Assembly (NCBI RefSeq): GCF_025642155.1
Contig: NZ_CP106798.1
Location: 3,596,001 to 3,660,000, forward strand
Direction of reading: 5' to 3'
DNA length: 64,000 bases
DNA from: Streptomyces sp. HUAS 15-9
GTDB lineage: Bacteria > Actinomycetota > Actinomycetes > Streptomycetales > Streptomycetaceae
Made by a program: the position numbers and the translations under genes. This document shows, one piece after another, positions 1 to 64,000 of the stretch. Within the stretch, counting starts at the first letter, position 1. Every line of letters begins with the position of its first letter. The notes under the pieces were generated by a model. It was not told the DNA's origin. It saw only the letters and a program-made list of their open reading frames with translations, and made no database searches.

Positions 1-1125
1 CGGGTGACCAGCGCCCGGCTTCACGACCGGCATCTGCGAGACGCCGTACTCGCGCAGCACCTCGATGGCCTGGCCGACGGTCTCCTCCGGGTGCATGTGC
101 ACGAGGGACGGGATGGAGCCGCCCTCCTTGTCGTTGAGGACGTCGGCGACGCGGGCGCTGGGGCCCTCGTCCTCCAGGAAGCCGTAGTCGGCCATCCACT
201 CGTCGTTGAAGATCTTGCTGAGGTAGCCGCGGCCGCTGTCGGGCAGCAGGACGACCACGACGTCGTCCGGGCCCAGCCGCTCGGCGACCCGCAGGGCGGC
301 GACCACGGCCATGCCGCAGGAGCCGCCGACCAGCAGGCCCTCCTCCTTCGCCAGGCGCCGGGTCATCTGGAAGGAGTCCTTGTCGGACACGGCGACGATC
401 TCGTCCGCGACGGTGCGGTCGTAGGCCGTCGGCCAGAAGTCCTCACCGACGCCCTCGACCAGGTACGGCCGCCCGGAGCCGCCGGAGTAGACGGAGCCCT
501 CGGGGTCGGCGCCGACGACCTGCACCCGGCCGTCGCTGACGTCCTTCAGATAGCGGCCGGTGCCGGAGATGGTGCCGCCGGTGCCGACGCCCGCCACGAA
601 GTGGGTGATCTTCCCCTCGGTCTGCTCCCACAGCTCGGGGCCGGTCGAGTGATAGTGAGAGAGGGGGTTGTTGGGGTTGGAGTACTGGTCGGGCTTCCAG
701 GCTCCGGGCGTCTCGCGCACCAGCCGGTCCGACACGTTGTAGTACGAGTCCGGGTGCTCGGGGGCCACCGCGGTCGGGCAGACGACGACCTCGGCGCCGT
801 AGGCACGCAGGACGTTGATCTTGTCGGTGCTCACCTTGTCGGGGCACACGAAGATGCACTTGTAGCCCTTCTGCTGGGCCACGATCGCCAGTCCGACACC
901 CGTGTTTCCGCTGGTCGGCTCCACGATCGTGCCACCCGGCTTGAGCTCCCCGCTCTCCTCGGCGGCCTCGATCATGCGCAGGGCGATGCGGTCCTTCACG
1001 GAACCGCCCGGGTTGAAGTACTCCACCTTGGCCAGGACCGTCGCCCGGATGCCCTTGGTCACGCTGTTGAGCCTCAGCAGCGGGGTGTTGCCGACGAGGC
1101 TGATCATCGAGTCGTGGAATCGCAC
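1..1125 (-). CDS. cbs: Cystathionine beta-synthase (PLP enzyme with CBS domain), cut by left edge
   Basis: This gene encodes a PLP-dependent enzyme that condenses serine (or O-acetylserine) with a thiol in the transsulfuration/cysteine pathway in the cytosol. It runs off the left edge, leaving 375 codons without a stop. The GTG start at 1125 has GGAG about 7 bp upstream. The PLP lysine lies in NPGGSVKDR (K44). The TSGNTG loop (about residues 70-75) and the glycine-rich phosphate loop GTGGTISGTG are present. The last 40 or so visible residues (HPEETVGQAIEVLREYGVSQMPV) begin a regulatory CBS domain. That domain favours cystathionine beta-synthase over plain cysteine synthase, and family members are about 460 residues long. 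The gene is divergent from the SGNH hydrolase. Confidence 0.88.
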   Translation of the reverse strand, partial: MRFHDSMISLVGNTPLLRLNSVTKGIRATVLAKVEYFNPGGSVKDRIALRMIEAAEESGELKPGGTIVEPTSGNTGVGLAIVAQQKGYKCIFVCPDKVSTDKINVLRAYGAEVVVCPTAVAPEHPDSYYNVSDRLVRETPGAWKPDQYSNPNNPLSHYHSTGPELWEQTEGKITHFVAGVGTGGTISGTGRYLKDVSDGRVQVVGADPEGSVYSGGSGRPYLVEGVGEDFWPTAYDRTVADEIVAVSDKDSFQMTRRLAKEEGLLVGGSCGMAVVAALRVAERLGPDDVVVVLLPDSGRGYLSKIFNDEWMADYGFLEDEGPSARVADVLNDKEGGSIPSLVHMHPEETVGQAIEVLREYGVSQMPVVKPGAGHP

Positions 1126-1272
1126 CGTTGTCTCCGGTCGCTTTCAAAAAATGGTCGTGATTGTTCCGCCAGCCTACGGCCCGGGAAGTGCGTTCACTCC
1201 CGGTTGAGATTGGCCGACGGCCGGTACGGGGCAATGAGTGGATGTACGGCTACGAGGAGGTGGCGGCGACGC

Positions 1273-2358
1273 ATGACGAGCATGTCGAGGGCGAGGGTGG
1301 CCCGGCGGATCGCGGCCGGTGCGGCGTACGGCGGCGGCGGGGTCGGGCTGGTCGGCGCGGCCGCCGTCGGCCTGGTGCTGGCCGAGGTACGGATGGCCAG
1401 GAGCCGGGTGGGCAACGGCACGAACAACCATGTGCCGGCGGCCGACGGCCTGTACGGCGACTCCTATGACATCCCCGGTGAACCGCCGCTGCGGCTGACG
1501 CTGCTCGGCGATTCCACGGCGGCGGGCCAGGGCGTGCACCGGGCGGGCCAGACGCCGGGCGCGCTGCTGGCCCACGGGCTGGCGGCGGTGGCGGAGCGGC
1601 CGGTGGACCTGCGCAACGTCGCCCTGCCCGGGGCCCAGTCCGACGACCTGGACCGCCAGGTGGCCCTGGTGCTGTCCTCGCCCTTTCCGGTCCCGGACGT
1701 CTGCGTGATCATGATCGGCGCGAACGACGTGACACACCGGATGCCGCCGACCCGCTCCGTGCGCCATCTGTCGGCGGCGGTACGACGGCTGCGCACGGCC
1801 GGCGCCGAGGTCGTCGTCGGCACCTGTCCGGACCTGGGCACGATCGAACCGGTGCAGCAGCCGCTGCGCTGGCTGGCCCGCCGGGCCTCACGGCAGCTGG
1901 CGGCGGCCCAGACGATCGGCGTGGTGGAACAGGGGGGCCGCACGGTGTCCCTCGGCGATCTGCTGGGCCCCGAGTTCGCGGCGAACCCGCGCGAACTCTT
2001 CGGCCCCGACAACTACCACCCCTCGGCGGAGGGCTATGCCACGGCGGCGATGGCGGTGCTGCCGACCGTCTGCGCGACCCTGGGCCTGTGGCCGGCGGAG
2101 GAGGAGCGGCCGGACGTCTCCCGGCGCGAGGGCTTCCTGCCGGTCGCCCGCGCCGCGGCCGAGGCCGCCTCGGAGGCGGGCACGGAGGTCACGGCGGCGA
2201 TGCCGACCGGCCCCCGGGGTCCATGGGCACTGCTCAAGCGCCGCAGGCGGCGGCGCGTACCGGAGGCGGCGCCCGCCCCGGCGGAGCCTTCCGTGCCGGA
2301 ATCCGCCTCCCAGGAACCCGCGTCCCAGCCGACCGAGTCGGGGAGCGGGTGGGTATAG
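1273..2358 (+). CDS. SGNH/GDSL-family hydrolase with N-terminal membrane segment
   Basis: This 361-residue protein is probably an esterase or lipase of the SGNH family; the substrate is not known. Residues about 12-35 form a hydrophobic segment after a basic start (signal anchor or uncleaved signal), so the catalytic domain is probably extracytoplasmic. The blocks are LLGDSTAAGQG (block I nucleophile Ser), the Gly-containing LPGAQS, IGANDV (block III Asn) and DNYHPSAEGY (Asp/His of block V). The C-terminal 120 residues are rich in Ala, Pro and Glu with a basic RRRRRR patch. The ATG at 1273 follows AGGAGG (1255-1260) at a long spacing of 12 bp. An open frame continues upstream to position 4 but overlaps the cbs coding strand, so the longer start was rejected. 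Confidence 0.8.
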   Translation: MTSMSRARVARRIAAGAAYGGGGVGLVGAAAVGLVLAEVRMARSRVGNGTNNHVPAADGLYGDSYDIPGEPPLRLTLLGDSTAAGQGVHRAGQTPGALLAHGLAAVAERPVDLRNVALPGAQSDDLDRQVALVLSSPFPVPDVCVIMIGANDVTHRMPPTRSVRHLSAAVRRLRTAGAEVVVGTCPDLGTIEPVQQPLRWLARRASRQLAAAQTIGVVEQGGRTVSLGDLLGPEFAANPRELFGPDNYHPSAEGYATAAMAVLPTVCATLGLWPAEEERPDVSRREGFLPVARAAAEAASEAGTEVTAAMPTGPRGPWALLKRRRRRRVPEAAPAPAEPSVPESASQEPASQPTESGSGWV

Positions 2359-2386
2359 GCGGAGTGTGAGTGTTGTGGGCGTTGTG

Positions 2387-2411
2387 GGCGCCCCGGGACG
2401 GCCGGGGCGCC
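2387..2411 (+). terminator. Hairpin terminator after the SGNH hydrolase
   Basis: GGCGCCCCGG (2387-2396) pairs perfectly with CCGGGGCGCC (2402-2411) around a 5-nt loop, 28 bp after the stop codon. There is no U tract, which is common in Streptomyces. Confidence 0.55.
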
Positions 2412-2528
2412 AAGCAAGCGCTTAGACAATTGCGGTCAGGGTCACACCGCCGCACACGTGACCAGGGCCATACGTACGGGTAACTTCCCAACCAGCCGCC
2501 AAAACCCCCGTATGTCAATGGAGCCGTG

Positions 2529-3749
2529 ATGCCCGAAGCCGTCATCGTCTCGACCGCCCGTTCCCCGATCGGCCGCGCCGGCAAGGGTTCCCTCAAGGAG
2601 CTGCGCCCCGACGACCTGACCGCGACCATCATCCAGGCGGCGCTCGCCAAGATCCCCGAGCTGGACCCGAAGGACATCGACGACCTGATGCTCGGCTGCG
2701 GCCTCCCGGGCGGCGAGCAGGGCTACAACCTCGGCCGCATCATCGCCGTCCGGATGGGCATGGACCACCTGCCCGGCTGCACGATCACCCGGTACTGCTC
2801 CTCGTCCCTCCAGACGAGCCGCATGGCACTGCACGCCATCAAGGCCGGCGAGGGCGACGTCTTCATCTCGGCCGGTGTCGAGATGGTCTCCCGGTTCGCC
2901 AAGGGCAGCTCCGACGAACTCCCGGACACCCACAACCCCTTCTTCGCCGAGGCCGAGGCCCGCACCGCCGCCGTGGCGCAGCAGGAGGGCACGACCTGGC
3001 ACGACCCGCGCGAGGACGGCCTCGTCCCCGACGCCTACATCGCCATGGGCCAGACCGCGGAGAACCTCGCCCGCCTGAAGGGCGTCACCCGCCAGGACAT
3101 GGACGAGTTCGGCGTCCGCTCGCAGAACCTCGCCGAAGAGGCCATCAAGAACGGCTTCTGGGAGCGCGAGATCACCCCGGTGACCCTCCCGGACGGCACG
3201 GTGGTCAGCAAGGACGACGGCCCGCGCGCCGGCGTCACCCTGGAGGGCGTGGCGGGCCTCAAGCCGGTCTTCCGCCCCGACGGCATGGTCACCGCCGCCA
3301 ACTGCTGCCCGCTGAACGACGGCGCCGCCGCGGTGGTCGTCATGAGCGACACCAAGGCCCGCGAGCTCGGCCTGACCCCGCTCGCCCGCATCGTGTCGAC
3401 CGGTGTCTCCGGCCTGTCCCCCGAGATCATGGGCCTCGGCCCGGTCGAGGCCTCCCAGCAGGCGCTGCGCCGCGCCGGCCTGACCATCGACGACATCGAC
3501 CTGGTCGAGATCAACGAGGCCTTCGCCGCCCAGGTGATCCCCTCCTACCGGGACCTCGGCATCGACCTCGACAAGCTGAACGTCAACGGCGGCGCCATCG
3601 CCGTCGGCCACCCCTTCGGCATGACCGGCGCCCGCATCACCGGCACGCTCATCAATTCCCTCCAGTTCCACGACAAGCAGTTCGGTCTGGAGACGATGTG
3701 CGTCGGCGGCGGCCAGGGCATGGCGATGGTGATCGAGCGCCTCAGCTGA
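2529..3749 (+). CDS. Acetyl-CoA acetyltransferase (thiolase)
   Basis: This thiolase condenses or cleaves acyl-CoA / acetoacetyl-CoA in the cytosol. It has 406 residues, close to the usual family length of about 400. The acylated cysteine is C90 in TRYCSSSLQ. The catalytic His is H361 in [11 protein letters not shown] and the second Cys is C391 in CVGGGQGMA. The INEAFAAQ motif is also intact. The ATG at 2529 has GGAG 5 bp upstream; a GTG directly before it (2526) is in frame but too close to the ribosome site. The gene appears monocistronic, with a hairpin after it, so whether it acts in beta-oxidation or biosynthesis cannot be read from context. Confidence 0.93.
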
Positions 3750-3772
3750 TCCGGTGATCCGGTGAGCCGGAC

Positions 3773-3802
3773 GGGTCCCGCACGGTGATCGGTGCGGGAC
3801 CC
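3773..3802 (+). terminator. Hairpin terminator after thiolase
   Basis: GGGTCCCGCAC (3773-3783) and GTGCGGGACCC (3792-3802) form a perfect 11-bp stem with an 8-nt loop, 24 bp past the thiolase stop. The rest of the 300-bp gap up to 4050 has no ORF I would support. It presumably carries the promoter of the next gene, but I see no convincing -35/-10 pair. Confidence 0.7.
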
Positions 3803-4049
3803 AGCGTGACCATTCGGCCCGGCGTTCACTCCAAATCCGAACGTCGGGTCGATTTGTGATCCAATCTCCCCCAGGATGTGACCTATCTCCCTCAGTGGAG
3901 ATATCAACGCAGGTCAGAGCGGTTGTACGGGCAAAACCCAGGGGCAAGCCCCTGTCCGATTCGTGACGTTACGCACTGACAGCTGGTTAGTCCACCCTTC
4001 AAGCTGATGTAGGAAGTCGGGGGTCGACTTTGAACCAGGGAGTACGTCA

Positions 4050-4853
4050 GTGAGCGCCATGCCCCTCGCCCTGCTGCTCACCACGGCCGCCACCGGTGCC
4101 GTGGGCGTCGCCGTCCTGCGCACCGTACTGGTGCTGCGCCGCCAGGTCGCGGCCCTGCAGTCCCAGCTCGCCGCGAACCAGGCGGCCGCGACACGCGCCC
4201 TGCTGCCCGCCGCCCGCACCACGGCCGACGCCGAGGAGATACGTGCCGCGGTGGCCGAGGCCCTCGCCGAGGAACGGGAGCGGGAGCTCGCCGAGGCGCG
4301 TGCGTTCTGGGCCGCCCAGGAGTCCCGTGACGCCTCCGACGCGCCTTCCCTGCTCGGTCTGGCGGACACTCTGGCGGACACCGAGATGTTCCTGCCCCGG
4401 CAGGCCGACTTCGTGGGCCTGGAGCCGCTGGAGCCGGTGACCGAGCCGACCACGGACGCCGACGAGTTCGCGGCCGACTCCCCTGAGCTGGCCGCGGCCC
4501 GCCGCCGCCACCCCTCGCACCCCGACTTCGTACCGGTGCAGTCGCCCGTCATGAACGACCACGAGCGCACGGTCATCGCGCTGGAGCAGCTGGCCGAGTG
4601 CCGCGTCGAGCTGGCCGATGTCCGTCCGGGTCCGCTGGGCACCCTCGACGTCTATGTCTTCGCCGACGGCACGACCCTGTGCATGACGCCGGGCCACCGT
4701 GAGACGGCGGAGCGCCTCGCGGCCGCCCTGCGCGCCGGCGAGCACCCGTACCTCCTCGGCGGCTCGGGTATCTCGGGCGCGTACACGCTGACGTTCGCGT
4801 GCGGCGAGGACAACGTCTACATCCTCGCCGACCGGGTCATCGCGTCCCCGTAG
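4050..4853 (+). CDS. Hypothetical membrane-anchored protein
   Basis: I do not recognise a family. The 267-residue product starts with a single hydrophobic helix (about residues 4-24). A charged alanine/glutamate-rich, probably helical stretch follows (to about 105), then an acidic linker. A C-terminal region of about 100 residues (after VMNDHERTVIALEQLAECRVEL) looks like a compact alpha/beta domain. The GTG at 4050 has GGGAG 7 bp upstream, which fixes the start. The codon pattern is typical of its neighbours. It stands alone between a terminator and a convergent gene. Confidence 0.7.
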   Translation: MSAMPLALLLTTAATGAVGVAVLRTVLVLRRQVAALQSQLAANQAAATRALLPAARTTADAEEIRAAVAEALAEERERELAEARAFWAAQESRDASDAPSLLGLADTLADTEMFLPRQADFVGLEPLEPVTEPTTDADEFAADSPELAAARRRHPSHPDFVPVQSPVMNDHERTVIALEQLAECRVELADVRPGPLGTLDVYVFADGTTLCMTPGHRETAERLAAALRAGEHPYLLGGSGISGAYTLTFACGEDNVYILADRVIASP

Positions 4854-4895
4854 TCGACGATCACGGCGGCCCGGCCGCCCCGCGCCGGAGGTCGC

Positions 4896-5207
4896 TCAGA
4901 CCCCGGCGCGTTTCTGTGCCTCCTCGACCAAGGTCACCGCCTCCTCCACCTCGGCGTCGGTTTTCAGCACGAGTGCCAAGTCGTGTACGGCCACGGTGAT
5001 CTGGTCGGCGACCGCGAACATGCCCGCGTCCGGCATCTCCCGAGGCTCCCCCGAGGGATCCTCGATCCGCTGGGCACGCAATGCCAAGTCCCTGGCCAGC
5101 GCCAGCGCTTCGGCGGCGGCACTCCGCTGGAGGCGGCTCTGTGGCGCGGCGCGCAGCCGGTCGGCGAAGTGATCCACGGCTCGGGTCAGAGGTGTCGTGT
5201 CAACCAC
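4896..5207 (-). CDS. Small all-helical hypothetical protein (103 aa)
   Basis: The product has no recognisable domain. It is 103 residues, rich in Ala, Arg, Glu and Leu, without signal peptide or membrane segment, and looks like a small cytosolic helical bundle. The GTG at 5207 has no Shine-Dalgarno sequence. Instead TAGTCT lies exactly 6 bp upstream of the start, with TTGGCA 19 bp further, so the mRNA may be leaderless. It is convergent with the gene ending at 4853. Confidence 0.6.
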   Translation of the reverse strand: MVDTTPLTRAVDHFADRLRAAPQSRLQRSAAAEALALARDLALRAQRIEDPSGEPREMPDAGMFAVADQITVAVHDLALVLKTDAEVEEAVTLVEEAQKRAGV

Positions 5208-5213
5208 GCCGCG

Positions 5214-5244
5214 AGACTACGCGTCGCACCTGGACTGTTGCCAA
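5214..5244 (-). promoter_or_regulatory. Probable leaderless promoter of the 103-aa gene
   Basis: On the minus strand TTGGCA (5244-5239), a 19-bp spacer and TAGTCT (5219-5214) resemble a sigma-70/HrdB promoter. Six bases separate the -10 box from the GTG, so transcription could start on the start codon. The spacer is slightly long. Confidence 0.5.
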
Positions 5245-5308
5245 TACGCCAACGCTCAGGCACGGTGACGTGAAGGACCGGCTTCATCGAATGCGTCCGG
5301 AGGCGCCG

Positions 5309-5539
5309 ATGTCCCAAGTCTTCTCCGAGGAGACCCATCGCAATCTGCTCGCCCGCATCCCCCACTGCACCGGCCGTGAAGTCTCGGACTGGCTTCGCGC
5401 CGTCGAGGATGGCCCCGCTCTCTTCCGCTTCGAGGAGAAGGTCAGCTGGCTACGCCACGAGCACAACCTCGCGTACGGCCACGCCAAGGCAATCGTTCAT
5501 GAGTACGACCTGAGGAGGGCCGCGCGCAAACTGCTCTAG
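5309..5539 (+). CDS. DUF4287-like small protein
   Basis: This 76-residue protein resembles the DUF4287 family by the pattern tREVSDWLraV...FEEKVSWLRHEHNLAYGHAKAIVHEYDLRRAARK. The function is not established. It has no signal peptide or membrane segment and is basic at the C terminus. The ATG at 5309 has GGAGG 5 bp upstream; an in-frame ATG at 5291 lacks a ribosome site. It lies divergent from the 103-aa gene and ends before a strong bidirectional hairpin. Confidence 0.7.
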   Translation: MSQVFSEETHRNLLARIPHCTGREVSDWLRAVEDGPALFRFEEKVSWLRHEHNLAYGHAKAIVHEYDLRRAARKLL

Positions 5540-5559
5540 GCGCGCACCACGCATACGAC

Positions 5560-5588
5560 GAAGGGCCCCGGATGCACCGGGGCCCTTC
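5560..5588. terminator. Bidirectional terminator between convergent genes
   Basis: GAAGGGCCCCGG (5560-5571) and CCGGGGCCCTTC (5577-5588) form a perfect 12-bp stem with a 5-nt loop. It lies between the plus-strand DUF4287-like gene and the minus-strand Bax-inhibitor-like gene. Confidence 0.8.
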
Positions 5589-5626
5589 TCCGTCACCGCG
5601 ACGGCACCTCGGCGCCGCGCCGTGTG

Positions 5627-6511
5627 CTAGTCGTTGCTGCTGAAGATGGCCACCAGCCGCAGCATCTCCACGTAGATCCACACGAGGGTCAGGGTCAGGC
5701 CGAACGCGGCCAGCCAGGCCTCCTCGCGCGGCGCGCCGTAGGCGATGCCGTCCTCGATCTGCTTGAAGTCGAGGGTCAGGAAGAAGGCACCGAGCAGGAT
5801 GGCGATGACGCCCACGATCACGCCCAGCGGGCCGAAGCTGCGCAGACCGCCGTCGGGGGCGACACCGAACGCGACCAGCAGCAGGTTCACCGCCATGACC
5901 AGGACGAACGCGATGGCGATCGACATGCCGATGCGGGCGTATCGCGCCGTGACGCGGATCCAGCCGGCCTTGTAGACCAGCAGGGTGGCGGCCGTGACCG
6001 CCATGGTGCCGAGCACCGCCTGGAACGGGGCGCCGCTCCACTGGCTGTTGTACATCTCGCTGATCACGCCGAGGAAGACGCCCTCGAAGGCGGCGTATCC
6101 CAGGATCAGCGCGGGCGAGGCGGTGCGCTTGAAGCTCTGCACGAGCGCCAGCACCATCGCGATGATGGCGGAGACGAACGCCAGGCCGTAGCTGGTCGCC
6201 GAGACCGGCAGCACCGCCCACGCGAGGACGGCGCCGACGACGACCGTGCCGAGCGTCATGGCCGAGCGCATGACGACGTCGTCCATCGTCATCCGGCCGG
6301 TGGTGACCGGGGCCTGCGGCGGGGCGCCGTACTGCTGGTCCTGCTGGGCGTAAGGGTTCTGCGCGTAGGGGTTGCCGCCCTGGGCGTACGGGTTGCCCTG
6401 GGCATAGGGGTTGCCCTGCGCGTACCCGGCCTGCGGCGCGGTGTTGAAGCCCGCGTAGCCGTTGTCGCGGCTGAACCCCCGTCGCGAGAAGACCGGGTTA
6501 CTGCTCCTCAT
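5627..6511 (-). CDS. Bax inhibitor-1/YccA-like integral membrane protein
   Basis: The 294-residue product has a cytosolic N-terminal tail of about 80 residues with five NPYAQ-type repeats, then about seven membrane helices. The membrane part follows the actinobacterial Bax-inhibitor-1-like (YccA/BI-1) pattern: VMRSAMTLG, the acidic ISEMYNSQW loop, and a terminal DFKQIEDGIA...EMLRLVAIFSS segment with family-typical acidic residues. It acts in the cytoplasmic membrane; a role in ion or stress homeostasis is inferred only from the family. The ATG at 6511 is preceded by GGAGGAG; an upstream in-frame start at 6550 lacks such a site. Confidence 0.85.
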   Translation of the reverse strand: MRSSNPVFSRRGFSRDNGYAGFNTAPQAGYAQGNPYAQGNPYAQGGNPYAQNPYAQQDQQYGAPPQAPVTTGRMTMDDVVMRSAMTLGTVVVGAVLAWAVLPVSATSYGLAFVSAIIAMVLALVQSFKRTASPALILGYAAFEGVFLGVISEMYNSQWSGAPFQAVLGTMAVTAATLLVYKAGWIRVTARYARIGMSIAIAFVLVMAVNLLLVAFGVAPDGGLRSFGPLGVIVGVIAILLGAFFLTLDFKQIEDGIAYGAPREEAWLAAFGLTLTLVWIYVEMLRLVAIFSSND

Positions 6512-6846
6512 TTCACTCCTCCATGGCCACCCTGCGTGGCCTTGGCTCAAGAGTAATAGGTTGGCAAAAGACTGACCCTAGTTCTTGGGGAGGATCTTTC
6601 CCTTGCCGTGCACGCCAACACGCTACGCGGGTGCGTCATTCCCGGCCACGGAGGGCCCCATTCCATGACCAACCCGCTACCTGCCCGGAACCGGCCGGAG
6701 ACCCGTCGGTCGAACGGGCGGCCCCCGGGGGCCCGGCGCGCAGCGCCGCCATGCCCCACGGCGCCGGTCGGCAACCCGGATCCCGGCTCGATCCTGTCGG
6801 CGGGGAGAGACGGCGATCCCGTGGCGCCGTGGGCAGGCGCGGGAAG
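6512..6846. other. Intergenic region between BI-1 gene and bldA
   Basis: This 335-bp stretch must hold the minus-strand promoter of the Bax-inhibitor-like gene and the 3' end and termination site of bldA transcription. The part next to the BI-1 gene (about 6540-6600) is unusually A/T rich, which fits a promoter, but I could not settle on a -35/-10 pair. I see no supported ORF. Confidence 0.5.
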
Positions 6847-6929
6847 TGCCCGGAACCGGACTTGAACCGGTACGCCCGCGAGGGGCAGCGAGGTTTAAGC
6901 TCGCCGTGTCTGCATTCCACCATCCGGGC
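6847..6929 (-). tRNA. bldA: tRNA-Leu (anticodon UAA), bldA
   Basis: This 83-nt class II tRNA has acceptor strands GCCCGGA and TCCGGGC with discriminator A. The anticodon stem GCGAG/CTCGC encloses the loop CTTAAAC, so the anticodon is UAA. The variable arm is long, and the T arm is CCGG-TTCAAGT-CCGG. No CCA is encoded; the gene continues as CTT. It reads the UUA codon, which is very rare in high-G+C Streptomyces. From established knowledge, bldA controls aerial growth and secondary metabolism through TTA-containing genes such as adpA. Confidence 0.95.
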
Positions 6930-6957
6930 AGGCCATGGGCTCCGCTACGAGGTCCCG

Positions 6958-6985
6958 AGCCTATCGGGATACATCCCCCGAACAG
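6958..6985 (-). promoter_or_regulatory. Candidate bldA promoter
   Basis: On the minus strand TAGGCT (6963-6958) fits a -10 box and CTGTTC lies 16 bp further upstream as a weak -35. The start would be about 20 nt before the mature tRNA 5' end. The rest of 6930-7327 holds an A/T-rich patch near 7005-7025 and the upstream region of the ABC transporter; I see no gene there. Confidence 0.4.
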
Positions 6986-7327
6986 CGGTAGGGCTGACCC
7001 GATGTTGTCTTATTTTATTGAGGTCTGAGGGAGCATCAGCCCGCGGTACGGGCCATCCGCACTTGCCAATAGCGTTACGTGCGGTGGGTACGCGCGTACA
7101 CGGAATGACGGAATTTCACCGTCCGAACGAGGGGGCTCCACCCGTTCTTGACGTCTTCTCGTCCCCGACGCGGGGTCGGACGTCATCCCCAGGTATGACA
7201 CGACGCCCTCCGGTCCGACCGGAGTCTGTCTCCGGAACGGGAACAGCGGGTGACTACTCGGCGGTGGACGGCCGGGACGATGGATCAGTACCGACGAACA
7301 CCGCCGTCCCGACAGGAGTGCCCTTCC

Positions 7328-8128
7328 GTGACCACCACACCCATCGCCGACCGGACCACCACAGTGGCCGCGCGCGCCACGGATCTGTCGAAGGTCTACG
7401 GACAGGGCGAGACCCAGGTGGTCGCCCTCGACCGGGTCTCCGTCGAGTTCCGGCAGGCCGAATTCACCGCCATCATGGGCCCGTCCGGGTCCGGCAAGTC
7501 GACGCTGATGCACTGTGTGGCCGGTCTGGACACGTTCTCCTCCGGGTCCGTGCGCATCGGCGACACCGAGCTCGGCTCGCTGAAGGACAAGCAGCTGACC
7601 AAGCTGCGCCGGGACAAGATCGGGTTCATTTTCCAGGCGTTCAACCTGCTGCCGACGCTGACGGCCGCGGAGAACATCACCCTGCCGATGGACATCGCGG
7701 GCCGTAAGCCGGACAAGCAGTGGCTCGACCGGGTGATCCGGATGGTCGGCCTGGCGGACCGCCTCGGCCACCGCCCGTCCCAGCTGTCCGGCGGCCAGCA
7801 GCAGCGCGTCGCCGTAGCCCGCGCCCTCGCCTCCCGGCCCGACATCATCTTCGGCGACGAGCCGACCGGAAACCTCGACTCGCGCTCCGGCGCCGAGGTC
7901 CTCGGCTTCCTGCGCAACTCCGTCCGGGAGCTGGGCCAGACGGTGGTGATGGTGACCCACGACCCGGTGGCCGCGGCCTACGCGGACCGGGTGGTGTTCC
8001 TCGCGGACGGCCGGATCGTCGACGAGCTGCACGCGCCCACGGCGGACTCGGTGCTGGACCGCATGCCGCGTTCTTCTGGGGGGAACCCCCAGACCCCCGG
8101 GTTCGACGCCAAGGGCCGCACCAGCTGA
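7328..8128 (+). CDS. ABC transporter ATP-binding protein (LolD/MacB type)
   Basis: This 266-residue ATPase powers the FtsX-like permease encoded 32 bp downstream. Walker A is GPSGSGKST, the signature is LSGGQQQRVAVARAL, Walker B is IIFGDEPTGNLDS and the switch His lies in MVTHDPVAA. It belongs to the LolD/MacB/FtsE-type group, whose transporters act on lipids, peptides or cell-wall regulation rather than classic import. The GTG at 7328 has AGGAG 9 bp upstream; an in-frame extension to 7250 was rejected. A glycine/proline-rich C-terminal extension (SSGGNPQTPGF) follows the ATPase fold. A paralogue lies at 41312-42100. Confidence 0.92.
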   Translation: MTTTPIADRTTTVAARATDLSKVYGQGETQVVALDRVSVEFRQAEFTAIMGPSGSGKSTLMHCVAGLDTFSSGSVRIGDTELGSLKDKQLTKLRRDKIGFIFQAFNLLPTLTAAENITLPMDIAGRKPDKQWLDRVIRMVGLADRLGHRPSQLSGGQQQRVAVARALASRPDIIFGDEPTGNLDSRSGAEVLGFLRNSVRELGQTVVMVTHDPVAAAYADRVVFLADGRIVDELHAPTADSVLDRMPRSSGGNPQTPGFDAKGRTS

Positions 8129-8160
8129 CCGCCGACCACACCACGGACCGAAGAGAACCC

Positions 8161-10689
8161 ATGTTCCGCACCGCCTTGCGCAACGTATTCGCGCACAAGG
8201 CCCGGCTCCTCATGACCGTGCTCGCCGTGATGCTCGGCGTCGCGTTCGTCTCGGGGACCCTGGTCTTCACCAACACCATCTCGGACGCCTACCAGAAGAG
8301 CTCCGCCAAGGGCTTCGACCAGGTCGACGTCGCCGTGACGGCAAAGGCCCAGGACGACAAGGGCAACACCATCGGCAAGACCCCCGAGCTCACCCGGGCG
8401 CTGCTCGACAAGAGCGCCGAGGTGCCGGGGGCCGCCTCCGCGATCGGCGTCGTCAACGGGTTCACCGCCATGGCCGACAAGGACGGCAAGCTGATCGGCG
8501 GCGGCTGGCAGTCGCAGGGCGGCAACTACTGGGGCGCCAAGGACACCCGGTACCCGCTCGTCGAGGGCCGTGCCCCGAGCGGCAAGGGCGAGGTGCTGAT
8601 CGACTCCAGGACCGCCGAGCGGGCCGGCTACAAGGTCGGCGACACCGTGCGCATCTCGGTCGACGGCCCCGTGCTCAAGCCGAAGATCACCGGCATCTTC
8701 ACCACCGACGACGGCAATGTCGCCGCGGGCGGCAGCCTCGCGCTCTTCGACACCGCGACCGCGCAGCACCTGTTCGGCAAGAAGGGCTCGTTCGACGAGA
8801 TCGACGTCCGGGCGAAGCCTGGCACCAGCCAGAGCGCGCTCAAGTCCGCGCTGGACAGGGCGCTGCCGGCCAAGCTCGTCGAGACCACCACCGGCAGGAC
8901 GCTCGCCGACGACCAGGCGCGGCAGATCTCGGACGGCATGAGCGGCCTGCGTCAGATGCTGCTGGTGTTCGCGGGCATAGCATTGTTCGTCGGCACGTTC
9001 ATCATCGCCAACACCTTCACCATGCTGGTCGCCCAGCGCACCAGGGAACTCGCCCTGATGCGGGCCGTCGGCGCCTCGCGCCGGCAGGTCACCCGGTCGG
9101 TGCTGATCGAGGCCTTCGTGGTGGGCACGGTGGCCGGCGTGACCGGTCTGGTCGCGGGCATAGGCATCGGCGCCGGACTGCGCTCCCTGATGGGCTCGAT
9201 CGGGGCGACCGTCCCGGACGGTCCACTGGTCGTCTCGCCGGGCACGGTCGCGGCCGCCCTCGCGGTCGGCATCGTCATCACCATGCTGGCGGCGTGGCTG
9301 CCGGGCCGCCGGGCCGCGAAGATCCCGCCGGTGGCCGCGATGAACAGCGTCCACGCCAAGGCGACCACCAAGTCGCTGGTGCTGCGCAACACGATCGGCG
9401 CCCTGTTCTCGGCGGCCGGTGTGGCGGTGGTCCTGGCGGCCACGACGATGGACGGCACGGACGGTGAGGCGCCCATGGCTCTGGGCGCGGTCCTCCTCAT
9501 CATCGGCGTGTTCGTCCTCACCCCCCTCCTGTCCCGCCCACTGATCGCCGCGGCCGCCCCGCTGCTGCGCGTGTTCGGCGTCTCGGGCAAGCTCGCCCGC
9601 CAGAACTCGGTCCGCAACCCGCGCCGTACGGCCGCCACGGCCTCGGCGCTGATGATCGGCCTGACCCTGATCACCGGTATGACGGTGATGGCGGGCAGCC
9701 TGCAGAAGTCCATCGACAAGATGGCCAGTTCGGCGCTGCGCGCGGACTACGTCGTCTCGATGGCGAACGGCAACGAGCTCTCCCCGGAGGTGGCCCGCAA
9801 GCTCGCCGCCACCGACGGTGTGACCGCCATCAGCCCGCTGCGCAACGCACCCGCGCGCATCGACGGCGAGACCGAGTTCCTGACGGGCGTCAACGGCTCC
9901 GCGATCGGCGAGCTGACCGATCTGAAGGTCGACAGCGGCAGCTTCAAGGTGGGCGGCTCCCAGGCCGTCGTCGACGACGAGCGCGCCAAGTCCTACGGCT
10001 GGAAGGCCGGTTCGAGCTTCACCGTCCACTACGAGGACGGCAAGCAGCAGAAGCTGACGGTCGCCGGGATCTACGAGGGCAACGAGATGATCCACGGGAT
10101 CATGCTCGACAACACGGCCCTCTCCCCGCACCAGAGCGACCCGGCCGACATGCAGGTCATGCTGAAGACGGCGGACGGTGCGTCGAGCGCGACGAAGGAC
10201 AGGCTGGAGAAGGCCCTCGGCACCAACCCGGCGATCAAGGTCCAGGACAAGAAGGACCTGTCCAACTCCATCGCACAGATGTTCACGCTGATCCTGAACA
10301 TGGTCTACGGCCTGCTGGCCATGGCGGTGATCGTCGCGGTCCTCGGTGTCATCAACACCCTGGCTATGTCGGTCTTCGAACGCTCCCAGGAGATCGGCAT
10401 GCTCCGCGCGATCGGCCTGGACCGCAAGGCAGTCAAGCGGATGGTCCGTCTGGAGTCCCTGGTCATCTCCCTGTTCGGCGGGGTGCTGGGCATCGGGCTC
10501 GGGGTGTTCTTCGGCTGGGCGGCCGGTGAGCTGCTCGGCACGAAGATGGCGACGTACGAGCTGGTCCTGCCGTGGGCCCGGATGGGCCTGTTCCTCCTGC
10601 TGGCCGGGACGGTCGGCGTCCTGGCCGCGCTGTGGCCGGCCCGGCGGGCGGCCCGCCTGAACATGCTGGCGGCCATCAAGGCGGAGTAG
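8161..10689 (+). CDS. FtsX-like ABC transporter permease
   Basis: This 842-residue permease has the two-half MacB/FtsX layout. An N-terminal helix (about 17-38) is followed by an extracytoplasmic domain of about 210 residues, then three helices. A second MacB-like extracytoplasmic domain follows, and then three C-terminal helices. FtsX signatures are the tracts RTRELALMRAVGASRRQV and RSQEIGMLRAIGLDRKAVKRM. It pairs with the ATPase just upstream. A modest ribosome site (GAAGAGAA) precedes the ATG. The substrate is unknown. It is closely similar in layout to the permease at 38739-41315. Confidence 0.9.
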   Translation: MFRTALRNVFAHKARLLMTVLAVMLGVAFVSGTLVFTNTISDAYQKSSAKGFDQVDVAVTAKAQDDKGNTIGKTPELTRALLDKSAEVPGAASAIGVVNGFTAMADKDGKLIGGGWQSQGGNYWGAKDTRYPLVEGRAPSGKGEVLIDSRTAERAGYKVGDTVRISVDGPVLKPKITGIFTTDDGNVAAGGSLALFDTATAQHLFGKKGSFDEIDVRAKPGTSQSALKSALDRALPAKLVETTTGRTLADDQARQISDGMSGLRQMLLVFAGIALFVGTFIIANTFTMLVAQRTRELALMRAVGASRRQVTRSVLIEAFVVGTVAGVTGLVAGIGIGAGLRSLMGSIGATVPDGPLVVSPGTVAAALAVGIVITMLAAWLPGRRAAKIPPVAAMNSVHAKATTKSLVLRNTIGALFSAAGVAVVLAATTMDGTDGEAPMALGAVLLIIGVFVLTPLLSRPLIAAAAPLLRVFGVSGKLARQNSVRNPRRTAATASALMIGLTLITGMTVMAGSLQKSIDKMASSALRADYVVSMANGNELSPEVARKLAATDGVTAISPLRNAPARIDGETEFLTGVNGSAIGELTDLKVDSGSFKVGGSQAVVDDERAKSYGWKAGSSFTVHYEDGKQQKLTVAGIYEGNEMIHGIMLDNTALSPHQSDPADMQVMLKTADGASSATKDRLEKALGTNPAIKVQDKKDLSNSIAQMFTLILNMVYGLLAMAVIVAVLGVINTLAMSVFERSQEIGMLRAIGLDRKAVKRMVRLESLVISLFGGVLGIGLGVFFGWAAGELLGTKMATYELVLPWARMGLFLLLAGTVGVLAALWPARRAARLNMLAAIKAE

Positions 10690-10711
10690 CGGTGTAGCGC
10701 TCATCAGGCCG

Positions 10712-10744
10712 AGGGGCCCCCTCCGGAGACGGAGCGGGGCCCCT
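10712..10744. terminator. Bidirectional terminator
   Basis: AGGGGCCCC (10712-10720) and GGGGCCCCT (10736-10744) pair, with the inner CTCCG-gaga-CGGAG extending the stem past a single bulged C. It lies between the convergent permease and methyltransferase genes. Confidence 0.75.
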
Positions 10745-10773
10745 GTCTCATGTGGAGCGCACGCGGGTGGACC

Positions 10774-12066
10774 TTACGCACTCCACACACGGGCGCGCAA
10801 CGGCATCCCGGACGCCCCCGACTCGGGTGTGCGCACGGCCAGGACCTGGTTGACGCCGATGCGGTTGCGTTCGAAGGCGAGGGCGCAGGCCGCCATGTAC
10901 AGGCGCCAGACGCGGGCGCGACCGGGGCCGGTGAGCCGTACCGCGCGGTCCCAGCCGGCCTCCAGGGCGGCGACCCAGCGGCGGAGGGTGAGGGCGTAGT
11001 GCTCGCGGATCGACTCCACGTCGCGCACCTCGAACCCGGCGCGCTCCAGCTGCGTGACGGTGGAGCCGAGCGGGGCGAGCTCACCGTCGGGGAAGACATA
11101 GGCGTCGATGAACGCGTCCGGGTGGTACGACGACTCGTCGCGCTGCGGGCGGCGGGCGATCTGGTGGTTGAGCAGCAGGCCGCCCGGTTTCAGCAGGCCG
11201 TACAGAACGGTGGCGTACTCGAAGTAGCGCTCCGAGCCGACGTGTTCGGCCATGCCGATGGAGGAGATCGCGTCGTACGGGCCGTCGGCGACGTCCCGGT
11301 AGTCCTGCACCCGGATCTCGATCCGGTCGGTGAGGCCCTGGTCGGCGACGCGCTTGCGGGCGTACGCGGCCTGCTCCTGGGACAGGGTGACGCCGACGAC
11401 GCTCACGCCGTGCTCACGGGCCGCGTGCATGGCCATCGAGCCCCAGCCGCAGCCGACGTCGAGGAGCCGCTGACCCGATGTCAGGCCGAGCTTTCGGGAG
11501 ACGAGTTCGAGCTTGTCGCGCTGGGCGGACTCCAGGGTGCCGGCGTCCTCCCAGTAGGCGCAGGAGTACACCATGGAGGGGCCGAGGACGAGCTCGTAGA
11601 AGTCGTTGCCGACGTCGTAGTGGTGGCTGATGGCGCGTCTGTCGCTGCGCCGGGTGTGCAGACGGTGGGTGGTGCGGCGGACCTCCTCCCGGGGCGGGGC
11701 GGGCGGCAGCGGGGGTCCGGCGAGCCTCAGCAGCCGGCCGGCGGCCGCCCGGACCTCCGGGTCGCGCAGCGCCTGCAGGAGGGTCCTGGAGCCCTCCGCA
11801 CGCTCCCACACGAGCCCGGACATCGCGTCGAGGGCGGTGTAGAGATCGCCCTCGATCTCCAGGTCGCCGGCCACCCAGGCGCGGGCCAGGCCCAGTTCGC
11901 CCGGCTTCCACAGCAGGCGGCGCAGGGCCCGGCGATTGCGGATGACCAGGGTCGGGGCGTCCGGCGGGCCGGACTGCGAACCGTCCCAGGCGCGGATCCG
12001 TACGGGGAGCGGTTCTCCCAGCAGCTGCTCGGCGAGACTCGTCAGCCGCGATGCGGCGTCGGCCAT
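10774..12066 (-). CDS. Cyclopropane-fatty-acyl-phospholipid synthase-like SAM methyltransferase
   Basis: This 430-residue cytosolic enzyme of the CFA/mycolic acid cyclopropane synthase family methylenates or methylates unsaturated acyl chains of phospholipids using SAM. The SAM-binding motif I is LLDVGCGWGSMAMHAA. The family tracts ISHHYDVGNDFYELVLGPSMVYSCAYW and SIGMAEHVGSERY are both present. The N-terminal 130 residues are the CFA-specific lipid-associated domain. The ATG at 12066 has GGAGG 7 bp upstream. It stands as a single gene with a hairpin beyond its 3' end. Confidence 0.88.
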   Translation of the reverse strand: MADAASRLTSLAEQLLGEPLPVRIRAWDGSQSGPPDAPTLVIRNRRALRRLLWKPGELGLARAWVAGDLEIEGDLYTALDAMSGLVWERAEGSRTLLQALRDPEVRAAAGRLLRLAGPPLPPAPPREEVRRTTHRLHTRRSDRRAISHHYDVGNDFYELVLGPSMVYSCAYWEDAGTLESAQRDKLELVSRKLGLTSGQRLLDVGCGWGSMAMHAAREHGVSVVGVTLSQEQAAYARKRVADQGLTDRIEIRVQDYRDVADGPYDAISSIGMAEHVGSERYFEYATVLYGLLKPGGLLLNHQIARRPQRDESSYHPDAFIDAYVFPDGELAPLGSTVTQLERAGFEVRDVESIREHYALTLRRWVAALEAGWDRAVRLTGPGRARVWRLYMAACALAFERNRIGVNQVLAVRTPESGASGMPLRARVWSA

Positions 12067-12283
12067 GGCGCACCTCCGTGAAAGGAATCGGCCCATTGGT
12101 TCCGGTCTCCACCCGGTCTCCCGGTAAACGACCGTCCACGCCGACGTCATTCCCCCTCACCCGGCCTGTGTCGACACGCTGCCCGAACCATCACACCGAC
12201 GCCACGCCACGAAGGGCCACGGCCGGGCGCGGCACGGGCATCCGCGCGCAGAGCGGCACGGGGCATCCGCCGCCGTACATGCC

Positions 12284-12323
12284 GAAGGGGCCGCCTGCAC
12301 CACGGATGGCAGGCGGCCCCTTC
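12284..12323 (-). terminator. Terminator of the NADH dehydrogenase gene
   Basis: GAAGGGGCCGCCTGC (12284-12298) and GCAGGCGGCCCCTTC (12309-12323) form a perfect 15-bp stem with a 10-nt loop. It begins about 40 bp past the stop of the minus-strand ndh gene. Confidence 0.8.
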
Positions 12324-12361
12324 GGGCAGTTCGGTGACCTGGGGTCAAAAGGCCCCTGGGG

Positions 12362-13741
12362 TCAGGAGGCCTTGGCCTTCTCCCCGGTCTTCGCCGCGGC
12401 GACCGGCGCCGGCTTGGCGGCCTCGAAGAACTCCTCGCGCGGGTTCTCCATGGCGCCGAGCGACACGACCTCGCGCTTGAGGAACATGCCGAGGGTCCAG
12501 TCGGCGAAGATGCGGATCTTGCGGTTCCAGGTCGGCATGGCCAGACCGTGGTAGCCACGGTGCATGTACCAGGCCAGCCGGCCCTTGAGCTTGATCTTCG
12601 TCTTGCCCATGACGATCATCGCAACGCCCTTGTGGAGACCGAGACCGGCCACCGCGCCCTTGTTGGCGTGCGAGTAGTCCTTCTGCGGGAAGCCCCGCAT
12701 ACCGGAGATCACGTTGTCGCCGAGCGCCTTGGCCTGACGCAGCGCGTGCTGGGCGTTGGGCGGGCACCAGGCGTTCTCGACACCGGCCTTGCGGGCGGCG
12801 ACGTCCGGCACCTGGGCGTTGTCGCCCGCGGCCCAGATGTAGTCCGTGCCCTGGACCTGGAGCGTCGGCGCGCAGTCGACGTGACCGCGCGGACCGAGCG
12901 GCAGGCCGAAGCGGGCGAGCGCCGGGTTCGGCTTGACGCCGGCCGTCCACACGATCGTGTCGGAGTCGACCTCGAGGCCGTTCTTCAGGACCACATGGCC
13001 GTCGACGCAGGAGTCCATGGAGGTGGAGAGGTAGATCTCCACGCCGCGGCTCTCCAGGTGCTCCTTGCCGTACTGGCCGAGCTTCGGCCCGACCTCGGGA
13101 AGGATCTTGTCGGCGGCGTCGACGAGGATGAAGCGCATGTCCTCACGGGACACGTTCTTGTAGTACTTGGCCGCGTCCCGGGCCATGTCCTCGACCTCAC
13201 CGATGGTCTCCGCACCGGCGAAGCCACCGCCGATGAAGACGAAGGTGAGCGCCTTGCGGCGGATCTCCTCGTCGGTCGTGGAGTCGGCCTTGTCGAGTTG
13301 CTCCAGGACGTGGTTGCGCAGGCCGATGGACTCCTCGATGCCCTTCATGCCGATGCCCTGCTCGGCAAGGCCGGGGATCGGGAAGGTACGGGAGACCGCG
13401 CCGAGCGCGATCACCAGGTAGTCGAAGGGCAGTTCGTACGCCTCGCCGACCAAGGGTGCGACCGTCGCGACCTTGCGGTCCTGGTCGATGGTGGTGACCC
13501 GGCCGGTGAGGATCTCCGCCTTCGGCAGCACTCGTCGCAGCGGGACGACGACGTGGCGAGGGGAGATGTTGCCGGCGGCGGCTTCGGGCAGGAAGGGCTG
13601 GTAGGTCATGTACGACCGGGGGTCGACGACCGTGACGGTCGCCTCGCCATAGCGCATCTTCTTGAGAATGCGCCGAGCTGCGTACAGGCCTACGTACCCA
13701 CCGCCTACTACGAGGATCCTGGGACGCTCCGTGGTGCTCAT
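12362..13741 (-). CDS. ndh: Type II NADH dehydrogenase
   Basis: This 459-residue single-subunit FAD enzyme oxidises NADH and passes electrons to menaquinone at the inner face of the membrane without pumping protons. The FAD site is ILVVGGGYVGLYAAR near the N terminus; the NAD(P)H site is FVFIGGGFAGAETIGE; the distal flavin motif is YIWAAGDNAQ. An amphipathic C-terminal region (HRGYHGLAMPTWNRKIRIFADWTL) fits peripheral membrane binding. The ATG at 13741 has no clear Shine-Dalgarno sequence; GATACT lies 7 bp before it, so a leaderless start is possible. A Rex-like operator lies about 320 bp upstream. Confidence 0.92.
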   Translation of the reverse strand: MSTTERPRILVVGGGYVGLYAARRILKKMRYGEATVTVVDPRSYMTYQPFLPEAAAGNISPRHVVVPLRRVLPKAEILTGRVTTIDQDRKVATVAPLVGEAYELPFDYLVIALGAVSRTFPIPGLAEQGIGMKGIEESIGLRNHVLEQLDKADSTTDEEIRRKALTFVFIGGGFAGAETIGEVEDMARDAAKYYKNVSREDMRFILVDAADKILPEVGPKLGQYGKEHLESRGVEIYLSTSMDSCVDGHVVLKNGLEVDSDTIVWTAGVKPNPALARFGLPLGPRGHVDCAPTLQVQGTDYIWAAGDNAQVPDVAARKAGVENAWCPPNAQHALRQAKALGDNVISGMRGFPQKDYSHANKGAVAGLGLHKGVAMIVMGKTKIKLKGRLAWYMHRGYHGLAMPTWNRKIRIFADWTLGMFLKREVVSLGAMENPREEFFEAAKPAPVAAAKTGEKAKAS

Positions 13742-14210
13742 GCCATCGAGTATCCACCCGCCCCTAGGGGCCCGCTCGTGCGCCCCTTCACAAGCTTCTT
13801 GAGGGGTCGTGCTACACTCCGCGGCCCACGTGACACAGGTCATGTCGACAAGCCGGAACCGCTGTGCCTGACGACCTGTTGTCCATGCCGCGTGAGCTGC
13901 CTCTCTGTCCGTTCGGAGGGTCCGTGAGCCCCCCGCGCGACCCTCCGGTGACACCCTCACCGAGCACCTCCGCGACGCCCCTCTTGAGCGGCCTCCGAGG
14001 GCCGCTGGACCCTCGTGCGGCTCAATGAAGGACCTTCGTCCCCTCGACAGGGCCGAATTCCTTGTGAAGAACTTCACGAACTTTCTCGAGAGCGTGCCCC
14101 GAAGGGGTGGGTCACCGCCCTCAAAACACGCTCATACGCTGCGCGAACTGCTCAGCAGAGGGCTACTTGCCAGTAAGAAATGGGACCTTGGGCCCACTCC
14201 CGCGAGGGAC
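13742..14210. other. 469-bp regulatory gap upstream of ndh
   Basis: The stretch lies between the ndh start and the ppx stop, both on the minus strand. It contains the Rex-like palindrome at 14062-14079. A second TTGTGAAG half-site sits near 13786-13796 on the minus strand, and several G/C runs are present. Frames open through it on both strands are shadows without ribosome sites. I see no protein gene. Confidence 0.55.
14062..14079. promoter_or_regulatory. Rex-like operator (redox control of ndh)
   Basis: TTGTGAAGAACTTCACGA matches the Rex operator TTGTGAANNNNTTCACAA with one mismatch. Rex is the NADH/NAD+-sensing repressor of respiratory genes in Streptomyces, and ndh is an expected target. 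The site is far (about 320 bp) from the ndh start codon, so a promoter near 14060 with a long leader is implied. Confidence 0.65.
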
Positions 14211-15176
14211 CTACGCCACCGACCACGCGATGCCGTCGAGGATGTCGTGCTCACTCACCACGACCTCCCGCGCGCCGATCCGCTCCATGATGGCCAGCAG
14301 TACGAGGGCCCCGGCGCCGATCACGTCGACCCGGCCCGGATGCATGGACGGGACCCGGGCCCGCTCGGCGTGGGTGGAGCGCAGCAGCCACTCGGTGATC
14401 TCCCGGACCCGGTCGTGCGAGATGCGGGAGTGGTGGATGCGGGCGGAGTCGTACTCGGGCAGTTCCTGCGCGATCGCCGACACCGTCGTGACCGAGCCGG
14501 CGAGCCCGACCAGGGTGTGCGCCTCGCGCAGCGGGACCGTCTCCTCGGCGAGGTCGAGGGCGGCCTCGATGTCGGCCCTCATGGCGGCGATCTGCTCCGC
14601 GGTGGGCGGGTCGCTCACGGCGCCCTCGTGCACCAGGTGACGCTCGGTCATCCGCACACAGCCCACGTCCACGGACCGCGCGGCCCGCACGTGGTCGTCG
14701 CCGACGACGAACTCGGTGGAGCCGCCGCCGATGTCCACCACCAGATAGGGCCTGGTGAGGTCGTCGCGGCCGGTGAGCTCCTTCGTGGCGCCCATGAAGG
14801 AGAACTCGGCCTCCTGGTCGCCCGAGATGACCTCCGGCTCCACCCCGAGGAGGTCGAGGACGCCCCGGACGAACTCGTCCCGGTTCTCGGCGTCCCGGGA
14901 GGCGGAGGTGGCCACGAACCGCAGCCGCTCGGCACCGTGCTCCTTGATGATCGCCGCGTACTCGCGGCAGGCGGCGAAGGTCCGCTCCAGCGCCTCCGGC
15001 GCGAGCCGTCCGGTGCGGTCGACGCCCTGGCCGAGCCGCACGATGGTCATCCGGCGGTCCAGGTCGACCAGTTCACCCGTCGCCCCCGCACCGGAGGCGC
15101 TATCGGACAGCGTCGCGTCGGCGACCAGCAGACGGATGGAGTTCGTACCGCAGTCGATCGCGGCGACCCGGGTCAC
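14211..15176 (-). CDS. ppx: Ppx/GppA family exopolyphosphatase / (p)ppGpp phosphohydrolase
   Basis: This 321-residue member of the ASKHA-fold Ppx/GppA family hydrolyses polyphosphate ends or pppGpp in the cytosol. Phosphate-1 is VAAIDCGTNSIRLLVAD, phosphate-2 is LVVDIGGGSTEFVVG, and the FMGATKEL segment fits the family. At 321 residues it is the short, two-domain actinobacterial form. The GTG at 15176 overlaps the TGA of the upstream DUF501 gene in GTGA and has GGAGGAGG upstream, so translation is probably coupled. Confidence 0.88.
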   Translation of the reverse strand: MTRVAAIDCGTNSIRLLVADATLSDSASGAGATGELVDLDRRMTIVRLGQGVDRTGRLAPEALERTFAACREYAAIIKEHGAERLRFVATSASRDAENRDEFVRGVLDLLGVEPEVISGDQEAEFSFMGATKELTGRDDLTRPYLVVDIGGGSTEFVVGDDHVRAARSVDVGCVRMTERHLVHEGAVSDPPTAEQIAAMRADIEAALDLAEETVPLREAHTLVGLAGSVTTVSAIAQELPEYDSARIHHSRISHDRVREITEWLLRSTHAERARVPSMHPGRVDVIGAGALVLLAIMERIGAREVVVSEHDILDGIAWSVA

Positions 15177-15703
15177 TGGTCCTCCTCCTTCGGGACCGTC
15201 ACACAGGCCCCCTTCATCCACCACTCGGGCAGCATCGCGAGCGCCTCGTCACCGAGGGGGTTGACCCCCGGCCCGGCGGCCAGCGAGTGGGCGACCAGGA
15301 CGTGCAGGCACTTCACCCGGTCCGGCATGCCGCCGGCGCTCGGGAAGCCCGCCAGTACCTCGATCTCGTCCCGGCGCCGGATGTAGTCCTCGTGCGCGGC
15401 GCGGTAGGCGGCGGCCAGCTCCGGGTCCGTCTGCAGCCGCTCGGTCATCTCCTTCATGACGCCGTTCGCCTCGAGCGTGCCGATGGCCGAGGAGGCCTTC
15501 GGGCACGTCAGGTAGTACAGCGTGGGGAAGGGCGTGCCGTCGGGCAGGCGCGGCGCCGTCTCCACGACGTCCGGCCGGCCGCAGGGGCACCGGTGCGCGA
15601 TCGCCCGCAGCCCGCGCGGCGGACGCCCGAGCTGCTGCTTGAAGGCCTCGACGTCCGCGTCGGTGGGCTCGGTGCGCGGAGTGGTCGGCGGGGGCGTTTC
15701 CAT
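15173..15703 (-). CDS. DUF501 domain protein
   Basis: This 176-residue cytosolic protein belongs to DUF501, a family found mainly in actinobacteria next to divIC, eno and ppx. Its function is not established. Conserved features are the HRCPCGRPDVVETAPRLPDGTPFPTLYYLTCP block, with three cysteines that could bind metal, and KCLHVLVAHSLAAGPGVNPLGDEAL with a further Cys/His pair. The ATG at 15703 has only a weak ribosome site. The 3' end overlaps ppx by 4 bp. Confidence 0.85.
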   Translation of the reverse strand: METPPPTTPRTEPTDADVEAFKQQLGRPPRGLRAIAHRCPCGRPDVVETAPRLPDGTPFPTLYYLTCPKASSAIGTLEANGVMKEMTERLQTDPELAAAYRAAHEDYIRRRDEIEVLAGFPSAGGMPDRVKCLHVLVAHSLAAGPGVNPLGDEALAMLPEWWMKGACVTVPKEEDQ

Positions 15704-15770
15704 GACTGTCTTCAGGCTGTCTTTCTCTGGCTGTCGGTTCACTGGCCGGGGTCGTCCGGGCGCCGTCGGC

Positions 15771-16247
15771 TCACTGGTCAAAGGCGTCGGACTTGTCGAT
15801 CCCGTCCCAGACGTTGGAGTACCAGGGGCGGTCGGCCGCCCCCAGATAAGCGTGCGCCTGCTTGGCCGCACCGGGGTCGATCACGACGTAACCGGTCTCC
15901 CCCGGCATCACATAGTGCAGCCGCCGGCGGATCTGCTGCTCGGCGAAGGAGTCGTCCTGCCAGCGCGCCTTGAGGTCGCGCAGTTGCTCGACGCGTTCCT
16001 GGGCCCGCTGCTTCTGCCGCTCCAGATTGGCGATCTCGGCGCGCTGGGAGACGTACTGCCGCATCGGATAGGCCAGGGCCACCACCATGGTGCACAGCAC
16101 CAGGGCGAGCAGCGCGGCCCGGCCGGTGAGCCGGGAGCGGCGGGCCTGCCGCTTGGTCTGGGAGCGGTAGACCCGGGCCGCCGTCTGTTCGCCGAGCAGT
16201 CGCAGTCTGGTCGCGGTGGAGAACCGGTCCCGGTCCTTCGCGGCCAT
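15771..16247 (-). CDS. divIC: Septum formation initiator family protein (DivIC/FtsB)
   Basis: This 158-residue bitopic membrane protein would take part in the FtsQ-FtsL-DivIC complex at the division septum. A basic cytosolic tail of about 45 residues leads to one membrane helix (about 44-62). An extracytoplasmic coiled coil (RAEIANLERQKQRAQERVEQLRDLKARWQDD) and the family motif ARRRLHYVMPGETGYVV-like segment (here RRRLHYVMPGETGYVV) follow. In Streptomyces, divIC is needed for efficient sporulation septation rather than viability. It sits between eno and DUF501 on the same strand. Confidence 0.88.
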   Translation of the reverse strand: MAAKDRDRFSTATRLRLLGEQTAARVYRSQTKRQARRSRLTGRAALLALVLCTMVVALAYPMRQYVSQRAEIANLERQKQRAQERVEQLRDLKARWQDDSFAEQQIRRRLHYVMPGETGYVVIDPGAAKQAHAYLGAADRPWYSNVWDGIDKSDAFDQ

Positions 16248-16345
16248 GTCCCCGCCTCCCTCTTACGTGCGTACGTCCCCGGACACGGTACGGGACCGGG
16301 TACGGGGACGTACGTACGACTGGCTAAGCCTTGCCCTTACCGGGC

Positions 16346-17938
<1,593 letters not shown>

Positions 17939-17952
17939 CTACCGACCGCGCA

Positions 17953-18627
<675 letters not shown>

Positions 18628-18628
18628 T

Positions 18629-18776
18629 CACCGACGCCTGCGAGGTGAGCTGTCGGGTTCGGGCCGGTTGAGTTGCCCGGCCACACCTCCACCAGGAGGC
18701 GTGGCTCCACCCCTAGCCGCTCCGGCTCAACTGTCCGGCGCGGCACTTACCTTGGGTCCCCCGCTCCTGCCTGCGG
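18629..18776 (-). promoter_or_regulatory. c-di-AMP riboswitch (ydaO-yuaA family) in the rpfA leader
   Basis: The minus-strand RNA contains the family's conserved blocks in order: GGAGCGGGGGACCCAAGG, then GGGGTGGAGCC, and near the 3' end CCCGAACCCGACAGCTCACC followed by TCGCAGGCGTC. These match what I remember of the Bacillus subtilis ydaO element (GAGCGGGGGACCCA...CCCGAATCCGACAGCTAACCTCGTAAGCG). The element ends about 14 nt before the rpfA start codon and next to its ribosome site. That leaves little room for a downstream terminator, so control could act on ribosome access as well as attenuation. Confidence 0.92.
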
Positions 18777-18861
18777 CGCATGACGCGACGACTGTTCCCG
18801 TACGGCCGCTGGCAGGACTCGGCGTTGCGACAGCCGGGGCTCGTGGTGACGAGCGGACTCG

Positions 18862-18891
18862 ACCGTAGACACGCGATCCGGGGAATTTCAA
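18862..18891 (-). promoter_or_regulatory. rpfA promoter
   Basis: TTGAAA (18891-18886), an 18-bp spacer and TACGGT (18867-18862) on the minus strand form a good HrdB-type promoter. Transcription would begin near 18855, giving a leader of about 240 nt that contains the riboswitch. Confidence 0.6.
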
Positions 18892-18916
18892 AGACGATCA
18901 GGGCTTCTGAGACTCA

Positions 18917-18959
18917 TCCCACACTTTCACCAAACCGGACATTAGGCGTGAAAGTGGGA
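18917..18959 (-). terminator. Probable terminator of rpfC
   Basis: TCCCACACTTTCAC (18917-18930) and GTGAAAGTGGGA (18948-18959) pair over 12 bp with an AC bulge. It starts 13 bp after the rpfC stop codon. Confidence 0.55.
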
Positions 18960-18971
18960 CGTCAACTCCCG

Positions 18972-19988
18972 CTACTTTCCGCCGTTTTCGGCAGCGACGT
19001 CCAGGGTCTGACCGGGAGTGATGTCGTTCGGGTCGGTACCGATGACGGCCTTGTTCGCGGCATAGAGCGCGCGCCATCCGCCGTCGACGCCAAAGGAGTC
19101 GGCGATGGACACGAGGGTGTCGCCGTCGCGGACGGTGTAGGTCTGCGAGGCATGACGGGCCACCGAGGCGGAGTCCTGACCGATTGCTGTGCTTTCGTCC
19201 GCACAGCACCCGCGATGACGGCCGCCGCCGATCGCACCGGTGTCGACCAGACTCCAAGACCCCCCGCCCCGCCAAGAGTTGTCCGATTCATCCGATTTAG
19301 GGGCTTCTGAGGGTTCACTACCGCCCCCCTGCGAATTTTCCGAGCCTACGGATCCCGACTTGTCCGACTTGGTGGAATCTTCGCCCTTACTGTTGTCATT
19401 ACTCTTCGCCCCGTTGTCCTCGCTCTTGTCCTCTTCCTTACCTTTGTCCTCGCCCTTCTCCTCATTGCCGCCGTCGACGTTCCCCGAGGAGTCCGACTTC
19501 GAGCGCGAACGGGATGAGCCGGACGAATCAGAGGAGTCGGAGGAGTCCGAAGAATCGGAGGAGCCAGGCGAATCGGACGGCGAGACGCCGGTGTCGACGT
19601 CGACCGACCCGGAGTTCTCGGTGAGCCCGGAGAGCACCGCACAGGTGGCCCAGGGCTTCGTGCCCTGATCGTCGAGGACCTTCTCCGCGACGGCTATCTG
19701 CTGCGAACGGCTCGCCTCGTCCGGGCTGGTGGCGAACTCGAGGCCGCCGTACTTGTCCCAGTCGTCCTGCGACATCTGCAGGCCGCCGTAGTACCCGTTG
19801 CCGGAGTCGGCGCTCCAGGAGCCGCCGCTCTCGCACTCGGCCACCTTGTCCCATGTGGTGCCGTCGGCCGCGTTGGCGCTCGCGGCGCCGAGGAGCGGGA
19901 TGGCGATGGCGGAGCCGGTCACTCCGGCCGCGACGAGGAGGGCCGGAGCCTGACGGGGGCGACGGTGACGACCGTTCCCGGAGAGCAT
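18972..19988 (-). CDS. rpfC: Resuscitation-promoting factor RpfC (Rpf domain, long Ser/Asp linker, LysM)
   Basis: This secreted 338-residue muralytic protein is a paralogue of rpfA. A signal peptide ends near ANA-A (about 40). The Rpf domain [30 protein letters not shown] carries catalytic E53 with flanking Cys. A linker of about 140 residues made almost only of Ser, Asp, Gly, Glu and Lys (SDSSDSSDSS runs, then charged repeats) is much longer than in RpfA. A C-terminal LysM (TYTVRDGDTLVSIADSFGVDGGWRALYAAN) follows. The symbol rpfC rests on position and domain order. No ydaO element is present upstream, unlike rpfA; the promoter overlaps a palindrome. Confidence 0.85.
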   Translation of the reverse strand: MLSGNGRHRRPRQAPALLVAAGVTGSAIAIPLLGAASANAADGTTWDKVAECESGGSWSADSGNGYYGGLQMSQDDWDKYGGLEFATSPDEASRSQQIAVAEKVLDDQGTKPWATCAVLSGLTENSGSVDVDTGVSPSDSPGSSDSSDSSDSSDSSGSSRSRSKSDSSGNVDGGNEEKGEDKGKEEDKSEDNGAKSNDNSKGEDSTKSDKSGSVGSENSQGGGSEPSEAPKSDESDNSWRGGGSWSLVDTGAIGGGRHRGCCADESTAIGQDSASVARHASQTYTVRDGDTLVSIADSFGVDGGWRALYAANKAVIGTDPNDITPGQTLDVAAENGGK

Positions 19989-20057
19989 GCGGAAGCCTTT
20001 CGTGCGACAGCGATGACCGGCGCGGCACAGAAAGCCGAGGTACCGCGCTGCCTAGAG

Positions 20058-20087
20058 AACGTATCCACTGACGATCACTTGTCACAA
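20058..20087 (-). promoter_or_regulatory. rpfC promoter overlapping a palindrome
   Basis: On the minus strand TTGTGA (20087-20082), an 18-bp spacer and TACGTT (20063-20058) fit an HrdB promoter. The -35 box lies inside the hyphenated palindrome ACTTGTCACAAGT (20077-20089), which could be a regulator site. Confidence 0.5.
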
Positions 20088-20169
20088 GTTAATGCCGCAC
20101 AGATCACGTGAATATTACAGAGTTGAGCATTCATCAGCTTTGCGCCGAGGCAGGCCGCACTTCCCTCGC

Positions 20170-21453
20170 TTACGGGACGGGAGTGAACTCCACGGGCAAA
20201 GTGCGCAGTCCGCGCATGATGAGCCCGCCACGCCACCGCAAATCGGATGGATCCACCGCGAGTCGGAGGTCCGGGAGGCGGGTGAGGAGAGTGGCGAGCG
20301 CGGTCTGGCCCTCCAGCCGGGCGAGCGGGGCGCCCAGGCAGTAGTGGATGCCGTGGCCGTATCCGAGGTGTTGGTTGTCACGTCGGCCGAGGTCGAGGAC
20401 GTCCGGGTCGGCGAACCGCTCCGGGTCCCGGTCGGCGGCGGCCAGCACCACCAGGACGGGGTCGCCGGGCGCGATGTCCTGCCCGCCGACGGCGAGCGGC
20501 TCGGTGGCAAACCGCCATGTGGCCAGTTCGACCGGGCCGTCGTAGCGCAGCAGTTCCTCGACGCCGGTCTCCAGGAGGTCCCGTTCCCGGCGGGCGAGGG
20601 ACGCCTGGAGACGGTGCCGCTGCTCGGGATGGGTGAGGAGGGCGTAGGTGCCGTTGCCGATGAGGTTGACGGTCGTCTCGAACCCGGCGAACAGCAGGAT
20701 GAAGGCCATCGCTGCGGCCTCGTTCTCGGTGAGGTGCTCACCGTGGTCCGAGGCGCGGATCAGCCCGGAGATCAGGTCCTCGCCGGGAGCGGCACCGTCG
20801 GGCAGGGCCTCGCGCTTCTTGTGGATGAGCTCGGCGAGATAGCCCCGCATCTTCTTGACCGACCGCGCGACCCCGCCCCGCGGCCCTCCCCCGTGCCGGA
20901 TCATCATCCCCGCCCAGTCCCGGAAGTCGTCCTGGTCCTCGCCCGGAACGCCGAGCAGGTCGCAGATGGCGTAGATGGGGAGGGGAAAGGCGAACTCGTG
21001 GATGAGGTCGGCGGACCCCTCGGCCGCGAACCCGTCGATGAGCCGGTCCGTCAGTTCCTGTACGCGCGAGCCGAATTCGGCGACCCGGCGGGGCGTGAAC
21101 GCCTTGCTGACCAGCCGGCGCAGCCGGGTGTGGTCCGGCGGGTCGATGTTGAGCAGATGCGTCATCAGCTCCGCCTTGCGCTCACCGGGAATACCGGTCT
21201 TGCCCTTGGCGTGCGCGGGCTCGTCGTGATGCGCGGGGTTCTTCGACAGCCGCGGGTCGGCCAGGGCCTGCTTGGCGTCGGCGTACCGGGTGACCAGCCA
21301 GGCCTCGACACCGCTCGGGAGTTTCGTCCGGTGCACGGGGGCGTGCTCGCGGAGCCAGGCGTAGGCCGGGTAGGGGTTACTGGCGAACTCCCAGGTGAAC
21401 AGCTCGGGGGCGGCGGCGGGGGTGGGGTTCGGGGGGTGGGGCTGGTTGGTCAC
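20170..21453 (-). CDS. Cytochrome P450 (CYP107-like)
   Basis: This 427-residue soluble class I bacterial P450 would hydroxylate an unknown substrate using ferredoxin. The I-helix oxygen-binding motif is AGFETT, the K-helix ExxR is in EELLR, and the heme-binding loop is LGYGHGIHYCLGA (the usual first Phe is Leu). By position and sequence feel it corresponds to the S. coelicolor CYP107-family P450 beside the rpf genes, possibly CYP107U1; this is from memory. No ferredoxin gene is adjacent. The GTG at 21453 lacks a properly spaced ribosome site, while TACGGT sits exactly 6 bp upstream, suggesting a leaderless mRNA. Confidence 0.9.
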   Translation of the reverse strand: MTNQPHPPNPTPAAAPELFTWEFASNPYPAYAWLREHAPVHRTKLPSGVEAWLVTRYADAKQALADPRLSKNPAHHDEPAHAKGKTGIPGERKAELMTHLLNIDPPDHTRLRRLVSKAFTPRRVAEFGSRVQELTDRLIDGFAAEGSADLIHEFAFPLPIYAICDLLGVPGEDQDDFRDWAGMMIRHGGGPRGGVARSVKKMRGYLAELIHKKREALPDGAAPGEDLISGLIRASDHGEHLTENEAAAMAFILLFAGFETTVNLIGNGTYALLTHPEQRHRLQASLARRERDLLETGVEELLRYDGPVELATWRFATEPLAVGGQDIAPGDPVLVVLAAADRDPERFADPDVLDLGRRDNQHLGYGHGIHYCLGAPLARLEGQTALATLLTRLPDLRLAVDPSDLRWRGGLIMRGLRTLPVEFTPVP

Positions 21454-21459
21454 TCCTCG

Positions 21460-21465
21460 ACCGTA
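21460..21465 (-). promoter_or_regulatory. -10 box for leaderless P450 transcript
   Basis: TACGGT (minus strand) ends 6 bp before the GTG of the P450 gene, placing the transcription start on the start codon. I see no strong -35 box. Confidence 0.45.
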
Positions 21466-21625
21466 TCCGGCTTTTCGGCGGATGCCGCGCGGAGGGCGGT
21501 GCGGGCACCGGCCGCCGAAGCGGTGGCTCCTCCAACTCCCTTGCCCCGCACGCCCTCTCGCCCAGCGCAAGGCCGCCATGCGCAAGCCCCCATGCCCGTC
21601 CCTCAGGCCGTCCCTCAGGCAGCGT

Positions 21626-22654
21626 CTAGCCCTCCGCGCCCTCCCCGCCCTCCGCTCCGTCCACTCCCTCGGCGGCCCGCACCGCGTCCCGGTACGCCCG
21701 TGCCGCTGCCCGCAGTGCCGTCTCCGGGTCCACCCCGTCGGCCTCGGCCCGTATCGCGAGCGCGAGCAGCTCGTACCCGATGCCCTCGCCGTGCGGCAGC
21801 GGCACCTCCAGTCCCGCCGTGCGCGCACGGGAGGCGAGCTTCGCCGCGAGGGCGAGACCGGGCTGGCCGAGCGGGATGCCCTCGGTCACGGAGGTGCGCC
21901 GCTTCTCCTCGGCCTTGGTGCGCCGCCAGTGCTCCTTGACCTCCTCGGGGGTCTGGGCCGTCTCGTCGCCGAAGACATGCGGGTGGCGGTGGATCAGCTT
22001 GGCGACTATGCCGCCGGCCACGTCGTCGACGGAGAACGGTGCCTCGGGGTCCTCTTCGGCGATGCGGGAGTGGAAGACGACCTGGAGCAGGACATCGCCC
22101 AGTTCCTCCCTGAGCTCGTCGCGGTCGCCGGCCTCGATCGCCTCGACGAGTTCGTACGCCTCCTCGATGCCGTACTTCGCCAGGCCCTCGTGAGTCTGCC
22201 GGGACGACCAGGGGCACTCGAGACGGATGCGGTCCATGACCTGGACGAGGTCGAGGAGGCGGGCGCCCGGCAGGTCGTAGGAGGCGGGGAGCAGCTCCAG
22301 CTCCGGCATCCGCACTCGGCCGGAGCCGGCGAGGCGGGCCAGGCCGTCGGTGAGGTCCGGTTCGCCCTCACCGGTCGCCACGACCACCACGGTGTGTCCG
22401 CCGGCGCAGGCGTCGACCAGTTCCTGGGCGGTGGGCGACGCCTCCTCCACCCGTATTCCGGCCTCGCGCAGATAGGGCAGCTGTGGGTGCGCCCCGTCCG
22501 CGCACAGCACACGGTCGGCGGAGCGCAGCGCCTGCCAGGCGGGCCAGGACAGCAGCCCGGGGGCGACGCGGTGACTGGTGGTGAGCAGGACGACACGGCC
22601 GGGGGCCGCGGCCGGGCCCGGTTCCTGGGCGGCTTCGAGGCTGGTGGTGTTCAC
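21626..22654 (-). CDS. mazG: MazG-family nucleoside triphosphate pyrophosphohydrolase
   Basis: This 342-residue cytosolic house-cleaning enzyme hydrolyses (d)NTPs to monophosphates. The MazG domain spans about residues 135-250: VMDRIRLECPWSSRQTHEGL, the metal-binding EEAYELVEAIE and EELGDVLLQVVFHSRIAEE. The N-terminal 110 residues look like a degenerate tetrapyrrole-methylase-type domain, a layout known from some actinobacterial MazG proteins. The GTG at 22654 has no Shine-Dalgarno sequence; TACGTT lies exactly 6 bp upstream, so the mRNA may be leaderless. Confidence 0.88.
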   Translation of the reverse strand: MNTTSLEAAQEPGPAAAPGRVVLLTTSHRVAPGLLSWPAWQALRSADRVLCADGAHPQLPYLREAGIRVEEASPTAQELVDACAGGHTVVVVATGEGEPDLTDGLARLAGSGRVRMPELELLPASYDLPGARLLDLVQVMDRIRLECPWSSRQTHEGLAKYGIEEAYELVEAIEAGDRDELREELGDVLLQVVFHSRIAEEDPEAPFSVDDVAGGIVAKLIHRHPHVFGDETAQTPEEVKEHWRRTKAEEKRRTSVTEGIPLGQPGLALAAKLASRARTAGLEVPLPHGEGIGYELLALAIRAEADGVDPETALRAAARAYRDAVRAAEGVDGAEGGEGAEG

Positions 22655-22660
22655 GCATCG

Positions 22661-22666
22661 AACGTA
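22661..22666 (-). promoter_or_regulatory. -10 box for leaderless mazG transcript
   Basis: TACGTT (minus strand) lies 6 bp upstream of the mazG GTG, which has no ribosome site. Confidence 0.45.
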
Positions 22667-22758
22667 ACGCACGCCCGCCGACGGCCTCGCGAGTTGTCCA
22701 CAGGCGGAGGCGGGCGATGCGATCGTATGACCGCGCTTCGGTGACGAGGCCCCGGGGC

Positions 22759-23406
22759 CTACGCCGACTGCAACGGCGTCCCGCTCGTCGTGACATCCCG
22801 TACCCACGGCGTCTTCGCGTCGACGCGGCTGCTCTTCTGCACGTCCCAGGAGCCGTAGCGCGGGTTGAGGTCGATGTTCAGTTCGCCGGACGCGGTGGAC
22901 AGCGCCTTCCAGAACGCGGGCTCGGAGGTGCTGGTGCCGAGCTTCTGGGCGAGCTTCTGGGCCTCGACCTGGAGGCGCAGGTTGTCGTCGAGCCGCTCGG
23001 GCGCGACGCCGTACTTCTGCAGCCAGTCCGTCTCCAGCGCCTTGGCGCCGCCGAACTGCTGCTCCAGGCCGCCCCGCATCCGCTGGATCTCCTTGCGGGT
23101 CACCGTGACGCCCTGGTCCTGCGCGGCGCGGTGCAGCACCCGGTCGAGGACCATGTTGTGCAGGATGTCGCGGGTGAGGCTGCTGGTGGAGGCGACGACC
23201 TGCTGGTACTGCGCCTCGTCCGGCACCGCGGCCCGCTGAGCCCGGCGCACCTCGTTCACCCGGTCCTCCAGCTGGGCGACGGTGATCCGCCGGCCCCCGA
23301 CGACGGCCGCCGCGCCTGGATGCGCATCGTTTCCGCAGGCGGCGAGGAGAGGAGCGGCGGCGATCGCGGCGGACAGGACGAGCGCGGTGCGACGGCGGCG
23401 GGGCAA
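22759..23406 (-). CDS. SurA N-terminal-like lipoprotein (putative peptidyl-prolyl isomerase/chaperone)
   Basis: This 215-residue protein carries a lipoprotein signal (RRRRTALVLSAAIAAAPLLAAC, lipobox LAAC), so it would be anchored outside the cytoplasmic membrane. The mature part, from VVGGRRITVAQLEDRVNEVRR, resembles the helical N-terminal chaperone domain of SurA/PrsA. No complete parvulin domain is visible, so a chaperone role is inferred. The start is probably TTG at 23406: AGGAGG lies 5 bp upstream, whereas the longer in-frame ORF to 23523 has no such site. Confidence 0.8.
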   Translation of the reverse strand: MPRRRRTALVLSAAIAAAPLLAACGNDAHPGAAAVVGGRRITVAQLEDRVNEVRRAQRAAVPDEAQYQQVVASTSSLTRDILHNMVLDRVLHRAAQDQGVTVTRKEIQRMRGGLEQQFGGAKALETDWLQKYGVAPERLDDNLRLQVEAQKLAQKLGTSTSEPAFWKALSTASGELNIDLNPRYGSWDVQKSSRVDAKTPWVRDVTTSGTPLQSA

Positions 23407-23550
23407 GGAGACCTCCTGAGGAGATTGTGCGACGGTGCACAAAGTCTTGCGATGATCGATGGTAGGCAGTGGGCAGGCTCTGGCCAACCCATTCGACCAA
23501 CGATTCACGCACTCTTCGGGCACCGGCGCCTCGCCGCCGTGGCTCGCAGG

Positions 23551-24381
23551 TCAGCCGGTGATGGCCACCGGGGCGTCCCACGCGTCGCGGTCCACGGTGA
23601 TCGTGTAGCCGCCGTGGGTCTCCTTGCTGTTGACCATGTACTGGTGGGCGCGGCTGTGGCCGGTGTACTGGCTCGCGCCGAACGGCCAGTCCGCGGTCGT
23701 GGTGTTCTGCCTGTCCCACAGCGCGTACCAGAGGTTGCCCGGCAGATCGGTCCTGTCCGTGGCGTTGGCGACGGCCTTGGCGCTGGAGCTGGTGAAGCCG
23801 TAGTAGCCCGCGCGGTACGTCTTCGCGCGCAGTTCCTTGTCGAAGGCGCGCACATAGGTGAGCACGGCGTTGTTGCACGACGTGTTCGTCGTGTCGTACG
23901 CCTCCATGTCGAGATAGATGGGGCTGCCGGCCTTCATACCCAGGGCGGAGGACTTGGCCACGGCGTCGTCCGCGTCGGCCTTGCCGAGGGAGGCGGCGGT
24001 GGCGGCGGTGAGCTTCTCGGGGTTGGAGCCGCTCTGGCAGGGCGGCTGGGCGCCGACGTAGAGCGGGATGAGCTTCCAGCCGACAGCGCTGACGGACTTG
24101 ACCCAGGACGCGGTGAGGTTGGGCTGGGCGCAGCCGCGGTTCTTGCCGCCCACGTAGACGGCGGCGGCCCCGTAGAAGCGGTCCGTGTGCCAGGCCTTCA
24201 TGGCCGCCAGGGAGGGCGCGGCACAGGTGTCGAAGGCACGCCCCGTGTACGTCCGCTGCGCTGGCCAGGTCGTGGCGGCCATCGACGTCTGCGCGGCGAT
24301 GCCGGCCCCGGCAACGACGGCGGCACCGGCGACCGCCCATGTCAGGTACCTGCGCTTCTTCGACTGCCGATGGCTGGACAT
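23551..24381 (-). CDS. Secreted DUF1906 (glycoside-hydrolase-like) protein
   Basis: This 276-residue exported protein has a basic signal peptide ([28 protein letters not shown]) followed by a DUF1906-like TIM-barrel domain of the Rv2525c type. Typical pieces are GRAFDTCAAPS, FYGAAAVYVGGKNRGCAQPNL, the acidic strand YLDMEAYD and AGYYGFTSS. It may act on, or bind, cell-wall glycans, but the activity is not established. Start choice: ATG at 24381 gives the signal peptide directly; the ribosome site is weak (AGG very near the ATG). It is a single gene between a kinase and the SurA-like lipoprotein. Confidence 0.8.
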   Translation of the reverse strand: MSSHRQSKKRRYLTWAVAGAAVVAGAGIAAQTSMAATTWPAQRTYTGRAFDTCAAPSLAAMKAWHTDRFYGAAAVYVGGKNRGCAQPNLTASWVKSVSAVGWKLIPLYVGAQPPCQSGSNPEKLTAATAASLGKADADDAVAKSSALGMKAGSPIYLDMEAYDTTNTSCNNAVLTYVRAFDKELRAKTYRAGYYGFTSSSAKAVANATDRTDLPGNLWYALWDRQNTTTADWPFGASQYTGHSRAHQYMVNSKETHGGYTITVDRDAWDAPVAITG

Positions 24382-24521
24382 ACCTGGAACCCCACCCCTG
24401 TGTGTGCACTGTGCAGCTAAAACGGACGGCAACCTATCGGGTGCGGCGTGCTCTTTTGGGAAACACCGCCCCCGCAAGATCACAAACTTCCCCCAGGGAA
24501 CGGTAAAATCCAGCCGCGCAC

Positions 24522-26048
24522 CTATCCGCGCACCTGCCCCAGCCACTGCAGCGTCCGCCGGACCTCCGCGGCCAGCGGGTGTCCGGGGCCATGCAGTCGC
24601 TCCACGTCCAGCACCAGCCGCGCGAGCGTGTCGTGGGCGGAGGCCCGGTCGCCGAGGGCCAGCAGCAGAAGGCCGATACGGCGGCGGACGTCATGGGCGA
24701 GCTGCGGGTCGCCGGAGACGTACTGGTTCTCGTAGTACGGCAGCAGCGCGCGGTACTCCGCGAGCGCCGCCGCCGGCTCGCCCAGCTGCTCCAGGCACTG
24801 GGCGGCGTCGTAGCGGAACCGCAGGGACTGCGGGTCGGCCTGGCCCGCCTCGGAGGCGCGTTCGTCGGCGAGGCGGCGCAGTTCGGGCAGCGCGCGCCGG
24901 TACTGGCCGTCGTCCATGAGCGTGGCCGCGTACTGCTTGCGCAGGGTGCGGACGACCGGCGAATGCTCGCCGTGCTGTTCGGCCGCGGTGGGCAGGATCG
25001 CGCCGAGGATGTCGACGGCCTGGGTGATGCGGCCCTCGCCGAGCAGGCGCTTGACCTCGTCGACGGCGGCGGCGACATCGGGCTTGTCGGGCACGGGCGC
25101 CACCGGGGCGGGCTGCGGCGCGGGGGTGCGCGCGCGGTCCGGCCAGGGGGCGTGCGGGCGTAGGAAGGGGCGGGTGGGGTCCAGGGGTGCCCCGGTGGGT
25201 ATCCCGCGCGCGGGCAGGAGCAGTGCCAGGTTCTCGTACACCTCCTGCGCGGAGGCGGGGCGGTGCTGCGGGTCCTTGGCGAGCAAACGCAGTACGAGCG
25301 CCTCGAGCGTCTCCGGCACCTCGGGGCGGATCCGGCGCACGGGCACCGGCGGCTCGTACAGATGCCGGTGCAGCACCCCGAGCGCCGTCGAGCCGGCGAA
25401 CGGCACGTCCCCGCTGAGCAACTCGTGCATCAGCACGCCCAGCGCGTACAGGTCGGTGTACGGGCCGACCGCGCCACCCATCGCCTGCTCCGGGGCCATG
25501 TAGGCGGGTGAGCCGATGGGCGAGCCGGTGTGGGTCAGACGGGTGGTGTCGGTGTCCATGACGGAGGCGACACCGAGGTCGAGGACGGTGACCGTACCGT
25601 CCTGCTTCACCATCACGTTGCGCGGCTTGAGGTCGCGGTGGACGATCGGCACGGCGTGCACGGCGCTCAGTACGGCGCACAGTTGCGCGGCGACCGCGAC
25701 CGCCCACTGCCAGGGGTACGGATCGTGCTCGGCGAGATGGTCGGAGAGGTCGGCGCCGTCGACGTACTGCATGACGAGGAACAGCTCCTCGCCCTCGCTG
25801 CCCGCGTCGTGCACGGTGACCAGACCGGGGTGGTCGACCTGTGCGGTCACCCGGCACTCGCGCACGAACCGGCGGCGCAGTTCGTCGGCCTCCTGCCCCG
25901 CCACCTTGTCGGGGCGCAGCAGTTTCACCGCCACGCGCCGGTCGAGCCGCTTGTCGTACGCCGTCCAGACCTGGCCCATGCCGCCCTGCCCGATGAGCGT
26001 GGACAGTTCGTAGCGGCCGGCGACGACACGTCCTGTCGCCACGGTCAC
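24522..26048 (-). CDS. Serine/threonine protein kinase with helical-repeat C terminus, no membrane anchor
   Basis: This 508-residue Hanks-type kinase has the Gly loop IGQGGMGQVW, Lys in VAVKLLRPDK, catalytic HRDLKPRNVM, the metal site DLG in place of DFG (VLDLGVAS), and MAPEQ. The kinase domain covers about residues 10-275. After a Pro-rich linker, residues about 325-505 form TPR-like helical repeats instead of the membrane helix and PASTA domains of PknB, so it should be cytosolic. The GTG start overlaps the stop of the membrane-protein gene upstream in GTGA, so the pair is co-translated. Confidence 0.9.
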   Translation of the reverse strand: MTVATGRVVAGRYELSTLIGQGGMGQVWTAYDKRLDRRVAVKLLRPDKVAGQEADELRRRFVRECRVTAQVDHPGLVTVHDAGSEGEELFLVMQYVDGADLSDHLAEHDPYPWQWAVAVAAQLCAVLSAVHAVPIVHRDLKPRNVMVKQDGTVTVLDLGVASVMDTDTTRLTHTGSPIGSPAYMAPEQAMGGAVGPYTDLYALGVLMHELLSGDVPFAGSTALGVLHRHLYEPPVPVRRIRPEVPETLEALVLRLLAKDPQHRPASAQEVYENLALLLPARGIPTGAPLDPTRPFLRPHAPWPDRARTPAPQPAPVAPVPDKPDVAAAVDEVKRLLGEGRITQAVDILGAILPTAAEQHGEHSPVVRTLRKQYAATLMDDGQYRRALPELRRLADERASEAGQADPQSLRFRYDAAQCLEQLGEPAAALAEYRALLPYYENQYVSGDPQLAHDVRRRIGLLLLALGDRASAHDTLARLVLDVERLHGPGHPLAAEVRRTLQWLGQVRG

Positions 26049-26683
26049 CGTCCGCCCTCGTAGTTGCCCTCGTGATGCCCGTCGTGCTTGCGCAGGTAGT
26101 CACTGAGCTCGTCGAGCTCGGCGCGCACCTGGTCGATGCGGGCGGGCGCCGGACGCTGCGGCGGAGCCGGCACGGGGGGCTGGGGCGGGGGCGTGTGGGT
26201 CATCGGGGGCGGGGTGTGCGGGCCGAGCGGGGACCGCGGCGCGGCCGGCGAACTCGGCACGGTCGTCGCGGTGTACGGGGACGCCGGTCCCGCGTACCCG
26301 TACGGCATCGCCATCGGCTGCTGCGCGCGATAGGCGTCCCGCAGCCGCTGGAAGTGCCGTATGTCGGCCGCGAGGTAGTACGCCGTCGCCGCGACGAGGG
26401 TGCCCAGCAGCAGGGAGATGCCGAAATAGCCGCCGGCGGTGTGGATCTCGTCGCCGGGTTCGCTGCCCAGCAGCACGATGCTGAGGACGTCGGCCGCCAG
26501 TACCGCCACGAACAGGCCCCAGTCCAGCGACTTGCGGGTCACGATGGCCAGGCGCAACATCATCGCCCAGGACGCGAAGCCGATACAGGTGAACCCGATC
26601 ACCACGAACAGCACACGCAGGAAGATCAGCACCGCGGTGTCCGGCGGCCGCTTCAGCGGCTGTGCGTAGCCGTGGCCCTGCAT
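26045..26683 (-). CDS. Hypothetical membrane protein with Pro-rich tail, paired with kinase
   Basis: This 212-residue protein has three hydrophobic helices (about 17-39, 55-72, 85-108). A cytosolic Pro/Tyr/Thr-rich tail follows (SPYTATTVPSSP, MTHTPPPQPP), then a short acidic helix (RIDQVRAELDELSDYLRKHDG). The family is not recognised. The gene overlaps the kinase start by 4 bp, so the Thr-rich tail is a plausible kinase target; this is inference only. The ATG at 26683 has AGGAG 6 bp upstream. Confidence 0.75.
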   Translation of the reverse strand: MQGHGYAQPLKRPPDTAVLIFLRVLFVVIGFTCIGFASWAMMLRLAIVTRKSLDWGLFVAVLAADVLSIVLLGSEPGDEIHTAGGYFGISLLLGTLVAATAYYLAADIRHFQRLRDAYRAQQPMAMPYGYAGPASPYTATTVPSSPAAPRSPLGPHTPPPMTHTPPPQPPVPAPPQRPAPARIDQVRAELDELSDYLRKHDGHHEGNYEGGR

Positions 26684-26937
26684 GGTTGCTCCTGTTGCCC
26701 GAATTGTGCGCACGTGTCGGTCCGGTGCCGCCCGCTGCGCGGACAACACCGGTCATGCCCTTGTCCCTTCGAGCATATGGCCCGACACGGACAAGCGGCC
26801 CGGGTTGTATCGAACCGTTGTCGTGCCGGTCACTTCCCACGACACCGCAGGTACGGACAGGGACACGCGGAGCCGGACGTTCCGGGCGGGAGCGCGGGAC
26901 ACGGCGCCCCCACCGGGTCACTCCGACGACCGCCGGG

Positions 26938-29445
26938 TCACTCCGGCGCCACCGTGCCGTCCGTCAGGCCGTCGTACATCCCGCGCACGAGCTGCTCCCC
27001 GAGTCGGCCCGCGTGCCTGAGCGCCCGCTCGAACTCGTCCAGGGCGCGGAAGCGCGCGCCGTAGCGGCGCTGTTCGTCGAGCGGGAGCCGCGGCAGCTGG
27101 AGGCGGCGCACATCGAGGCGTGTGGCGGTGGACGCATAGCTGCTGGCCTGGCGGTTGTTGGCGGTACCGCGCAGGAAGCCGGCGAGGAACCACGGGTCGA
27201 GCGCGGTGGGATCGGGGCGCAGGAGCGCGAGGTTGCGCCCCAGGGCGGAGCCCCCCGTCTCCTCGTCGATCACGCGCGCCACCGAGCCGCCGCCGAGCAC
27301 CGGCACGACGACATCGCCCGGCTCGGTGAGCACGGCCTCCTCGTCGCTCTCGGGGAGCGTCCCAGAGGGCGAGGTTCCGGCGAGGACGTCGTGGTCGGTG
27401 AGGACGGGCACGCGCGCGTGGCCGCCGTTGCCGCCGGTACGCATCACCAGGGCGCCCCCGCGCGCGAGTTCACCGATCGTGGTGAGCGTCCAGCGCACGG
27501 GCCGCGCGGAGTCGGCGGGCGGCGGGGTGAGGGCGGTGGTCAGGCTCAGGGTCTCGCCGAGCCGCTCGCGCACGGCCGTGAGCTGCTCCGCGCCGTCGGC
27601 CGCGGCGGGCGGCGGGAGGTGTCGGGCGGGGGCGAGGTCCACGTCGTCGTCGAGAAGCTCGATCACGGGTACCGAACGGGCCAGCCCCGGACGCTCGTCC
27701 AGCCGCCCGGCACGTTCGAAGGCGCGCCAGGCGTCGAGGACGGCGTCCCGCACCGCGCGCCAGTCCGGCCCGCCACGCCCCTCAGTGGCGAACTGCCCGG
27801 TGTCGGCGAGCAGCACCTCGGGCTGCGCGGGCGCCTTCTCCGGTCGGCGCAGCACCCAGACGTGCAGCGGGATGTTGTACGGCGGCGCCGCACCCACCGG
27901 CAGCGCGACGACGGCCCGCAGCGCACCGCGCCGCAGCAGGTCGGCACGGATACGCCGGCCGGAACGGCGGGAGGCGGCGGCGGGCGGCATGAGCAGCACG
28001 GCGGTGCCGCCGTCCTTCAGCCGGGCGAGCGCGTGCTGGACCCAGGCGAGCTCGGACTCGGTGCGCGCCGGGAAGCCGTACTCCCAGCGGGGGTCGTAGG
28101 CGAGTTCGTCATGCCCCCAGTTGCGCTCGTTGAACGGCGGGTGGCACAGGACGGCGTCGGCGTGCAGCTCCGGGTACGCGTCACCGCGCAGGGTGTCACC
28201 GGCGGCACCGCGCACGGTGGCCCGGGCGTGCAGCGCGAGCCGGAGCGCGGTGAGCGCGGCGAGGTCGGGCGCGCTGTCCTGGGCGTACAGCTCCTGGCCG
28301 GGGCGGGCGTCGACGGCACGCAGCAGGGCACCGGTGCCGCAGGCGGGGTCGAGCACGGTGCGGGCGGGGCCGGCGAGGTCGGCCATGAGCCGGGCGAGCT
28401 CGGCGGGGGTGAGCGTGTACTGGCGCGGGTTGGCGTCCAAGTGCCGCCCCAGCAGGAACTCGAAAGTCTGCCGAGCCCCCGTCTCGGCCGCCAGCTCGGC
28501 GGCGCCGCGCAGGAGGAGGACGGAGGGGAGGAGTTGGGAGGCGGTGGGGGTGTGAACGGCGGGGGTGCCGTTCACGGCGGGTGCGGTGTTAACGGCGGGT
28601 GCCGTGTTCACGGCCGTGGCGGTGCTCGCATCGGCCGGGGCCGTGACGGCCGATGGGGCCGTGACGGCCGATGCCGCGTTCACGGCCGGTGCGGTGTTCA
28701 CGCCGGCCGCGGCTGTGACGGCTGGTGTGGTGTTCACGCCGACCGCGGCTGTGACGGCTGGTGTGGTGTTCACGGCGGGTGGAGTGTTCACACCGGCCGG
28801 GGCTGTGGCGGCCGGAGGGGTGTGAACCGCGGCCGAGACGTTGCCCGACGGCGGGGTGTGCACCTGGGCCGGGGCGTTCACGGCGTTCGCATCGTGAGGG
28901 GCGTCTGCCGCGGCACGCGTGTTCACAGCTCCCGGAGCGTGAGCAGCCCCCGAGCCGTGAGCCACCCCGGACCTGTTCACACCAGCCGGAGTGTTCACAG
29001 CCGCCGCGCCGCCCGCGGCCTGCCAGCTGTGAACACGGCGACCACCCGCCAATCCGAACCGCGGCGCGATCACCTGCTCCAGCGCGGCGGGCAGCATCGC
29101 GGCCAGTCGCTCGTCGGATCCGGCGCTGATCTCCAGCCAGTCGGTCGGGCGGTCATGGATGAGCAGCAGGGCGCAGCCCGCGTGCACCAGGGCGGTGACC
29201 GGGCCCTCCGGGTGGCCGGCGAGTTGCTGCCAGACGCGTTCGCGCAGGGGGACCTCGGCGAGCTTGCCCTGCTTGCGCAGCCAGGCCTCGACCTCGGCGA
29301 GGGCGAAGGACGGGCTGGCCTCGGTGCCGCCGACCGGTTTGGGGAAGTCGGCATGCCGGCGGCGCCAGTTGCTGACGGCGGCGCGGCCGACGCCCGCCAG
29401 CCGTGCGATTCCGGCGGCGGTCACTTCTGTCGCGTGGTCCTGCAC
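26938..29445 (-). CDS. HTH / N6-adenine methylase-like / HsdS-like fusion protein, motif IV altered
   Basis: The 835-residue product joins four parts. An N-terminal wHTH (ATEVTAAGIARLAGVGRAAVSNWRRRHADFPKPVGG) comes first. A low-complexity Ala/Val/Pro/Thr/Asn region (about 138-302) follows. An HsdM-like SAM domain carries motif I DPACGTG (about 366-372). The C-terminal half contains a type I HsdS-like target-recognition segment (TTIGELARGG..., LQLPRLPLDEQRRYG). Motif IV, normally NPPF, reads CHPPFNERNW, so the catalytic Asn is His and activity is doubtful. No restriction subunit is adjacent. It could be a SAM-sensing DNA-binding regulator or an orphan methylase. The GTG at 29445 has GGGGAG 8 bp upstream; in-frame starts up to 29559 remain possible. 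Confidence 0.8.
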   Translation of the reverse strand: MQDHATEVTAAGIARLAGVGRAAVSNWRRRHADFPKPVGGTEASPSFALAEVEAWLRKQGKLAEVPLRERVWQQLAGHPEGPVTALVHAGCALLLIHDRPTDWLEISAGSDERLAAMLPAALEQVIAPRFGLAGGRRVHSWQAAGGAAAVNTPAGVNRSGVAHGSGAAHAPGAVNTRAAADAPHDANAVNAPAQVHTPPSGNVSAAVHTPPAATAPAGVNTPPAVNTTPAVTAAVGVNTTPAVTAAAGVNTAPAVNAASAVTAPSAVTAPADASTATAVNTAPAVNTAPAVNGTPAVHTPTASQLLPSVLLLRGAAELAAETGARQTFEFLLGRHLDANPRQYTLTPAELARLMADLAGPARTVLDPACGTGALLRAVDARPGQELYAQDSAPDLAALTALRLALHARATVRGAAGDTLRGDAYPELHADAVLCHPPFNERNWGHDELAYDPRWEYGFPARTESELAWVQHALARLKDGGTAVLLMPPAAASRRSGRRIRADLLRRGALRAVVALPVGAAPPYNIPLHVWVLRRPEKAPAQPEVLLADTGQFATEGRGGPDWRAVRDAVLDAWRAFERAGRLDERPGLARSVPVIELLDDDVDLAPARHLPPPAAADGAEQLTAVRERLGETLSLTTALTPPPADSARPVRWTLTTIGELARGGALVMRTGGNGGHARVPVLTDHDVLAGTSPSGTLPESDEEAVLTEPGDVVVPVLGGGSVARVIDEETGGSALGRNLALLRPDPTALDPWFLAGFLRGTANNRQASSYASTATRLDVRRLQLPRLPLDEQRRYGARFRALDEFERALRHAGRLGEQLVRGMYDGLTDGTVAPE
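28552..29035 (-). repeat. GTGAAC/GTTCAC-rich degenerate hexapeptide repeat inside the methylase-like gene
   Basis: Within 484 bp there are 11 GTTCAC and 3 GTGAAC hexamers on the plus strand, most spaced at multiples of 18 bp. In the gene they read Val-Asn (GTG AAC) or Val-His (GTT CAC) inside an AV(N/H/T)TxP hexapeptide repeat. The Val-His cases use the rare codon GTT, which preserves the same DNA word in inverted orientation. Confidence 0.75.
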
Positions 29446-29535
29446 CCGCCCCGCTCCCCTCGTCCCGTGTGTGACACCGAGCATACCGGCGAACATGTGA
29501 TCCACCCATTCACGCGCGTGTACGAACCTCCTCGC

Positions 29536-29559
29536 GTGAACCTTGTTGACTCGGTTCAC
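29536..29559. promoter_or_regulatory. Inverted repeat GTGAACC-N10-GGTTCAC, candidate operator
   Basis: Perfect 7-bp arms at 29536-29542 and 29553-29559 lie in the divergent region between the HTH/methylase-like gene and the exported-protein gene. They flank the -35 box of the latter. The half-site is the hexamer repeated inside the methylase-like gene. Confidence 0.6.
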
Positions 29560-29574
29560 AGACTCTGCTCTTAT
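29546..29574 (+). promoter_or_regulatory. Promoter of the tandem-domain exported protein
   Basis: TTGACT (29546-29551), a 17-bp spacer and TCTTAT (29569-29574) form a sigma-70-like promoter. The -35 box lies inside the inverted repeat at 29536-29559. Confidence 0.5.
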
Positions 29575-29635
29575 TGACCCAGCGAACGAGTGGCCGCCGG
29601 AGGGAGGCGGTCACCGTCTCGGGGAGGGGACAGCC

Positions 29636-30346
29636 ATGGGCATGAAGGGCAAGGTCGCGCTGGGCGCCGTCGTGGGGATCGTCGTCATCGGTGCCGTGTC
29701 GGCGAACGCCGGCGGCAAGGGCGGCGGCGGATCCGACAGCAGCGACAAGGGCTCTTCGACGTCCGCCGAGCACAACACCGGCGGGAAGAAGGATTCGGGC
29801 AGATCGGAGGCGGCCACGAAGAAGTCGGAGGCGGCCACGAAGAAGAAGGCCGCGTTCGACGGGGACGGCGACTTCGAGGTCGGTTCGGACGTCAAGCCCG
29901 GCACCTACCGCACCAGCGGCAACACCGACGACATGTGCTACTGGGAGCGCGCCAAGGACGCCTCGGGCGAGATGGACTCGCTGCTGGCCAACGACAACGT
30001 CAGCGGAACCAGCTACGTCACCATCAAGCCCACCGACAAGCTGTTCAAGTCCAGCGGCTGCGCGGACTGGGAGGCCGTCGACCCGAAGGCGAAGGGTTCA
30101 CGCGCCTCGACGATGGACGGCGACGGCGGCATGTTCAAGGTCGGCACCGACATCGCCCCCGGAACGTACAAGTCCTCCGGCAACGCCGACGACTCCTGCT
30201 ACTGGGAGCGCACCAAGGACGCCGAGCACGGTCTCGACTCGATCATCGCGAACAACAACGTGACCGGCACCGCCGTCGTCACCATCAGCTCCTCCGACGC
30301 CTACTTCAAGACCGCCGGGTGCGGCGACTGGAAGAAGAAGGCCTGA
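29636..30346 (+). CDS. Exported protein with two tandem copies of an unknown domain
   Basis: The 236-residue product has an N-terminal signal or anchor (KVALGAVVGIVVIGAVSANA). A low-complexity Gly/Ser/Lys linker with the repeat SEAATKK follows, then two homologous domains of about 65 residues (about 75-150 and 160-235). Each domain reads F-VG-D-PGTY-(T/S)SGN-DD-CYWER-KDA...LDS-(A/I)N-NV-GT--VTI---D--FK--GC-DW, with two conserved cysteines that could form a disulfide. This resembles small beta-rich extracellular domains seen repeatedly in Streptomyces; the function is unknown. The ATG at 29636 follows GGGGAGGGG. Confidence 0.8.
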   Translation: MGMKGKVALGAVVGIVVIGAVSANAGGKGGGGSDSSDKGSSTSAEHNTGGKKDSGRSEAATKKSEAATKKKAAFDGDGDFEVGSDVKPGTYRTSGNTDDMCYWERAKDASGEMDSLLANDNVSGTSYVTIKPTDKLFKSSGCADWEAVDPKAKGSRASTMDGDGGMFKVGTDIAPGTYKSSGNADDSCYWERTKDAEHGLDSIIANNNVTGTAVVTISSSDAYFKTAGCGDWKKKA

Positions 30347-30385
30347 CCCGGCCGGCCCCCGGCCGCCCGGCCGAGGCCGCGCCAT

Positions 30386-30422
30386 CGGTGCCGTACGCCG
30401 TCATTGTCGCCGTACGGCACCG
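30386..30422 (+). terminator. Terminator after the tandem-domain protein
   Basis: CGGTGCCGTACG (30386-30397) and CGTACGGCACCG (30411-30422) form a perfect 12-bp stem with a 13-nt loop, 40 bp after the stop codon. Confidence 0.7.
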
Positions 30423-30502
30423 GGGACTCCCCGCTCCACCGGTCGAACCACTCGCCGACACCACACACCAACACCGCTCACCACACTCACCAAGGAACTC
30501 CC

Positions 30503-31252
30503 ATGCGTCGCACCGCACTTGCCGCCCTCTGCCTCGCCGCCGCGGCCACCGCGGGGCTCTCCGGCTGTCTGCCGGGGCAGGACAAGGCGGACAGCAAGCC
30601 GAAGGGTCCGTTCGCCGGGCTCACCGGCGGTGAGATCGCCGACCGGGCGCTGAAGGCCACCACCGGGGCCTCGTCGCTACGGCTCAAGGGTGATGTCGCC
30701 GACGACGAGAGCAACGGCACCATCCAGCTCGACATGGCCCTGAACAAGAAGGGCGAATGCGCCGGCACCATGAGCATGGGCGGTCAGGGCAAGGCCGACC
30801 TGATCAAGACCGGGGACACCGTCTACATGAAGTACGACGAGGCGTTCCTGCGCGCCCAGAGCAAGGGCGAGTCCAAGGCCGACACCGACGCGGCCGTGGC
30901 GATGCTGGCCGGTAAGTGGACCAAGATGGCCGTGAAGGGCCAGGACGCCAAGGACATCGCGAGCTTCTGCGACCTGGACACCGTGCTCGGCGGCGCCGCG
31001 GACGTCAACTCGGACGCCACCCGAGGCAGGACGACCACCGTCGACGGTACGCCGGCGATCGTCCTGCACGAGAAGGACGGCAAGGACCAGTACACGCTGT
31101 ACGTCGCCACCGAGGGCAAGCCGTATCTGCTGAAGATCGACAGCACGTCCGCCAAGGACCCGGTCCACCTCACCCTCGACGACTACAACCAGCCGGTACC
31201 GGCGAAGAAGCCCGCCGGCAAGATCCTCGACCTGGACGCGCTGGGCGGCTGA
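30503..31252 (+). CDS. Lipoprotein (LppX/LprG-like beta-fold, putative)
   Basis: This 249-residue lipoprotein has a type II signal (MRRTALAALCLAAAATAGLSGC). The mature part, with GGEIADRALKATTGASSLRLKGDV, MALNKKGECAGTMSMGGQG, GDTVYMKYDEAFLR and YTLYVATEGKPYLLKIDS, has the pattern of actinobacterial LppX/LprG-like lipoproteins that fold as a half-barrel and may carry lipids. That assignment is by pattern only. The ATG at 30503 follows AAGGAA. It lies 84 bp before the next gene in the same direction. Confidence 0.8.
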   Translation: MRRTALAALCLAAAATAGLSGCLPGQDKADSKPKGPFAGLTGGEIADRALKATTGASSLRLKGDVADDESNGTIQLDMALNKKGECAGTMSMGGQGKADLIKTGDTVYMKYDEAFLRAQSKGESKADTDAAVAMLAGKWTKMAVKGQDAKDIASFCDLDTVLGGAADVNSDATRGRTTTVDGTPAIVLHEKDGKDQYTLYVATEGKPYLLKIDSTSAKDPVHLTLDDYNQPVPAKKPAGKILDLDALGG

Positions 31253-31335
31253 ACCGGCATACGACGCCCCCCCCACTTCGGCCGGCCGGGTGGGAGACTC
31301 GGTCGGGACATGACGACCTAAGGAGTTCGCGCGGC

Positions 31336-32025
31336 ATGGCAACGGATGCCCATGAAGAACCGGTTCCGGCACAAGACATACGTGGGCAGCGAGTCCTCGA
31401 CCTCCTGGACAAGGCAATCGGCGGCCAGAGCCCGCTGGTGCGCAAGAACATCGCCCGGGCCCGCCAGCGGAACCCAGAGGCGACACCGGCACAGGTGATC
31501 CGCAATCTGGAGCGGATGTACGTCAGCGCCTTGACCGGGACGGGCGCCGCGGTCGGAGGAACCGCGGCCGCGCCCGGCGTCGGTACGGGGGTGGCACTGG
31601 CACTGTCTGCGGGCGCGGCTCTGTCGTCTCTTGAGCTGACCGCCCTCTTCGCGCTCTCGATCGCGGAAATCCACGGAGTGGCCATCGACGAGATCGAGCG
31701 CCGCCGAACGATCGTGATGGGAATCATGCTCGGCGGGTCCGGCTCCACCACCATCACCAAGGTCGCCGAGCGGACGGGGCAGCACTGGGGACGTCAGGTC
31801 GTCGCCAAGGTACCGGTCGAGACGTTGCGTCAGATCAACAAGATCCTGGGGAAGAACTTCGTCACGAAGTACGGGACGAAGCAGGGAATCATCGTTCTCG
31901 GTCGAGTGGCACCGTTCGGTATCGGCGCTGTGATCGGTGGTGGCGCCAACGCCGCCATGGCCACTTTGGCTGTGCGGGCCGGTCGTCGCGCGTTCGGCCC
32001 GCCCCCGACGGCATGGCATGACTGA
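31336..32025 (+). CDS. Hypothetical Gly/Ala-rich protein with hydrophobic segments
   Basis: The family is not securely recognised. The 229-residue product has a charged N terminus, then TGTGAAVGGTAAAPGVGTGVALALSAGAAL (about 70-100), which could insert in a membrane. After a charged middle (HGVAIDEIERRRTIVM), a second Gly-rich hydrophobic stretch (APFGIGAVIGGGANAAMATLAV) follows near the C terminus. The layout recalls EcsC-family proteins, but I would not assign it. AAGGAG lies about 11 bp before the ATG at 31336. It is convergent with the GNAT gene. Confidence 0.65.
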   Translation: MATDAHEEPVPAQDIRGQRVLDLLDKAIGGQSPLVRKNIARARQRNPEATPAQVIRNLERMYVSALTGTGAAVGGTAAAPGVGTGVALALSAGAALSSLELTALFALSIAEIHGVAIDEIERRRTIVMGIMLGGSGSTTITKVAERTGQHWGRQVVAKVPVETLRQINKILGKNFVTKYGTKQGIIVLGRVAPFGIGAVIGGGANAAMATLAVRAGRRAFGPPPTAWHD

Positions 32026-32067
32026 CGCGCGGCACACCGTCGACGACCGACAACTCCCGTAGCTGGC

Positions 32068-32820
32068 CTACGACAAGGCCCAACGGTGCCGCATCCACAC
32101 GTTGGGCTCGACGTACACGGCGTATCCGCGCTCCGGTTCGCAACGGACCGGGACCAGTGCGCCGGGTACGTCGATGTCGCCCTCGGTGTCGAAGGGCAGC
32201 CCGGTCCAACGGCGCCATTCCTCCAGCGAGGCGGCCACCGTCATGGACGCCGGGGCGACGGAGTCGATGGTGGCGCCGGCCCGGGCGTGGACGCGCAGCC
32301 ACGGGTCGTACGGCAGACCGTCCGGGCGCACCCGGTACGCGTACTCCTCGATGGGAGTGCGGGGCTCGAGGTGCTTGGCGCTGGGGCGGACCGGGGCGAC
32401 GACCTCGCTGAAGCCGTGCGCGCGGGCGTTGTCGCGCATCGCGGAGAGCATCCGGCCGGACAGACCGGTCCCCTGGACGTGCGGGGCCACGGCGATGGAG
32501 ATGGCACTGACCGTGTCGGGGCGGGTGCCGCGGCGCAGATCGGCGAAGGCCCAGCCGAGCACCTGGTCCCAGCCGCGGGCGGGCAGGGTGCCGCGGCCCT
32601 CGGCACCGAGAGCGAAGGGCACGCTGTAGCCGTGCGCGACGACTTCGCCCCGCTCGTCCTCGGCGAACAGCACATACTCCGGCAGCTCGATCGGAATACG
32701 GCCGTAGTAGGCGTTGCCCACCGGGTCGTTGGTGGTGAACTCCAGCCAGGTGTCGGTCATACCGAGAACCTGCTCCAACTTGCCGGGCTGCTCGGCGAGG
32801 CTCGTTACCTTCACGTCCAT
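32068..32820 (-). CDS. GNAT-family N-acetyltransferase
   Basis: This 250-residue cytosolic enzyme would transfer an acetyl group from acetyl-CoA to an unknown amine. The acetyl-CoA binding motif is ISIAVAPHVQGTGLSGRMLSAMRDNARAHGF (Q/RxxGxG/A as VQGTGLSG). The domain occupies residues about 20-170 and an extra C-terminal beta-rich part follows. The ATG at 32820 has no ribosome site. TACCGT lies 7 bp upstream, so a leaderless transcript is possible. Confidence 0.82.
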   Translation of the reverse strand: MDVKVTSLAEQPGKLEQVLGMTDTWLEFTTNDPVGNAYYGRIPIELPEYVLFAEDERGEVVAHGYSVPFALGAEGRGTLPARGWDQVLGWAFADLRRGTRPDTVSAISIAVAPHVQGTGLSGRMLSAMRDNARAHGFSEVVAPVRPSAKHLEPRTPIEEYAYRVRPDGLPYDPWLRVHARAGATIDSVAPASMTVAASLEEWRRWTGLPFDTEGDIDVPGALVPVRCEPERGYAVYVEPNVWMRHRWALS

Positions 32821-32827
32821 GTGGGCG

Positions 32828-32833
32828 ACGGTA
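32828..32833 (-). promoter_or_regulatory. -10 box for leaderless GNAT transcript
   Basis: TACCGT on the minus strand ends 7 bp before the ATG of the GNAT gene, which lacks a Shine-Dalgarno sequence. Confidence 0.35.
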
Positions 32834-32893
32834 TGCGGTGGGCCGACGGCCGGGAAACGGTTTTACGTCCCCCGGGCCCTCTCCCACCCTCCC

Positions 32894-33607
32894 TCAGTGC
32901 GCCCGGAACCGCTCCGGTGCCTTCGTCGGGTTGCCTCCCGAAGGGAGGGTCTGGTCCGGGCAGGTCGTGAGGACCTTCTTCATCGCCGTCTTCTCGGCGG
33001 CGGTCACCCACAGGCCGTACTTCTTCTTCACCGCCACCTGGGCGGCGACATAGGCACAGCGGTAGGAGTGGTCGGGCGGAAGCCAGGTGGCCGTGTCGCC
33101 GTCGCCCTTGCCGCGGTTGGTGCTCGCGTCGACGGCCAGGAGGTTGAGCGGGTCGTTGGCCAGGGCTATGCGCTTGCTGGGGTCCCAGTACTTGGCGCCC
33201 TTCCGCCAGGCGTCCGAGAGGGCGACGACATGGTCGATGTCGACCTGGCTGCGGCCGCGCCGGTAGGTGACGTCCTTGCCGGAGTAGGGGTCGGGGTCCA
33301 GCAGGCCGGAGGAGACCTTGCAGGTGCCCCCGGTGAACTTCACGTCCTTCAGGTCGCGTTTGAGGATGTCGTCCCGGGTGTCGCAGGAGTTGGAGTCGGT
33401 GTCCGCCCAGGCCGTGCCGAATCTGGCACGGGAGTAACCGGTCTTCGGCGCGCGTCCCTTGACGGTCAGCGAGTCCGCGGCGGCCAGGGCGGCGCCCCCG
33501 CCGCCCGAGCGTTCGGGTCCTGAAGACCCCCCGGTCCGCTCTGCCGTGCAGCCGGCCACGGCGAACATCATGACGACAGCGGTGACTGCCCCGCCCCTCA
33601 GACGCAT
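32894..33607 (-). CDS. Exported HNH-family (DUF1524-like) nuclease lipoprotein
   Basis: This 237-residue protein has a short lipoprotein signal (MRLRGGAVTAVVMMFAVAGC). Its core matches the DUF1524/GmrSD C-terminal HNH fold: DIDHVVALSDAWRKGAKYWDPSKRIALANDPLNLLAVDASTNRGKGDGDTATWLPP. The Asp-His pair and the Asn-Arg-x-Lys segment are the expected catalytic and metal-binding residues. It probably degrades extracellular nucleic acid; four cysteines may form disulfides. The start may be ATG at 33607 or the GTG one codon upstream, which is 8 bp from GGGGAGGG. Confidence 0.85.
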   Translation of the reverse strand: MRLRGGAVTAVVMMFAVAGCTAERTGGSSGPERSGGGGAALAAADSLTVKGRAPKTGYSRARFGTAWADTDSNSCDTRDDILKRDLKDVKFTGGTCKVSSGLLDPDPYSGKDVTYRRGRSQVDIDHVVALSDAWRKGAKYWDPSKRIALANDPLNLLAVDASTNRGKGDGDTATWLPPDHSYRCAYVAAQVAVKKKYGLWVTAAEKTAMKKVLTTCPDQTLPSGGNPTKAPERFRAH

Positions 33608-33733
33608 CACTGCGCGCCCTCCCCTTGCCTCCCCGGTACCGCCTCCACGCAGGCGGACCGGTCCTGAGCCCACGGTAGCCGTCGGGAGGTTGCGGGGGGA
33701 TGGGTGGACGGGGACCGAGGGGAGCGGGAGCGG

Positions 33734-36700
33734 TCACGAACCCAGGATCGATGCCAAGAACTCCCCGACCCAGCCCAGCAACTCCCGTCCGACCAGCGGC
33801 TTTCCGCCGACCTTCGCGGTCTTCGGGCGCGGGACCAGCACCTGGTGCACCGCCGGCTTGATGACCGTGCCCGGGTACAGCCGCTTGACCCGCAGCTCCT
33901 GCGACTCCCGCAGGTCCACGGGCGCGAACCGGATGTTGGTGCCCTGCAGCACGATCTCGCCGACGCCGCACGCGCGCGCGAGCATGCGCAGGCCCGCCAC
34001 CAGGAGCAGGTTCTCCACCGGCTCGGGCAACTTGCCGTAGCGGTCGACGAGTTCCTCCCGTACGGCCTTGATGTCCTCCTCGGTGTTGGCCGAGGCGATG
34101 GCCCGGTACGCCTGGAGGCGGAGCCGCTCGCCGGGGGCGTAGTCGTGCGGGACGTGCGCGTCGACGGGCAGCTCGATCTTGACCTCGAGCGGCGGCTCCT
34201 CCTCGATCTCGCCGGTCTCCAGCTGCCGCCGGTAGTCCGCGACCGCCTCGCCGACCATGCGCACGTACAGGTCGAAGCCGACGCCCGCGATATGTCCGGA
34301 CTGTTCGCCGCCCAGGAGGTTTCCGGCACCTCGGATCTCCAGGTCCTTCATCGCCACGTACATGCCCGCGCCCATCTCGGTGTGCTGGGCGATGGTCGCG
34401 AGCCGCTCGTGGGCGGTCTCGGTCAGGGGCTTCTCCGGCGGGTAGAGGAAGTAGGCGTAGCCGCGTTCGCGGCCCCGGCCGACGCGGCCACGCAGCTGGT
34501 GCAGCTGCGAGAGGCCGAAGGTGTCGCCGCGCTCGACGATCAGGGTGTTGGCGTTGGAGATGTCGATACCGGACTCGACGATCGTGGTCGACACCAGGAC
34601 GTCGGACTTCTTCTCCCAGAAGTCGACGACGACCTGCTCCAGCGTGGACTCCGACATCTGGCCGTGGGCGGTGGCGATGCGCGCCTCGGGGACGATCTCG
34701 CGCAGCCGGGCGGCCGCGCGGTCGATCGACTCGACCCGGTTGTGGATGTAGAAGACCTGGCCCTCGCGCAGCAGTTCACGGCGGATGGCCGCGCCGATCT
34801 GCTTCTCCTCGTACGGCCCGACGAAGGTCAGGACCGGGTGGCGCTCCTCCGGGGGTGTCGTGATCGTCGACATCTCGCGGATGCCCGTCACCGCCATCTC
34901 CAGGGTCCTGGGGATCGGGGTCGCGGACATCGTCAGTACGTCGACGTTCGCGCGCAGCTTCTTCAGCTGCTCCTTGTGCTCGACGCCGAAGCGCTGCTCC
35001 TCGTCGACGATGACCAGGCCGAGGTCCTTGAACTTCGTCTCCGAGGAGAACAGGCGGTGGGTGCCGATGACGACGTCCACCGAGCCCTCCCGCAGCCCCT
35101 CCAGGACCGCCTTCGCCTCGGTGTCCGTCTGGAAGCGCGACAACGCCCTTACGTTGACCGGGAATTGGGAGTAGCGCTCGCCGAACGTCCCGAAGTGCTG
35201 CTGCACCAGCAGAGTGGTGGGGACCAGGACCGCCACCTGCTTGCCGTCCTGCACCGCCTTGAAGGCCGCGCGGACCGCGATCTCCGTCTTGCCGTAGCCG
35301 ACGTCGCCGCAGATCAGACGGTCCATCGGGACCGACTTCTCCATGTCCTCCTTGACCTCGGCGATCGTCGTCAGCTGGTCGGGCGTCTCCGCGTACGGGA
35401 AGGCGTCCTCCAGCTCGCGCTGCCAAGGGGTGTCCGGACCGAAGGTGTGGCCGGGCGCCGCCATGCGAGCGCTGTACAGCCTGATGAGGTCGGCCGCGAT
35501 CTCCTTGACGGCCTTCTTCGCGCGTGCCTTCGTCTTCGTCCAGTCGGCGCCGCCCAGGCGGTGCAGGGTGGGTGCCTCGCCGCCTACGTACTTGGTGATC
35601 TGTTCCAGCTGGTCGGTGGGGATGTAGAGGCGGTCGCCGGGCTGGCCGCGCTTGGCGGGGGCGTACTCGACGACGAGGTACTCGCGGGTGGCGCCCTGGA
35701 CGGTGCGCTGCACCATCTCGATGTAGCGGCCGACGCCGTGCTGCTCGTGGACGATGTAGTCGCCCGCCTCCAGGGTGAGCGGGTCGATGGTCTTGCGGCG
35801 GCGGGCCGGCATCCGGGCGCCGTCCTTGCCGGCCGCCTTCTGGCCGGAGAGGTCGGTCTCGGTCAGGACGGCCAGCTTGAGCGCCGGGTCGACGAAGCCG
35901 TAGTCGATCGAGCCGCAGGAGACGTGGACGACCGAGGGGGTGAGCTCGGCGAGGTCCGCGTCGAGGCGGGCGGCGATGCCCTCGCCGCCGAGCACCTCGA
36001 CCGTACGGGCCGCGGGGCCGTGGCCCTCGGTCACGAAGACCGTGTGCCAGCCGTCGGCGAGCCAGCCCTTGGTGTCGGCGAGGGCGCGCGCGGTGTCGCC
36101 GCGGTAGGTCTCTGGCGCGTGCATACCGAGCTTGAGGGTGTCAGCGTCCAGTTCCTCGTCGGCGGCGAACGGCGACACCGACCACCACATCATGTCGAGC
36201 TCGCGCGCGCGGTCGCGGACGTCGGCGATGGACCACAGGGAGGCCGCGCCGACGTCGATGGGCGCCTCGCCGCCGCCAGCGGTGGCCGCCCAGGAGGCCT
36301 GCAGGAACTCCTGGCTCGTGGCGACCAGATCCGCGGCACGCGTGCGTACCCGCTCCGGGTCGCACACGACGGCCATCGCGCCCTCGGGCAGTACGTCGAG
36401 GAGCAGCTCCATGTCGTCGACCAGGACCGGGGCCAGCGACTCCATGCCCTCGACCGCGATGCCCTCGGCGATCCTGCCGAGCAGTTCGCCCAGCTCGGGG
36501 TGCTGTTCGGCGAGGGCACGCGCGCGTGCACGGACGTCCTCCGTCAGCAGGAGCTCACGGCAGGGCGGCGCCCACAGACCGTGCTCGGCGACCTCCAGGG
36601 AGCGCTGGTCGGCGACCTTGAAGTAGCGGATCTCCTCGACGTCGTCGCCCCAGAACTCGATGCGCAGGGGGTGCTCCTCGGTGGGCGGGAACACGTCGAG

Positions 36701-37267
36701 GATGCCGCCGCGTACGGCGAACTCGCCGCGCTTCTCGACCAGCTCGACACGGGAGTACGCGGCGGCCGCGAGGGCTTCGACGATCTCGTTCAGGTCGGCG
36801 GTCTGCCCGGTCTTCAGGGCCACCGGTTCCAGGTCGCCGAGGCCCTTGACCTGCGGCTGGAGCACGGATCGTACGGGCGCCACGACGACGGAGACCGGGC
36901 CGGTCTCGGGGTCGTCGGGCCTGGGGTGGGCGAGGCGGCGCAGTACGGCGAGGCGGCGGCCGACGGTGTCGCTGCGGGGGCTGAGCCGCTCGTGCGGAAG
37001 GGTCTCCCAGGAGGGGTACTCGACGACGCCCTCGGCGGGCAGCAGTGAGCGCAGGGCGGCGGCCAGGTCCTCGGCCTCACGTCCCGTCGCCGTCACGGCC
37101 AGCACCGTGCGGGCGGCCTCGCGGGCCAGGGCGGCGATGGCGAAGGGGCGGGCTGCCGGGGGGCCGACCAGGTCGACGTGCGTCCGGTTGCCGTCCTCGG
37201 CCGCCTTGATCGCTTCCGCGAGGGCGGCGTCCTTGACGACGGCGTCGAGCAGACCGTGCAGGCTCAT
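33734..37267 (-). CDS. mfd: Transcription-repair coupling factor Mfd
   Basis: This 1177-residue ATP-driven translocase releases RNA polymerase stalled at DNA lesions and recruits UvrA. The N-terminal third is the UvrB-like module. The RNA polymerase interaction domain contains AGDYIVHEQHGVGRYIEM. The RecG-like motor carries Walker A GDVGYGKTE, DEEQ in VDEEQRFGVEHKEQLKK, SATPIPRTLEMA and LRGRVGRGRERGYAYF. The C-terminal TRCF domain follows. Length is normal for the family (about 1150-1180). The ATG at 37267 has GGAAG 7 bp upstream; a longer in-frame ORF to 37318 was rejected. Confidence 0.96.
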   Translation of the reverse strand: MSLHGLLDAVVKDAALAEAIKAAEDGNRTHVDLVGPPAARPFAIAALAREAARTVLAVTATGREAEDLAAALRSLLPAEGVVEYPSWETLPHERLSPRSDTVGRRLAVLRRLAHPRPDDPETGPVSVVVAPVRSVLQPQVKGLGDLEPVALKTGQTADLNEIVEALAAAAYSRVELVEKRGEFAVRGGILDVFPPTEEHPLRIEFWGDDVEEIRYFKVADQRSLEVAEHGLWAPPCRELLLTEDVRARARALAEQHPELGELLGRIAEGIAVEGMESLAPVLVDDMELLLDVLPEGAMAVVCDPERVRTRAADLVATSQEFLQASWAATAGGGEAPIDVGAASLWSIADVRDRARELDMMWWSVSPFAADEELDADTLKLGMHAPETYRGDTARALADTKGWLADGWHTVFVTEGHGPAARTVEVLGGEGIAARLDADLAELTPSVVHVSCGSIDYGFVDPALKLAVLTETDLSGQKAAGKDGARMPARRRKTIDPLTLEAGDYIVHEQHGVGRYIEMVQRTVQGATREYLVVEYAPAKRGQPGDRLYIPTDQLEQITKYVGGEAPTLHRLGGADWTKTKARAKKAVKEIAADLIRLYSARMAAPGHTFGPDTPWQRELEDAFPYAETPDQLTTIAEVKEDMEKSVPMDRLICGDVGYGKTEIAVRAAFKAVQDGKQVAVLVPTTLLVQQHFGTFGERYSQFPVNVRALSRFQTDTEAKAVLEGLREGSVDVVIGTHRLFSSETKFKDLGLVIVDEEQRFGVEHKEQLKKLRANVDVLTMSATPIPRTLEMAVTGIREMSTITTPPEERHPVLTFVGPYEEKQIGAAIRRELLREGQVFYIHNRVESIDRAAARLREIVPEARIATAHGQMSESTLEQVVVDFWEKKSDVLVSTTIVESGIDISNANTLIVERGDTFGLSQLHQLRGRVGRGRERGYAYFLYPPEKPLTETAHERLATIAQHTEMGAGMYVAMKDLEIRGAGNLLGGEQSGHIAGVGFDLYVRMVGEAVADYRRQLETGEIEEEPPLEVKIELPVDAHVPHDYAPGERLRLQAYRAIASANTEEDIKAVREELVDRYGKLPEPVENLLLVAGLRMLARACGVGEIVLQGTNIRFAPVDLRESQELRVKRLYPGTVIKPAVHQVLVPRPKTAKVGGKPLVGRELLGWVGEFLASILGS

Positions 37268-37335
37268 GAGGGCTTCCATCCCAGGGAGGGGCAACGCAAA
37301 CAGCCCGACACGTCGCACGGGCCGGGGTTGCCAGC

Positions 37336-37704
37336 CTACGACGCCGCGGGCGCCGGTGGCGCGCCCGGACCTCTCAGCCCGCCCGACGGGTGCCCCCAGA
37401 CGGTGTCACCGCTGCCGGTGAAGGTGACGGTCACGCCGCGGCCCGGTTCGACCGTGACGAGCAGGGGCGAGCCGAAGGCCCGCGCGATCCGTTCCAGCAA
37501 GGGAAATGTCGGCATGCATTTTCCGTGCTCCAGCCGGGAAATCGCCCCCTGGGTCAGACCGGAGAGTTCCGCGAGCCGGGTCTGTGTCATTCCGGTTCTT
37601 CCGCGCCATTCACGCACGGCTCGCCCCAGGGTTTCTTCCAGTCTTTCGTCAGGAATTCTCCTGCGCTCGGCGCAGTCCAAAGCCATCCCCCGTTGATGAC
37701 GCAC
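37336..37704 (-). CDS. XRE-family transcriptional regulator
   Basis: This 122-residue cytosolic DNA-binding protein contains an XRE/Cro HTH at about residues 27-85: LGRAVREWRGRTGMTQTRLAELSGLTQGAISRLEHGKCMPTFPLLERIARAFG. A short beta-type C terminus (PLLVTVEPGRGVTVTF) follows. No partner antitoxin or toxin ORF is visible beside it. The GTG at 37704 has GGGAG 5 bp upstream, better than the ATG at 37686 or the upstream in-frame start at 37809. The target is unknown; it lies just upstream of mfd on the same strand. Confidence 0.82.
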   Translation of the reverse strand: MRHQRGMALDCAERRRIPDERLEETLGRAVREWRGRTGMTQTRLAELSGLTQGAISRLEHGKCMPTFPLLERIARAFGSPLLVTVEPGRGVTVTFTGSGDTVWGHPSGGLRGPGAPPAPAAS

Positions 37705-38035
37705 CTTCACTCCCGGATCGCTCGAGACCGACGAACCTCGGAACATACGAATATACGTACGCCCGGAGAGTAGCCGAAGTGCGACTTCGACCAACGCCCA
37801 CTTGAGCAAGATCTGAGCTTTCCCTCACCCCTGTCGACCGACGCCCCGGGCCAGCCCGCCCCGATGTATAGCGAGACTGGTATAAAGACGCCCGGCCGAC
37901 ACGTATGGGCAGCTCAGACAACCCGGAGCGATATATTCCGAATTTCTCGACGGGCCGATCGACAGGAAGTCAATTGCTCCCGTGGCGCGGACATGCCATC
38001 GTTGCCGCCACCTCGATCGGAAAGGGAAAGCAGCC

Positions 38036-38596
38036 TTGACCAAGTTGCGTGCCACACTGACCGGAATCGCCCTTTCGGGCACCCTCCTCGCCACTGGCGC
38101 AGCGCCCGCTCTGGCGGATTCGGCAGCGTCGACCGGAAATTCCACTCACGCGGTAACCGCCGCCGTGTCCAAAGCGCAGAAGCTCGCCAAGCTGAAGAAC
38201 CTCACCCTGGCCGATCAAGGCTCGTTCGGGAGGTGGTACGTGGCGATGAACGACCACAAACAGCACAAGCAGTCGATCGACAAGTACAAGTTCAACTGGA
38301 ACACCGATTACTGCACCCACGCTCCGGACACGATGGCCGGCGGCTACGACTTCCACATGGCCTGCTGGCGCCACGACTTCGGCTACCGCAACTACAAGTC
38401 GCTCATCGGCAACTACTGGTTCAAGAAGGACCACCACAAGAAGCGCGTGGACGCGGCGCTCCTCGACGACATGTACACCGCCTGCAACTACCGTCCCTGG
38501 ATCGACCCCTACACGCCCGAGATGCGCGCGAAGCTGAAGCAGGCCTGCCGCAAGCAGGCGAGGGTGTACTACGGCGCGGTCAGCGCCGCCGGCTGA
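38036..38596 (+). CDS. Secreted prokaryotic phospholipase A2
   Basis: This 186-residue secreted enzyme hydrolyses the sn-2 ester of phospholipids. It has the prokaryotic PLA2 pattern: NTDYCTHAPD...YDFHMACWRHDFGYRNYK, with the catalytic His-Asp pair and calcium-site residues, plus AACNYRPW-like and ACRKQARVYY cysteine segments that form the two disulfides of the Streptomyces enzyme. Starting at TTG 38036 gives an ideal Sec signal (TKLRATLTGIALSGTLLATGAAPALA). The longer in-frame GTG at 37982 would put a Cys-rich basic extension ahead of it. The region upstream is unusually A/T rich and is probably the promoter. Confidence 0.88.
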   Translation: MTKLRATLTGIALSGTLLATGAAPALADSAASTGNSTHAVTAAVSKAQKLAKLKNLTLADQGSFGRWYVAMNDHKQHKQSIDKYKFNWNTDYCTHAPDTMAGGYDFHMACWRHDFGYRNYKSLIGNYWFKKDHHKKRVDAALLDDMYTACNYRPWIDPYTPEMRAKLKQACRKQARVYYGAVSAAG

Positions 38597-38645
38597 TCCA
38601 CCGGGATCCACCGCCGTCGGCCGTGACCGGTGGCGAGCACATGGA

Positions 38646-38680
38646 CGGCGGGGCACGGAGTCGATCTCCGTGCCCCGCCG
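38646..38680. terminator. Bidirectional terminator after phospholipase gene
   Basis: CGGCGGGGCACGGAG (38646-38660) and CTCCGTGCCCCGCCG (38666-38680) form a perfect 15-bp stem with a 5-nt loop, between convergent genes. Confidence 0.8.
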
Positions 38681-38720
38681 TTCCCCCGTTCCCCCGTTCC
38701 CCCGTTCCCCCGTTCCCCTG
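38681..38720. repeat. 8-bp tandem repeat (TTCCCCCG x 5)
   Basis: Four perfect copies of TTCCCCCG (38681-38712) and one copy with C-to-T (38713-38720) follow directly after the terminator stem. The tract is likely prone to slippage. Confidence 0.85.
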
Positions 38721-38738
38721 TGTCCCCGCCGTGGTCGC

Positions 38739-41315
38739 CTAGTCCGTCGCGATGGCGTTCAGCACGTTCATCCGCGCCGCCCGGAACGCCGGCACCAGGG
38801 CCGCGAGCAGGCCCACGAAGGCCGAGCCGATGAAGACCCCGGTGATCGTCGGCCAGGGGATCTCCAGGGCCTTCATGCCCTCCAGAGCGAGGAGCTTCTG
38901 CGCGGTCGCGCCCCAGCCCATGCCCAGGCCGAGCCCCAGCAGCGCACCGAACACGGCGATGACCACCGACTCCAGCCTGATCATGCGGCGCATCTGGCGC
39001 CGGGAGAGGCCGAGGGCCCGCATGAGGCCGATCTCCCGGGTCCGCTCCACCACCGACAGTGCCAGGGTGTTCACCACGCCCAGGACCGCGACCACGATCG
39101 CGAGAGCGAGCAGGCCGTACACCAGGTTGAGCAGCTGCCCGATCTGCTTGCGCAGGTCCTTCTTGTAGTCGGACCGGTCCATGACCGTCACCGACGGGTC
39201 CGCGGCCACCGCCTTCTTGAGCGCGGCGTAGACCTGATGCTCGTCACCGCTGTGCCCGGCGAGCACCCCGATGTCCAACGGCATCCGGTCCGCGGGCATG
39301 TACCTGGCGACCGTGGTGACGGCGGTGTACATCTTCCCCTTGTCGATCGAGGTGTCGTCCGAGGTCACGGCGGCGACCCGGAGCCGGGCCGTGCGTCCCC
39401 CGTCGAAGGCGACCTTCAGGGTGTCGCCGACCTTGACGCCGTTCTCGTGGGCGAAGTCCGAGCCGACGGACATCGCGTCGCGCCCGTAGACGGCGGACAG
39501 GTGGCCCGAGAGGGTCGTGCGGCGCACGTCCTGCGGATAGGCGGGGTCGGTCGCGAACAGTTTCTGCCGGTGAGCGGTGCCATTCGGCAGGGTCAGCTCG
39601 GCGGGCACCTCCTTGAGGCGGGAGACTTGGGCGAGGCCGGGAGTGTCCCGGACGGCCTTCACCGCGGCCGGCGTGAGGGGCTTGCTGCCGCCGCTCGCCT
39701 CGATGATGAAGTCGGCGCCGACCGACTTGTCCAACTCGTCGCTGGCCGAGGCCACCATCGAGGAGCCCACGACCGACAGGCAGGCCACCAGGGCCAGGCC
39801 GATCATCAGCGCCGCGCCGGTGGCGCCGGTGCGGCGCGGGTTGCGCAGCGCGTTGCGCTCGGCCATCCGGCCGACCGGACCGAAGATCCGCAGCATGACC
39901 GCGCCGAGGACGCGTACCAGGCCGGCGGCGAGCAGGGGGCCGATTGCGACAAACCCGATCAGGGTCAGCACCACGCCCAGGCCCAGCCACGCCGAGCCGT
40001 CCTTGGCCTGGTCGGCGGTGGCGGCCACGTGCAGGCTCCAGCCGCCGGCACCGGTCAGCACCAGGCCGATCAGGGCCCGTACGACACCTGCCCTGGCGTC
40101 GGCCGGGGCGCCCGCCTCGCGCAGCGCCGCCATCGGGGAGATCTTGCCGGCGCGCCGGGCCGGCAGATAGGCCGCCAGGACGGTGACGACCACGCCGAGG
40201 AGCAGGCCGAGGGCCGGAGTGGTCCAGGCGACGGTCAGATCGTCGGTGGACAGATGCATGCCCATGGTGCCCATGAGCTTCATCAGGCCGACCGCGATGC
40301 CGACCCCCGCGCCGACACCGAGGGCGGACCCGATGGCGCCGAGCAGCAGGGCCTCGACGAGCACGGAACGGTTGACCTGCTTGCGGGAGGAGCCGATGGC
40401 GCGCATCAGGCCGATCTCGCGGGTGCGCTGGGCGACCAGCATCGAGAAGGTGTTGACGATCAGGAAGATGCCGACGAGGAAGGCGATTCCGGCGAAGCCG
40501 AGCATCGCGTACTTCATGACGTCCAGGAACGACTTGACGTCCTTCTGGTTGGCGGCGGCGACCTCCTTGGCGGTCTGCACCTTGTAGCGGTGACCGAGTT
40601 CGGCGCTGACGTTCTTCTTCAGCTGCGCGTCGGTGACGCCCTTGGCGGCGGTGACGTTGACGTTGGTGTACACGCCGGTGCGACCGACCAGGTTCTGCTG
40701 GGCGGTCTTCGTGTCCAGGTAGAAGATCGCCGCGCCGGGGTTGGTGACGGTGAAGGTGGCGATGCCGGACACGCGCGCGTGGTGCGTGCCGATCACGGTG
40801 ATCACGCCGATCTCGTCGCCGAGCTTGAGGTGGTGCTTGTCGGCGGTGTCCGCGTCGACCATGACCTGGGCGGGGCCCTTGGGCGCCGCACCCTTGGTGA
40901 TCTTCATGGTGCGGGCGTCGTTGGTGTTCCAGCTGCCGACGATGGTCGGCGCGCCGCTCTTGGGCGAGAGCTTGTCCAGGTCGTGGTCGACGACGGTCAC
41001 CGAGGTCGAGAACACCGTGCCCTCGGCCTTCGTGACGCCCTGGGCTCTGCGGACCTCGCCGAGCACGGAGGCAGGCATGACCGGCGGCCTGCCGGTTCGG
41101 GAGGTGGTCTCGCCCGTGTCGGACGCGTCCTTGGCGGTGACCGTGACGTCCGAGGCCGTCGCCTGGAACAGCTTGTCGAACGTCGTGTTCATGGTGTCGG
41201 TGAACACCAGCGTGCCGCACACGAACGCCACCGACAGCAGCACCGCGATCGCCGACAGCGCCATGCGTCCCTTGTGCGCGAAGAAGTTGCGCATCGAGGT
41301 CTTCAGGACGGTCAT
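38739..41315 (-). CDS. FtsX-like ABC transporter permease (second copy)
   Basis: This 858-residue permease has the same two-half MacB/FtsX layout as the one at 8161-10689. An N-terminal helix (about 19-39) is followed by an extracytoplasmic domain, three helices, a second domain and three C-terminal helices. The signatures are QRTREIGLMRAIGSSRKQVNRS and ERTREIGLMRALGLSRRQMRRM. The ATG overlaps the stop of the ATPase gene in ATGA, so the two are co-translated. The substrate is unknown. Confidence 0.92.
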   Translation of the reverse strand: MTVLKTSMRNFFAHKGRMALSAIAVLLSVAFVCGTLVFTDTMNTTFDKLFQATASDVTVTAKDASDTGETTSRTGRPPVMPASVLGEVRRAQGVTKAEGTVFSTSVTVVDHDLDKLSPKSGAPTIVGSWNTNDARTMKITKGAAPKGPAQVMVDADTADKHHLKLGDEIGVITVIGTHHARVSGIATFTVTNPGAAIFYLDTKTAQQNLVGRTGVYTNVNVTAAKGVTDAQLKKNVSAELGHRYKVQTAKEVAAANQKDVKSFLDVMKYAMLGFAGIAFLVGIFLIVNTFSMLVAQRTREIGLMRAIGSSRKQVNRSVLVEALLLGAIGSALGVGAGVGIAVGLMKLMGTMGMHLSTDDLTVAWTTPALGLLLGVVVTVLAAYLPARRAGKISPMAALREAGAPADARAGVVRALIGLVLTGAGGWSLHVAATADQAKDGSAWLGLGVVLTLIGFVAIGPLLAAGLVRVLGAVMLRIFGPVGRMAERNALRNPRRTGATGAALMIGLALVACLSVVGSSMVASASDELDKSVGADFIIEASGGSKPLTPAAVKAVRDTPGLAQVSRLKEVPAELTLPNGTAHRQKLFATDPAYPQDVRRTTLSGHLSAVYGRDAMSVGSDFAHENGVKVGDTLKVAFDGGRTARLRVAAVTSDDTSIDKGKMYTAVTTVARYMPADRMPLDIGVLAGHSGDEHQVYAALKKAVAADPSVTVMDRSDYKKDLRKQIGQLLNLVYGLLALAIVVAVLGVVNTLALSVVERTREIGLMRALGLSRRQMRRMIRLESVVIAVFGALLGLGLGMGWGATAQKLLALEGMKALEIPWPTITGVFIGSAFVGLLAALVPAFRAARMNVLNAIATD

Positions 41316-42100
41316 GACGTACGGCCCCGGGCGTCGAAGTCCTTCATGCGGTCCAGGACCTGGTCGGCCGTCGGCTGGTACATCTCGTCGACGATCCGGC
41401 CGTCGGCGAGGTAGAGCACCCGGTCCGCGTAGGAGGCAGCCACCGGGTCGTGGGTGACCATCACGATGGTCTGGCCCAGCTCGTCCACCGAGCGGCGCAG
41501 GAAGCCCAGCACCTCGGCGCCCGCGCGCGAGTCGAGGTTTCCGGTCGGCTCGTCACCGAAGATGATCTCCGGGCGGGCGGCCAGGGCGCGGGCCACGGCG
41601 ACGCGCTGCTGCTGGCCGCCGGAGAGCTGGGTCGGCCGGTGCTTGAGCCGTCCGGCCAGGCCCACGGTCTCCACGACCCGGTCCAGCCAGGCCTTGTCCG
41701 GCTTGCGGCCGGCTATGTCCATGGGCAGGGTGATGTTCTCCAGCGCGTTCAGCGTCGGCAGCAGGTTGAACGCCTGGAAGATGAACCCGATCCGGTCCCG
41801 GCGCAGCTGCGTGAGCTTCTTGTCCTTCAGGCCGGTGATCTCGGTCTCGTCCAGATAGATCTGGCCGCTCGTCACGGTGTCGAGTCCGGCGAGGCAGTGC
41901 ATCAGGGTGGACTTGCCGGACCCCGAGGGGCCCATGATCGCGGTGAACTGGCCGCGGGCGATGTCCACGTCGACGTGGTCGAGCGCGACGACACGGGTCT
42001 CCCCCGACCCGTACGCCTTGACGACCTGCCGGGCCCGCGCGGCAACGGCCGTAGGCCCTCCAGTGCCCCCGTGCCTGGGAATGGTCACAGCCGATGTCAC
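41312..42100 (-). CDS. ABC transporter ATP-binding protein (second copy)
   Basis: This 262-residue ATPase partners the permease that follows. Walker A is GPSGSGKST, the signature LSGGQQQRVAVARAL, Walker B IIFGDEPTGNLDS, and the H-loop MVTHDPVAA. It is closely similar to the ATPase at 7328-8128 over its whole length. The GTG at 42100 has AGGAG 7 bp upstream; the ORF open to 42433 covers the regulatory gap and was rejected. Confidence 0.93.
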   Translation of the reverse strand: MTSAVTIPRHGGTGGPTAVAARARQVVKAYGSGETRVVALDHVDVDIARGQFTAIMGPSGSGKSTLMHCLAGLDTVTSGQIYLDETEITGLKDKKLTQLRRDRIGFIFQAFNLLPTLNALENITLPMDIAGRKPDKAWLDRVVETVGLAGRLKHRPTQLSGGQQQRVAVARALAARPEIIFGDEPTGNLDSRAGAEVLGFLRRSVDELGQTIVMVTHDPVAASYADRVLYLADGRIVDEMYQPTADQVLDRMKDFDARGRTS

Positions 42101-42535
42101 GGTAAGTCTCCTATGTCGGTGAGCGGATGGGCGGCGCGAGGTGCGCCGCCGGTCGTTCGCGGTGATGCGTCGAGGCGGTACGTGGATGAGTCTCGTGGCC
42201 GGCTGGGGTGCGGCGCGCTGGTGCGAAGCCCCGTCTTGTGCGGGGGAAAACCCCACCCCTGGCGGTTCGGACAACCGCCCCCCGGCGGCGTAAAGCCAGG
42301 TTAAGGACGACCGGGGGGCCGTTCCTCCTCCGGCGGTACGAACCCTCCCCGAGCCGTAGTGAGGAGAGACCCCTAGGGGCCGTCCACCGTCGGGTGGAGT
42401 TCCTGTAGGGGTCGGGTCCGCCCGGCAGCCCACTCAGCCTCCACCCTCCCGTCGCGTCATGGTCAAGTGGGAAGCTGTCCCGGGTCGGATAGTTGCACGG
42501 GGAACACAACAGGAGAGAACGGGGAGGGGATCCGG
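42101..42535. other. 435-bp divergent regulatory gap
   Basis: The stretch separates the minus-strand ABC operon from the plus-strand MFS gene. It has the hairpin GGCGGTT-N5-AACCGCC (42261-42279) beside GGGG/CCCC runs, which could attenuate the ABC transcript. An A/T-richer patch near 42285-42310 (minus TTAACCTGGCTTTAC) may be its promoter. GGATAGTT near 42487 may be the -10 of the MFS gene. No gene is supported. Confidence 0.45.
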
Positions 42536-44029
42536 GTGGGCGGTACGAGACCGGCGGCTCGGGACAGCGCCGAGCGCACCGTGCCCGCCCGGCGGGGCGC
42601 GGTCGTCGCGGCCCTGATGCTCGCGATGGCACTGGCCGCGCTCGACTCCACCGTGGTCTCCACGGCCGTACCGCAGATCGTCGCCGACCTCGGCGGGTTC
42701 TCCGTCTTCTCCTGGCTGTTCTCCGGCTATCTGCTCGCCGTCACGGTCACCCTGCCCGTCTACGGCAAGATCTCCGACACCTTCGGCCGCCAGCCCGTCC
42801 TGGTGGCGGGCGCGGCCGTGTTCCTGCTGGGGTCGCTGCTGTGCGCGGCCGCGTGGAACATGGGCGCGCTGATCGCGTTCCGCATCGTGCAGGGCCTGGG
42901 CGGCGGGGCGCTGCAGGGCACGGTGCAGACCCTGGCCGCCGATCTGTATCCGCTGGAGGAACGCCCGAAGATCCAGTCCAAGCTGTCCACGGTGTGGGCG
43001 GTGTCGGCGGTCGCGGGACCGGGGATCGGCGGGGTGCTGGCGGCGTACGCGGACTGGCGCTGGATCTTCCTCGTCAATCTGCCCATAGGCGGCGCCGCGC
43101 TCTGGCTGGTCGTCCGTCATCTGCACGAGCCGGAGCGCGAGCGCCCCGTGTCCGCGCGCGTCGACTGGGCGGGCGCGCTGGCGGTCTTCGCGTGCGGCGG
43201 GGTGCTGCTCACCGCGCTGGTGCAGGGCGGGGTCGCCTGGCCGTGGCTGTCCGCGCCGTCGCTCGCCCTGTTCGCCACGGGGCTCGCTCTGGTCGGCGTG
43301 GTGGTGTGGGTGGAGCGGCGGGCGGCGGAGCCGATCATCCCCGGGTGGGTGTGGCGGCGCCGTACGATCGCGGCGGTCAATCTGGCGCTGGGCGCGCTGG
43401 GTCTGCTGATGGTGGCGCCGGCGGTCTTCCTGCCCACGTACGCGCAGTCGGTGCTCGGGCTCACCCCCGTGGCCGCCGGATTCGTGCTGTCCGTGTGGAC
43501 GCTCAGCTGGCCGGTGTCGGCCGCGCTCAGCCAGCACGTGTACCGGCGGATCGGCTTCCGCGACACCGCGATGCTCGGCATCGGCACGGCCGCGCTGATC
43601 CTGTTCGCGTTCCCGTTCCTGCCGTACCCGGGAGCGGCCTGGCAGCCGACGCTGCTGATGCTGCTGCTGGGCGGCGCGCTGGGGCTGTTCCAGCTGCCGC
43701 TCATCGTGGGGGTCCAGTCGACGGTGGGGTGGGCGGAGCGCGGTACGACCACGGCGTCGGTGCTCTTCTGCCGGCAGACCGGGCAGACCGTCGGCGCCGC
43801 CGTGTTCGGCGCGGTCGCCAACGGGGTGCTGGCCGCGCGGCTGGGCGGCACGGGCGACCTGGACTCGGTGACGCGGGGGCTCGACGCGGGTACGGCGCCG
43901 CAGGCCACGCGGCATGCGATCGCCGACGCGGTGCACGCGGTGTATCTGGGGGCCGCGTGCGCCGCGGGACTGGCGTTTCTGGTGCTGCTGTTCCTGGCGC
44001 CGCGGCGCTTCCCCGTGCGGAAAGACTGA
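42536..44029 (+). CDS. MFS drug exporter (DHA2, 14-helix type)
   Basis: This 497-residue membrane protein exports drugs or metabolites by proton antiport. The DHA2 motifs are LDSTVVSTAVPQIVADLGG (motif D1), GKISDTFGRQPV (motif A) and RIVQGLGGGAL...GPGIGGVLA (antiporter motif C). Fourteen helices can be counted. The GTG at 42536 follows GGGAGGGG at 9 bp; upstream in-frame ATG at 42467 has none. No TetR or MarR regulator is adjacent, so control and substrate are unknown. Confidence 0.9.
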   Translation: MGGTRPAARDSAERTVPARRGAVVAALMLAMALAALDSTVVSTAVPQIVADLGGFSVFSWLFSGYLLAVTVTLPVYGKISDTFGRQPVLVAGAAVFLLGSLLCAAAWNMGALIAFRIVQGLGGGALQGTVQTLAADLYPLEERPKIQSKLSTVWAVSAVAGPGIGGVLAAYADWRWIFLVNLPIGGAALWLVVRHLHEPERERPVSARVDWAGALAVFACGGVLLTALVQGGVAWPWLSAPSLALFATGLALVGVVVWVERRAAEPIIPGWVWRRRTIAAVNLALGALGLLMVAPAVFLPTYAQSVLGLTPVAAGFVLSVWTLSWPVSAALSQHVYRRIGFRDTAMLGIGTAALILFAFPFLPYPGAAWQPTLLMLLLGGALGLFQLPLIVGVQSTVGWAERGTTTASVLFCRQTGQTVGAAVFGAVANGVLAARLGGTGDLDSVTRGLDAGTAPQATRHAIADAVHAVYLGAACAAGLAFLVLLFLAPRRFPVRKD

Positions 44030-44226
44030 CGGAGAGACAGAAAAAATCTGAGTTAACGCGGGTAACACCCGAGGTCAGGAGCCTTTTTGCGTAGTAAGCG
44101 CATACCGACCGTCCAGTTTGGTGAAAACGTCGCGCACCCCGGAGCCTGCGAGTAGCGTGCGTGGCTCGCAACCCCCAATCTCCCTGCGGTCCGCCGCCAC
44201 GGACCCGAGCCGGCAAGGAGCACGGG

Positions 44227-44772
44227 ATGTCCCACGACCCGTATCCATCCGTCCCGTCTTCGTACCCCTCCCCGTCCCCGTATCCATCCGTCCCGTCTTC
44301 GTACCCCTCCCCGTCCCCGTATCCCTCCGCCCCGTCCCCGTATCCACCCCCACCATCCCCGTATCCCTCCGCCTCCTCCCCGTACCCACCCGCCCCGCCG
44401 CATCTCACCTACCCGTGGCAGCCGCTGCCCACCGAACTGCCCAGGCCCCGCCCCCGGCCCCACCGCACCCCCCTCGGCCACCACAGCGACCTGCGGGTCC
44501 TGCGCACCGCCTACCGCTGGCAGCGGCGCACCGCCACCCTCACCGCCCTCGGCTACTTCACGCTCTTCCTCGTCCTGTCGGCGTTCGCCCCGGACGTCAT
44601 GAGCAGCACATTCACCGACGGCATCCCCACCGGACTGCTCCTCGCGCTCCTCCAACTCCCCGTCACCTGGCTGGCGATCGCGCTGTACGAACACACCGCG
44701 CGCCGCCGTGTCGACCCGATCGCGGACCGCATCCGCAAGCAGGCGGAGCTGGACGCCAGGCGGGGGGCGTGA
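44227..44772 (+). CDS. DUF485-type small membrane subunit with Tyr/Pro/Ser repeat tail
   Basis: This 181-residue protein begins with about 75 residues of YPS(V/A)PSSYPSPSP-type repeats. A DUF485-like part follows: DLRVLRTAYRWQRRTATLTALGYFTLFLVLSAFAPDVM and a second helix GLLLALLQLPVTWLAIALYEHTARRRVDPIADRIR. DUF485 proteins are usual partners of acetate/solute symporters such as ActP, and the symporter gene starts 3 bp downstream. The ATG at 44227 has AAGGAG 6 bp upstream. The repeat tail contains a perfect 39-bp duplication. Confidence 0.85.
   Translation: MSHDPYPSVPSSYPSPSPYPSVPSSYPSPSPYPSAPSPYPPPPSPYPSASSPYPPAPPHLTYPWQPLPTELPRPRPRPHRTPLGHHSDLRVLRTAYRWQRRTATLTALGYFTLFLVLSAFAPDVMSSTFTDGIPTGLLLALLQLPVTWLAIALYEHTARRRVDPIADRIRKQAELDARRGA
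44242..44319 (+). repeat. Perfect 39-bp tandem duplication
   Basis: Positions 44242-44280 and 44281-44319 are identical. They encode YPSVPSSYPSPSP twice in the N-terminal tail of the DUF485 protein, and imperfect copies continue after them. Confidence 0.9.
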
Positions 44773-44775
44773 ACC

Positions 44776-46395
44776 ATGACCGGGTTCACGGGATTCAGCG
44801 ATTCGGCGCAGACGATGTCCCTGGTCGCGTTCTCCGCCGTGGCCACCATCACGCTCCTGCTGTGCGTGATGACCGGCCCCGACCGTGACGACCTCGACGA
44901 GTTCTACACCGGCTACGGCTCCCTGTCCCCCATGCGCAACGGCCTGGCGATCGCGGGCGACTACATCTCCGCGGCCACCGTGCTCGGCACGGGCGGAGTG
45001 ATCGCCCTGTGCGGATACGACGGCATCGTGCTCGCGCTGAGCACCACCCTGTCGCTGATGCTGATGATGTTCCTGCTGGCCGAACCCCTGCGCAACGCGG
45101 GCCGGTTCACCATGGGCGACGCGCTCGCCCGCCGCATGCCCGGACGCTGCGTCCGCGTCACGGCCTGCGCGGTGACCATCGCGGCACTGCTGCCGCTGAT
45201 GCTGGTGCAACTCGCCGGCACCGGACAACTGCTGGCCTTCATCCTCGGTTTCACCAGCGAGTCACTGAAGACGGGCTGCGTCATCGGACTGGGCGCGCTG
45301 ATGATCAGCTACGCGGCGATCGGCGGCATGAAGGGCACCGCCCTCATCCAGATCGTGAAGATCGTGATGCTCCTCGGCTCGGGCACCCTGGTCGCCCTGC
45401 TGATCCTGCACCGCTTCGCCTGGGACCCCGGCGCCCTGTTCGACGCCGCGGCCCGGCAGAGCGGGGCCGGGGACGCCTTCCTGCACTCGGGGCTCCAGTT
45501 CACGGGCGGGACCAGCCCCCGACTGGACATGATCACGTCCGAGCTGACGATCGTCGTGGGCGGCGCCTGCCTGCCGCACATCACCATGCGCATGTACACC
45601 GCCTCCAGCGCCCGTCAGGTACGCCGCTCGATGTCCTGGGCGGTGTCCAGCGTGGCCGTGTTCGTCCTGGTCATCACGGTCGTCGGCCTCGGCGCGACGG
45701 CCCTGATCGGCCGTACGACGATCGCCCAGGCCGACCCTCAGGGCAACACGGCGTATCTGCTGGGCTCCAGGGCGGCCTTCGGACCGGACGTGTCGAGCGC
45801 CGAGACCTTCCTGTTCACCACGGTCACCACGGCGATCTTCCTGACCCTCCTGGCCTCCGTCGCCGGAATGATCCTGGCCTGCGCCAACTCCCTGGCCCAC
45901 GACGTGTTCTCGGGCCGGGTACGGGAGATGTCGGCCCGCCGCGAGATGACCCTGGCCCGCTTCTCGGCCCTGGCGATCGGCGCCCCGACCATCCTGCTGG
46001 CCACCCTGGTCCAGCACCGCAGCCTGCAGCCCCTGGTGACCCTCTCCTTCTGCCTCGGCGCCTCCGCCATCGCCCCCGCCCTCGTCTACAGCCTCTTCTG
46101 GCGCCGCTACACCCGAACCGGCCTGATCTGCACCCTGATCGGCGGCTCCCTCGCCGTGCTGCTGCTGATGCCGGGCACCAACCTGGTCTCCGGCTCACCG
46201 ATCTCGGCCTTCCCCGAGGCCGACTTCAACTGGTTCCCGTTCACGACGACGGGCATCGTCTCGATCCCGGCGGGCTTCCTCTTCGGCTGGCTGGGCACGA
46301 TGGCCTCCGGCCGGAGCAAGGCGGAGGAGCAACGGCGGCAGTACGAGGCGGTGGAGGGGTGGATCCTGGCGGGGGCCGTACGCAGGGGGAGTTGA
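44776..46395 (+). CDS. Sodium:solute symporter (SSS family, ActP-like cation/acetate)
   Basis: This 539-residue symporter has about 13 membrane helices. It belongs to the solute:sodium symporter family near acetate permease ActP: DEFYTGYGSLSPMRNGLAIAGDYISAATVLGTGG, YAAIGGMKGTALIQIVKIVMLL, and the sodium-site helix LTLLASVAGMILACANSLAHDVFS. It forms an operon with the DUF485 gene just upstream, as actP does with yjcH in enterobacteria. The substrate is probably a short-chain carboxylate, by family only. Confidence 0.88.
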   Translation: MTGFTGFSDSAQTMSLVAFSAVATITLLLCVMTGPDRDDLDEFYTGYGSLSPMRNGLAIAGDYISAATVLGTGGVIALCGYDGIVLALSTTLSLMLMMFLLAEPLRNAGRFTMGDALARRMPGRCVRVTACAVTIAALLPLMLVQLAGTGQLLAFILGFTSESLKTGCVIGLGALMISYAAIGGMKGTALIQIVKIVMLLGSGTLVALLILHRFAWDPGALFDAAARQSGAGDAFLHSGLQFTGGTSPRLDMITSELTIVVGGACLPHITMRMYTASSARQVRRSMSWAVSSVAVFVLVITVVGLGATALIGRTTIAQADPQGNTAYLLGSRAAFGPDVSSAETFLFTTVTTAIFLTLLASVAGMILACANSLAHDVFSGRVREMSARREMTLARFSALAIGAPTILLATLVQHRSLQPLVTLSFCLGASAIAPALVYSLFWRRYTRTGLICTLIGGSLAVLLLMPGTNLVSGSPISAFPEADFNWFPFTTTGIVSIPAGFLFGWLGTMASGRSKAEEQRRQYEAVEGWILAGAVRRGS

Positions 46396-46438
46396 GGCAC
46401 AACGGGGCGAGGCGCGGGGGAACCGGGCCGCACCGGGC

Positions 46439-47326
46439 TCACTCGAGCGCGGCCTGCCCGGTCAGCGACGTCAGGCTGTCGCGCATGTGATCCATGTGTG
46501 CCTGCACGTCGTCCCACCGTTCCCCGTGCTCGCGCAGCATCCGCTCCGTCTCCCGCGCGATCCGGTCCTCCCGCACCCGCGCCGCGGCAACGAGATCGGC
46601 GGCACGCGCGTGTGCCTCCTCCTGGCACCGCCGTGCCGCCGCCTCCGCCTCCCCGAACTCCCGTTTCGCCTCGGCCAGCGCGGCCTCGGCCCGGGCCAAC
46701 TGCTCGACGTGCCGCTTCTCGAGCGCGGCGGCCAGTTCTACGGCCTCCCGGTCGGCCTCGGCCCACCGTTCGGCGTGCTCCCCGGCCTGCCCGGCGAGCA
46801 TCGCCTCGGTGCGCTGCCGCACCTCCCGCAACGCGGCGAGCGCCTCGCTGCGCCCCTCCTTCACCTCGCGCCGGGCGCCGATACGCAGGTTGTCCGCCTC
46901 GGCGCGGGCCGCGAGGAGCCGCTGCCGGGAGCGTTCCTCGGCCTCCGCACGCAGCGCGTCCGCCTGTTCCTGCGCCGTGCGGCGCACCTCCAGGGCGTGC
47001 GCCTCCGCCTCGGCGAGATGTTCCCGTGCCTCGCGCCGCGCGCCCTCCCGCACATCCGCCGCTTCTTCCGCCGCGAGCTGGAACACGCGCCGTGCGCGCT
47101 CCCCGAGCGTCTCGTACGTCTGCGGCGCGAGCCGCGCGACCCTCTCGCGCAGCCGTTCCGCCTCCGCCCCCATGTCCTTGGCGAGCACGGTGAGCCGTGC
47201 GGCCCGCTCCCACGCGGCGTCGCGGTCCCGGGAGAGTGCCGACGCGTACACGTCGACCTGCTCGGGGCGGTAGCCGCGCCCCCGGGCGGTCGCGAAGCGG
47301 TACGGCGACTCCGAAGCGCTGCTCAC
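46439..47326 (-). CDS. Long coiled-coil protein (Scy/FilP/DivIVA-like, cellulose-binding-protein annotation type)
   Basis: This 295-residue protein is almost wholly helical. After a short N-terminal segment (SPYRFATARGRGYRPEQVDVYASALSRDRDAAWER) that resembles the DivIVA/Scy N-terminal region, it is Ala/Glu/Arg coiled coil to the end, with a final MDHMRDSLTSLTG amphipathic helix. Such proteins act as cytoskeletal or polarity scaffolds in Streptomyces hyphae; that role is inferred. The GTG at 47326 has GAGGGG 8 bp upstream. A strong promoter candidate lies at 47400-47429. Confidence 0.78.
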   Translation of the reverse strand: MSSASESPYRFATARGRGYRPEQVDVYASALSRDRDAAWERAARLTVLAKDMGAEAERLRERVARLAPQTYETLGERARRVFQLAAEEAADVREGARREAREHLAEAEAHALEVRRTAQEQADALRAEAEERSRQRLLAARAEADNLRIGARREVKEGRSEALAALREVRQRTEAMLAGQAGEHAERWAEADREAVELAAALEKRHVEQLARAEAALAEAKREFGEAEAAARRCQEEAHARAADLVAAARVREDRIARETERMLREHGERWDDVQAHMDHMRDSLTSLTGQAALE

Positions 47327-47399
47327 CGTGGAACCCCTCTCCACCCGCCCCACACGCACCGACGATGGTGCGCACATCTTTATGGAACAGGCGCAAGTG

Positions 47400-47429
47400 T
47401 TTATAACGCGACACTCCAGGCATAAGCAA
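47400..47429 (-). promoter_or_regulatory. Promoter of the coiled-coil gene
   Basis: On the minus strand TTGCTT (47429-47424), an 18-bp spacer and TATAAA (47405-47400) form a strong sigma-70-like promoter in an unusually A/T-rich patch. The leader would be about 70 nt. Confidence 0.55.
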
Positions 47430-47454
47430 CGAACATGACGACACACCACCTGAA

Positions 47455-47502
47455 AAGGGCAGGGCCCGGCCGTACGACTTCGTACGACCGGGCCCTGCCC
47501 TT
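47455..47502 (-). terminator. Strong terminator of the SUKH/deaminase operon
   Basis: AAGGGCAGGGCCCGG (47455-47469) with its extension CCGTACGA pairs with the complementary arm at 47480-47502 over 23 bp with one mismatch. It lies about 30 bp after the stop at 47532. Confidence 0.8.
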
Positions 47503-47531
47503 GACGATGCGTCAGTTACGCCGGATACGGG

Positions 47532-48731
47532 TCACAGCAGCCCGTCCCACATCTGCTCCAGCAGCACCGACCACCAGCTCTCCGGCGAACCCAGCGCGGC
47601 CGGGTCGAGCGAGGCGAGCTGCGCCTGGAAGTCGACGGTCCAGCGGCCCGCCTGCTCCTGGTTCAGACCGAACCTCAGCCGCCACATCCGGCCCAGCAGC
47701 GCCAGACAGCGCGCGAACTCCGGCAGCCCGCTGTTCACGAACTGCGCCGGTACGGGAGCACCGCCCGGCCCCGCCTCCACGGGGACCGCGACGATGTTCG
47801 CCGTGCCGTACTGCACACAGATCGCCTTGCCGAAGTCGGTGCCCATGACCAGGTACGAGCCCGCGTCCGGAGCCGGCTGCACGCCCCGCTCCTGCGCCAG
47901 CTCCGCCAGCGTCGGCACCGGACGGCCCGGCTGGGCCTGCGCCCAGAAGAACGGGCCCATGTCCAGCGGCAGTCCGGCCGCCACCAGCGTGTGCGCCACG
48001 ACCGGCGGCACACCCTGCCGCGACACCGCCGCCTGCTCGAACCGGAACACCCCCGGCCCGAACGCAGCCGCCAGCTCCTGAGCGATCGCCTCCGGCGGGA
48101 CCGGCTGCGCCGGCGGCACCTGCGGCACCGGCATCCGCACCGGCGCCGGCCGCGCGGGCCCGTCCGCCACCTGGTGCAACTCACCCTGGTGCGCCAGCAG
48201 TTGCTGCATGCCCTGCTGGCGGCTCGCGTGGTCGGTGCCGTACGGCGCGATGCTCGTGATCCGCGCCTGCGGCCACTGCTCCCGGATCATCCGCGCGCAG
48301 TAGGCACCCGGCAGCGCACACGACTCCAGCTCCGTGTGCAGCTCCAGCACCTGGTCCGGCGGCACGTTCATGGCGCGCAGCTCGTGGAAGATCTGCCACT
48401 CCGGGTGCGGCGTACCCGGCGCCGAACGCCGGATCAGCTGCTGCTCGGAACCGTCCTGGGCGCGGTAGCGCAGCACGGCCTGATACCCCGGGCCGACCGT
48501 CGGCTGCCCCTGCGGCGGATAGCCGTACGCAGGAGGCTGCTGCCCGGGCACGGGCTGACCCGGCATGGGCTGGCCCGGCACCGGCTGTCCAGGCGGCGGC
48601 ATCGCGCCGTGCGGTGGCATCGGCTGCGGGGCGCCCGGGGGCACGCCGGGAGCGCCCGGCATCCCGGGCACGCCGGGGGCCTGCGGCGGCGGGGGCGCGC
48701 CGGGGCCGGCCACCGGGGGCGCGGCCAGCAC
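47532..48731 (-). CDS. Deaminase-like plus SUKH-4 C-terminal ORF of the frameshifted gene
   Basis: This is the largest intact piece (399 codons) of the frameshifted gene; I doubt it starts independently. After a Pro/Gly/Gln linker (to about residue 80) comes a segment like XOO_2897-type nucleic-acid deaminases: H109-P-E111 in GTPHPEWQIFHEL, and a Cys pair C138/C145 in ELESCALPGAYCARMI. These stand where the zinc-binding HxE and PCxxC motifs belong. Residues about 205-399 (FRFEQAAVSRQGVPPVVAHTLVAAGLPLDMGPFFWA..., SYLVMGTDFGKAICVQYGTANIVAVPVE) match the SUKH-4 immunity family. SUKH domains neutralise nucleic-acid-degrading toxins in contact-dependent and related systems. Confidence 0.7.
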   Translation of the reverse strand: MLAAPPVAGPGAPPPPQAPGVPGMPGAPGVPPGAPQPMPPHGAMPPPGQPVPGQPMPGQPVPGQQPPAYGYPPQGQPTVGPGYQAVLRYRAQDGSEQQLIRRSAPGTPHPEWQIFHELRAMNVPPDQVLELHTELESCALPGAYCARMIREQWPQARITSIAPYGTDHASRQQGMQQLLAHQGELHQVADGPARPAPVRMPVPQVPPAQPVPPEAIAQELAAAFGPGVFRFEQAAVSRQGVPPVVAHTLVAAGLPLDMGPFFWAQAQPGRPVPTLAELAQERGVQPAPDAGSYLVMGTDFGKAICVQYGTANIVAVPVEAGPGGAPVPAQFVNSGLPEFARCLALLGRMWRLRFGLNQEQAGRWTVDFQAQLASLDPAALGSPESWWSVLLEQMWDGLL

Positions 48732-50319
48732 GGTCTCCGCGTGATGTACGGCCTCTCGCGCGCCCCCGCAGCGCCCGGAGGCTGGGGAGCGCCGGGGCCC
48801 GCCGGAGGCATACCGGGGGCTCCGGGAGCGCCTGGCGGAACCGGTGCGCCGGGCACACCCGGAATGCCCGGGGCGCCGGGCGGCTGCGGCGCGCCCCCGC
48901 CCGTGCCCCCGCCCATCTGGGACGGGTCGGCCAGCACCGTGGCCGCGTGATGCACATTGCCGGGAGGCGTGCCGCCCGGCGCACCGGGCGGGTTGGGGGC
49001 ACCCGGCGGAGTCGGCGCGCCCGGCGCACCCGGTCCGGCCGGACCCTCCGGCCCTTCGGGACCGAGCGGCGACATGAGCTGGGTCGGCACATACCCACCC
49101 GCCGACGCGCCCGGAGCACCCGGGGCGGGCGGCGGCGGAGGCGTGCTCCCCGGCCGCGCGCCCGGCGCACCCGGAACACCCGGCGGCGGAGGCGGCGCGC
49201 CCACCGGGCCCCGCGGCCGACGCGGCGGCGGCGCGGCCTTGCTGGTCGCTGCGTCCGCGATGTCACTGGCGTTGGGCGCCAGCGGACGCCCCGGACCGGC
49301 CGGGGGACGAGGCGCCTCCGGCACACCGCCCGGCGTCTGCGGGTAGCCGTACCCGGGGCCGCCCGGAGGCGGAGTGCCCGGCCGGCGGGAGCGCCGGGAC
49401 CCTGGGGGTAGCCGTACGTGGGCGCGGCCGGCGGCGCGGCACCCGCAGGGGGCGTACCCGGAGCCGCCTGCCCCTGCGGATAGCCGTACGGAGGCGGAGG
49501 CGGCGTGCTGCCCTGCGGCGCGCCGGGCACACCCTGATCGCCGAGCGCCGGAGTGACCGCCGTCGGCGGCAGATGGCTGCCACCCGACATCAGCGCCGTC
49601 TTGGCGTCCGGCGGCGTGGCTCCGTCACCGGAGTCGCTCAGCGGCGGCGCGAACACCGTCGCGGGCAGCGGCACGGAGCGGTCCTCACCGGCGTCCGCGT
49701 TGGTGTCCGTACCGGCCCAGGGCGTCGCACCGGCAGGCACACCGTGCGCCCCGTCACCCGGCTCGGCACCACCCGCGGCCGGCCACCCCGCACCACTGCC
49801 CCCGGAACCGACCGGAGTCCCCGGCGCGGGAGTCGCCGCGGCAGGCGGCGCGGCAGAGGGCTCCGCGGCCGCGGCCGTGGGCACCCCGGCCTGCGTCTGG
49901 GGAAGCTCACCGTCCGACGAGCGCCGATCCGGGATCCCCAGCTTGTCCGCCGCCTCCTGCAACCATTCCGGCGGGCTCAGCAGGAACGACGTCTGGTTCA
50001 GATCCACGCGGGCCGCGGGCGCCGGCACCGCGTCCTCGACCTCGTCCGCACGGCCGTACTCCTCCTCGTACCGGCGGATCACCTCACCCACCGGCAGCGC
50101 CGGCCACAGTGTCGCCTCACCGCTGTCCCGCGCGATGACGAGCCGCTGCGCACCCGCGTCCGAACGCGGCCCCTCCGCACGGTCCTCGCCCCACACCACA
50201 AAACCGAGGTCGAACTCCCGCACCCGCACCTCACGGTGCTGATACGCCGGAACGTCCCCGTTGATCCACTCTTCCGCGCGCTCCTGCGCCTGCGCGAACG
50301 TCACCATCGCCGAGCTCAC
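47532..50319 (-). pseudogene. Imm35-like / Pro-Gly-rich / deaminase / SUKH-4 gene with two apparent frameshifts
   Basis: One gene appears to be split over three frames. The first frame (50319 down to about 49380) encodes a YrhB/Imm35-like domain (REFDLGFVVWGEDRAEG, LWPALPVGEVIRRYEEEYG) and the start of a Pro/Gly/Tyr-rich linker. The second (about 49380-48760) continues the linker (PPPGVPGAPG runs, NVHHAATVLADPSQ). The third (about 48760-47532) resumes at EAVHHAETVLAAPP and gives the deaminase-like and SUKH-4 parts. Each shift is explained by one missing base, near 49377-49386 and near the C5 run at about 48746-48765. The gene may be truly broken or the sequence wrong. The GTG at 50319 (or ATG at 50307) is coupled to the preceding gene by a GTGA overlap. 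Confidence 0.75.
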
Positions 50320-51305
50320 TCCCCCATGGAAGAGACCGGAACGGCATGCGCGAAACCGCCGTCCACCATCAGGTTCGCCACCGTCTCCAACTCCGGCGGA
50401 CTGCCCGCCAGCCGGGACAGGAACGCGTCGAAGTCGTCACCGCACGGCAGCAGCAACCGCTCCACACGCTCCGCCGGAGACATCGAAGGATCCACGTCCC
50501 GCGCATCGTCGTACGCGCAGAACCACACCGAACCGAGCCGCTCGCCCTTCACCTTCACCGCGAGCAACCCGCCCTGCACGAAGGCCACACCCAGGTAATC
50601 CTTCGTCAGATGGTCACGCAGGCACTTGTTCACATAGACCAGGTCATTGACCGCAGCCTCGTCCCGCACCGTGAAGAACGGCTGGTCCACCAGCAGCCCC
50701 AGCTCCGCGTCCAGTGCCGTGCCCACCGGCGCGCAGCCGCCCGCCGCCTTGAGGAAGGAGCGGTACGCACCCGGCAGCCGGTACCCCAGGTCCTCCTCGA
50801 CCCCCTGCACCTGCTGCTCGGTCACCGCGACACCCGACTTCGGCAGCCCGACATGCGCCGGACGAGTCTCCTGCAACGGCCGCGTCCCCCGCTTGCCGTG
50901 GTCCACCCGCGCCGTCGCCAGACCGGCGTGGTGCCGCAGCAACGCCTTCACCTCGACCGGAACCAGCTCCAGCCGCCGCGAACCGACCACGTGATGCCAC
51001 GTCCAGCCGTGCGGCGTCGCCACCTCCGGCACCGTGTCCCACAGGTCGTGCCCCGTCGCCGACAACGCCGCGTTCGCCGACACATAGTCCGTCAGCCGCA
51101 ACTCGTCGACACCGAAACCCTCGGGCGGTTCGGCGATCTCCGCGGCCGCGCGCGCGTAGGGCGAGAAGTCGGGGTAACCGTGCTCATCGATACGTACCCC
51201 TCTCGGGTGACGTGCCGCCCGGACCGGATCCGGGAAATGCACGACCTGCCCGGCATAGGCCGCGTTCGGCGGCGCGGCTTGCTGCCCGAGCCGACCTGTC
51301 GTCAT
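50316..51305 (-). CDS. LHH/HNH-type nuclease-like domain fused to SMI1/KNR4 (SUKH-1) domain
   Basis: This 329-residue cytosolic protein joins two modules of polymorphic toxin systems. Residues about 40-130 (GYPDFSPYARAAAEI, DYVSANAAL, GHDLWDTVP, HGWTWHHVVGSRRLELVPVEVKALLRHHAGL) follow the pattern of the HNH/EndoVII nuclease toxin type with TWHH...LVP...H. Residues about 160-305 (VTEQQVQGVEEDLGYRLPGAYRSFLKAAGGCAPVG...) are an SMI1/KNR4 SUKH-1 immunity domain. The ATG at 51305 has AGGGGG 8 bp upstream. It is the first gene of the minus-strand operon and is divergent from the YwqJ-deaminase gene; the 297-bp gap between them should hold both promoters. Confidence 0.8.
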   Translation of the reverse strand: MTTGRLGQQAAPPNAAYAGQVVHFPDPVRAARHPRGVRIDEHGYPDFSPYARAAAEIAEPPEGFGVDELRLTDYVSANAALSATGHDLWDTVPEVATPHGWTWHHVVGSRRLELVPVEVKALLRHHAGLATARVDHGKRGTRPLQETRPAHVGLPKSGVAVTEQQVQGVEEDLGYRLPGAYRSFLKAAGGCAPVGTALDAELGLLVDQPFFTVRDEAAVNDLVYVNKCLRDHLTKDYLGVAFVQGGLLAVKVKGERLGSVWFCAYDDARDVDPSMSPAERVERLLLPCGDDFDAFLSRLAGSPPELETVANLMVDGGFAHAVPVSSMGE

Positions 51306-51602
51306 GGCGGTTGCCCCCTGCGGCACTCTGTACGAACCGAAACCGCACCATATGTGGCACGCGACGGTCCGTATTCGACTGTCTCTGCAACGTCTACGAC
51401 ACGTTGACCGCGCGCATCGCGGTGCCGACAGCCTATGCGGTACACGGACACCGGTCACCGGGCCTCCACTTCCGTGACCAGCCGTCACCCCGCCGTGACA
51501 GCCTGCCCAAACCCGGGCGTGTCGCACCGCCCCAGCTTCCGCACCAGCCACGGCATTTGGCACTCTGTGACCTTCGGGGGACGCCCGGAAGGGATGATGA
51601 TC

Positions 51603-52145
51603 ATGAATGTGACGCAGACGGGACCACACGCGGACACCCGCACCGGCGGCAGACACAACCACGCCTCGGACGACCCCCGCGTCGGCTGGAGCCACGCCGA
51701 AACCCCACACGCCCCCGCCCTCCTGCACCGCCGCGACGGCATCACACCCACCGTCGCCGCCGCCCTCTCCGTCCGCGGCGCCACCCTCACCGCCACCGCC
51801 GCCCGCGGCGACGAACCCCCACCCCTCCACCCCCTCGTCCAGGACTTCCTCGACACCCTCACCAGCGCACAGCGCGACCGCTTCACCGGCCGCTGCGCCG
51901 AAACCCTCCTCATATCCCGCCACATCACCGCCGCCGACGCCGCCCGCAGCAAGCGCGCCGCCCGCAAGCCGATGACCAACGGCGAGGCCCGCAGAGCCCT
52001 CAAGCAGGCCAAACTCACCGCCCGCCGGATACGCGAGGACGGCGACCCCCTCCACGGAGGCTTCGCCGCACCCTGCCGCGCCTGCACCGCACTCAGCGCC
52101 CACTTCGGCGTCCGCGTCGTCGCCCCGGCGACCGACGGCGGCTGA
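51603..52145 (+). CDS. YwqJ-like nucleic-acid/nucleotide deaminase domain protein
   Basis: This 180-residue protein matches the YwqJ-related deaminase family found in bacterial toxins. C98-A-E100 in RFTGRCAETLLISRHI supplies one zinc ligand and the catalytic Glu. P157-C-R-A-C161 in APCRACTALSAHFGV supplies the other two cysteines. HPLVQDFLDTL precedes the core, as is typical. No secretion signal or long toxin-delivery N terminus is present, so it is not an obvious exported effector. The ATG at 51603 is 9 bp from GAAGGG; in-frame ATGs at 51594 and 51597 are too close. A SUKH-3 gene follows. Confidence 0.82.
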   Translation: MNVTQTGPHADTRTGGRHNHASDDPRVGWSHAETPHAPALLHRRDGITPTVAAALSVRGATLTATAARGDEPPPLHPLVQDFLDTLTSAQRDRFTGRCAETLLISRHITAADAARSKRAARKPMTNGEARRALKQAKLTARRIREDGDPLHGGFAAPCRACTALSAHFGVRVVAPATDGG

Positions 52146-52240
52146 CCCCCAAAAACACCCATCACGCCGGCGCCGCAAAGGCACAGAACCCGCACATCAA
52201 GCACGCGCACCACGCAACCAACTCGACGATCGAAGGGCAG

Positions 52241-52735
52241 ATGCACACCGACCGCACCTCAACCACCCGCTTCCCGGTACCCATCGACGCCGCCCTGCGC
52301 GCCGCCGGCTGGCAACCCGGACGCTGGGACATCAAGCAGGCCGAGGTCTGGGCCGACACCCTCCGCGAACACACCTCACCCGCCGGACACCGGCACACCG
52401 TCTTCCCCGCGGCCGTCGAGGCCTGGGCCGAATTCGGCGGCCTCAGCATCACCCCGGTCGGCCCCGGCCGCCAGGTCGCCCCCGCCGTCCTCGACCTCGA
52501 CCCGCTGCACGGCCTCCACCTCGCCCGCACCCTCGGCGACCTCGGCCGCGCCCTCGACACCGAGCTCTGCCCCCTCGGCGAGGAGACCGAGACCCACTCC
52601 CTCCTCACCATCGACGCCGAAGGCCGCGTCTACACCCTCGACCACACCGGCGACTGGTACCTCGGCCCCGACATCGACCACGCCCTGACGGCACTCATCG
52701 CGGGCATCGAACCCGTACGGCTCACAACCGGCTGA
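52241..52735 (+). CDS. SUKH-3 family immunity protein
   Basis: This 164-residue cytosolic protein shows the SUKH-3 pattern: ALRAAGWQPGRWD, WADTLREHT...HTVFPAAVEAWAEFGGLSITPVGPG, then LGDLGRALDTELCPLGEETE and VYTLDHTGDWYLGPDIDHALTALIAGI. It is the likely partner of the deaminase encoded 95 bp upstream on the same strand. SUKH-3 proteins are immunity factors for nucleic-acid-targeting toxins. The ATG at 52241 is close to AAGGG. Confidence 0.83.
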   Translation: MHTDRTSTTRFPVPIDAALRAAGWQPGRWDIKQAEVWADTLREHTSPAGHRHTVFPAAVEAWAEFGGLSITPVGPGRQVAPAVLDLDPLHGLHLARTLGDLGRALDTELCPLGEETETHSLLTIDAEGRVYTLDHTGDWYLGPDIDHALTALIAGIEPVRLTTG

Positions 52736-52777
52736 ACCCCACCGGCCCCCGCCCGGCACCCCCGCCCCGCCGCGCGC

Positions 52778-54097
52778 CTACGCCGCCGGAATCACCGCCG
52801 ACACCCGGAAACCCCCCGCATCGGTCGGCCCCGACACGAACACGCCGCCCAGCGCCATGACCCGCTCCCGCATCCCGAGCAGACCATTGCCACCGGACGG
52901 CAACCGCGCCGCCGACGCCGACGACGGCTCCGGCGGCGGCTCGTTCTCCACCTGCATCGCGATCTCCGACACCCGGTGCGCCAGCCGTACGTGCGTCTTC
53001 GCACCCGCCGCATGCTTGTGGACGTTCGTCAACGCCTCCTGCACCACCCGGTACGCCGTCCGCTCGACCGCCCGCGCATACGACCGCGCATCACCCTCCA
53101 CCGACAGATCCACCACCATCCCCGCGGCCGCCGACTGCCCGATCAGCACATCCAGCTCCGCCAGATACGGCCCCTCCACCGCCGCCTCGTCCTCGACGGC
53201 AGAGGAATCCACCCTCACCACCGGCACCGGCACCCCGACCTCGGGCCGCGGCACCGACGCCGTACGCCGCTGCGCACCGTCCCCCGACCGCAACACCCCC
53301 AGCATCTCCCGCAACTCCGTCAACGCCTGCCGGCCCATGTCCCCCACCAGCACCGCGTTCCTCACGGCCTTCTCCGGATCCTTCCGCGCCACCGCCTGCA
53401 ACGCCGCCGCATGCACCACCATCAGGCTCACCCGATGCGCCACCACGTCATGCATCTCGCGGGCGATACGCGTCCGCTCCTCGTTCCGCGCCCACTCCGC
53501 GCGCTCCTCCGCCCGCTCCGCGAGCAACTGCAACTCACGCTCAAGACTGTCCGCCCGCTCCCGCAGACTCTCCATGAGCCGACGCCGGGCACCCACATAC
53601 AGCCCCAGCAGCACAGGAGGCGCCGTGAGCCCGAGCGACGTGGTGATCGAGGCGAACGGCACGAACCAGTCCCCGAGGGTCAGATCACCCCGCATCATGT
53701 CCTGCCGCACCCGCACGAACGTCACGATCATCGTCCCGACCAGGGACATCCCCGCCAGCGCCGCGATGATCCGCCTCGGCAGCTCAGCCGCCGCCAGCGT
53801 GTACAGGCCGACGATGCCCATCAGGAAACCCATCTGGGCCGGCGTGATCGCAATGGCCACCAACACGACCGCGATCGGCCACTTCCGCCGCAGCAACAGC
53901 ACCGAACCGGCCAGCAGACCGAACACGATCCCGACCGACACCGGGATACCCGCGTCACGGGCGAAGGGGACACCCTCCGCCGCACACTCCAACGCGGACA
54001 CCAGCGCGAGACTCCCGTCGAGCACCGCGCTGCGCCACCTCGCCCACCACCACGGGCCGGTCAGGCCCGTGGCGCGCTCTTCCCCCGTCGTGGTCAT
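52778..54097 (-). CDS. NarL-type sensor histidine kinase (orphan)
   Basis: This 439-residue membrane kinase has about five N-terminal helices (about 25-190). A coiled coil (RLMESLRERADSLERELQLLAERAEERAEW) follows, then the HisKA_3 phosphoacceptor helix EMHDVVAHRVSLMVVHAAAL (His in the MHDVVAH motif). The HATPase part includes RVVQEALTNVHKHA (N box) and GNGLLGMRERV (G box). No response regulator gene is adjacent. The ATG at 54097 has a poor ribosome site; TAGGCT lies exactly 6 bp upstream, so the mRNA may be leaderless. Confidence 0.9.
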   Translation of the reverse strand: MTTTGEERATGLTGPWWWARWRSAVLDGSLALVSALECAAEGVPFARDAGIPVSVGIVFGLLAGSVLLLRRKWPIAVVLVAIAITPAQMGFLMGIVGLYTLAAAELPRRIIAALAGMSLVGTMIVTFVRVRQDMMRGDLTLGDWFVPFASITTSLGLTAPPVLLGLYVGARRRLMESLRERADSLERELQLLAERAEERAEWARNEERTRIAREMHDVVAHRVSLMVVHAAALQAVARKDPEKAVRNAVLVGDMGRQALTELREMLGVLRSGDGAQRRTASVPRPEVGVPVPVVRVDSSAVEDEAAVEGPYLAELDVLIGQSAAAGMVVDLSVEGDARSYARAVERTAYRVVQEALTNVHKHAAGAKTHVRLAHRVSEIAMQVENEPPPEPSSASAARLPSGGNGLLGMRERVMALGGVFVSGPTDAGGFRVSAVIPAA

Positions 54098-54103
54098 GCG
54101 TCC

Positions 54104-54109
54104 AGCCTA
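54104..54109 (-). promoter_or_regulatory. -10 box for leaderless kinase transcript
   Basis: TAGGCT (minus strand) ends 6 bp before the ATG of the histidine kinase gene. Confidence 0.4.
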
Positions 54110-54257
54110 CGGGCGGTGGCGTGAGCTTTTCCGGTGAGTTTCACCTACTGCCCTACGCCACACTCCGTAATCGAATAACAGCGAAACCCCCCGGTATCCC
54201 TCGAACTACTGAACCACGCCCGTTCGACCCCGGAACCACTCATTCCGGCCGGACGGT

Positions 54258-55124
54258 ATGCACATGGCACATTCACACGGCAAGTACGCCGACTTCGAGG
54301 GGCTGCGGGAGCGGGCGGTCGCGCTGCGGCGAGCGGGACTGAGCCGACGGCAGATCCGCGACCGGCTGCACGTCGACAACAACGACATCCTCAACCGCCT
54401 CCTGGAGGGCGAACCGCCTCCGGAATGGACGAAACGCCCGAACGCGAAGGACGACCTGAGGGCCAGGGCGCGGGAGCTGCGACTCCAGGGCTGGACTTAC
54501 GACCAGATCCAGGTGGAGCTGGGCTGCTCGAAAAGTTCGATCTCGTTGTGGGTGCGGGATCTGCCTAGGCCGGAGCGGCGCGATCCGACAGAGCAGGCCA
54601 AGCTGGCGGCCAGGAAGCGCTGGGAGCACGAGCTGGCAGTGAGGGACGGGGAGCGGCGGCTCACCAAGGCATCTGCTGAGCAGGAGATCGGCGAGCTGTC
54701 CAATCGGGAGCTATTCATGGCAGGCGTCGCCCTCTACTGGGCCGAAGGGTCGAAGGACAAGCCCTACGACCGACGCGAGAACGTCATCTTCGTCAACAGC
54801 GACCCTGACGTCATCGAGCTGTACCTGGCCTGGCTGGACCTGCTGGGTGTGGCCCGGGACCGCCTGCGGTTCAACGTCATGATCCACGAGAGTACCGATA
54901 TTGCCGGCGCCGAGGAGTTCTGGGCCGATCTTGTCGGCGCCGACCGCTCGGCCTTCAACAAGACCACCCTCAAGAAGCACAACCCCAAGACGGTCCGCCT
55001 GAATGTCGGTGAGAACTACCGGGGTTGCCTCGCGGTCCGAGTCTCACAGGGAGCCGACCTGTACCGGCGCATCGAGGGGTGGTGGTCCGGGATGGTGGTA
55101 GCAGCGAAACAGCGAACCACGTAG
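54258..55124 (+). CDS. Two-HTH protein with LAGLIDADG-like domain, next to tRNA-Gln
   Basis: This 288-residue protein has two HTH segments (about 14-45, [25 protein letters not shown]; about 66-100, [27 protein letters not shown]). A C-terminal domain (about 150-285) follows, whose [15 protein letters not shown] resembles one LAGLIDADG helix with the acidic residue at its end. [23 protein letters not shown] and a basic region ([13 protein letters not shown]) come next. It may be a DNA-binding or homing-endonuclease-derived protein; the activity is unproven. Codon use is less G+C-extreme than the flanks. It ends 14 bp before a tRNA. The start is ATG at 54258 or 54264. Confidence 0.72.
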
Positions 55125-55138
55125 GCTGGCTCCCGCAC

Positions 55139-55210
55139 TCCCCCGTGGTGTAATCGGCAACACACTCCGCTTTGGACGGTGTATTTCAGGTTCGAGTCCT
55201 GGCGGGGGAG
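55139..55210 (+). tRNA. tRNA-Gln (anticodon UUG)
   Basis: This 72-nt tRNA has acceptor strands TCCCCCG and CGGGGGA with discriminator G and no encoded CCA. The anticodon loop CTTTGGA gives anticodon UUG. The T arm is CAGG-TTCGAGT-CCTG. The anticodon stem CTCCG/CGGTG has one apparent U-U mismatch at the second pair, which is unusual but does not hide the cloverleaf. Confidence 0.9.
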
Positions 55211-55326
55211 CCTCGCTCAGTTCGAGCCTTGACTGCACCGTCAGGGCCCGCTCTCACCTCCCCCAAGTAACACCCCGGTATCCTGCGGCTGTCATCCCCA
55301 CTCACCCACAGCCGAAGGGCAACCCC

Positions 55327-56775
55327 GTGAGCGCCATTCGCCCGGCAGCCGTCGTCGTTCTCGCAGCGGGTGAGGGCACCCGTATGAAGTCGGCCACGCC
55401 GAAGGTCCTGCACGAGATCTGTGGCCGTTCCCTGGTGGGTCATGTGCTCGCCGCCGCCCGCGAGTTGAACCCGCACGAGCTGGTCGTCGTCGTGGGACAC
55501 GCCCGCGAGAAGGTCACCGAGCACCTCGCCGGCATCGACCCGCGGGTGCGGACCGCCGTACAGGACCAGCAGAACGGCACCGGACACGCCGTACGGATGG
55601 CGCTGGAGGAGCTCGGCGGGACCGTCGACGGAACCGTGGTCGTCGTGTGCGGAGACACCCCGCTGCTGAGCGGCGGGACGTTGCAGGCACTCGCCTCGAC
55701 GCATCACGCGGACGGGAACGCCGTCACCGTGCTGACCGCCGAGGTCCCGGACGCGACCGGCTACGGCCGTATCGTCCGCGACGACGCCTCCGGTGCCGTG
55801 ACCGCGATCGTCGAGCACAAGGACGCGAGCAAGTCGCAGCGCGCGATCCGTGAGATCAACTCCGGGGTCTTCGCCTTCGACGGGCAGCTCCTGGCCGACG
55901 CGCTGGGGAAGGTGCGGACGGACAACAGTCAGGGCGAGGAGTATCTGACGGACGTCCTCGGGATCCTGCGGGAGGCCGGGCATCGCGTGGGGGCCTCGGT
56001 CGCCGGTGATCACCATGAGATCGCCGGGATCAACAACCGTGTGCAGCTCGCTCAGGCGCGCCGGATCCTCAACGACCGGTTGCTGGAGCGCGCGATGCTG
56101 GCCGGTGTGACGGTCGTGGACCCGGCGACGACGTGGGTGGATGTGACGGTGTCGTTCGAGCAGGACGTGCTTGTCCACCCGGGCACCCAGCTCCAGGGTT
56201 CGACGCATCTCGGTGAGGGCGCGGAGGTCGGGCCCAACAGCCGGCTCGCGGACACGCACGTGGGCGCGGGCGCGCGGGTGGACAACACGGTGGCCGACCG
56301 GGCGCACATCGGGCCGCAGGCCAGTGTGGGGCCGTTCGCGTATCTCCGACCCGGCACCCGTCTGGGGCCGAAGTCCAAGGTGGGTACGTATGTGGAGACG
56401 AAGAACGCCTCGATCGGTGAGGGGACGAAGGTTCCGCATCTCTCGTATGTCGGGGACGCGACGATCGGTGACCACTCGAACATCGGGGCCGCGAGTGTGT
56501 TCGTGAACTACGACGGGCAGGACAAGCACCACACGACGATCGGGTCGCACTGCCGTACGGGTTCGGACAATATGTTTGTGGCTCCTGTCACGGTCGGGGA
56601 CGGTGCGTACACCGCCGCAGGCTCGGTGATCACCAAGGATGTGCCGCCCGGTTCGCTGGCCGTGGCCCGCGGTCAGCAGCGGAATATCGAGGGTTGGGTG
56701 GCCCGGAAGCGTCCGGGGAGCGCGGCCGCGAAGGCGGCGGAGGCGGCCTCCCGGCAGGGCGGCGGCGAGGCCTGA
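55327..56775 (+). CDS. glmU: Bifunctional UDP-N-acetylglucosamine pyrophosphorylase / glucosamine-1-phosphate N-acetyltransferase
   Basis: This 482-residue cytosolic enzyme makes UDP-GlcNAc for peptidoglycan. The N-terminal uridyltransferase has [25 protein letters not shown] and [12 protein letters not shown]. The C-terminal left-handed beta-helix acetyltransferase has hexapeptide repeats and the active-site region [28 protein letters not shown]...[11 protein letters not shown], with [13 protein letters not shown]. The GTG at 55327 fits the N terminus of known GlmU proteins. The Ala/Gly-rich tail is disordered. It is followed by prs. Confidence 0.96.
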
Positions 56776-56910
56776 CCGGAAACGGGTGCGCCGGACACGG
56801 CGTACCGTGATAAGTGCATACCCGCACCCCACCAGCTGAGTCGGCCTCTCACGCCCAGCCGAGAGGTTGCTCGACCCACCCAGCTGTGACACCTCTGAGG
56901 AGACAGTGCT

Positions 56911-57891
56911 GTGACCGGGATCAAGACGACCGGCGAGAAGAAGTTGATGTTCTTCTCCGGCCGCGCCCACCCCGAGCTTGCCGAGGAGGTCGCCCAGCAG
57001 CTGGGTGTCGGGGTCGTCCCGACGAAGGCCTTCGACTTCGCCAATGGCGAGATCTACGTCCGTTACCAGGAGTCCGCTCGTGGTGCGGACTGCTTCCTGA
57101 TCCAGAGCCACACGGCTCCGATCAACAAGTGGATCATGGAACAGCTGATCATGATCGACGCGCTGAAGCGTGCGTCGGCGCGTTCGATCACCGTGATCGT
57201 GCCGTTCTACGGCTATGCGCGGCAGGACAAGAAGCACCGTGGGCGTGAGCCGATCTCGGCGCGTCTGATCGCGGATCTGATGAAGACGGCGGGTGCGGAC
57301 CGCATTCTGACCATGGATCTGCACACGGACCAGATCCAGGGTTTCTTCGACGGTCCGGTGGACCACCTGTTCGCGCTTCCGCTGCTCGCGGACTACGTGG
57401 GCCGGAAGGTGGACCGGGACAAGCTGACGGTGGTGTCCCCGGACGCGGGCCGTGTGCGGGTGGCGGACCGGTGGTGCGACCGTCTGGGTGCGCCGCTGGC
57501 GATCGTGCACAAGCGGCGTGACAAGGACGTGGCGAACCAGGTGACGGTCCACGAGGTCGTGGGTGAGGTCCGGGGCCGGGTGTGTGTGCTGGTGGACGAC
57601 ATGATCGACACCGGTGGCACGATCTGTGCGGCGGCGGACGCGCTGTTCGCGCACGGTGCGGAGGATGTCATCGTGACGGCTACGCACGGTGTGCTGTCGG
57701 GTCCGGCGGCGGACCGGCTGAAGAACTCCCGGGTGAGCGAGTTCGTGTTCACGAATACGCTGCCGACGCCGGGTGAGCTGAGCCGGGATCTGGACAAGCT
57801 GACGGTGCTGTCGATCGCGCCGACGATCGCGAGTGCGGTGCGTGAGGTGTTCGAGGACGGTTCGGTGACGAGCCTGTTCGACGAGCAGTGA
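56911..57891 (+). CDS. prs: Ribose-phosphate pyrophosphokinase
   Basis: This 326-residue cytosolic enzyme makes PRPP from ribose 5-phosphate and ATP, feeding purine, pyrimidine, His and Trp synthesis. FANGEIYVRYQESARGADCFLIQS and GYARQDKKHRGREPISARLIADL form the ATP site. The PRPP loop is VCVLVDDMIDTGGTICAAADAL. The GTG at 56911 has GAGGAG upstream. It lies 135 bp after glmU in the same direction, an arrangement common in bacteria. Confidence 0.96.
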   Translation: MTGIKTTGEKKLMFFSGRAHPELAEEVAQQLGVGVVPTKAFDFANGEIYVRYQESARGADCFLIQSHTAPINKWIMEQLIMIDALKRASARSITVIVPFYGYARQDKKHRGREPISARLIADLMKTAGADRILTMDLHTDQIQGFFDGPVDHLFALPLLADYVGRKVDRDKLTVVSPDAGRVRVADRWCDRLGAPLAIVHKRRDKDVANQVTVHEVVGEVRGRVCVLVDDMIDTGGTICAAADALFAHGAEDVIVTATHGVLSGPAADRLKNSRVSEFVFTNTLPTPGELSRDLDKLTVLSIAPTIASAVREVFEDGSVTSLFDEQ

Positions 57892-57963
57892 TCTCTGATC
57901 GACGAGCTGTGATCTCTGTTCGGTGGGCAGTGGTCTCTGTTCGCCGTCGGGGTTGATCGATTT

Positions 57964-58018
57964 TTGTGCGGCCTCCCTCGCCGAGTAGACTGCTTCAGTT
58001 GCTCGGCGAGGGAGGCCG
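57964..58018 (+). promoter_or_regulatory. rplY promoter inside a perfect 17-bp inverted repeat
   Basis: CGGCCTCCCTCGCCGAG (57969-57985) and its exact complement (58002-58018) are separated by 16 bp. The spacer starts with TAGACT (57986-57991), a good -10 box. TTGTGC (57964-57969) lies 16 bp before it, and the start would fall near 57998, just before the right arm. The same hairpin could terminate prs transcription, so it may serve both genes. Confidence 0.6.
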
Positions 58019-58124
58019 TTCCCGTTCTCTGACGGGGTACGGCGGTCCGTTATCGACGCGCTCTTCGTAGCAGGCCGTTCGTGGCCGGGTGACCACGTCC
58101 GATCTATCTCTACGAGGAGTGATC

Positions 58125-58724
58125 ATGTCCGAGGTCAAGATCTCCGCCGAGACCCGTACCGAGTTCGGCAAGGGTGCCGCCCGTCGTATCCGCCGTGAGT
58201 CGAAGGTTCCCGGTGTGCTGTACGGCCACGGTTCCGACCCGCTGCACCTGACTCTTCCGGGTCACGACCTGCTGCTGGCGCTGCGTACGCCGAACGTCCT
58301 GATCTCCCTGGACATCGACGGCAAGTCCAACGAGCTGGCGATCCCGAAGTCCGTGCAGCGTGACCCGATCAAGGGCTTCCTGGAGCACGTCGACCTGCTG
58401 CTGGTCAAGCGTGGCGAGAAGGTCACGGTCGAGATCCCGGTGCACGCCGAGGGCGAGCTGGCCGCCGGCGGCAACCTGCTGGAGCACGTGCTGAACGCGC
58501 TGCCGGTCGAGGCCGAGGCCACGCACATCCCCGAGGGCGTGACGGTGTCGGTGGAGGGTCTGGAGGCCGGTGCCTCGGTCCTCGCCAAGGACATCGTGCT
58601 GCCGTCCGGTGTGACGCTGGCCGTCGACGAGGACGCGGTCGTTCTCCAGGTCCTGGCCGCGCAGGCCGAGGAGGCCCCGGCCGAGGGCGAGGGCGAGGGC
58701 GAAGAGGCTGCCGCCGAGGCCTGA
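58125..58724 (+). CDS. rplY: 50S ribosomal protein L25/general stress protein Ctc
   Basis: This 199-residue 5S-rRNA-binding protein of the long Ctc/TL5 type has the L25 fold in residues about 1-95 (ETRTEFGKGAARRIRRESKVPGVLYGHG). The C-terminal beta domain (VTVEIPVHAEGELAAGGNLLEHVLNALPVEAEATHIPEGVTVSV) follows. An acidic tail of Glu, Gly and Ala ends it. The ATG at 58125 has GAGGAG 6 bp upstream. It is preceded by the promoter-hairpin at 57964-58018 and followed by a hairpin. Confidence 0.94.
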   Translation: MSEVKISAETRTEFGKGAARRIRRESKVPGVLYGHGSDPLHLTLPGHDLLLALRTPNVLISLDIDGKSNELAIPKSVQRDPIKGFLEHVDLLLVKRGEKVTVEIPVHAEGELAAGGNLLEHVLNALPVEAEATHIPEGVTVSVEGLEAGASVLAKDIVLPSGVTLAVDEDAVVLQVLAAQAEEAPAEGEGEGEEAAAEA

Positions 58725-58744
58725 TCCTCGCGGTACGTTCGTGT

Positions 58745-58776
58745 CAGCCGCTGTTCCCGGCCGGGGGCAGCGGCTG
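58745..58776 (+). terminator. Hairpin after rplY
   Basis: CAGCCGCTG (58745-58753) and CAGCGGCTG (58768-58776) pair perfectly around a G/C-rich loop, 21 bp after the rplY stop codon. Confidence 0.6.
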
Positions 58777-58835
58777 TCGCGTGTATCAAGGACTTATCGA
58801 GGACGCGTGTCGACGCGTATCAAGGAGACATGGAC

Positions 58836-59432
58836 GTGACCACCCCCGCCAATGCCCCCTGGCTGGTCGTAGGCCTGGGCAATCCCGGTCCCGACTACGC
58901 CATGAACCGGCACAACGTCGGCTTCATGGTGGCCGATCTGCTGGCCGAGCGGATCGGGGGGAGGTTCAAGCGTGCCGGGAAGGCGCAGGCGCAGGCCGTG
59001 GAGGGGCGGATCGGCCCGCCCGGTTTGGCGAGCCGGCGGGTGATCCTGGCGAAGCCCATGTCGTACATGAACCTGTCGGGTGGTCCGGTGAACGCGCTGC
59101 GGGACTTCTACAAGGTGCCGGTGGCGAACATCGTGGCGGTGCACGACGAGCTGGACATCGACTACGGGACCCTGCGGCTGAAGCTGGGTGGCGGGGACAA
59201 CGGGCACAACGGGCTGAAGTCGATGACGAAGGCGATGGGCGCGGACTATCACCGGGTGCGGTTCGGGATCGGGCGGCCTCCGGGTCGTATGCCGGTGGCC
59301 GACTTCGTGCTGAAGGACTTCTCGTCGGCGGAGCGCAAGGAGCTGGACTACTTCGTGGACCGGGCGGCGGACGCGGTGGAGTGTCTGGTGATCGAGGGGC
59401 TGGAGCGGGCGCAAAGCTCGTACAACTCCTGA
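58836..59432 (+). CDS. pth: Peptidyl-tRNA hydrolase
   Basis: This 198-residue enzyme frees tRNA from prematurely released peptidyl-t[27 protein letters not shown] carries the catalytic His. [10 protein letters not shown] and [29 protein letters not shown], with the catalytic Asp and Asn segments, are intact. The start is probably GTG at 58836, 8 bp from AAGGAG; the ATG at 58830 is only 2 bp from it. The gene follows rplY, a common pairing in bacteria. Confidence 0.94.
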
Positions 59433-59484
59433 CTTGTCCGGTGGTGGGGCGGGCGGGAGTTGACCGATCGGACGGGCATGGCCA

Positions 59485-59988
59485 ATGATCCCGGCCATGC
59501 CTGCCATTGCCATCTCTTCCCGTGAGGCCTCGGCCGCCGCGGTGCGGTTCGGGCGGTTCGCGGTGATGGGTACGGTCGCCGTGCTGATCCTGATCGCGGG
59601 TGTGTGGGGTTCGTGGGGGACCGCGCAGCACGTGATGCTGACGAAGGGCCGGGAGCACGGCACGATCAGGGTGACCCAGTGCGACCGGGACGCGTGTTCG
59701 GGGCCGTTCACGCCGGTGTCGTCGGGGGCGACGGCCCGGGACCGGGTCGTCATCCAGGAGCCGGTGGCGGTGCGCAAGGGGCAGACGTACGCCGTCATCG
59801 TGAAGCCGGGTACGGATGATGTCGTACGGTCGGGGCCGGCGGGGATCCTGTATGCGTGGGTTCCGCTGGGCGGGGCTCTGCTGCTCGCCTCGGTCGTCGT
59901 GGCGGGCGGGTTGCGGCTGACGCGGGCGGCGTGGGTGCTGGCGGGGTCGGGGGCCCTGCTGCTGACGGCGGCCTTCCTGGCGCTGTGA
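59485..59988 (+). CDS. Hypothetical membrane protein with three helices
   Basis: I do not recognise the family. The 167-residue product has one N-terminal helix (about 22-44), an extracytoplasmic stretch with a Cys pair (TQCDRDACSGPFTPVSS) and a beta-type segment. Two C-terminal helices (about 115-140 and 145-166) follow. It begins about 50 bp after pth in the same direction and could be in its operon. The start is ATG at 59485, or 59497 (MPAIAISS); neither has a good ribosome site. Confidence 0.68.
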   Translation: MIPAMPAIAISSREASAAAVRFGRFAVMGTVAVLILIAGVWGSWGTAQHVMLTKGREHGTIRVTQCDRDACSGPFTPVSSGATARDRVVIQEPVAVRKGQTYAVIVKPGTDDVVRSGPAGILYAWVPLGGALLLASVVVAGGLRLTRAAWVLAGSGALLLTAAFLAL

Positions 59989-60111
59989 GCCCTGTGGGCC
60001 TTGTGGAATCCGAGTGTTGTGTGTTCGTGATTGACCGCGGGTCAGTCGGGGCTGGAAGCTGAGCCGCCCCCTCCACATCTTCCCGTCCGTAACTCGAAGA
60101 TGGACTGCCCC

Positions 60112-60813
60112 ATGCGTACCCTCTCTCGCGCCGGCGCCGTGTGTGCCGTCGCGGCGGCCGCGCTGTTCGCCGCCCCTTCCGCCCATGCCACCCCTCCCGG
60201 TGACAACGGCACTGTGAAGATCCACGATGCGAAGACGGGCGAGGAGTTGCGCCGCAACGAACCGCACGTCTGCACGTTCTACCTGGACGCCTTCGGTTTC
60301 GACGGTGTGCAGGAGGTCGACTGGCACATCGAGGCGTGGGCTCCGACGGCCGCCCCGAAGGGCGAGACCGTGAAGTCCGGCGCCATCACTCTGGACGGCG
60401 AGGGACACGGCCGTACCGAGGACCTGTCGCTGCCCGACGGGCACTACAAGCTGTTCTGGAACTTCGACGGCGAGAAGGGCGCGGCCAAGCACAAGGTGTT
60501 CTGGACGGACTGCGCGGACTCGGAGGGCGGCGGCGGTGGCGGTACGACGCCGTCCTCGTCCCCGAGTTCCTCCGCGAGTGAGTCGGCGAGCCCGTCGGGT
60601 TCCGCGTCCCCGAGCGCTTCCCCCAGCGAGTCGACGGGCGGCGGCGAGTCGACGGCGCCGGCCGCGTCGCCGTCCGCGCCGGGTGGTGGCTCGGGCGGTC
60701 TGGCCGAGACGGGCAACGGCGCGCCGGTGGGTCTGTTGTCGGGTCTGGCGGCCGCACTGGTCGGCGCGGGCGGTTACCTGGTGTTCCGGCGCCGGAAGGC
60801 CGTCCGGGGCTGA
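60112..60813 (+). CDS. Sortase-anchored surface protein (LAETG signal)
   Basis: This 233-residue exported protein has a Sec signal (TLSRAGAVCAVAAAALFAAPSAHA). A small beta-rich domain with two Cys (NEPHVCTFYLDAFGFDGVQEVDWHIEAWAP, HKVFWTDCADSE) follows, then a Gly run and a Ser/Pro/Ala stalk. The C-terminal wall-sorting signal is LAETG, a hydrophobic helix (GLLSGLAAALVGAGGYLVF) and RRRK. LAxTG motifs are substrates of the class E sortases of Streptomyces. No sortase gene is in the window. The start is ATG at 60112, with ATG 60100 in frame upstream. Confidence 0.85.
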   Translation: MRTLSRAGAVCAVAAAALFAAPSAHATPPGDNGTVKIHDAKTGEELRRNEPHVCTFYLDAFGFDGVQEVDWHIEAWAPTAAPKGETVKSGAITLDGEGHGRTEDLSLPDGHYKLFWNFDGEKGAAKHKVFWTDCADSEGGGGGGTTPSSSPSSSASESASPSGSASPSASPSESTGGGESTAPAASPSAPGGGSGGLAETGNGAPVGLLSGLAAALVGAGGYLVFRRRKAVRG

Positions 60814-60820
60814 TGCCCGC

Positions 60821-60866
60821 ATGGGTGTGCCCCCGTGCTTCGCGTGAAGCACGGGGGCACACCCAT
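60821..60866. terminator. Bidirectional terminator between surface protein and ppc
   Basis: A perfect 21-bp stem (60821-60841 with 60846-60866; centre GTGCTTC-gcgt-GAAGCAC) separates the convergent genes. Confidence 0.85.
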
Positions 60867-60898
60867 GTCGTCGGCCGTCAGCCGATATCCATCAGCCG

Positions 60899-63631
<2,733 letters not shown>

Positions 63632-63826
63632 AGGTGCGGCTCCTTGCAGTGTTGAAGCTCATCTGGAGGGAACCCGGGTGTCTGCCGCGCGGCGCGTGCC
63701 GCATACGGGCCGGACATCCGGGAAGGAAACAGAGCGGACCGCGCTGTCCGACCGACTCCAAGGATAGGTGTCCATGGGGACGCGCTGGCTCACGGGCTCT
63801 TGTGGCCGGACACCGCGCTGCCATAC

Positions 63827-63856
63827 TTACGTCGCCGTAGGTTACGGAACCGTAGG
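63827..63856. promoter_or_regulatory. Two tandem 15-bp operator-like repeats
   Basis: TTACGTCGCCGTAGG (63827-63841) and TTACGGAACCGTAGG (63842-63856) are adjacent direct repeats, each with a TACG...CGTA inverted core. They lie just downstream of a possible plus-strand promoter (TTGTGG at 63800-63805, 18-bp spacer, TACTTA at 63824-63829). They look like a repressor site for the gene starting at 63932. The remainder of the 300-bp gap holds no ORF I support. Confidence 0.55.
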
Positions 63857-63931
63857 GAAGTCTGGGTACAGTCCCACTAGGTCGCCGCGACCCGGCACCC
63901 CCCTTCACCCTCGACCCCACAGGGGACGCCC

Positions 63932-64000
63932 ATGACCACGAGTTCCGATGTGATCGATGACGCCCCGCAGGCGACCGGTCCGATCCCTTCCGCCACGCTG
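63932..64000 (+). CDS. Start of a further gene, cut by right edge (possibly acyl-CoA desaturase)
   Basis: An ATG at 63932 has AGGGGA 6 bp upstream and opens MTTSSDVIDDAPQATGPIPS and a few more codons to the window end (23 codons). The N terminus resembles what I recall of the Streptomyces fatty-acid/acyl-CoA desaturase that follows ppc, but 23 residues cannot prove it. The tandem operator at 63827-63856 fits regulation by a lipid-responsive TetR repressor. Confidence 0.55.
   Translation, partial: MTTSSDVIDDAPQATGPIPSATL

Follow-up and report, generated by a model that had tools for sequence, protein, structure and literature searches.

The closest described counterparts of the locus analysed here are the polymorphic toxin systems, for which passages of Zhang et al. 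2012 (PMC3482391) list SUKH proteins as immunity for toxins of the Tox-WHH, YwqJ and XOO_2897 types, report occasional toxin-SUKH fusions, and document both polyimmunity loci and toxin cassettes that stand alone. SUKH-fold proteins also include YobK of B. subtilis (2prv) and yeast Knr4, while DddA, solved with its immunity protein (6u08), is by title a type VI secretion effector. Portions of Kaur et al. 2020 (PMC7159879) argue that mycelial bacteria favour internal conflict systems, which are NTP-dependent according to the title of that paper; SUKH does not occur in its main text. A protein of ~410 aa from Micromonospora, annotated as SUKH-3 domain-containing, combines an N-terminal domain, a YwqJ deaminase and SUKH-3, with the HAE and CxxC motifs kept in the 120 sequences listed. 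No paper on the module itself was found in the open-licence full-text literature, which omits most subscription journals.

The window, which comprises the whole 64,000-nucleotide stretch of Streptomyces sp. HUAS 15-9 DNA under analysis, harbors at positions 47532-52735 the same toxin families and immunity superfamily as these polymorphic toxin systems (passages of PMC3482391). Three SUKH, two deaminase and one nuclease domain are encoded in this region, all scoring over the curated Pfam cut-offs, which confirms the composition proposed in the initial annotation; SUKH-1, SUKH-3 and SUKH-4 were each assigned to the SUKH superfamily on the basis of these cut-offs. The module thus comprises one WHH nuclease and two deaminases with intact catalytic motifs, each with its own SUKH partner. 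Its features are as follows:

47456..47501, no strand: long GC-rich inverted repeat directly past the SUKH-4 stop (sequence)
47532..50319, minus: gene for an N-terminal domain, Pro/Gly/Ala linker, XOO_2897 deaminase and SUKH-4 (Pfam on separate frames; tblastn with intact relatives)
47553..48083, minus: SUKH-4 domain (Pfam; structural match to YobK, Knr4 and Syd)
48189..48494, minus: XOO_2897-type deaminase domain, H-P-E and C-x6-C (motifs; fold in model)
48735..49992, minus: Pro/Gly/Ala-rich linker with a repeated Thr-centred motif (motif count)
50035..50307, minus: conserved N-terminal domain, ~90 aa (own profile)
50316..51305, minus: WHH nuclease - SUKH-1 fusion, 329 aa (Pfam)
50415-50825, minus: SUKH-1 match (Pfam)
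50904-51026, minus: WHH match (Pfam)
51306..51602, no strand: divergent intergenic region, probable bidirectional promoter (conserved elements)
51603..52145, plus: YwqJ-type deaminase gene, ATG at 51603, domain at 51741-52109 (Pfam)
52241..52735, plus: SUKH-3 gene (Pfam PF14433, 1.5e-59)

An immunity gene or domain adjoins each toxin-type enzyme, a trait shared with polymorphic toxin systems. The cluster differs from the latter, however, in that no trafficking domain was found, no C-terminal swapping is seen across 20 regions and the genes form a fixed orthologous core locus, while two of the three enzymes are as a rule fused to SUKH, an arrangement that is occasional among polymorphic toxins (passages of PMC3482391). 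Pfam detects no delivery or trafficking domain in the four proteins, no membrane or signal segment shows up in their hydropathy, and as such the earlier claim that they lack a secretion signal and delivery region holds. The likeness to DddA and its immunity protein is a fold match only; DddA is a secreted effector, whereas no secretion part was found in the cluster and the inhibitor-type domain lies on the same chain. In comparison with YobK and Knr4, the SUKH domain is placed C-terminal to a deaminase within one polypeptide. Internal conflict systems likewise hold tightly controlled effectors inside bacteria such as Streptomyces (portions of PMC7159879), but they are NTP-dependent by title, whereas Pfam finds no NTPase in the four cluster proteins. 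The Micromonospora protein is the product of a single gene and carries HAE, whereas the cluster is a divergent four-gene set with CxE. NCBIfam returned nothing for the cluster, and a sequence search of solved structures with four alignments gave nothing convincing, the best match being a weak one of alignment A1 to type VI Rhs proteins (22 residues; E 0.017).

The nuclease was initially labelled as LHH-type, but belongs to the WHH family (PF14414; 1.1e-12), with the LHH profile giving no Pfam match at E<=1, and is fused to SUKH-1 (PF09346; 2.7e-11). The Colicin-DNase family PF12639 also matches the nuclease. Residues W103, H104 and H105, together with H125 and H126, are invariant in 21/21 aligned sequences, including that of the window. 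The AlphaFold model of the fusion, built on a 21-row alignment, failed (pLDDT 41), and the nuclease fold assignment therefore rests on sequence profiles. Long toxins with a terminal WHH domain are still present in relatives.

The GTG start of the SUKH-4 gene shares bases with the WHH-SUKH-1 stop codon (GTGA), and another in-frame ATG lies at 50307. The minus-strand frame 47532-48731 matches XOO_2897-deam (PF14440; 2.7e-37) and SUKH-4 (PF14435; 1e-47), and the deaminase motifs are invariant in all 21 aligned sequences. In the predicted structure of this XOO-SUKH4 part, deaminase and SUKH folds are recognised at middling scores; the SUKH-4 part matches YobK, Knr4 and Syd, and nucleoside cytidine deaminases rank among the top structural matches to the deaminase domain. 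Models lacking a deaminase fold, named in the initial annotation as a refuting outcome, were thus not obtained for this protein, at those middling scores, with the nuclease fold taken from the profiles. In the window genome the gene is split over three frames (50307-49381, 49282-48914 and ~48821-47535; tblastn), and both frame changes fall in the Pro/Gly linker. A single open frame of 691-1027 aa is found in 19/20 relatives fetched, while the open frame is shorter than 690 codons in 25 of the 149 genomes listed, counting the window's own, the cause being a frame change or a contig end. Our first guess is an indel introduced into the GC-rich linker by sequencing or assembly, but a real lesion is possible.

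The name "Imm35-like" previously given to the N-terminal domain finds no support, with no Pfam match at E<=1 for this domain in the window, in the family relative L049 or in three distant proteins in which our profile detects it (L104, L105 and L113), and no Pfam label on any of the 120 listed of its 141 homologues. A profile of the domain itself shows that it also occurs joined to YwqJ in Micromonospora and, in one genome of the family (G004), to SUKH-3. SUKH-4 and XOO_2897 also occur in the opposite domain order. The Thr-centred motif of the linker takes the forms ATMLAxP, PATVFAPP and PTQL, and the window holds three copies in frame 48181-50319, two in frame 48434-49324 and one in the third frame. 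Intact relatives (n=19) carry 3-7 copies each and 91 in total, whereas shuffled sequences gave 2.8 on average and at most 9 in 200 shuffles. Elsewhere in the window genome, one DNA pattern for the motif gave 12 matches against 11 for a reversed control. Three of the 12 lie in the SUKH-4 gene, two of them linker copies and one on the opposite strand, and no two of those outside the gene lie close together. The idea that other proteins of the genome share the motif was abandoned with this near-equality to the control, no partner having been found.

The plus-strand deaminase matches YwqJ-deaminase (PF14431; 3.9e-24; frame 51606-52145) and has the CxE and PCxxC motifs as earlier described; these motifs, of the C/H-x-E and PCxxC type, are present in 19/19 aligned sequences and in the 120 homologues listed out of 1761. 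SUKH-3 adjoins YwqJ in all 17 regions with both genes and in 11/12 further or odd genomes; ~2 kb lies between the two in G015 (L110). The pair has been relocated yet kept together in G025 and forms one open frame in G098, while the Micromonospora-type arrangement of N-terminal domain, YwqJ and SUKH-3 is a single chain in 120/120 of the matches listed (439 overall), its profile matching 70 of 150 genomes of Micromonospora's family, some below full length. The proposal that single proteins combine effector and immunity domains is thus borne out by Pfam, and such fusion recurs in G098, in Micromonospora and in the reversed SUKH4-XOO order. WXG100-like toxins with a C-terminal YwqJ, followed by SUKH-3, occur in the window's own family.

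Across 200 genomes of the window's family, its own counted, profile matches were obtained in 199 for YwqJ, 195 for WHH-SUKH1 and 198 for the XOO deaminase; restricted to core copies, the numbers are ~198, ~192 and ~193, respectively, placing the cluster enzymes in ~96-99% of the family. The core numbers leave out, for XOO, five genomes with only weaker other proteins (G004, G020, G031, G038 and G029); for WHH-SUKH1, three g5 genomes with matches of ~1e-70 only and G004, where the copy lies in another cluster (L113); and for YwqJ, G133, whose copies lie only near a WXG100-like toxin. In G133 the WHH gene lies just 95 bases short of a contig end, and SUKH-3 of G131 begins at base 2 of its contig, so that the YwqJ misses in these two genomes may be assembly gaps. 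A single match per genome is seen in 172/195 genomes for WHH-SUKH1 and 181/199 for YwqJ, while further, weaker matches to PF14440 are common, up to seven per genome. Outside the family, XOO was detected in 10/296 genomes of the phylum (nine of the window's own genus, one weak), WHH-SUKH1 in 34/296 of the class (28 of the genus) and YwqJ in 30/296 (28 of the genus).

Gene order is equally conserved. WHH-SUKH1 lies next to the SUKH-4 gene in 20/20 fetched regions, and the minus operon retains the same domains in all 20, with no swapping of cassettes or C-terminal toxins. Genome-wide positions were compared for listed places only, in 149 (XOO), 150 (WHH-SUKH1) and 150 (YwqJ) of the 200 genomes. 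WHH-SUKH1 and XOO share a contig in 125 of 137 listed genomes, always <=4 kb apart, and lie on different contigs in 12; WHH and YwqJ share one in 134/136, <=4 kb apart in 128 and <=10 kb in 133. The layout is therefore strongly conserved in relatives rather than random, in answer to the gene-order check raised in the initial annotation.

Copies on mobile elements are scarce. Among 72,556 plasmid records, YwqJ has one match (38% identity), the XOO-SUKH4 part four (30-35% over a third), WHH-SUKH1 two (35% and 25%) and SUKH-3 eleven (29-35%). YwqJ, the XOO-SUKH4 part and WHH-SUKH1 are without match in 50,697 phage records, and PADLOC-DB gave no match to a described defence system. A mobile toxin-antitoxin pair was set aside given the few, distant plasmid copies and the absence of phage matches for the three enzyme genes, and a patchy defence island given the near-universal presence of XOO, WHH-SUKH1 and YwqJ in the family.

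The core distribution, kept order, invariant motifs and low dN/dS argue against both a swapped polymorphic toxin and a patchy defence island. We suggest instead, with a probability of roughly one half, that the locus is a resident chromosomal module, likely a set of caged intracellular enzymes predicted to be silent until some signal releases them. The cluster is likely a built-in, leashed enzyme system rather than a weapon against neighbours. Of the initial annotation, the built-in effector and immunity domains and the absence of delivery parts stand, whereas LHH is wrong and Imm35 lacks support, and a role in conflict or defence is unsupported given the ~96-99% presence, kept place, scarce plasmid copies, lack of phage matches for the three enzyme genes and lack of a PADLOC match. 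A built-in anti-phage (abortive infection) module, in which infection would free the caged enzymes to kill or mutate within the hyphal compartment that the phage has entered, shares the logic of effector and inhibitor with no delivery parts, and would suit mycelial bacteria as argued in portions of PMC7159879. It is nevertheless unlikely, as the distribution is near-universal and syntenic rather than patchy, PADLOC gives no match, and selection is purifying instead of diversifying.

The dN/dS values are 0.12-0.17 for both the XOO-SUKH4 part and WHH-SUKH1, compared to 0.17-0.20 for GlmU, an essential enzyme of cell-wall precursor synthesis. The fused proteins are thus under purifying selection, with constraint near to or stronger than that on GlmU. 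By domain, XOO shows 0.03-0.14 against 0.12-0.18 for SUKH-4, and WHH 0.10-0.20 against 0.10-0.18 for SUKH-1, so that constraint on the enzyme domains is similar to that on their SUKH domains or stronger. Ordinary regulators of a housekeeping kind, or enzymes that modify RNA, acting constantly on specific RNAs or nucleotides with SUKH as binding modules and not brakes, would agree with this constraint, with the core distribution and with the nucleoside cytidine deaminases among the best matches of the deaminase model. This alternative is improbable too, however, in that the domain families, and the way they are paired, match toxin-immunity pairs (passages of PMC3482391) and the YwqJ-SUKH3 pair is kept despite its relocation in G025.

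Less probable still is a polymorphic-toxin cassette or polyimmunity locus, in which the SUKH proteins would guard against the toxins of relatives and the enzymes would be unexpressed cassettes or remnants. The families are shared with polymorphic toxins, WXG100-like toxins ending in YwqJ and followed by SUKH-3 are found in the family, and standalone cassettes and polyimmunity loci are known (passages of PMC3482391), but enzyme domains constrained like their SUKH domains or more, invariant catalytic motifs, the lack of a delivery region and the absence of swapping in the minus operon of 20 regions all speak against it. Unconventional delivery (type VII, contractile injection or release by lysis) of cargo acting outside the cell without a signal peptide is suggested by a relative's YwqJ linked to a WXG100-like domain, but is highly improbable, as Pfam finds no such domain in any of the four proteins and export would in two of three cases carry a toxin fused to its own inhibitor.

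In the caged-enzyme set that we favour, each SUKH domain would bind and block its enzyme, acting in cis within WHH-SUKH1 and XOO-SUKH4 but in trans between SUKH-3 and YwqJ, a mode of blocking modelled on SUKH proteins that act against secreted toxins. The linker with its 3-7 Thr motifs may constitute a switch, plausibly a Ser/Thr kinase target or the site of a phospho-Thr partner, which when thrown would free or recruit the deaminase. The freed nuclease and deaminases could then act on nucleic acid of their own cell, for example in a dying or differentiating compartment of the mycelium. The module likely originated from a polymorphic-toxin repertoire, since relatives still have both WXG100-like toxins with YwqJ at their end and long toxins that end in WHH; loss of the delivery parts would have been followed by fixation. 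It is a more speculative and rather doubtful extension that Streptomyces and its relatives have domesticated a toxin arsenal as a self-caged editing and cutting machine, with SUKH brakes and a multi-Thr phosphorylation switch, by which their own nucleic acid is rewritten or destroyed in mycelial differentiation or programmed compartment death. If so, it would be a bacterial parallel to APOBEC-like enzymes turned on self. Such gene families are usually taken for weapons against neighbours or phages, whereas those of this locus belong to the core gene set of an industrially central family. Were the enzymes indeed caged, self-editing and cutting of nucleic acid by domesticated enzymes could be asked about in ordinary Streptomyces, and the result would bear on the spread of SUKH from toxin immunity to yeast Knr4.

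The inverted repeat at 47456..47501 stands between the cluster and a DivIVA-like gene and is probably a transcription end, although a consensus terminator scan returned nothing there. The divergent intergenic region at 51306..51602 probably serves as a bidirectional promoter, and its conserved elements include CAGCCTA near the WHH side in 15/16 intergenic regions and CATTTGGCA near the YwqJ side in 9/16.

Pfam scanning of six separate reading-frame pieces showed three predicted enzymes combined with SUKH domains, on both strands:

47532-50319, minus strand: N-terminal domain, long Pro/Gly/Ala linker, XOO_2897-type (XOO) deaminase and SUKH-4 (domains by Pfam)
50316-51305, minus strand: WHH nuclease domain followed by SUKH-1 (Pfam)
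51603 (ATG) to 52145, plus strand: YwqJ-type deaminase (Pfam)
52241-52735, plus strand, 95 bases past the YwqJ gene: SUKH-3 (Pfam)

The GTG of the SUKH-4 gene lies on the stop of the WHH-SUKH1 gene in a four-base overlap, and the two genes therefore probably form one operon. No match for the cluster proteins was found in NCBIfam or PADLOC. Nearby lie genes for a DivIVA-like protein and a histidine kinase, and one which, from its sequence, we take to be glmU. The DivIVA-like coiled-coil gene (46439-47329) adjoins the cluster in 20/20 fetched relatives, and a long inverted repeat stands between the two. The DUF485 protein encoded at 44161-44772 has a Pro-Ser-Tyr tail of SPYPS-type repeats at its start, and a sodium:solute symporter is encoded downstream of it.

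Among 200 genomes from the family, including the one under study, the XOO deaminase model (PF14440) matches in 198 (~193 being the core copy by score), the WHH-SUKH1 profile in 195 (~192) and the YwqJ profile in 199 (~198). The family is identified as Streptomycetaceae by the Streptomyces, Streptantibioticus, Actinacidiphila and Kitasatospora names of the matching proteins. Single matches per genome are found for WHH-SUKH1 in 172/195 and for YwqJ in 181/199, while PF14440 often has additional, weaker matches. PF14440 matches 10/296 genomes of a phylum sample, nine of them from the same genus; in class samples, WHH-SUKH1 matches 34/296 genomes (28 of the genus, two at E ~1e-50 and four weaker) and YwqJ 30/296 (28 of the genus and two of a Micromonospora type). 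The cluster is thus a core locus of the family, and its genes are rare outside it. Distant WHH-SUKH1 relatives in class genomes G501 and G683 (regions L102 and L103) carry WAH or WTH in place of WHH, and their nuclease may be dead.

The initial annotation had proposed a survey of the four-gene layout, and the order is indeed kept across the 20 fetched regions. WHH-SUKH1 adjoins the SUKH-4 gene in all 20, YwqJ lies within the stretch in 19 and SUKH-3 adjoins it in 17, two regions stopping just beyond YwqJ. In G025 the YwqJ/SUKH-3 pair is displaced by ~28 kb yet still together. Among twelve further or odd genomes the two adjoin in eleven, and a contig end interrupts the remaining one; ~2 kb separate them in G015 (L110). 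Where places for both were available, WHH and XOO share a contig in 125 of 137 genomes, always within 4 kb (125/125), and lie on different contigs of drafts in the remaining 12; WHH and YwqJ share one in 134 of 136, within 4 kb in 128 and within 10 kb in 133. The profile search did not find WHH-SUKH1 in three genomes of genus g2, and the YwqJ-SUKH3 pair stands alone at the locus, still near glmU, in the two of these that were examined (L096, L097) and in G004 of genus g5 (L098). Between the two transcription units, CAGCCTA occurs in 15/16 intergenic regions and CATTTGGCA in 9/16, against average maxima in shuffled sequence of 9 (7-mer) and 4 (9-mer).

The catalytic motifs are strongly conserved. 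The WHH residues with a downstream His are invariant in 21/21 aligned sequences, as are HPE and C-x6-C in the XOO domain. The CxE and PCxxC motifs of YwqJ occur in 19/19 aligned sequences and are kept among the 120 listed of 1761 homologues; outside these sets, G098 has HCxxC in place of PCxxC and the G023 match is interrupted by a stop. The cluster enzymes thus look active. In three pairs with related genomes, NG86 dN/dS was 0.12-0.17 for the deaminase-SUKH4 part and for WHH-SUKH1, 0.17-0.20 for GlmU, 0.22-0.29 for the kinase, 0.32-0.49 for YwqJ, 0.26-0.50 for SUKH-3 and 0.35-0.61 for the fast-evolving DivIVA-like protein, values which compare genes and are not absolute, as synonymous rates were uncorrected for extreme GC. 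Among the domains, the XOO deaminase shows the strongest constraint (0.03-0.14), and the cluster enzymes are under selection.

The linker of the SUKH-4 protein (21-38% Pro, 8-22% Gly) repeats a Thr-centred motif, for example DLEATSFLLSP, PATVFAPP, GYVPTQLV and HHAATMLAxP (48735-49992), which is conserved in relatives. The linkers of 19 intact relatives hold 91 copies, three to seven each, compared with a mean of 2.8 and a maximum of 9 in 200 shuffles. When one DNA pattern was searched across the genome, such a motif cluster turned up in no other gene. The motif presumably resembles sites of Ser/Thr kinases or phospho-Thr readers, and the linker is a possible switch.

SUKH is listed as an immunity domain for three groups of toxin enzyme, the WHH nucleases, the YwqJ deaminases and the XOO_2897 deaminases (PMC3482391). 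We propose, at roughly even odds (about 0.5), that within the cell that makes them the WHH, YwqJ and XOO enzymes would be kept inactive by the SUKH domains, either in cis or as separate partners, until a signal from development or stress, acting via the linker, would set them free. Neither the domain families nor SUKH immunity is new in itself, and toxin-SUKH fusions are known to occur occasionally; the families were reportedly first described by Iyer et al. (2011) and Zhang et al. (2011), whose papers may comment on Streptomyces members. What appears new, as far as full-text literature searches show, is a family-wide, syntenic and constrained core set of three cis-leashed enzymes with a conserved Thr-motif linker, as these searches found no description of such a module.

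An anti-phage use of the cluster is unlikely. Sequence searches of phage records turned up no relatives of YwqJ, of WHH-SUKH1 or of the XOO-SUKH4 part, and plasmid records hold only distant relatives, all below 40% identity (YwqJ, 1; XOO part, 4; WHH-SUKH1, 2; SUKH-3, 11). One such distant YwqJ gene, at 38% identity, lies beside a SUKH-3 gene (35%) on a Streptomyces plasmid (NZ_CP108603.1, 53233-54062), and the pair therefore exists outside the core locus too. We likewise doubt that the enzymes serve housekeeping functions free of any leash.

In G098 (L100, 8305-9351) YwqJ and SUKH-3 share a single 349-codon open frame, in which part of the sequence between the catalytic motifs is missing. In Micromonospora the N-terminal domain, YwqJ and SUKH-3 form a single protein of ~410 aa; among the 120 listed of 439 matches both Pfam domains, HAE and CxxC are kept, and a stricter pattern with Pro before the Cys pair fits 93/120. 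Its profile matches 70/150 genomes of the Micromonospora family, and in some of these N-YwqJ and SUKH-3 lie in adjacent frames. Proteins of ~290 aa in reverse order, SUKH-4 before the XOO deaminase (L099, L108, L111), are a second, non-core kind of putatively caged deaminase; L108 has an additional SUKH-4-like gene nearby. In G004 the N-terminal domain is fused behind SUKH-3. The domains are thus reshuffled together, each enzyme staying with its own SUKH domain. That the locus is a cassette or polyimmunity locus seems distinctly improbable.

Unconventional export is the least credible alternative. Peak 19-residue hydropathy is 1.3 in the cluster pieces and 1.6 in relatives (neighbouring transporter, 2.7; kinase, 2.4), and Pfam detects no WXG100-like or papain-fold toxin parts at the core locus. 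This bears out the early remark that the proteins lack a secretion signal or long delivery region, and as far as sequence goes they are not delivered toxins. As controls, long frames in G133 (L106; WXG100-like domain, C-terminal YwqJ, SUKH-3 behind) and G004 (papain-fold toxin domains, C-terminal WHH) look like polymorphic toxins. Tandem YwqJ/SUKH-3 pairs occur in L106, there behind the WXG100-like domain, and in L107 (G038); both probably represent type VII polymorphic toxins tipped with YwqJ, within the same bacterial family. A mosaic in G004 (L113, G004:C1:2092000-2106000) combines the papain-fold/C-terminal-WHH frame with genes for SUKH-1, for a separate WHH-SUKH1 and for YwqJ, and with the SUKH-3-N-domain fusion, and such a repertoire could be the source of the core locus.

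In the genome under study, intact relatives align to the SUKH-4 gene in three frames (50307-49381, 49282-48914 and ~48821-47535), while the gene is a single open frame of 691-1027 aa in 19/20 fetched relatives. The frame around the deaminase is shorter than 690 codons in 25 of 149 genomes with a recorded place, this one included, some sitting at contig ends. Both frame changes fall within the repetitive GC-rich linker, which favours a sequencing or assembly error as a first guess; they may alternatively be a real lesion.

By its gene order, the cluster should match roughly SCO3115-SCO3118 of S. coelicolor, because SCO3119 is listed as an orphan histidine kinase and SCO3122 is, we assume, glmU. 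In a review of development covering 100 actinobacterial genomes (PMC4255298), a term search found mention of neither SCO3115-SCO3119 nor deaminases. Two other papers include SCO3119 in a list of orphan histidine kinases (PMC9739842) and among possible AtrA targets (PMC13170358).
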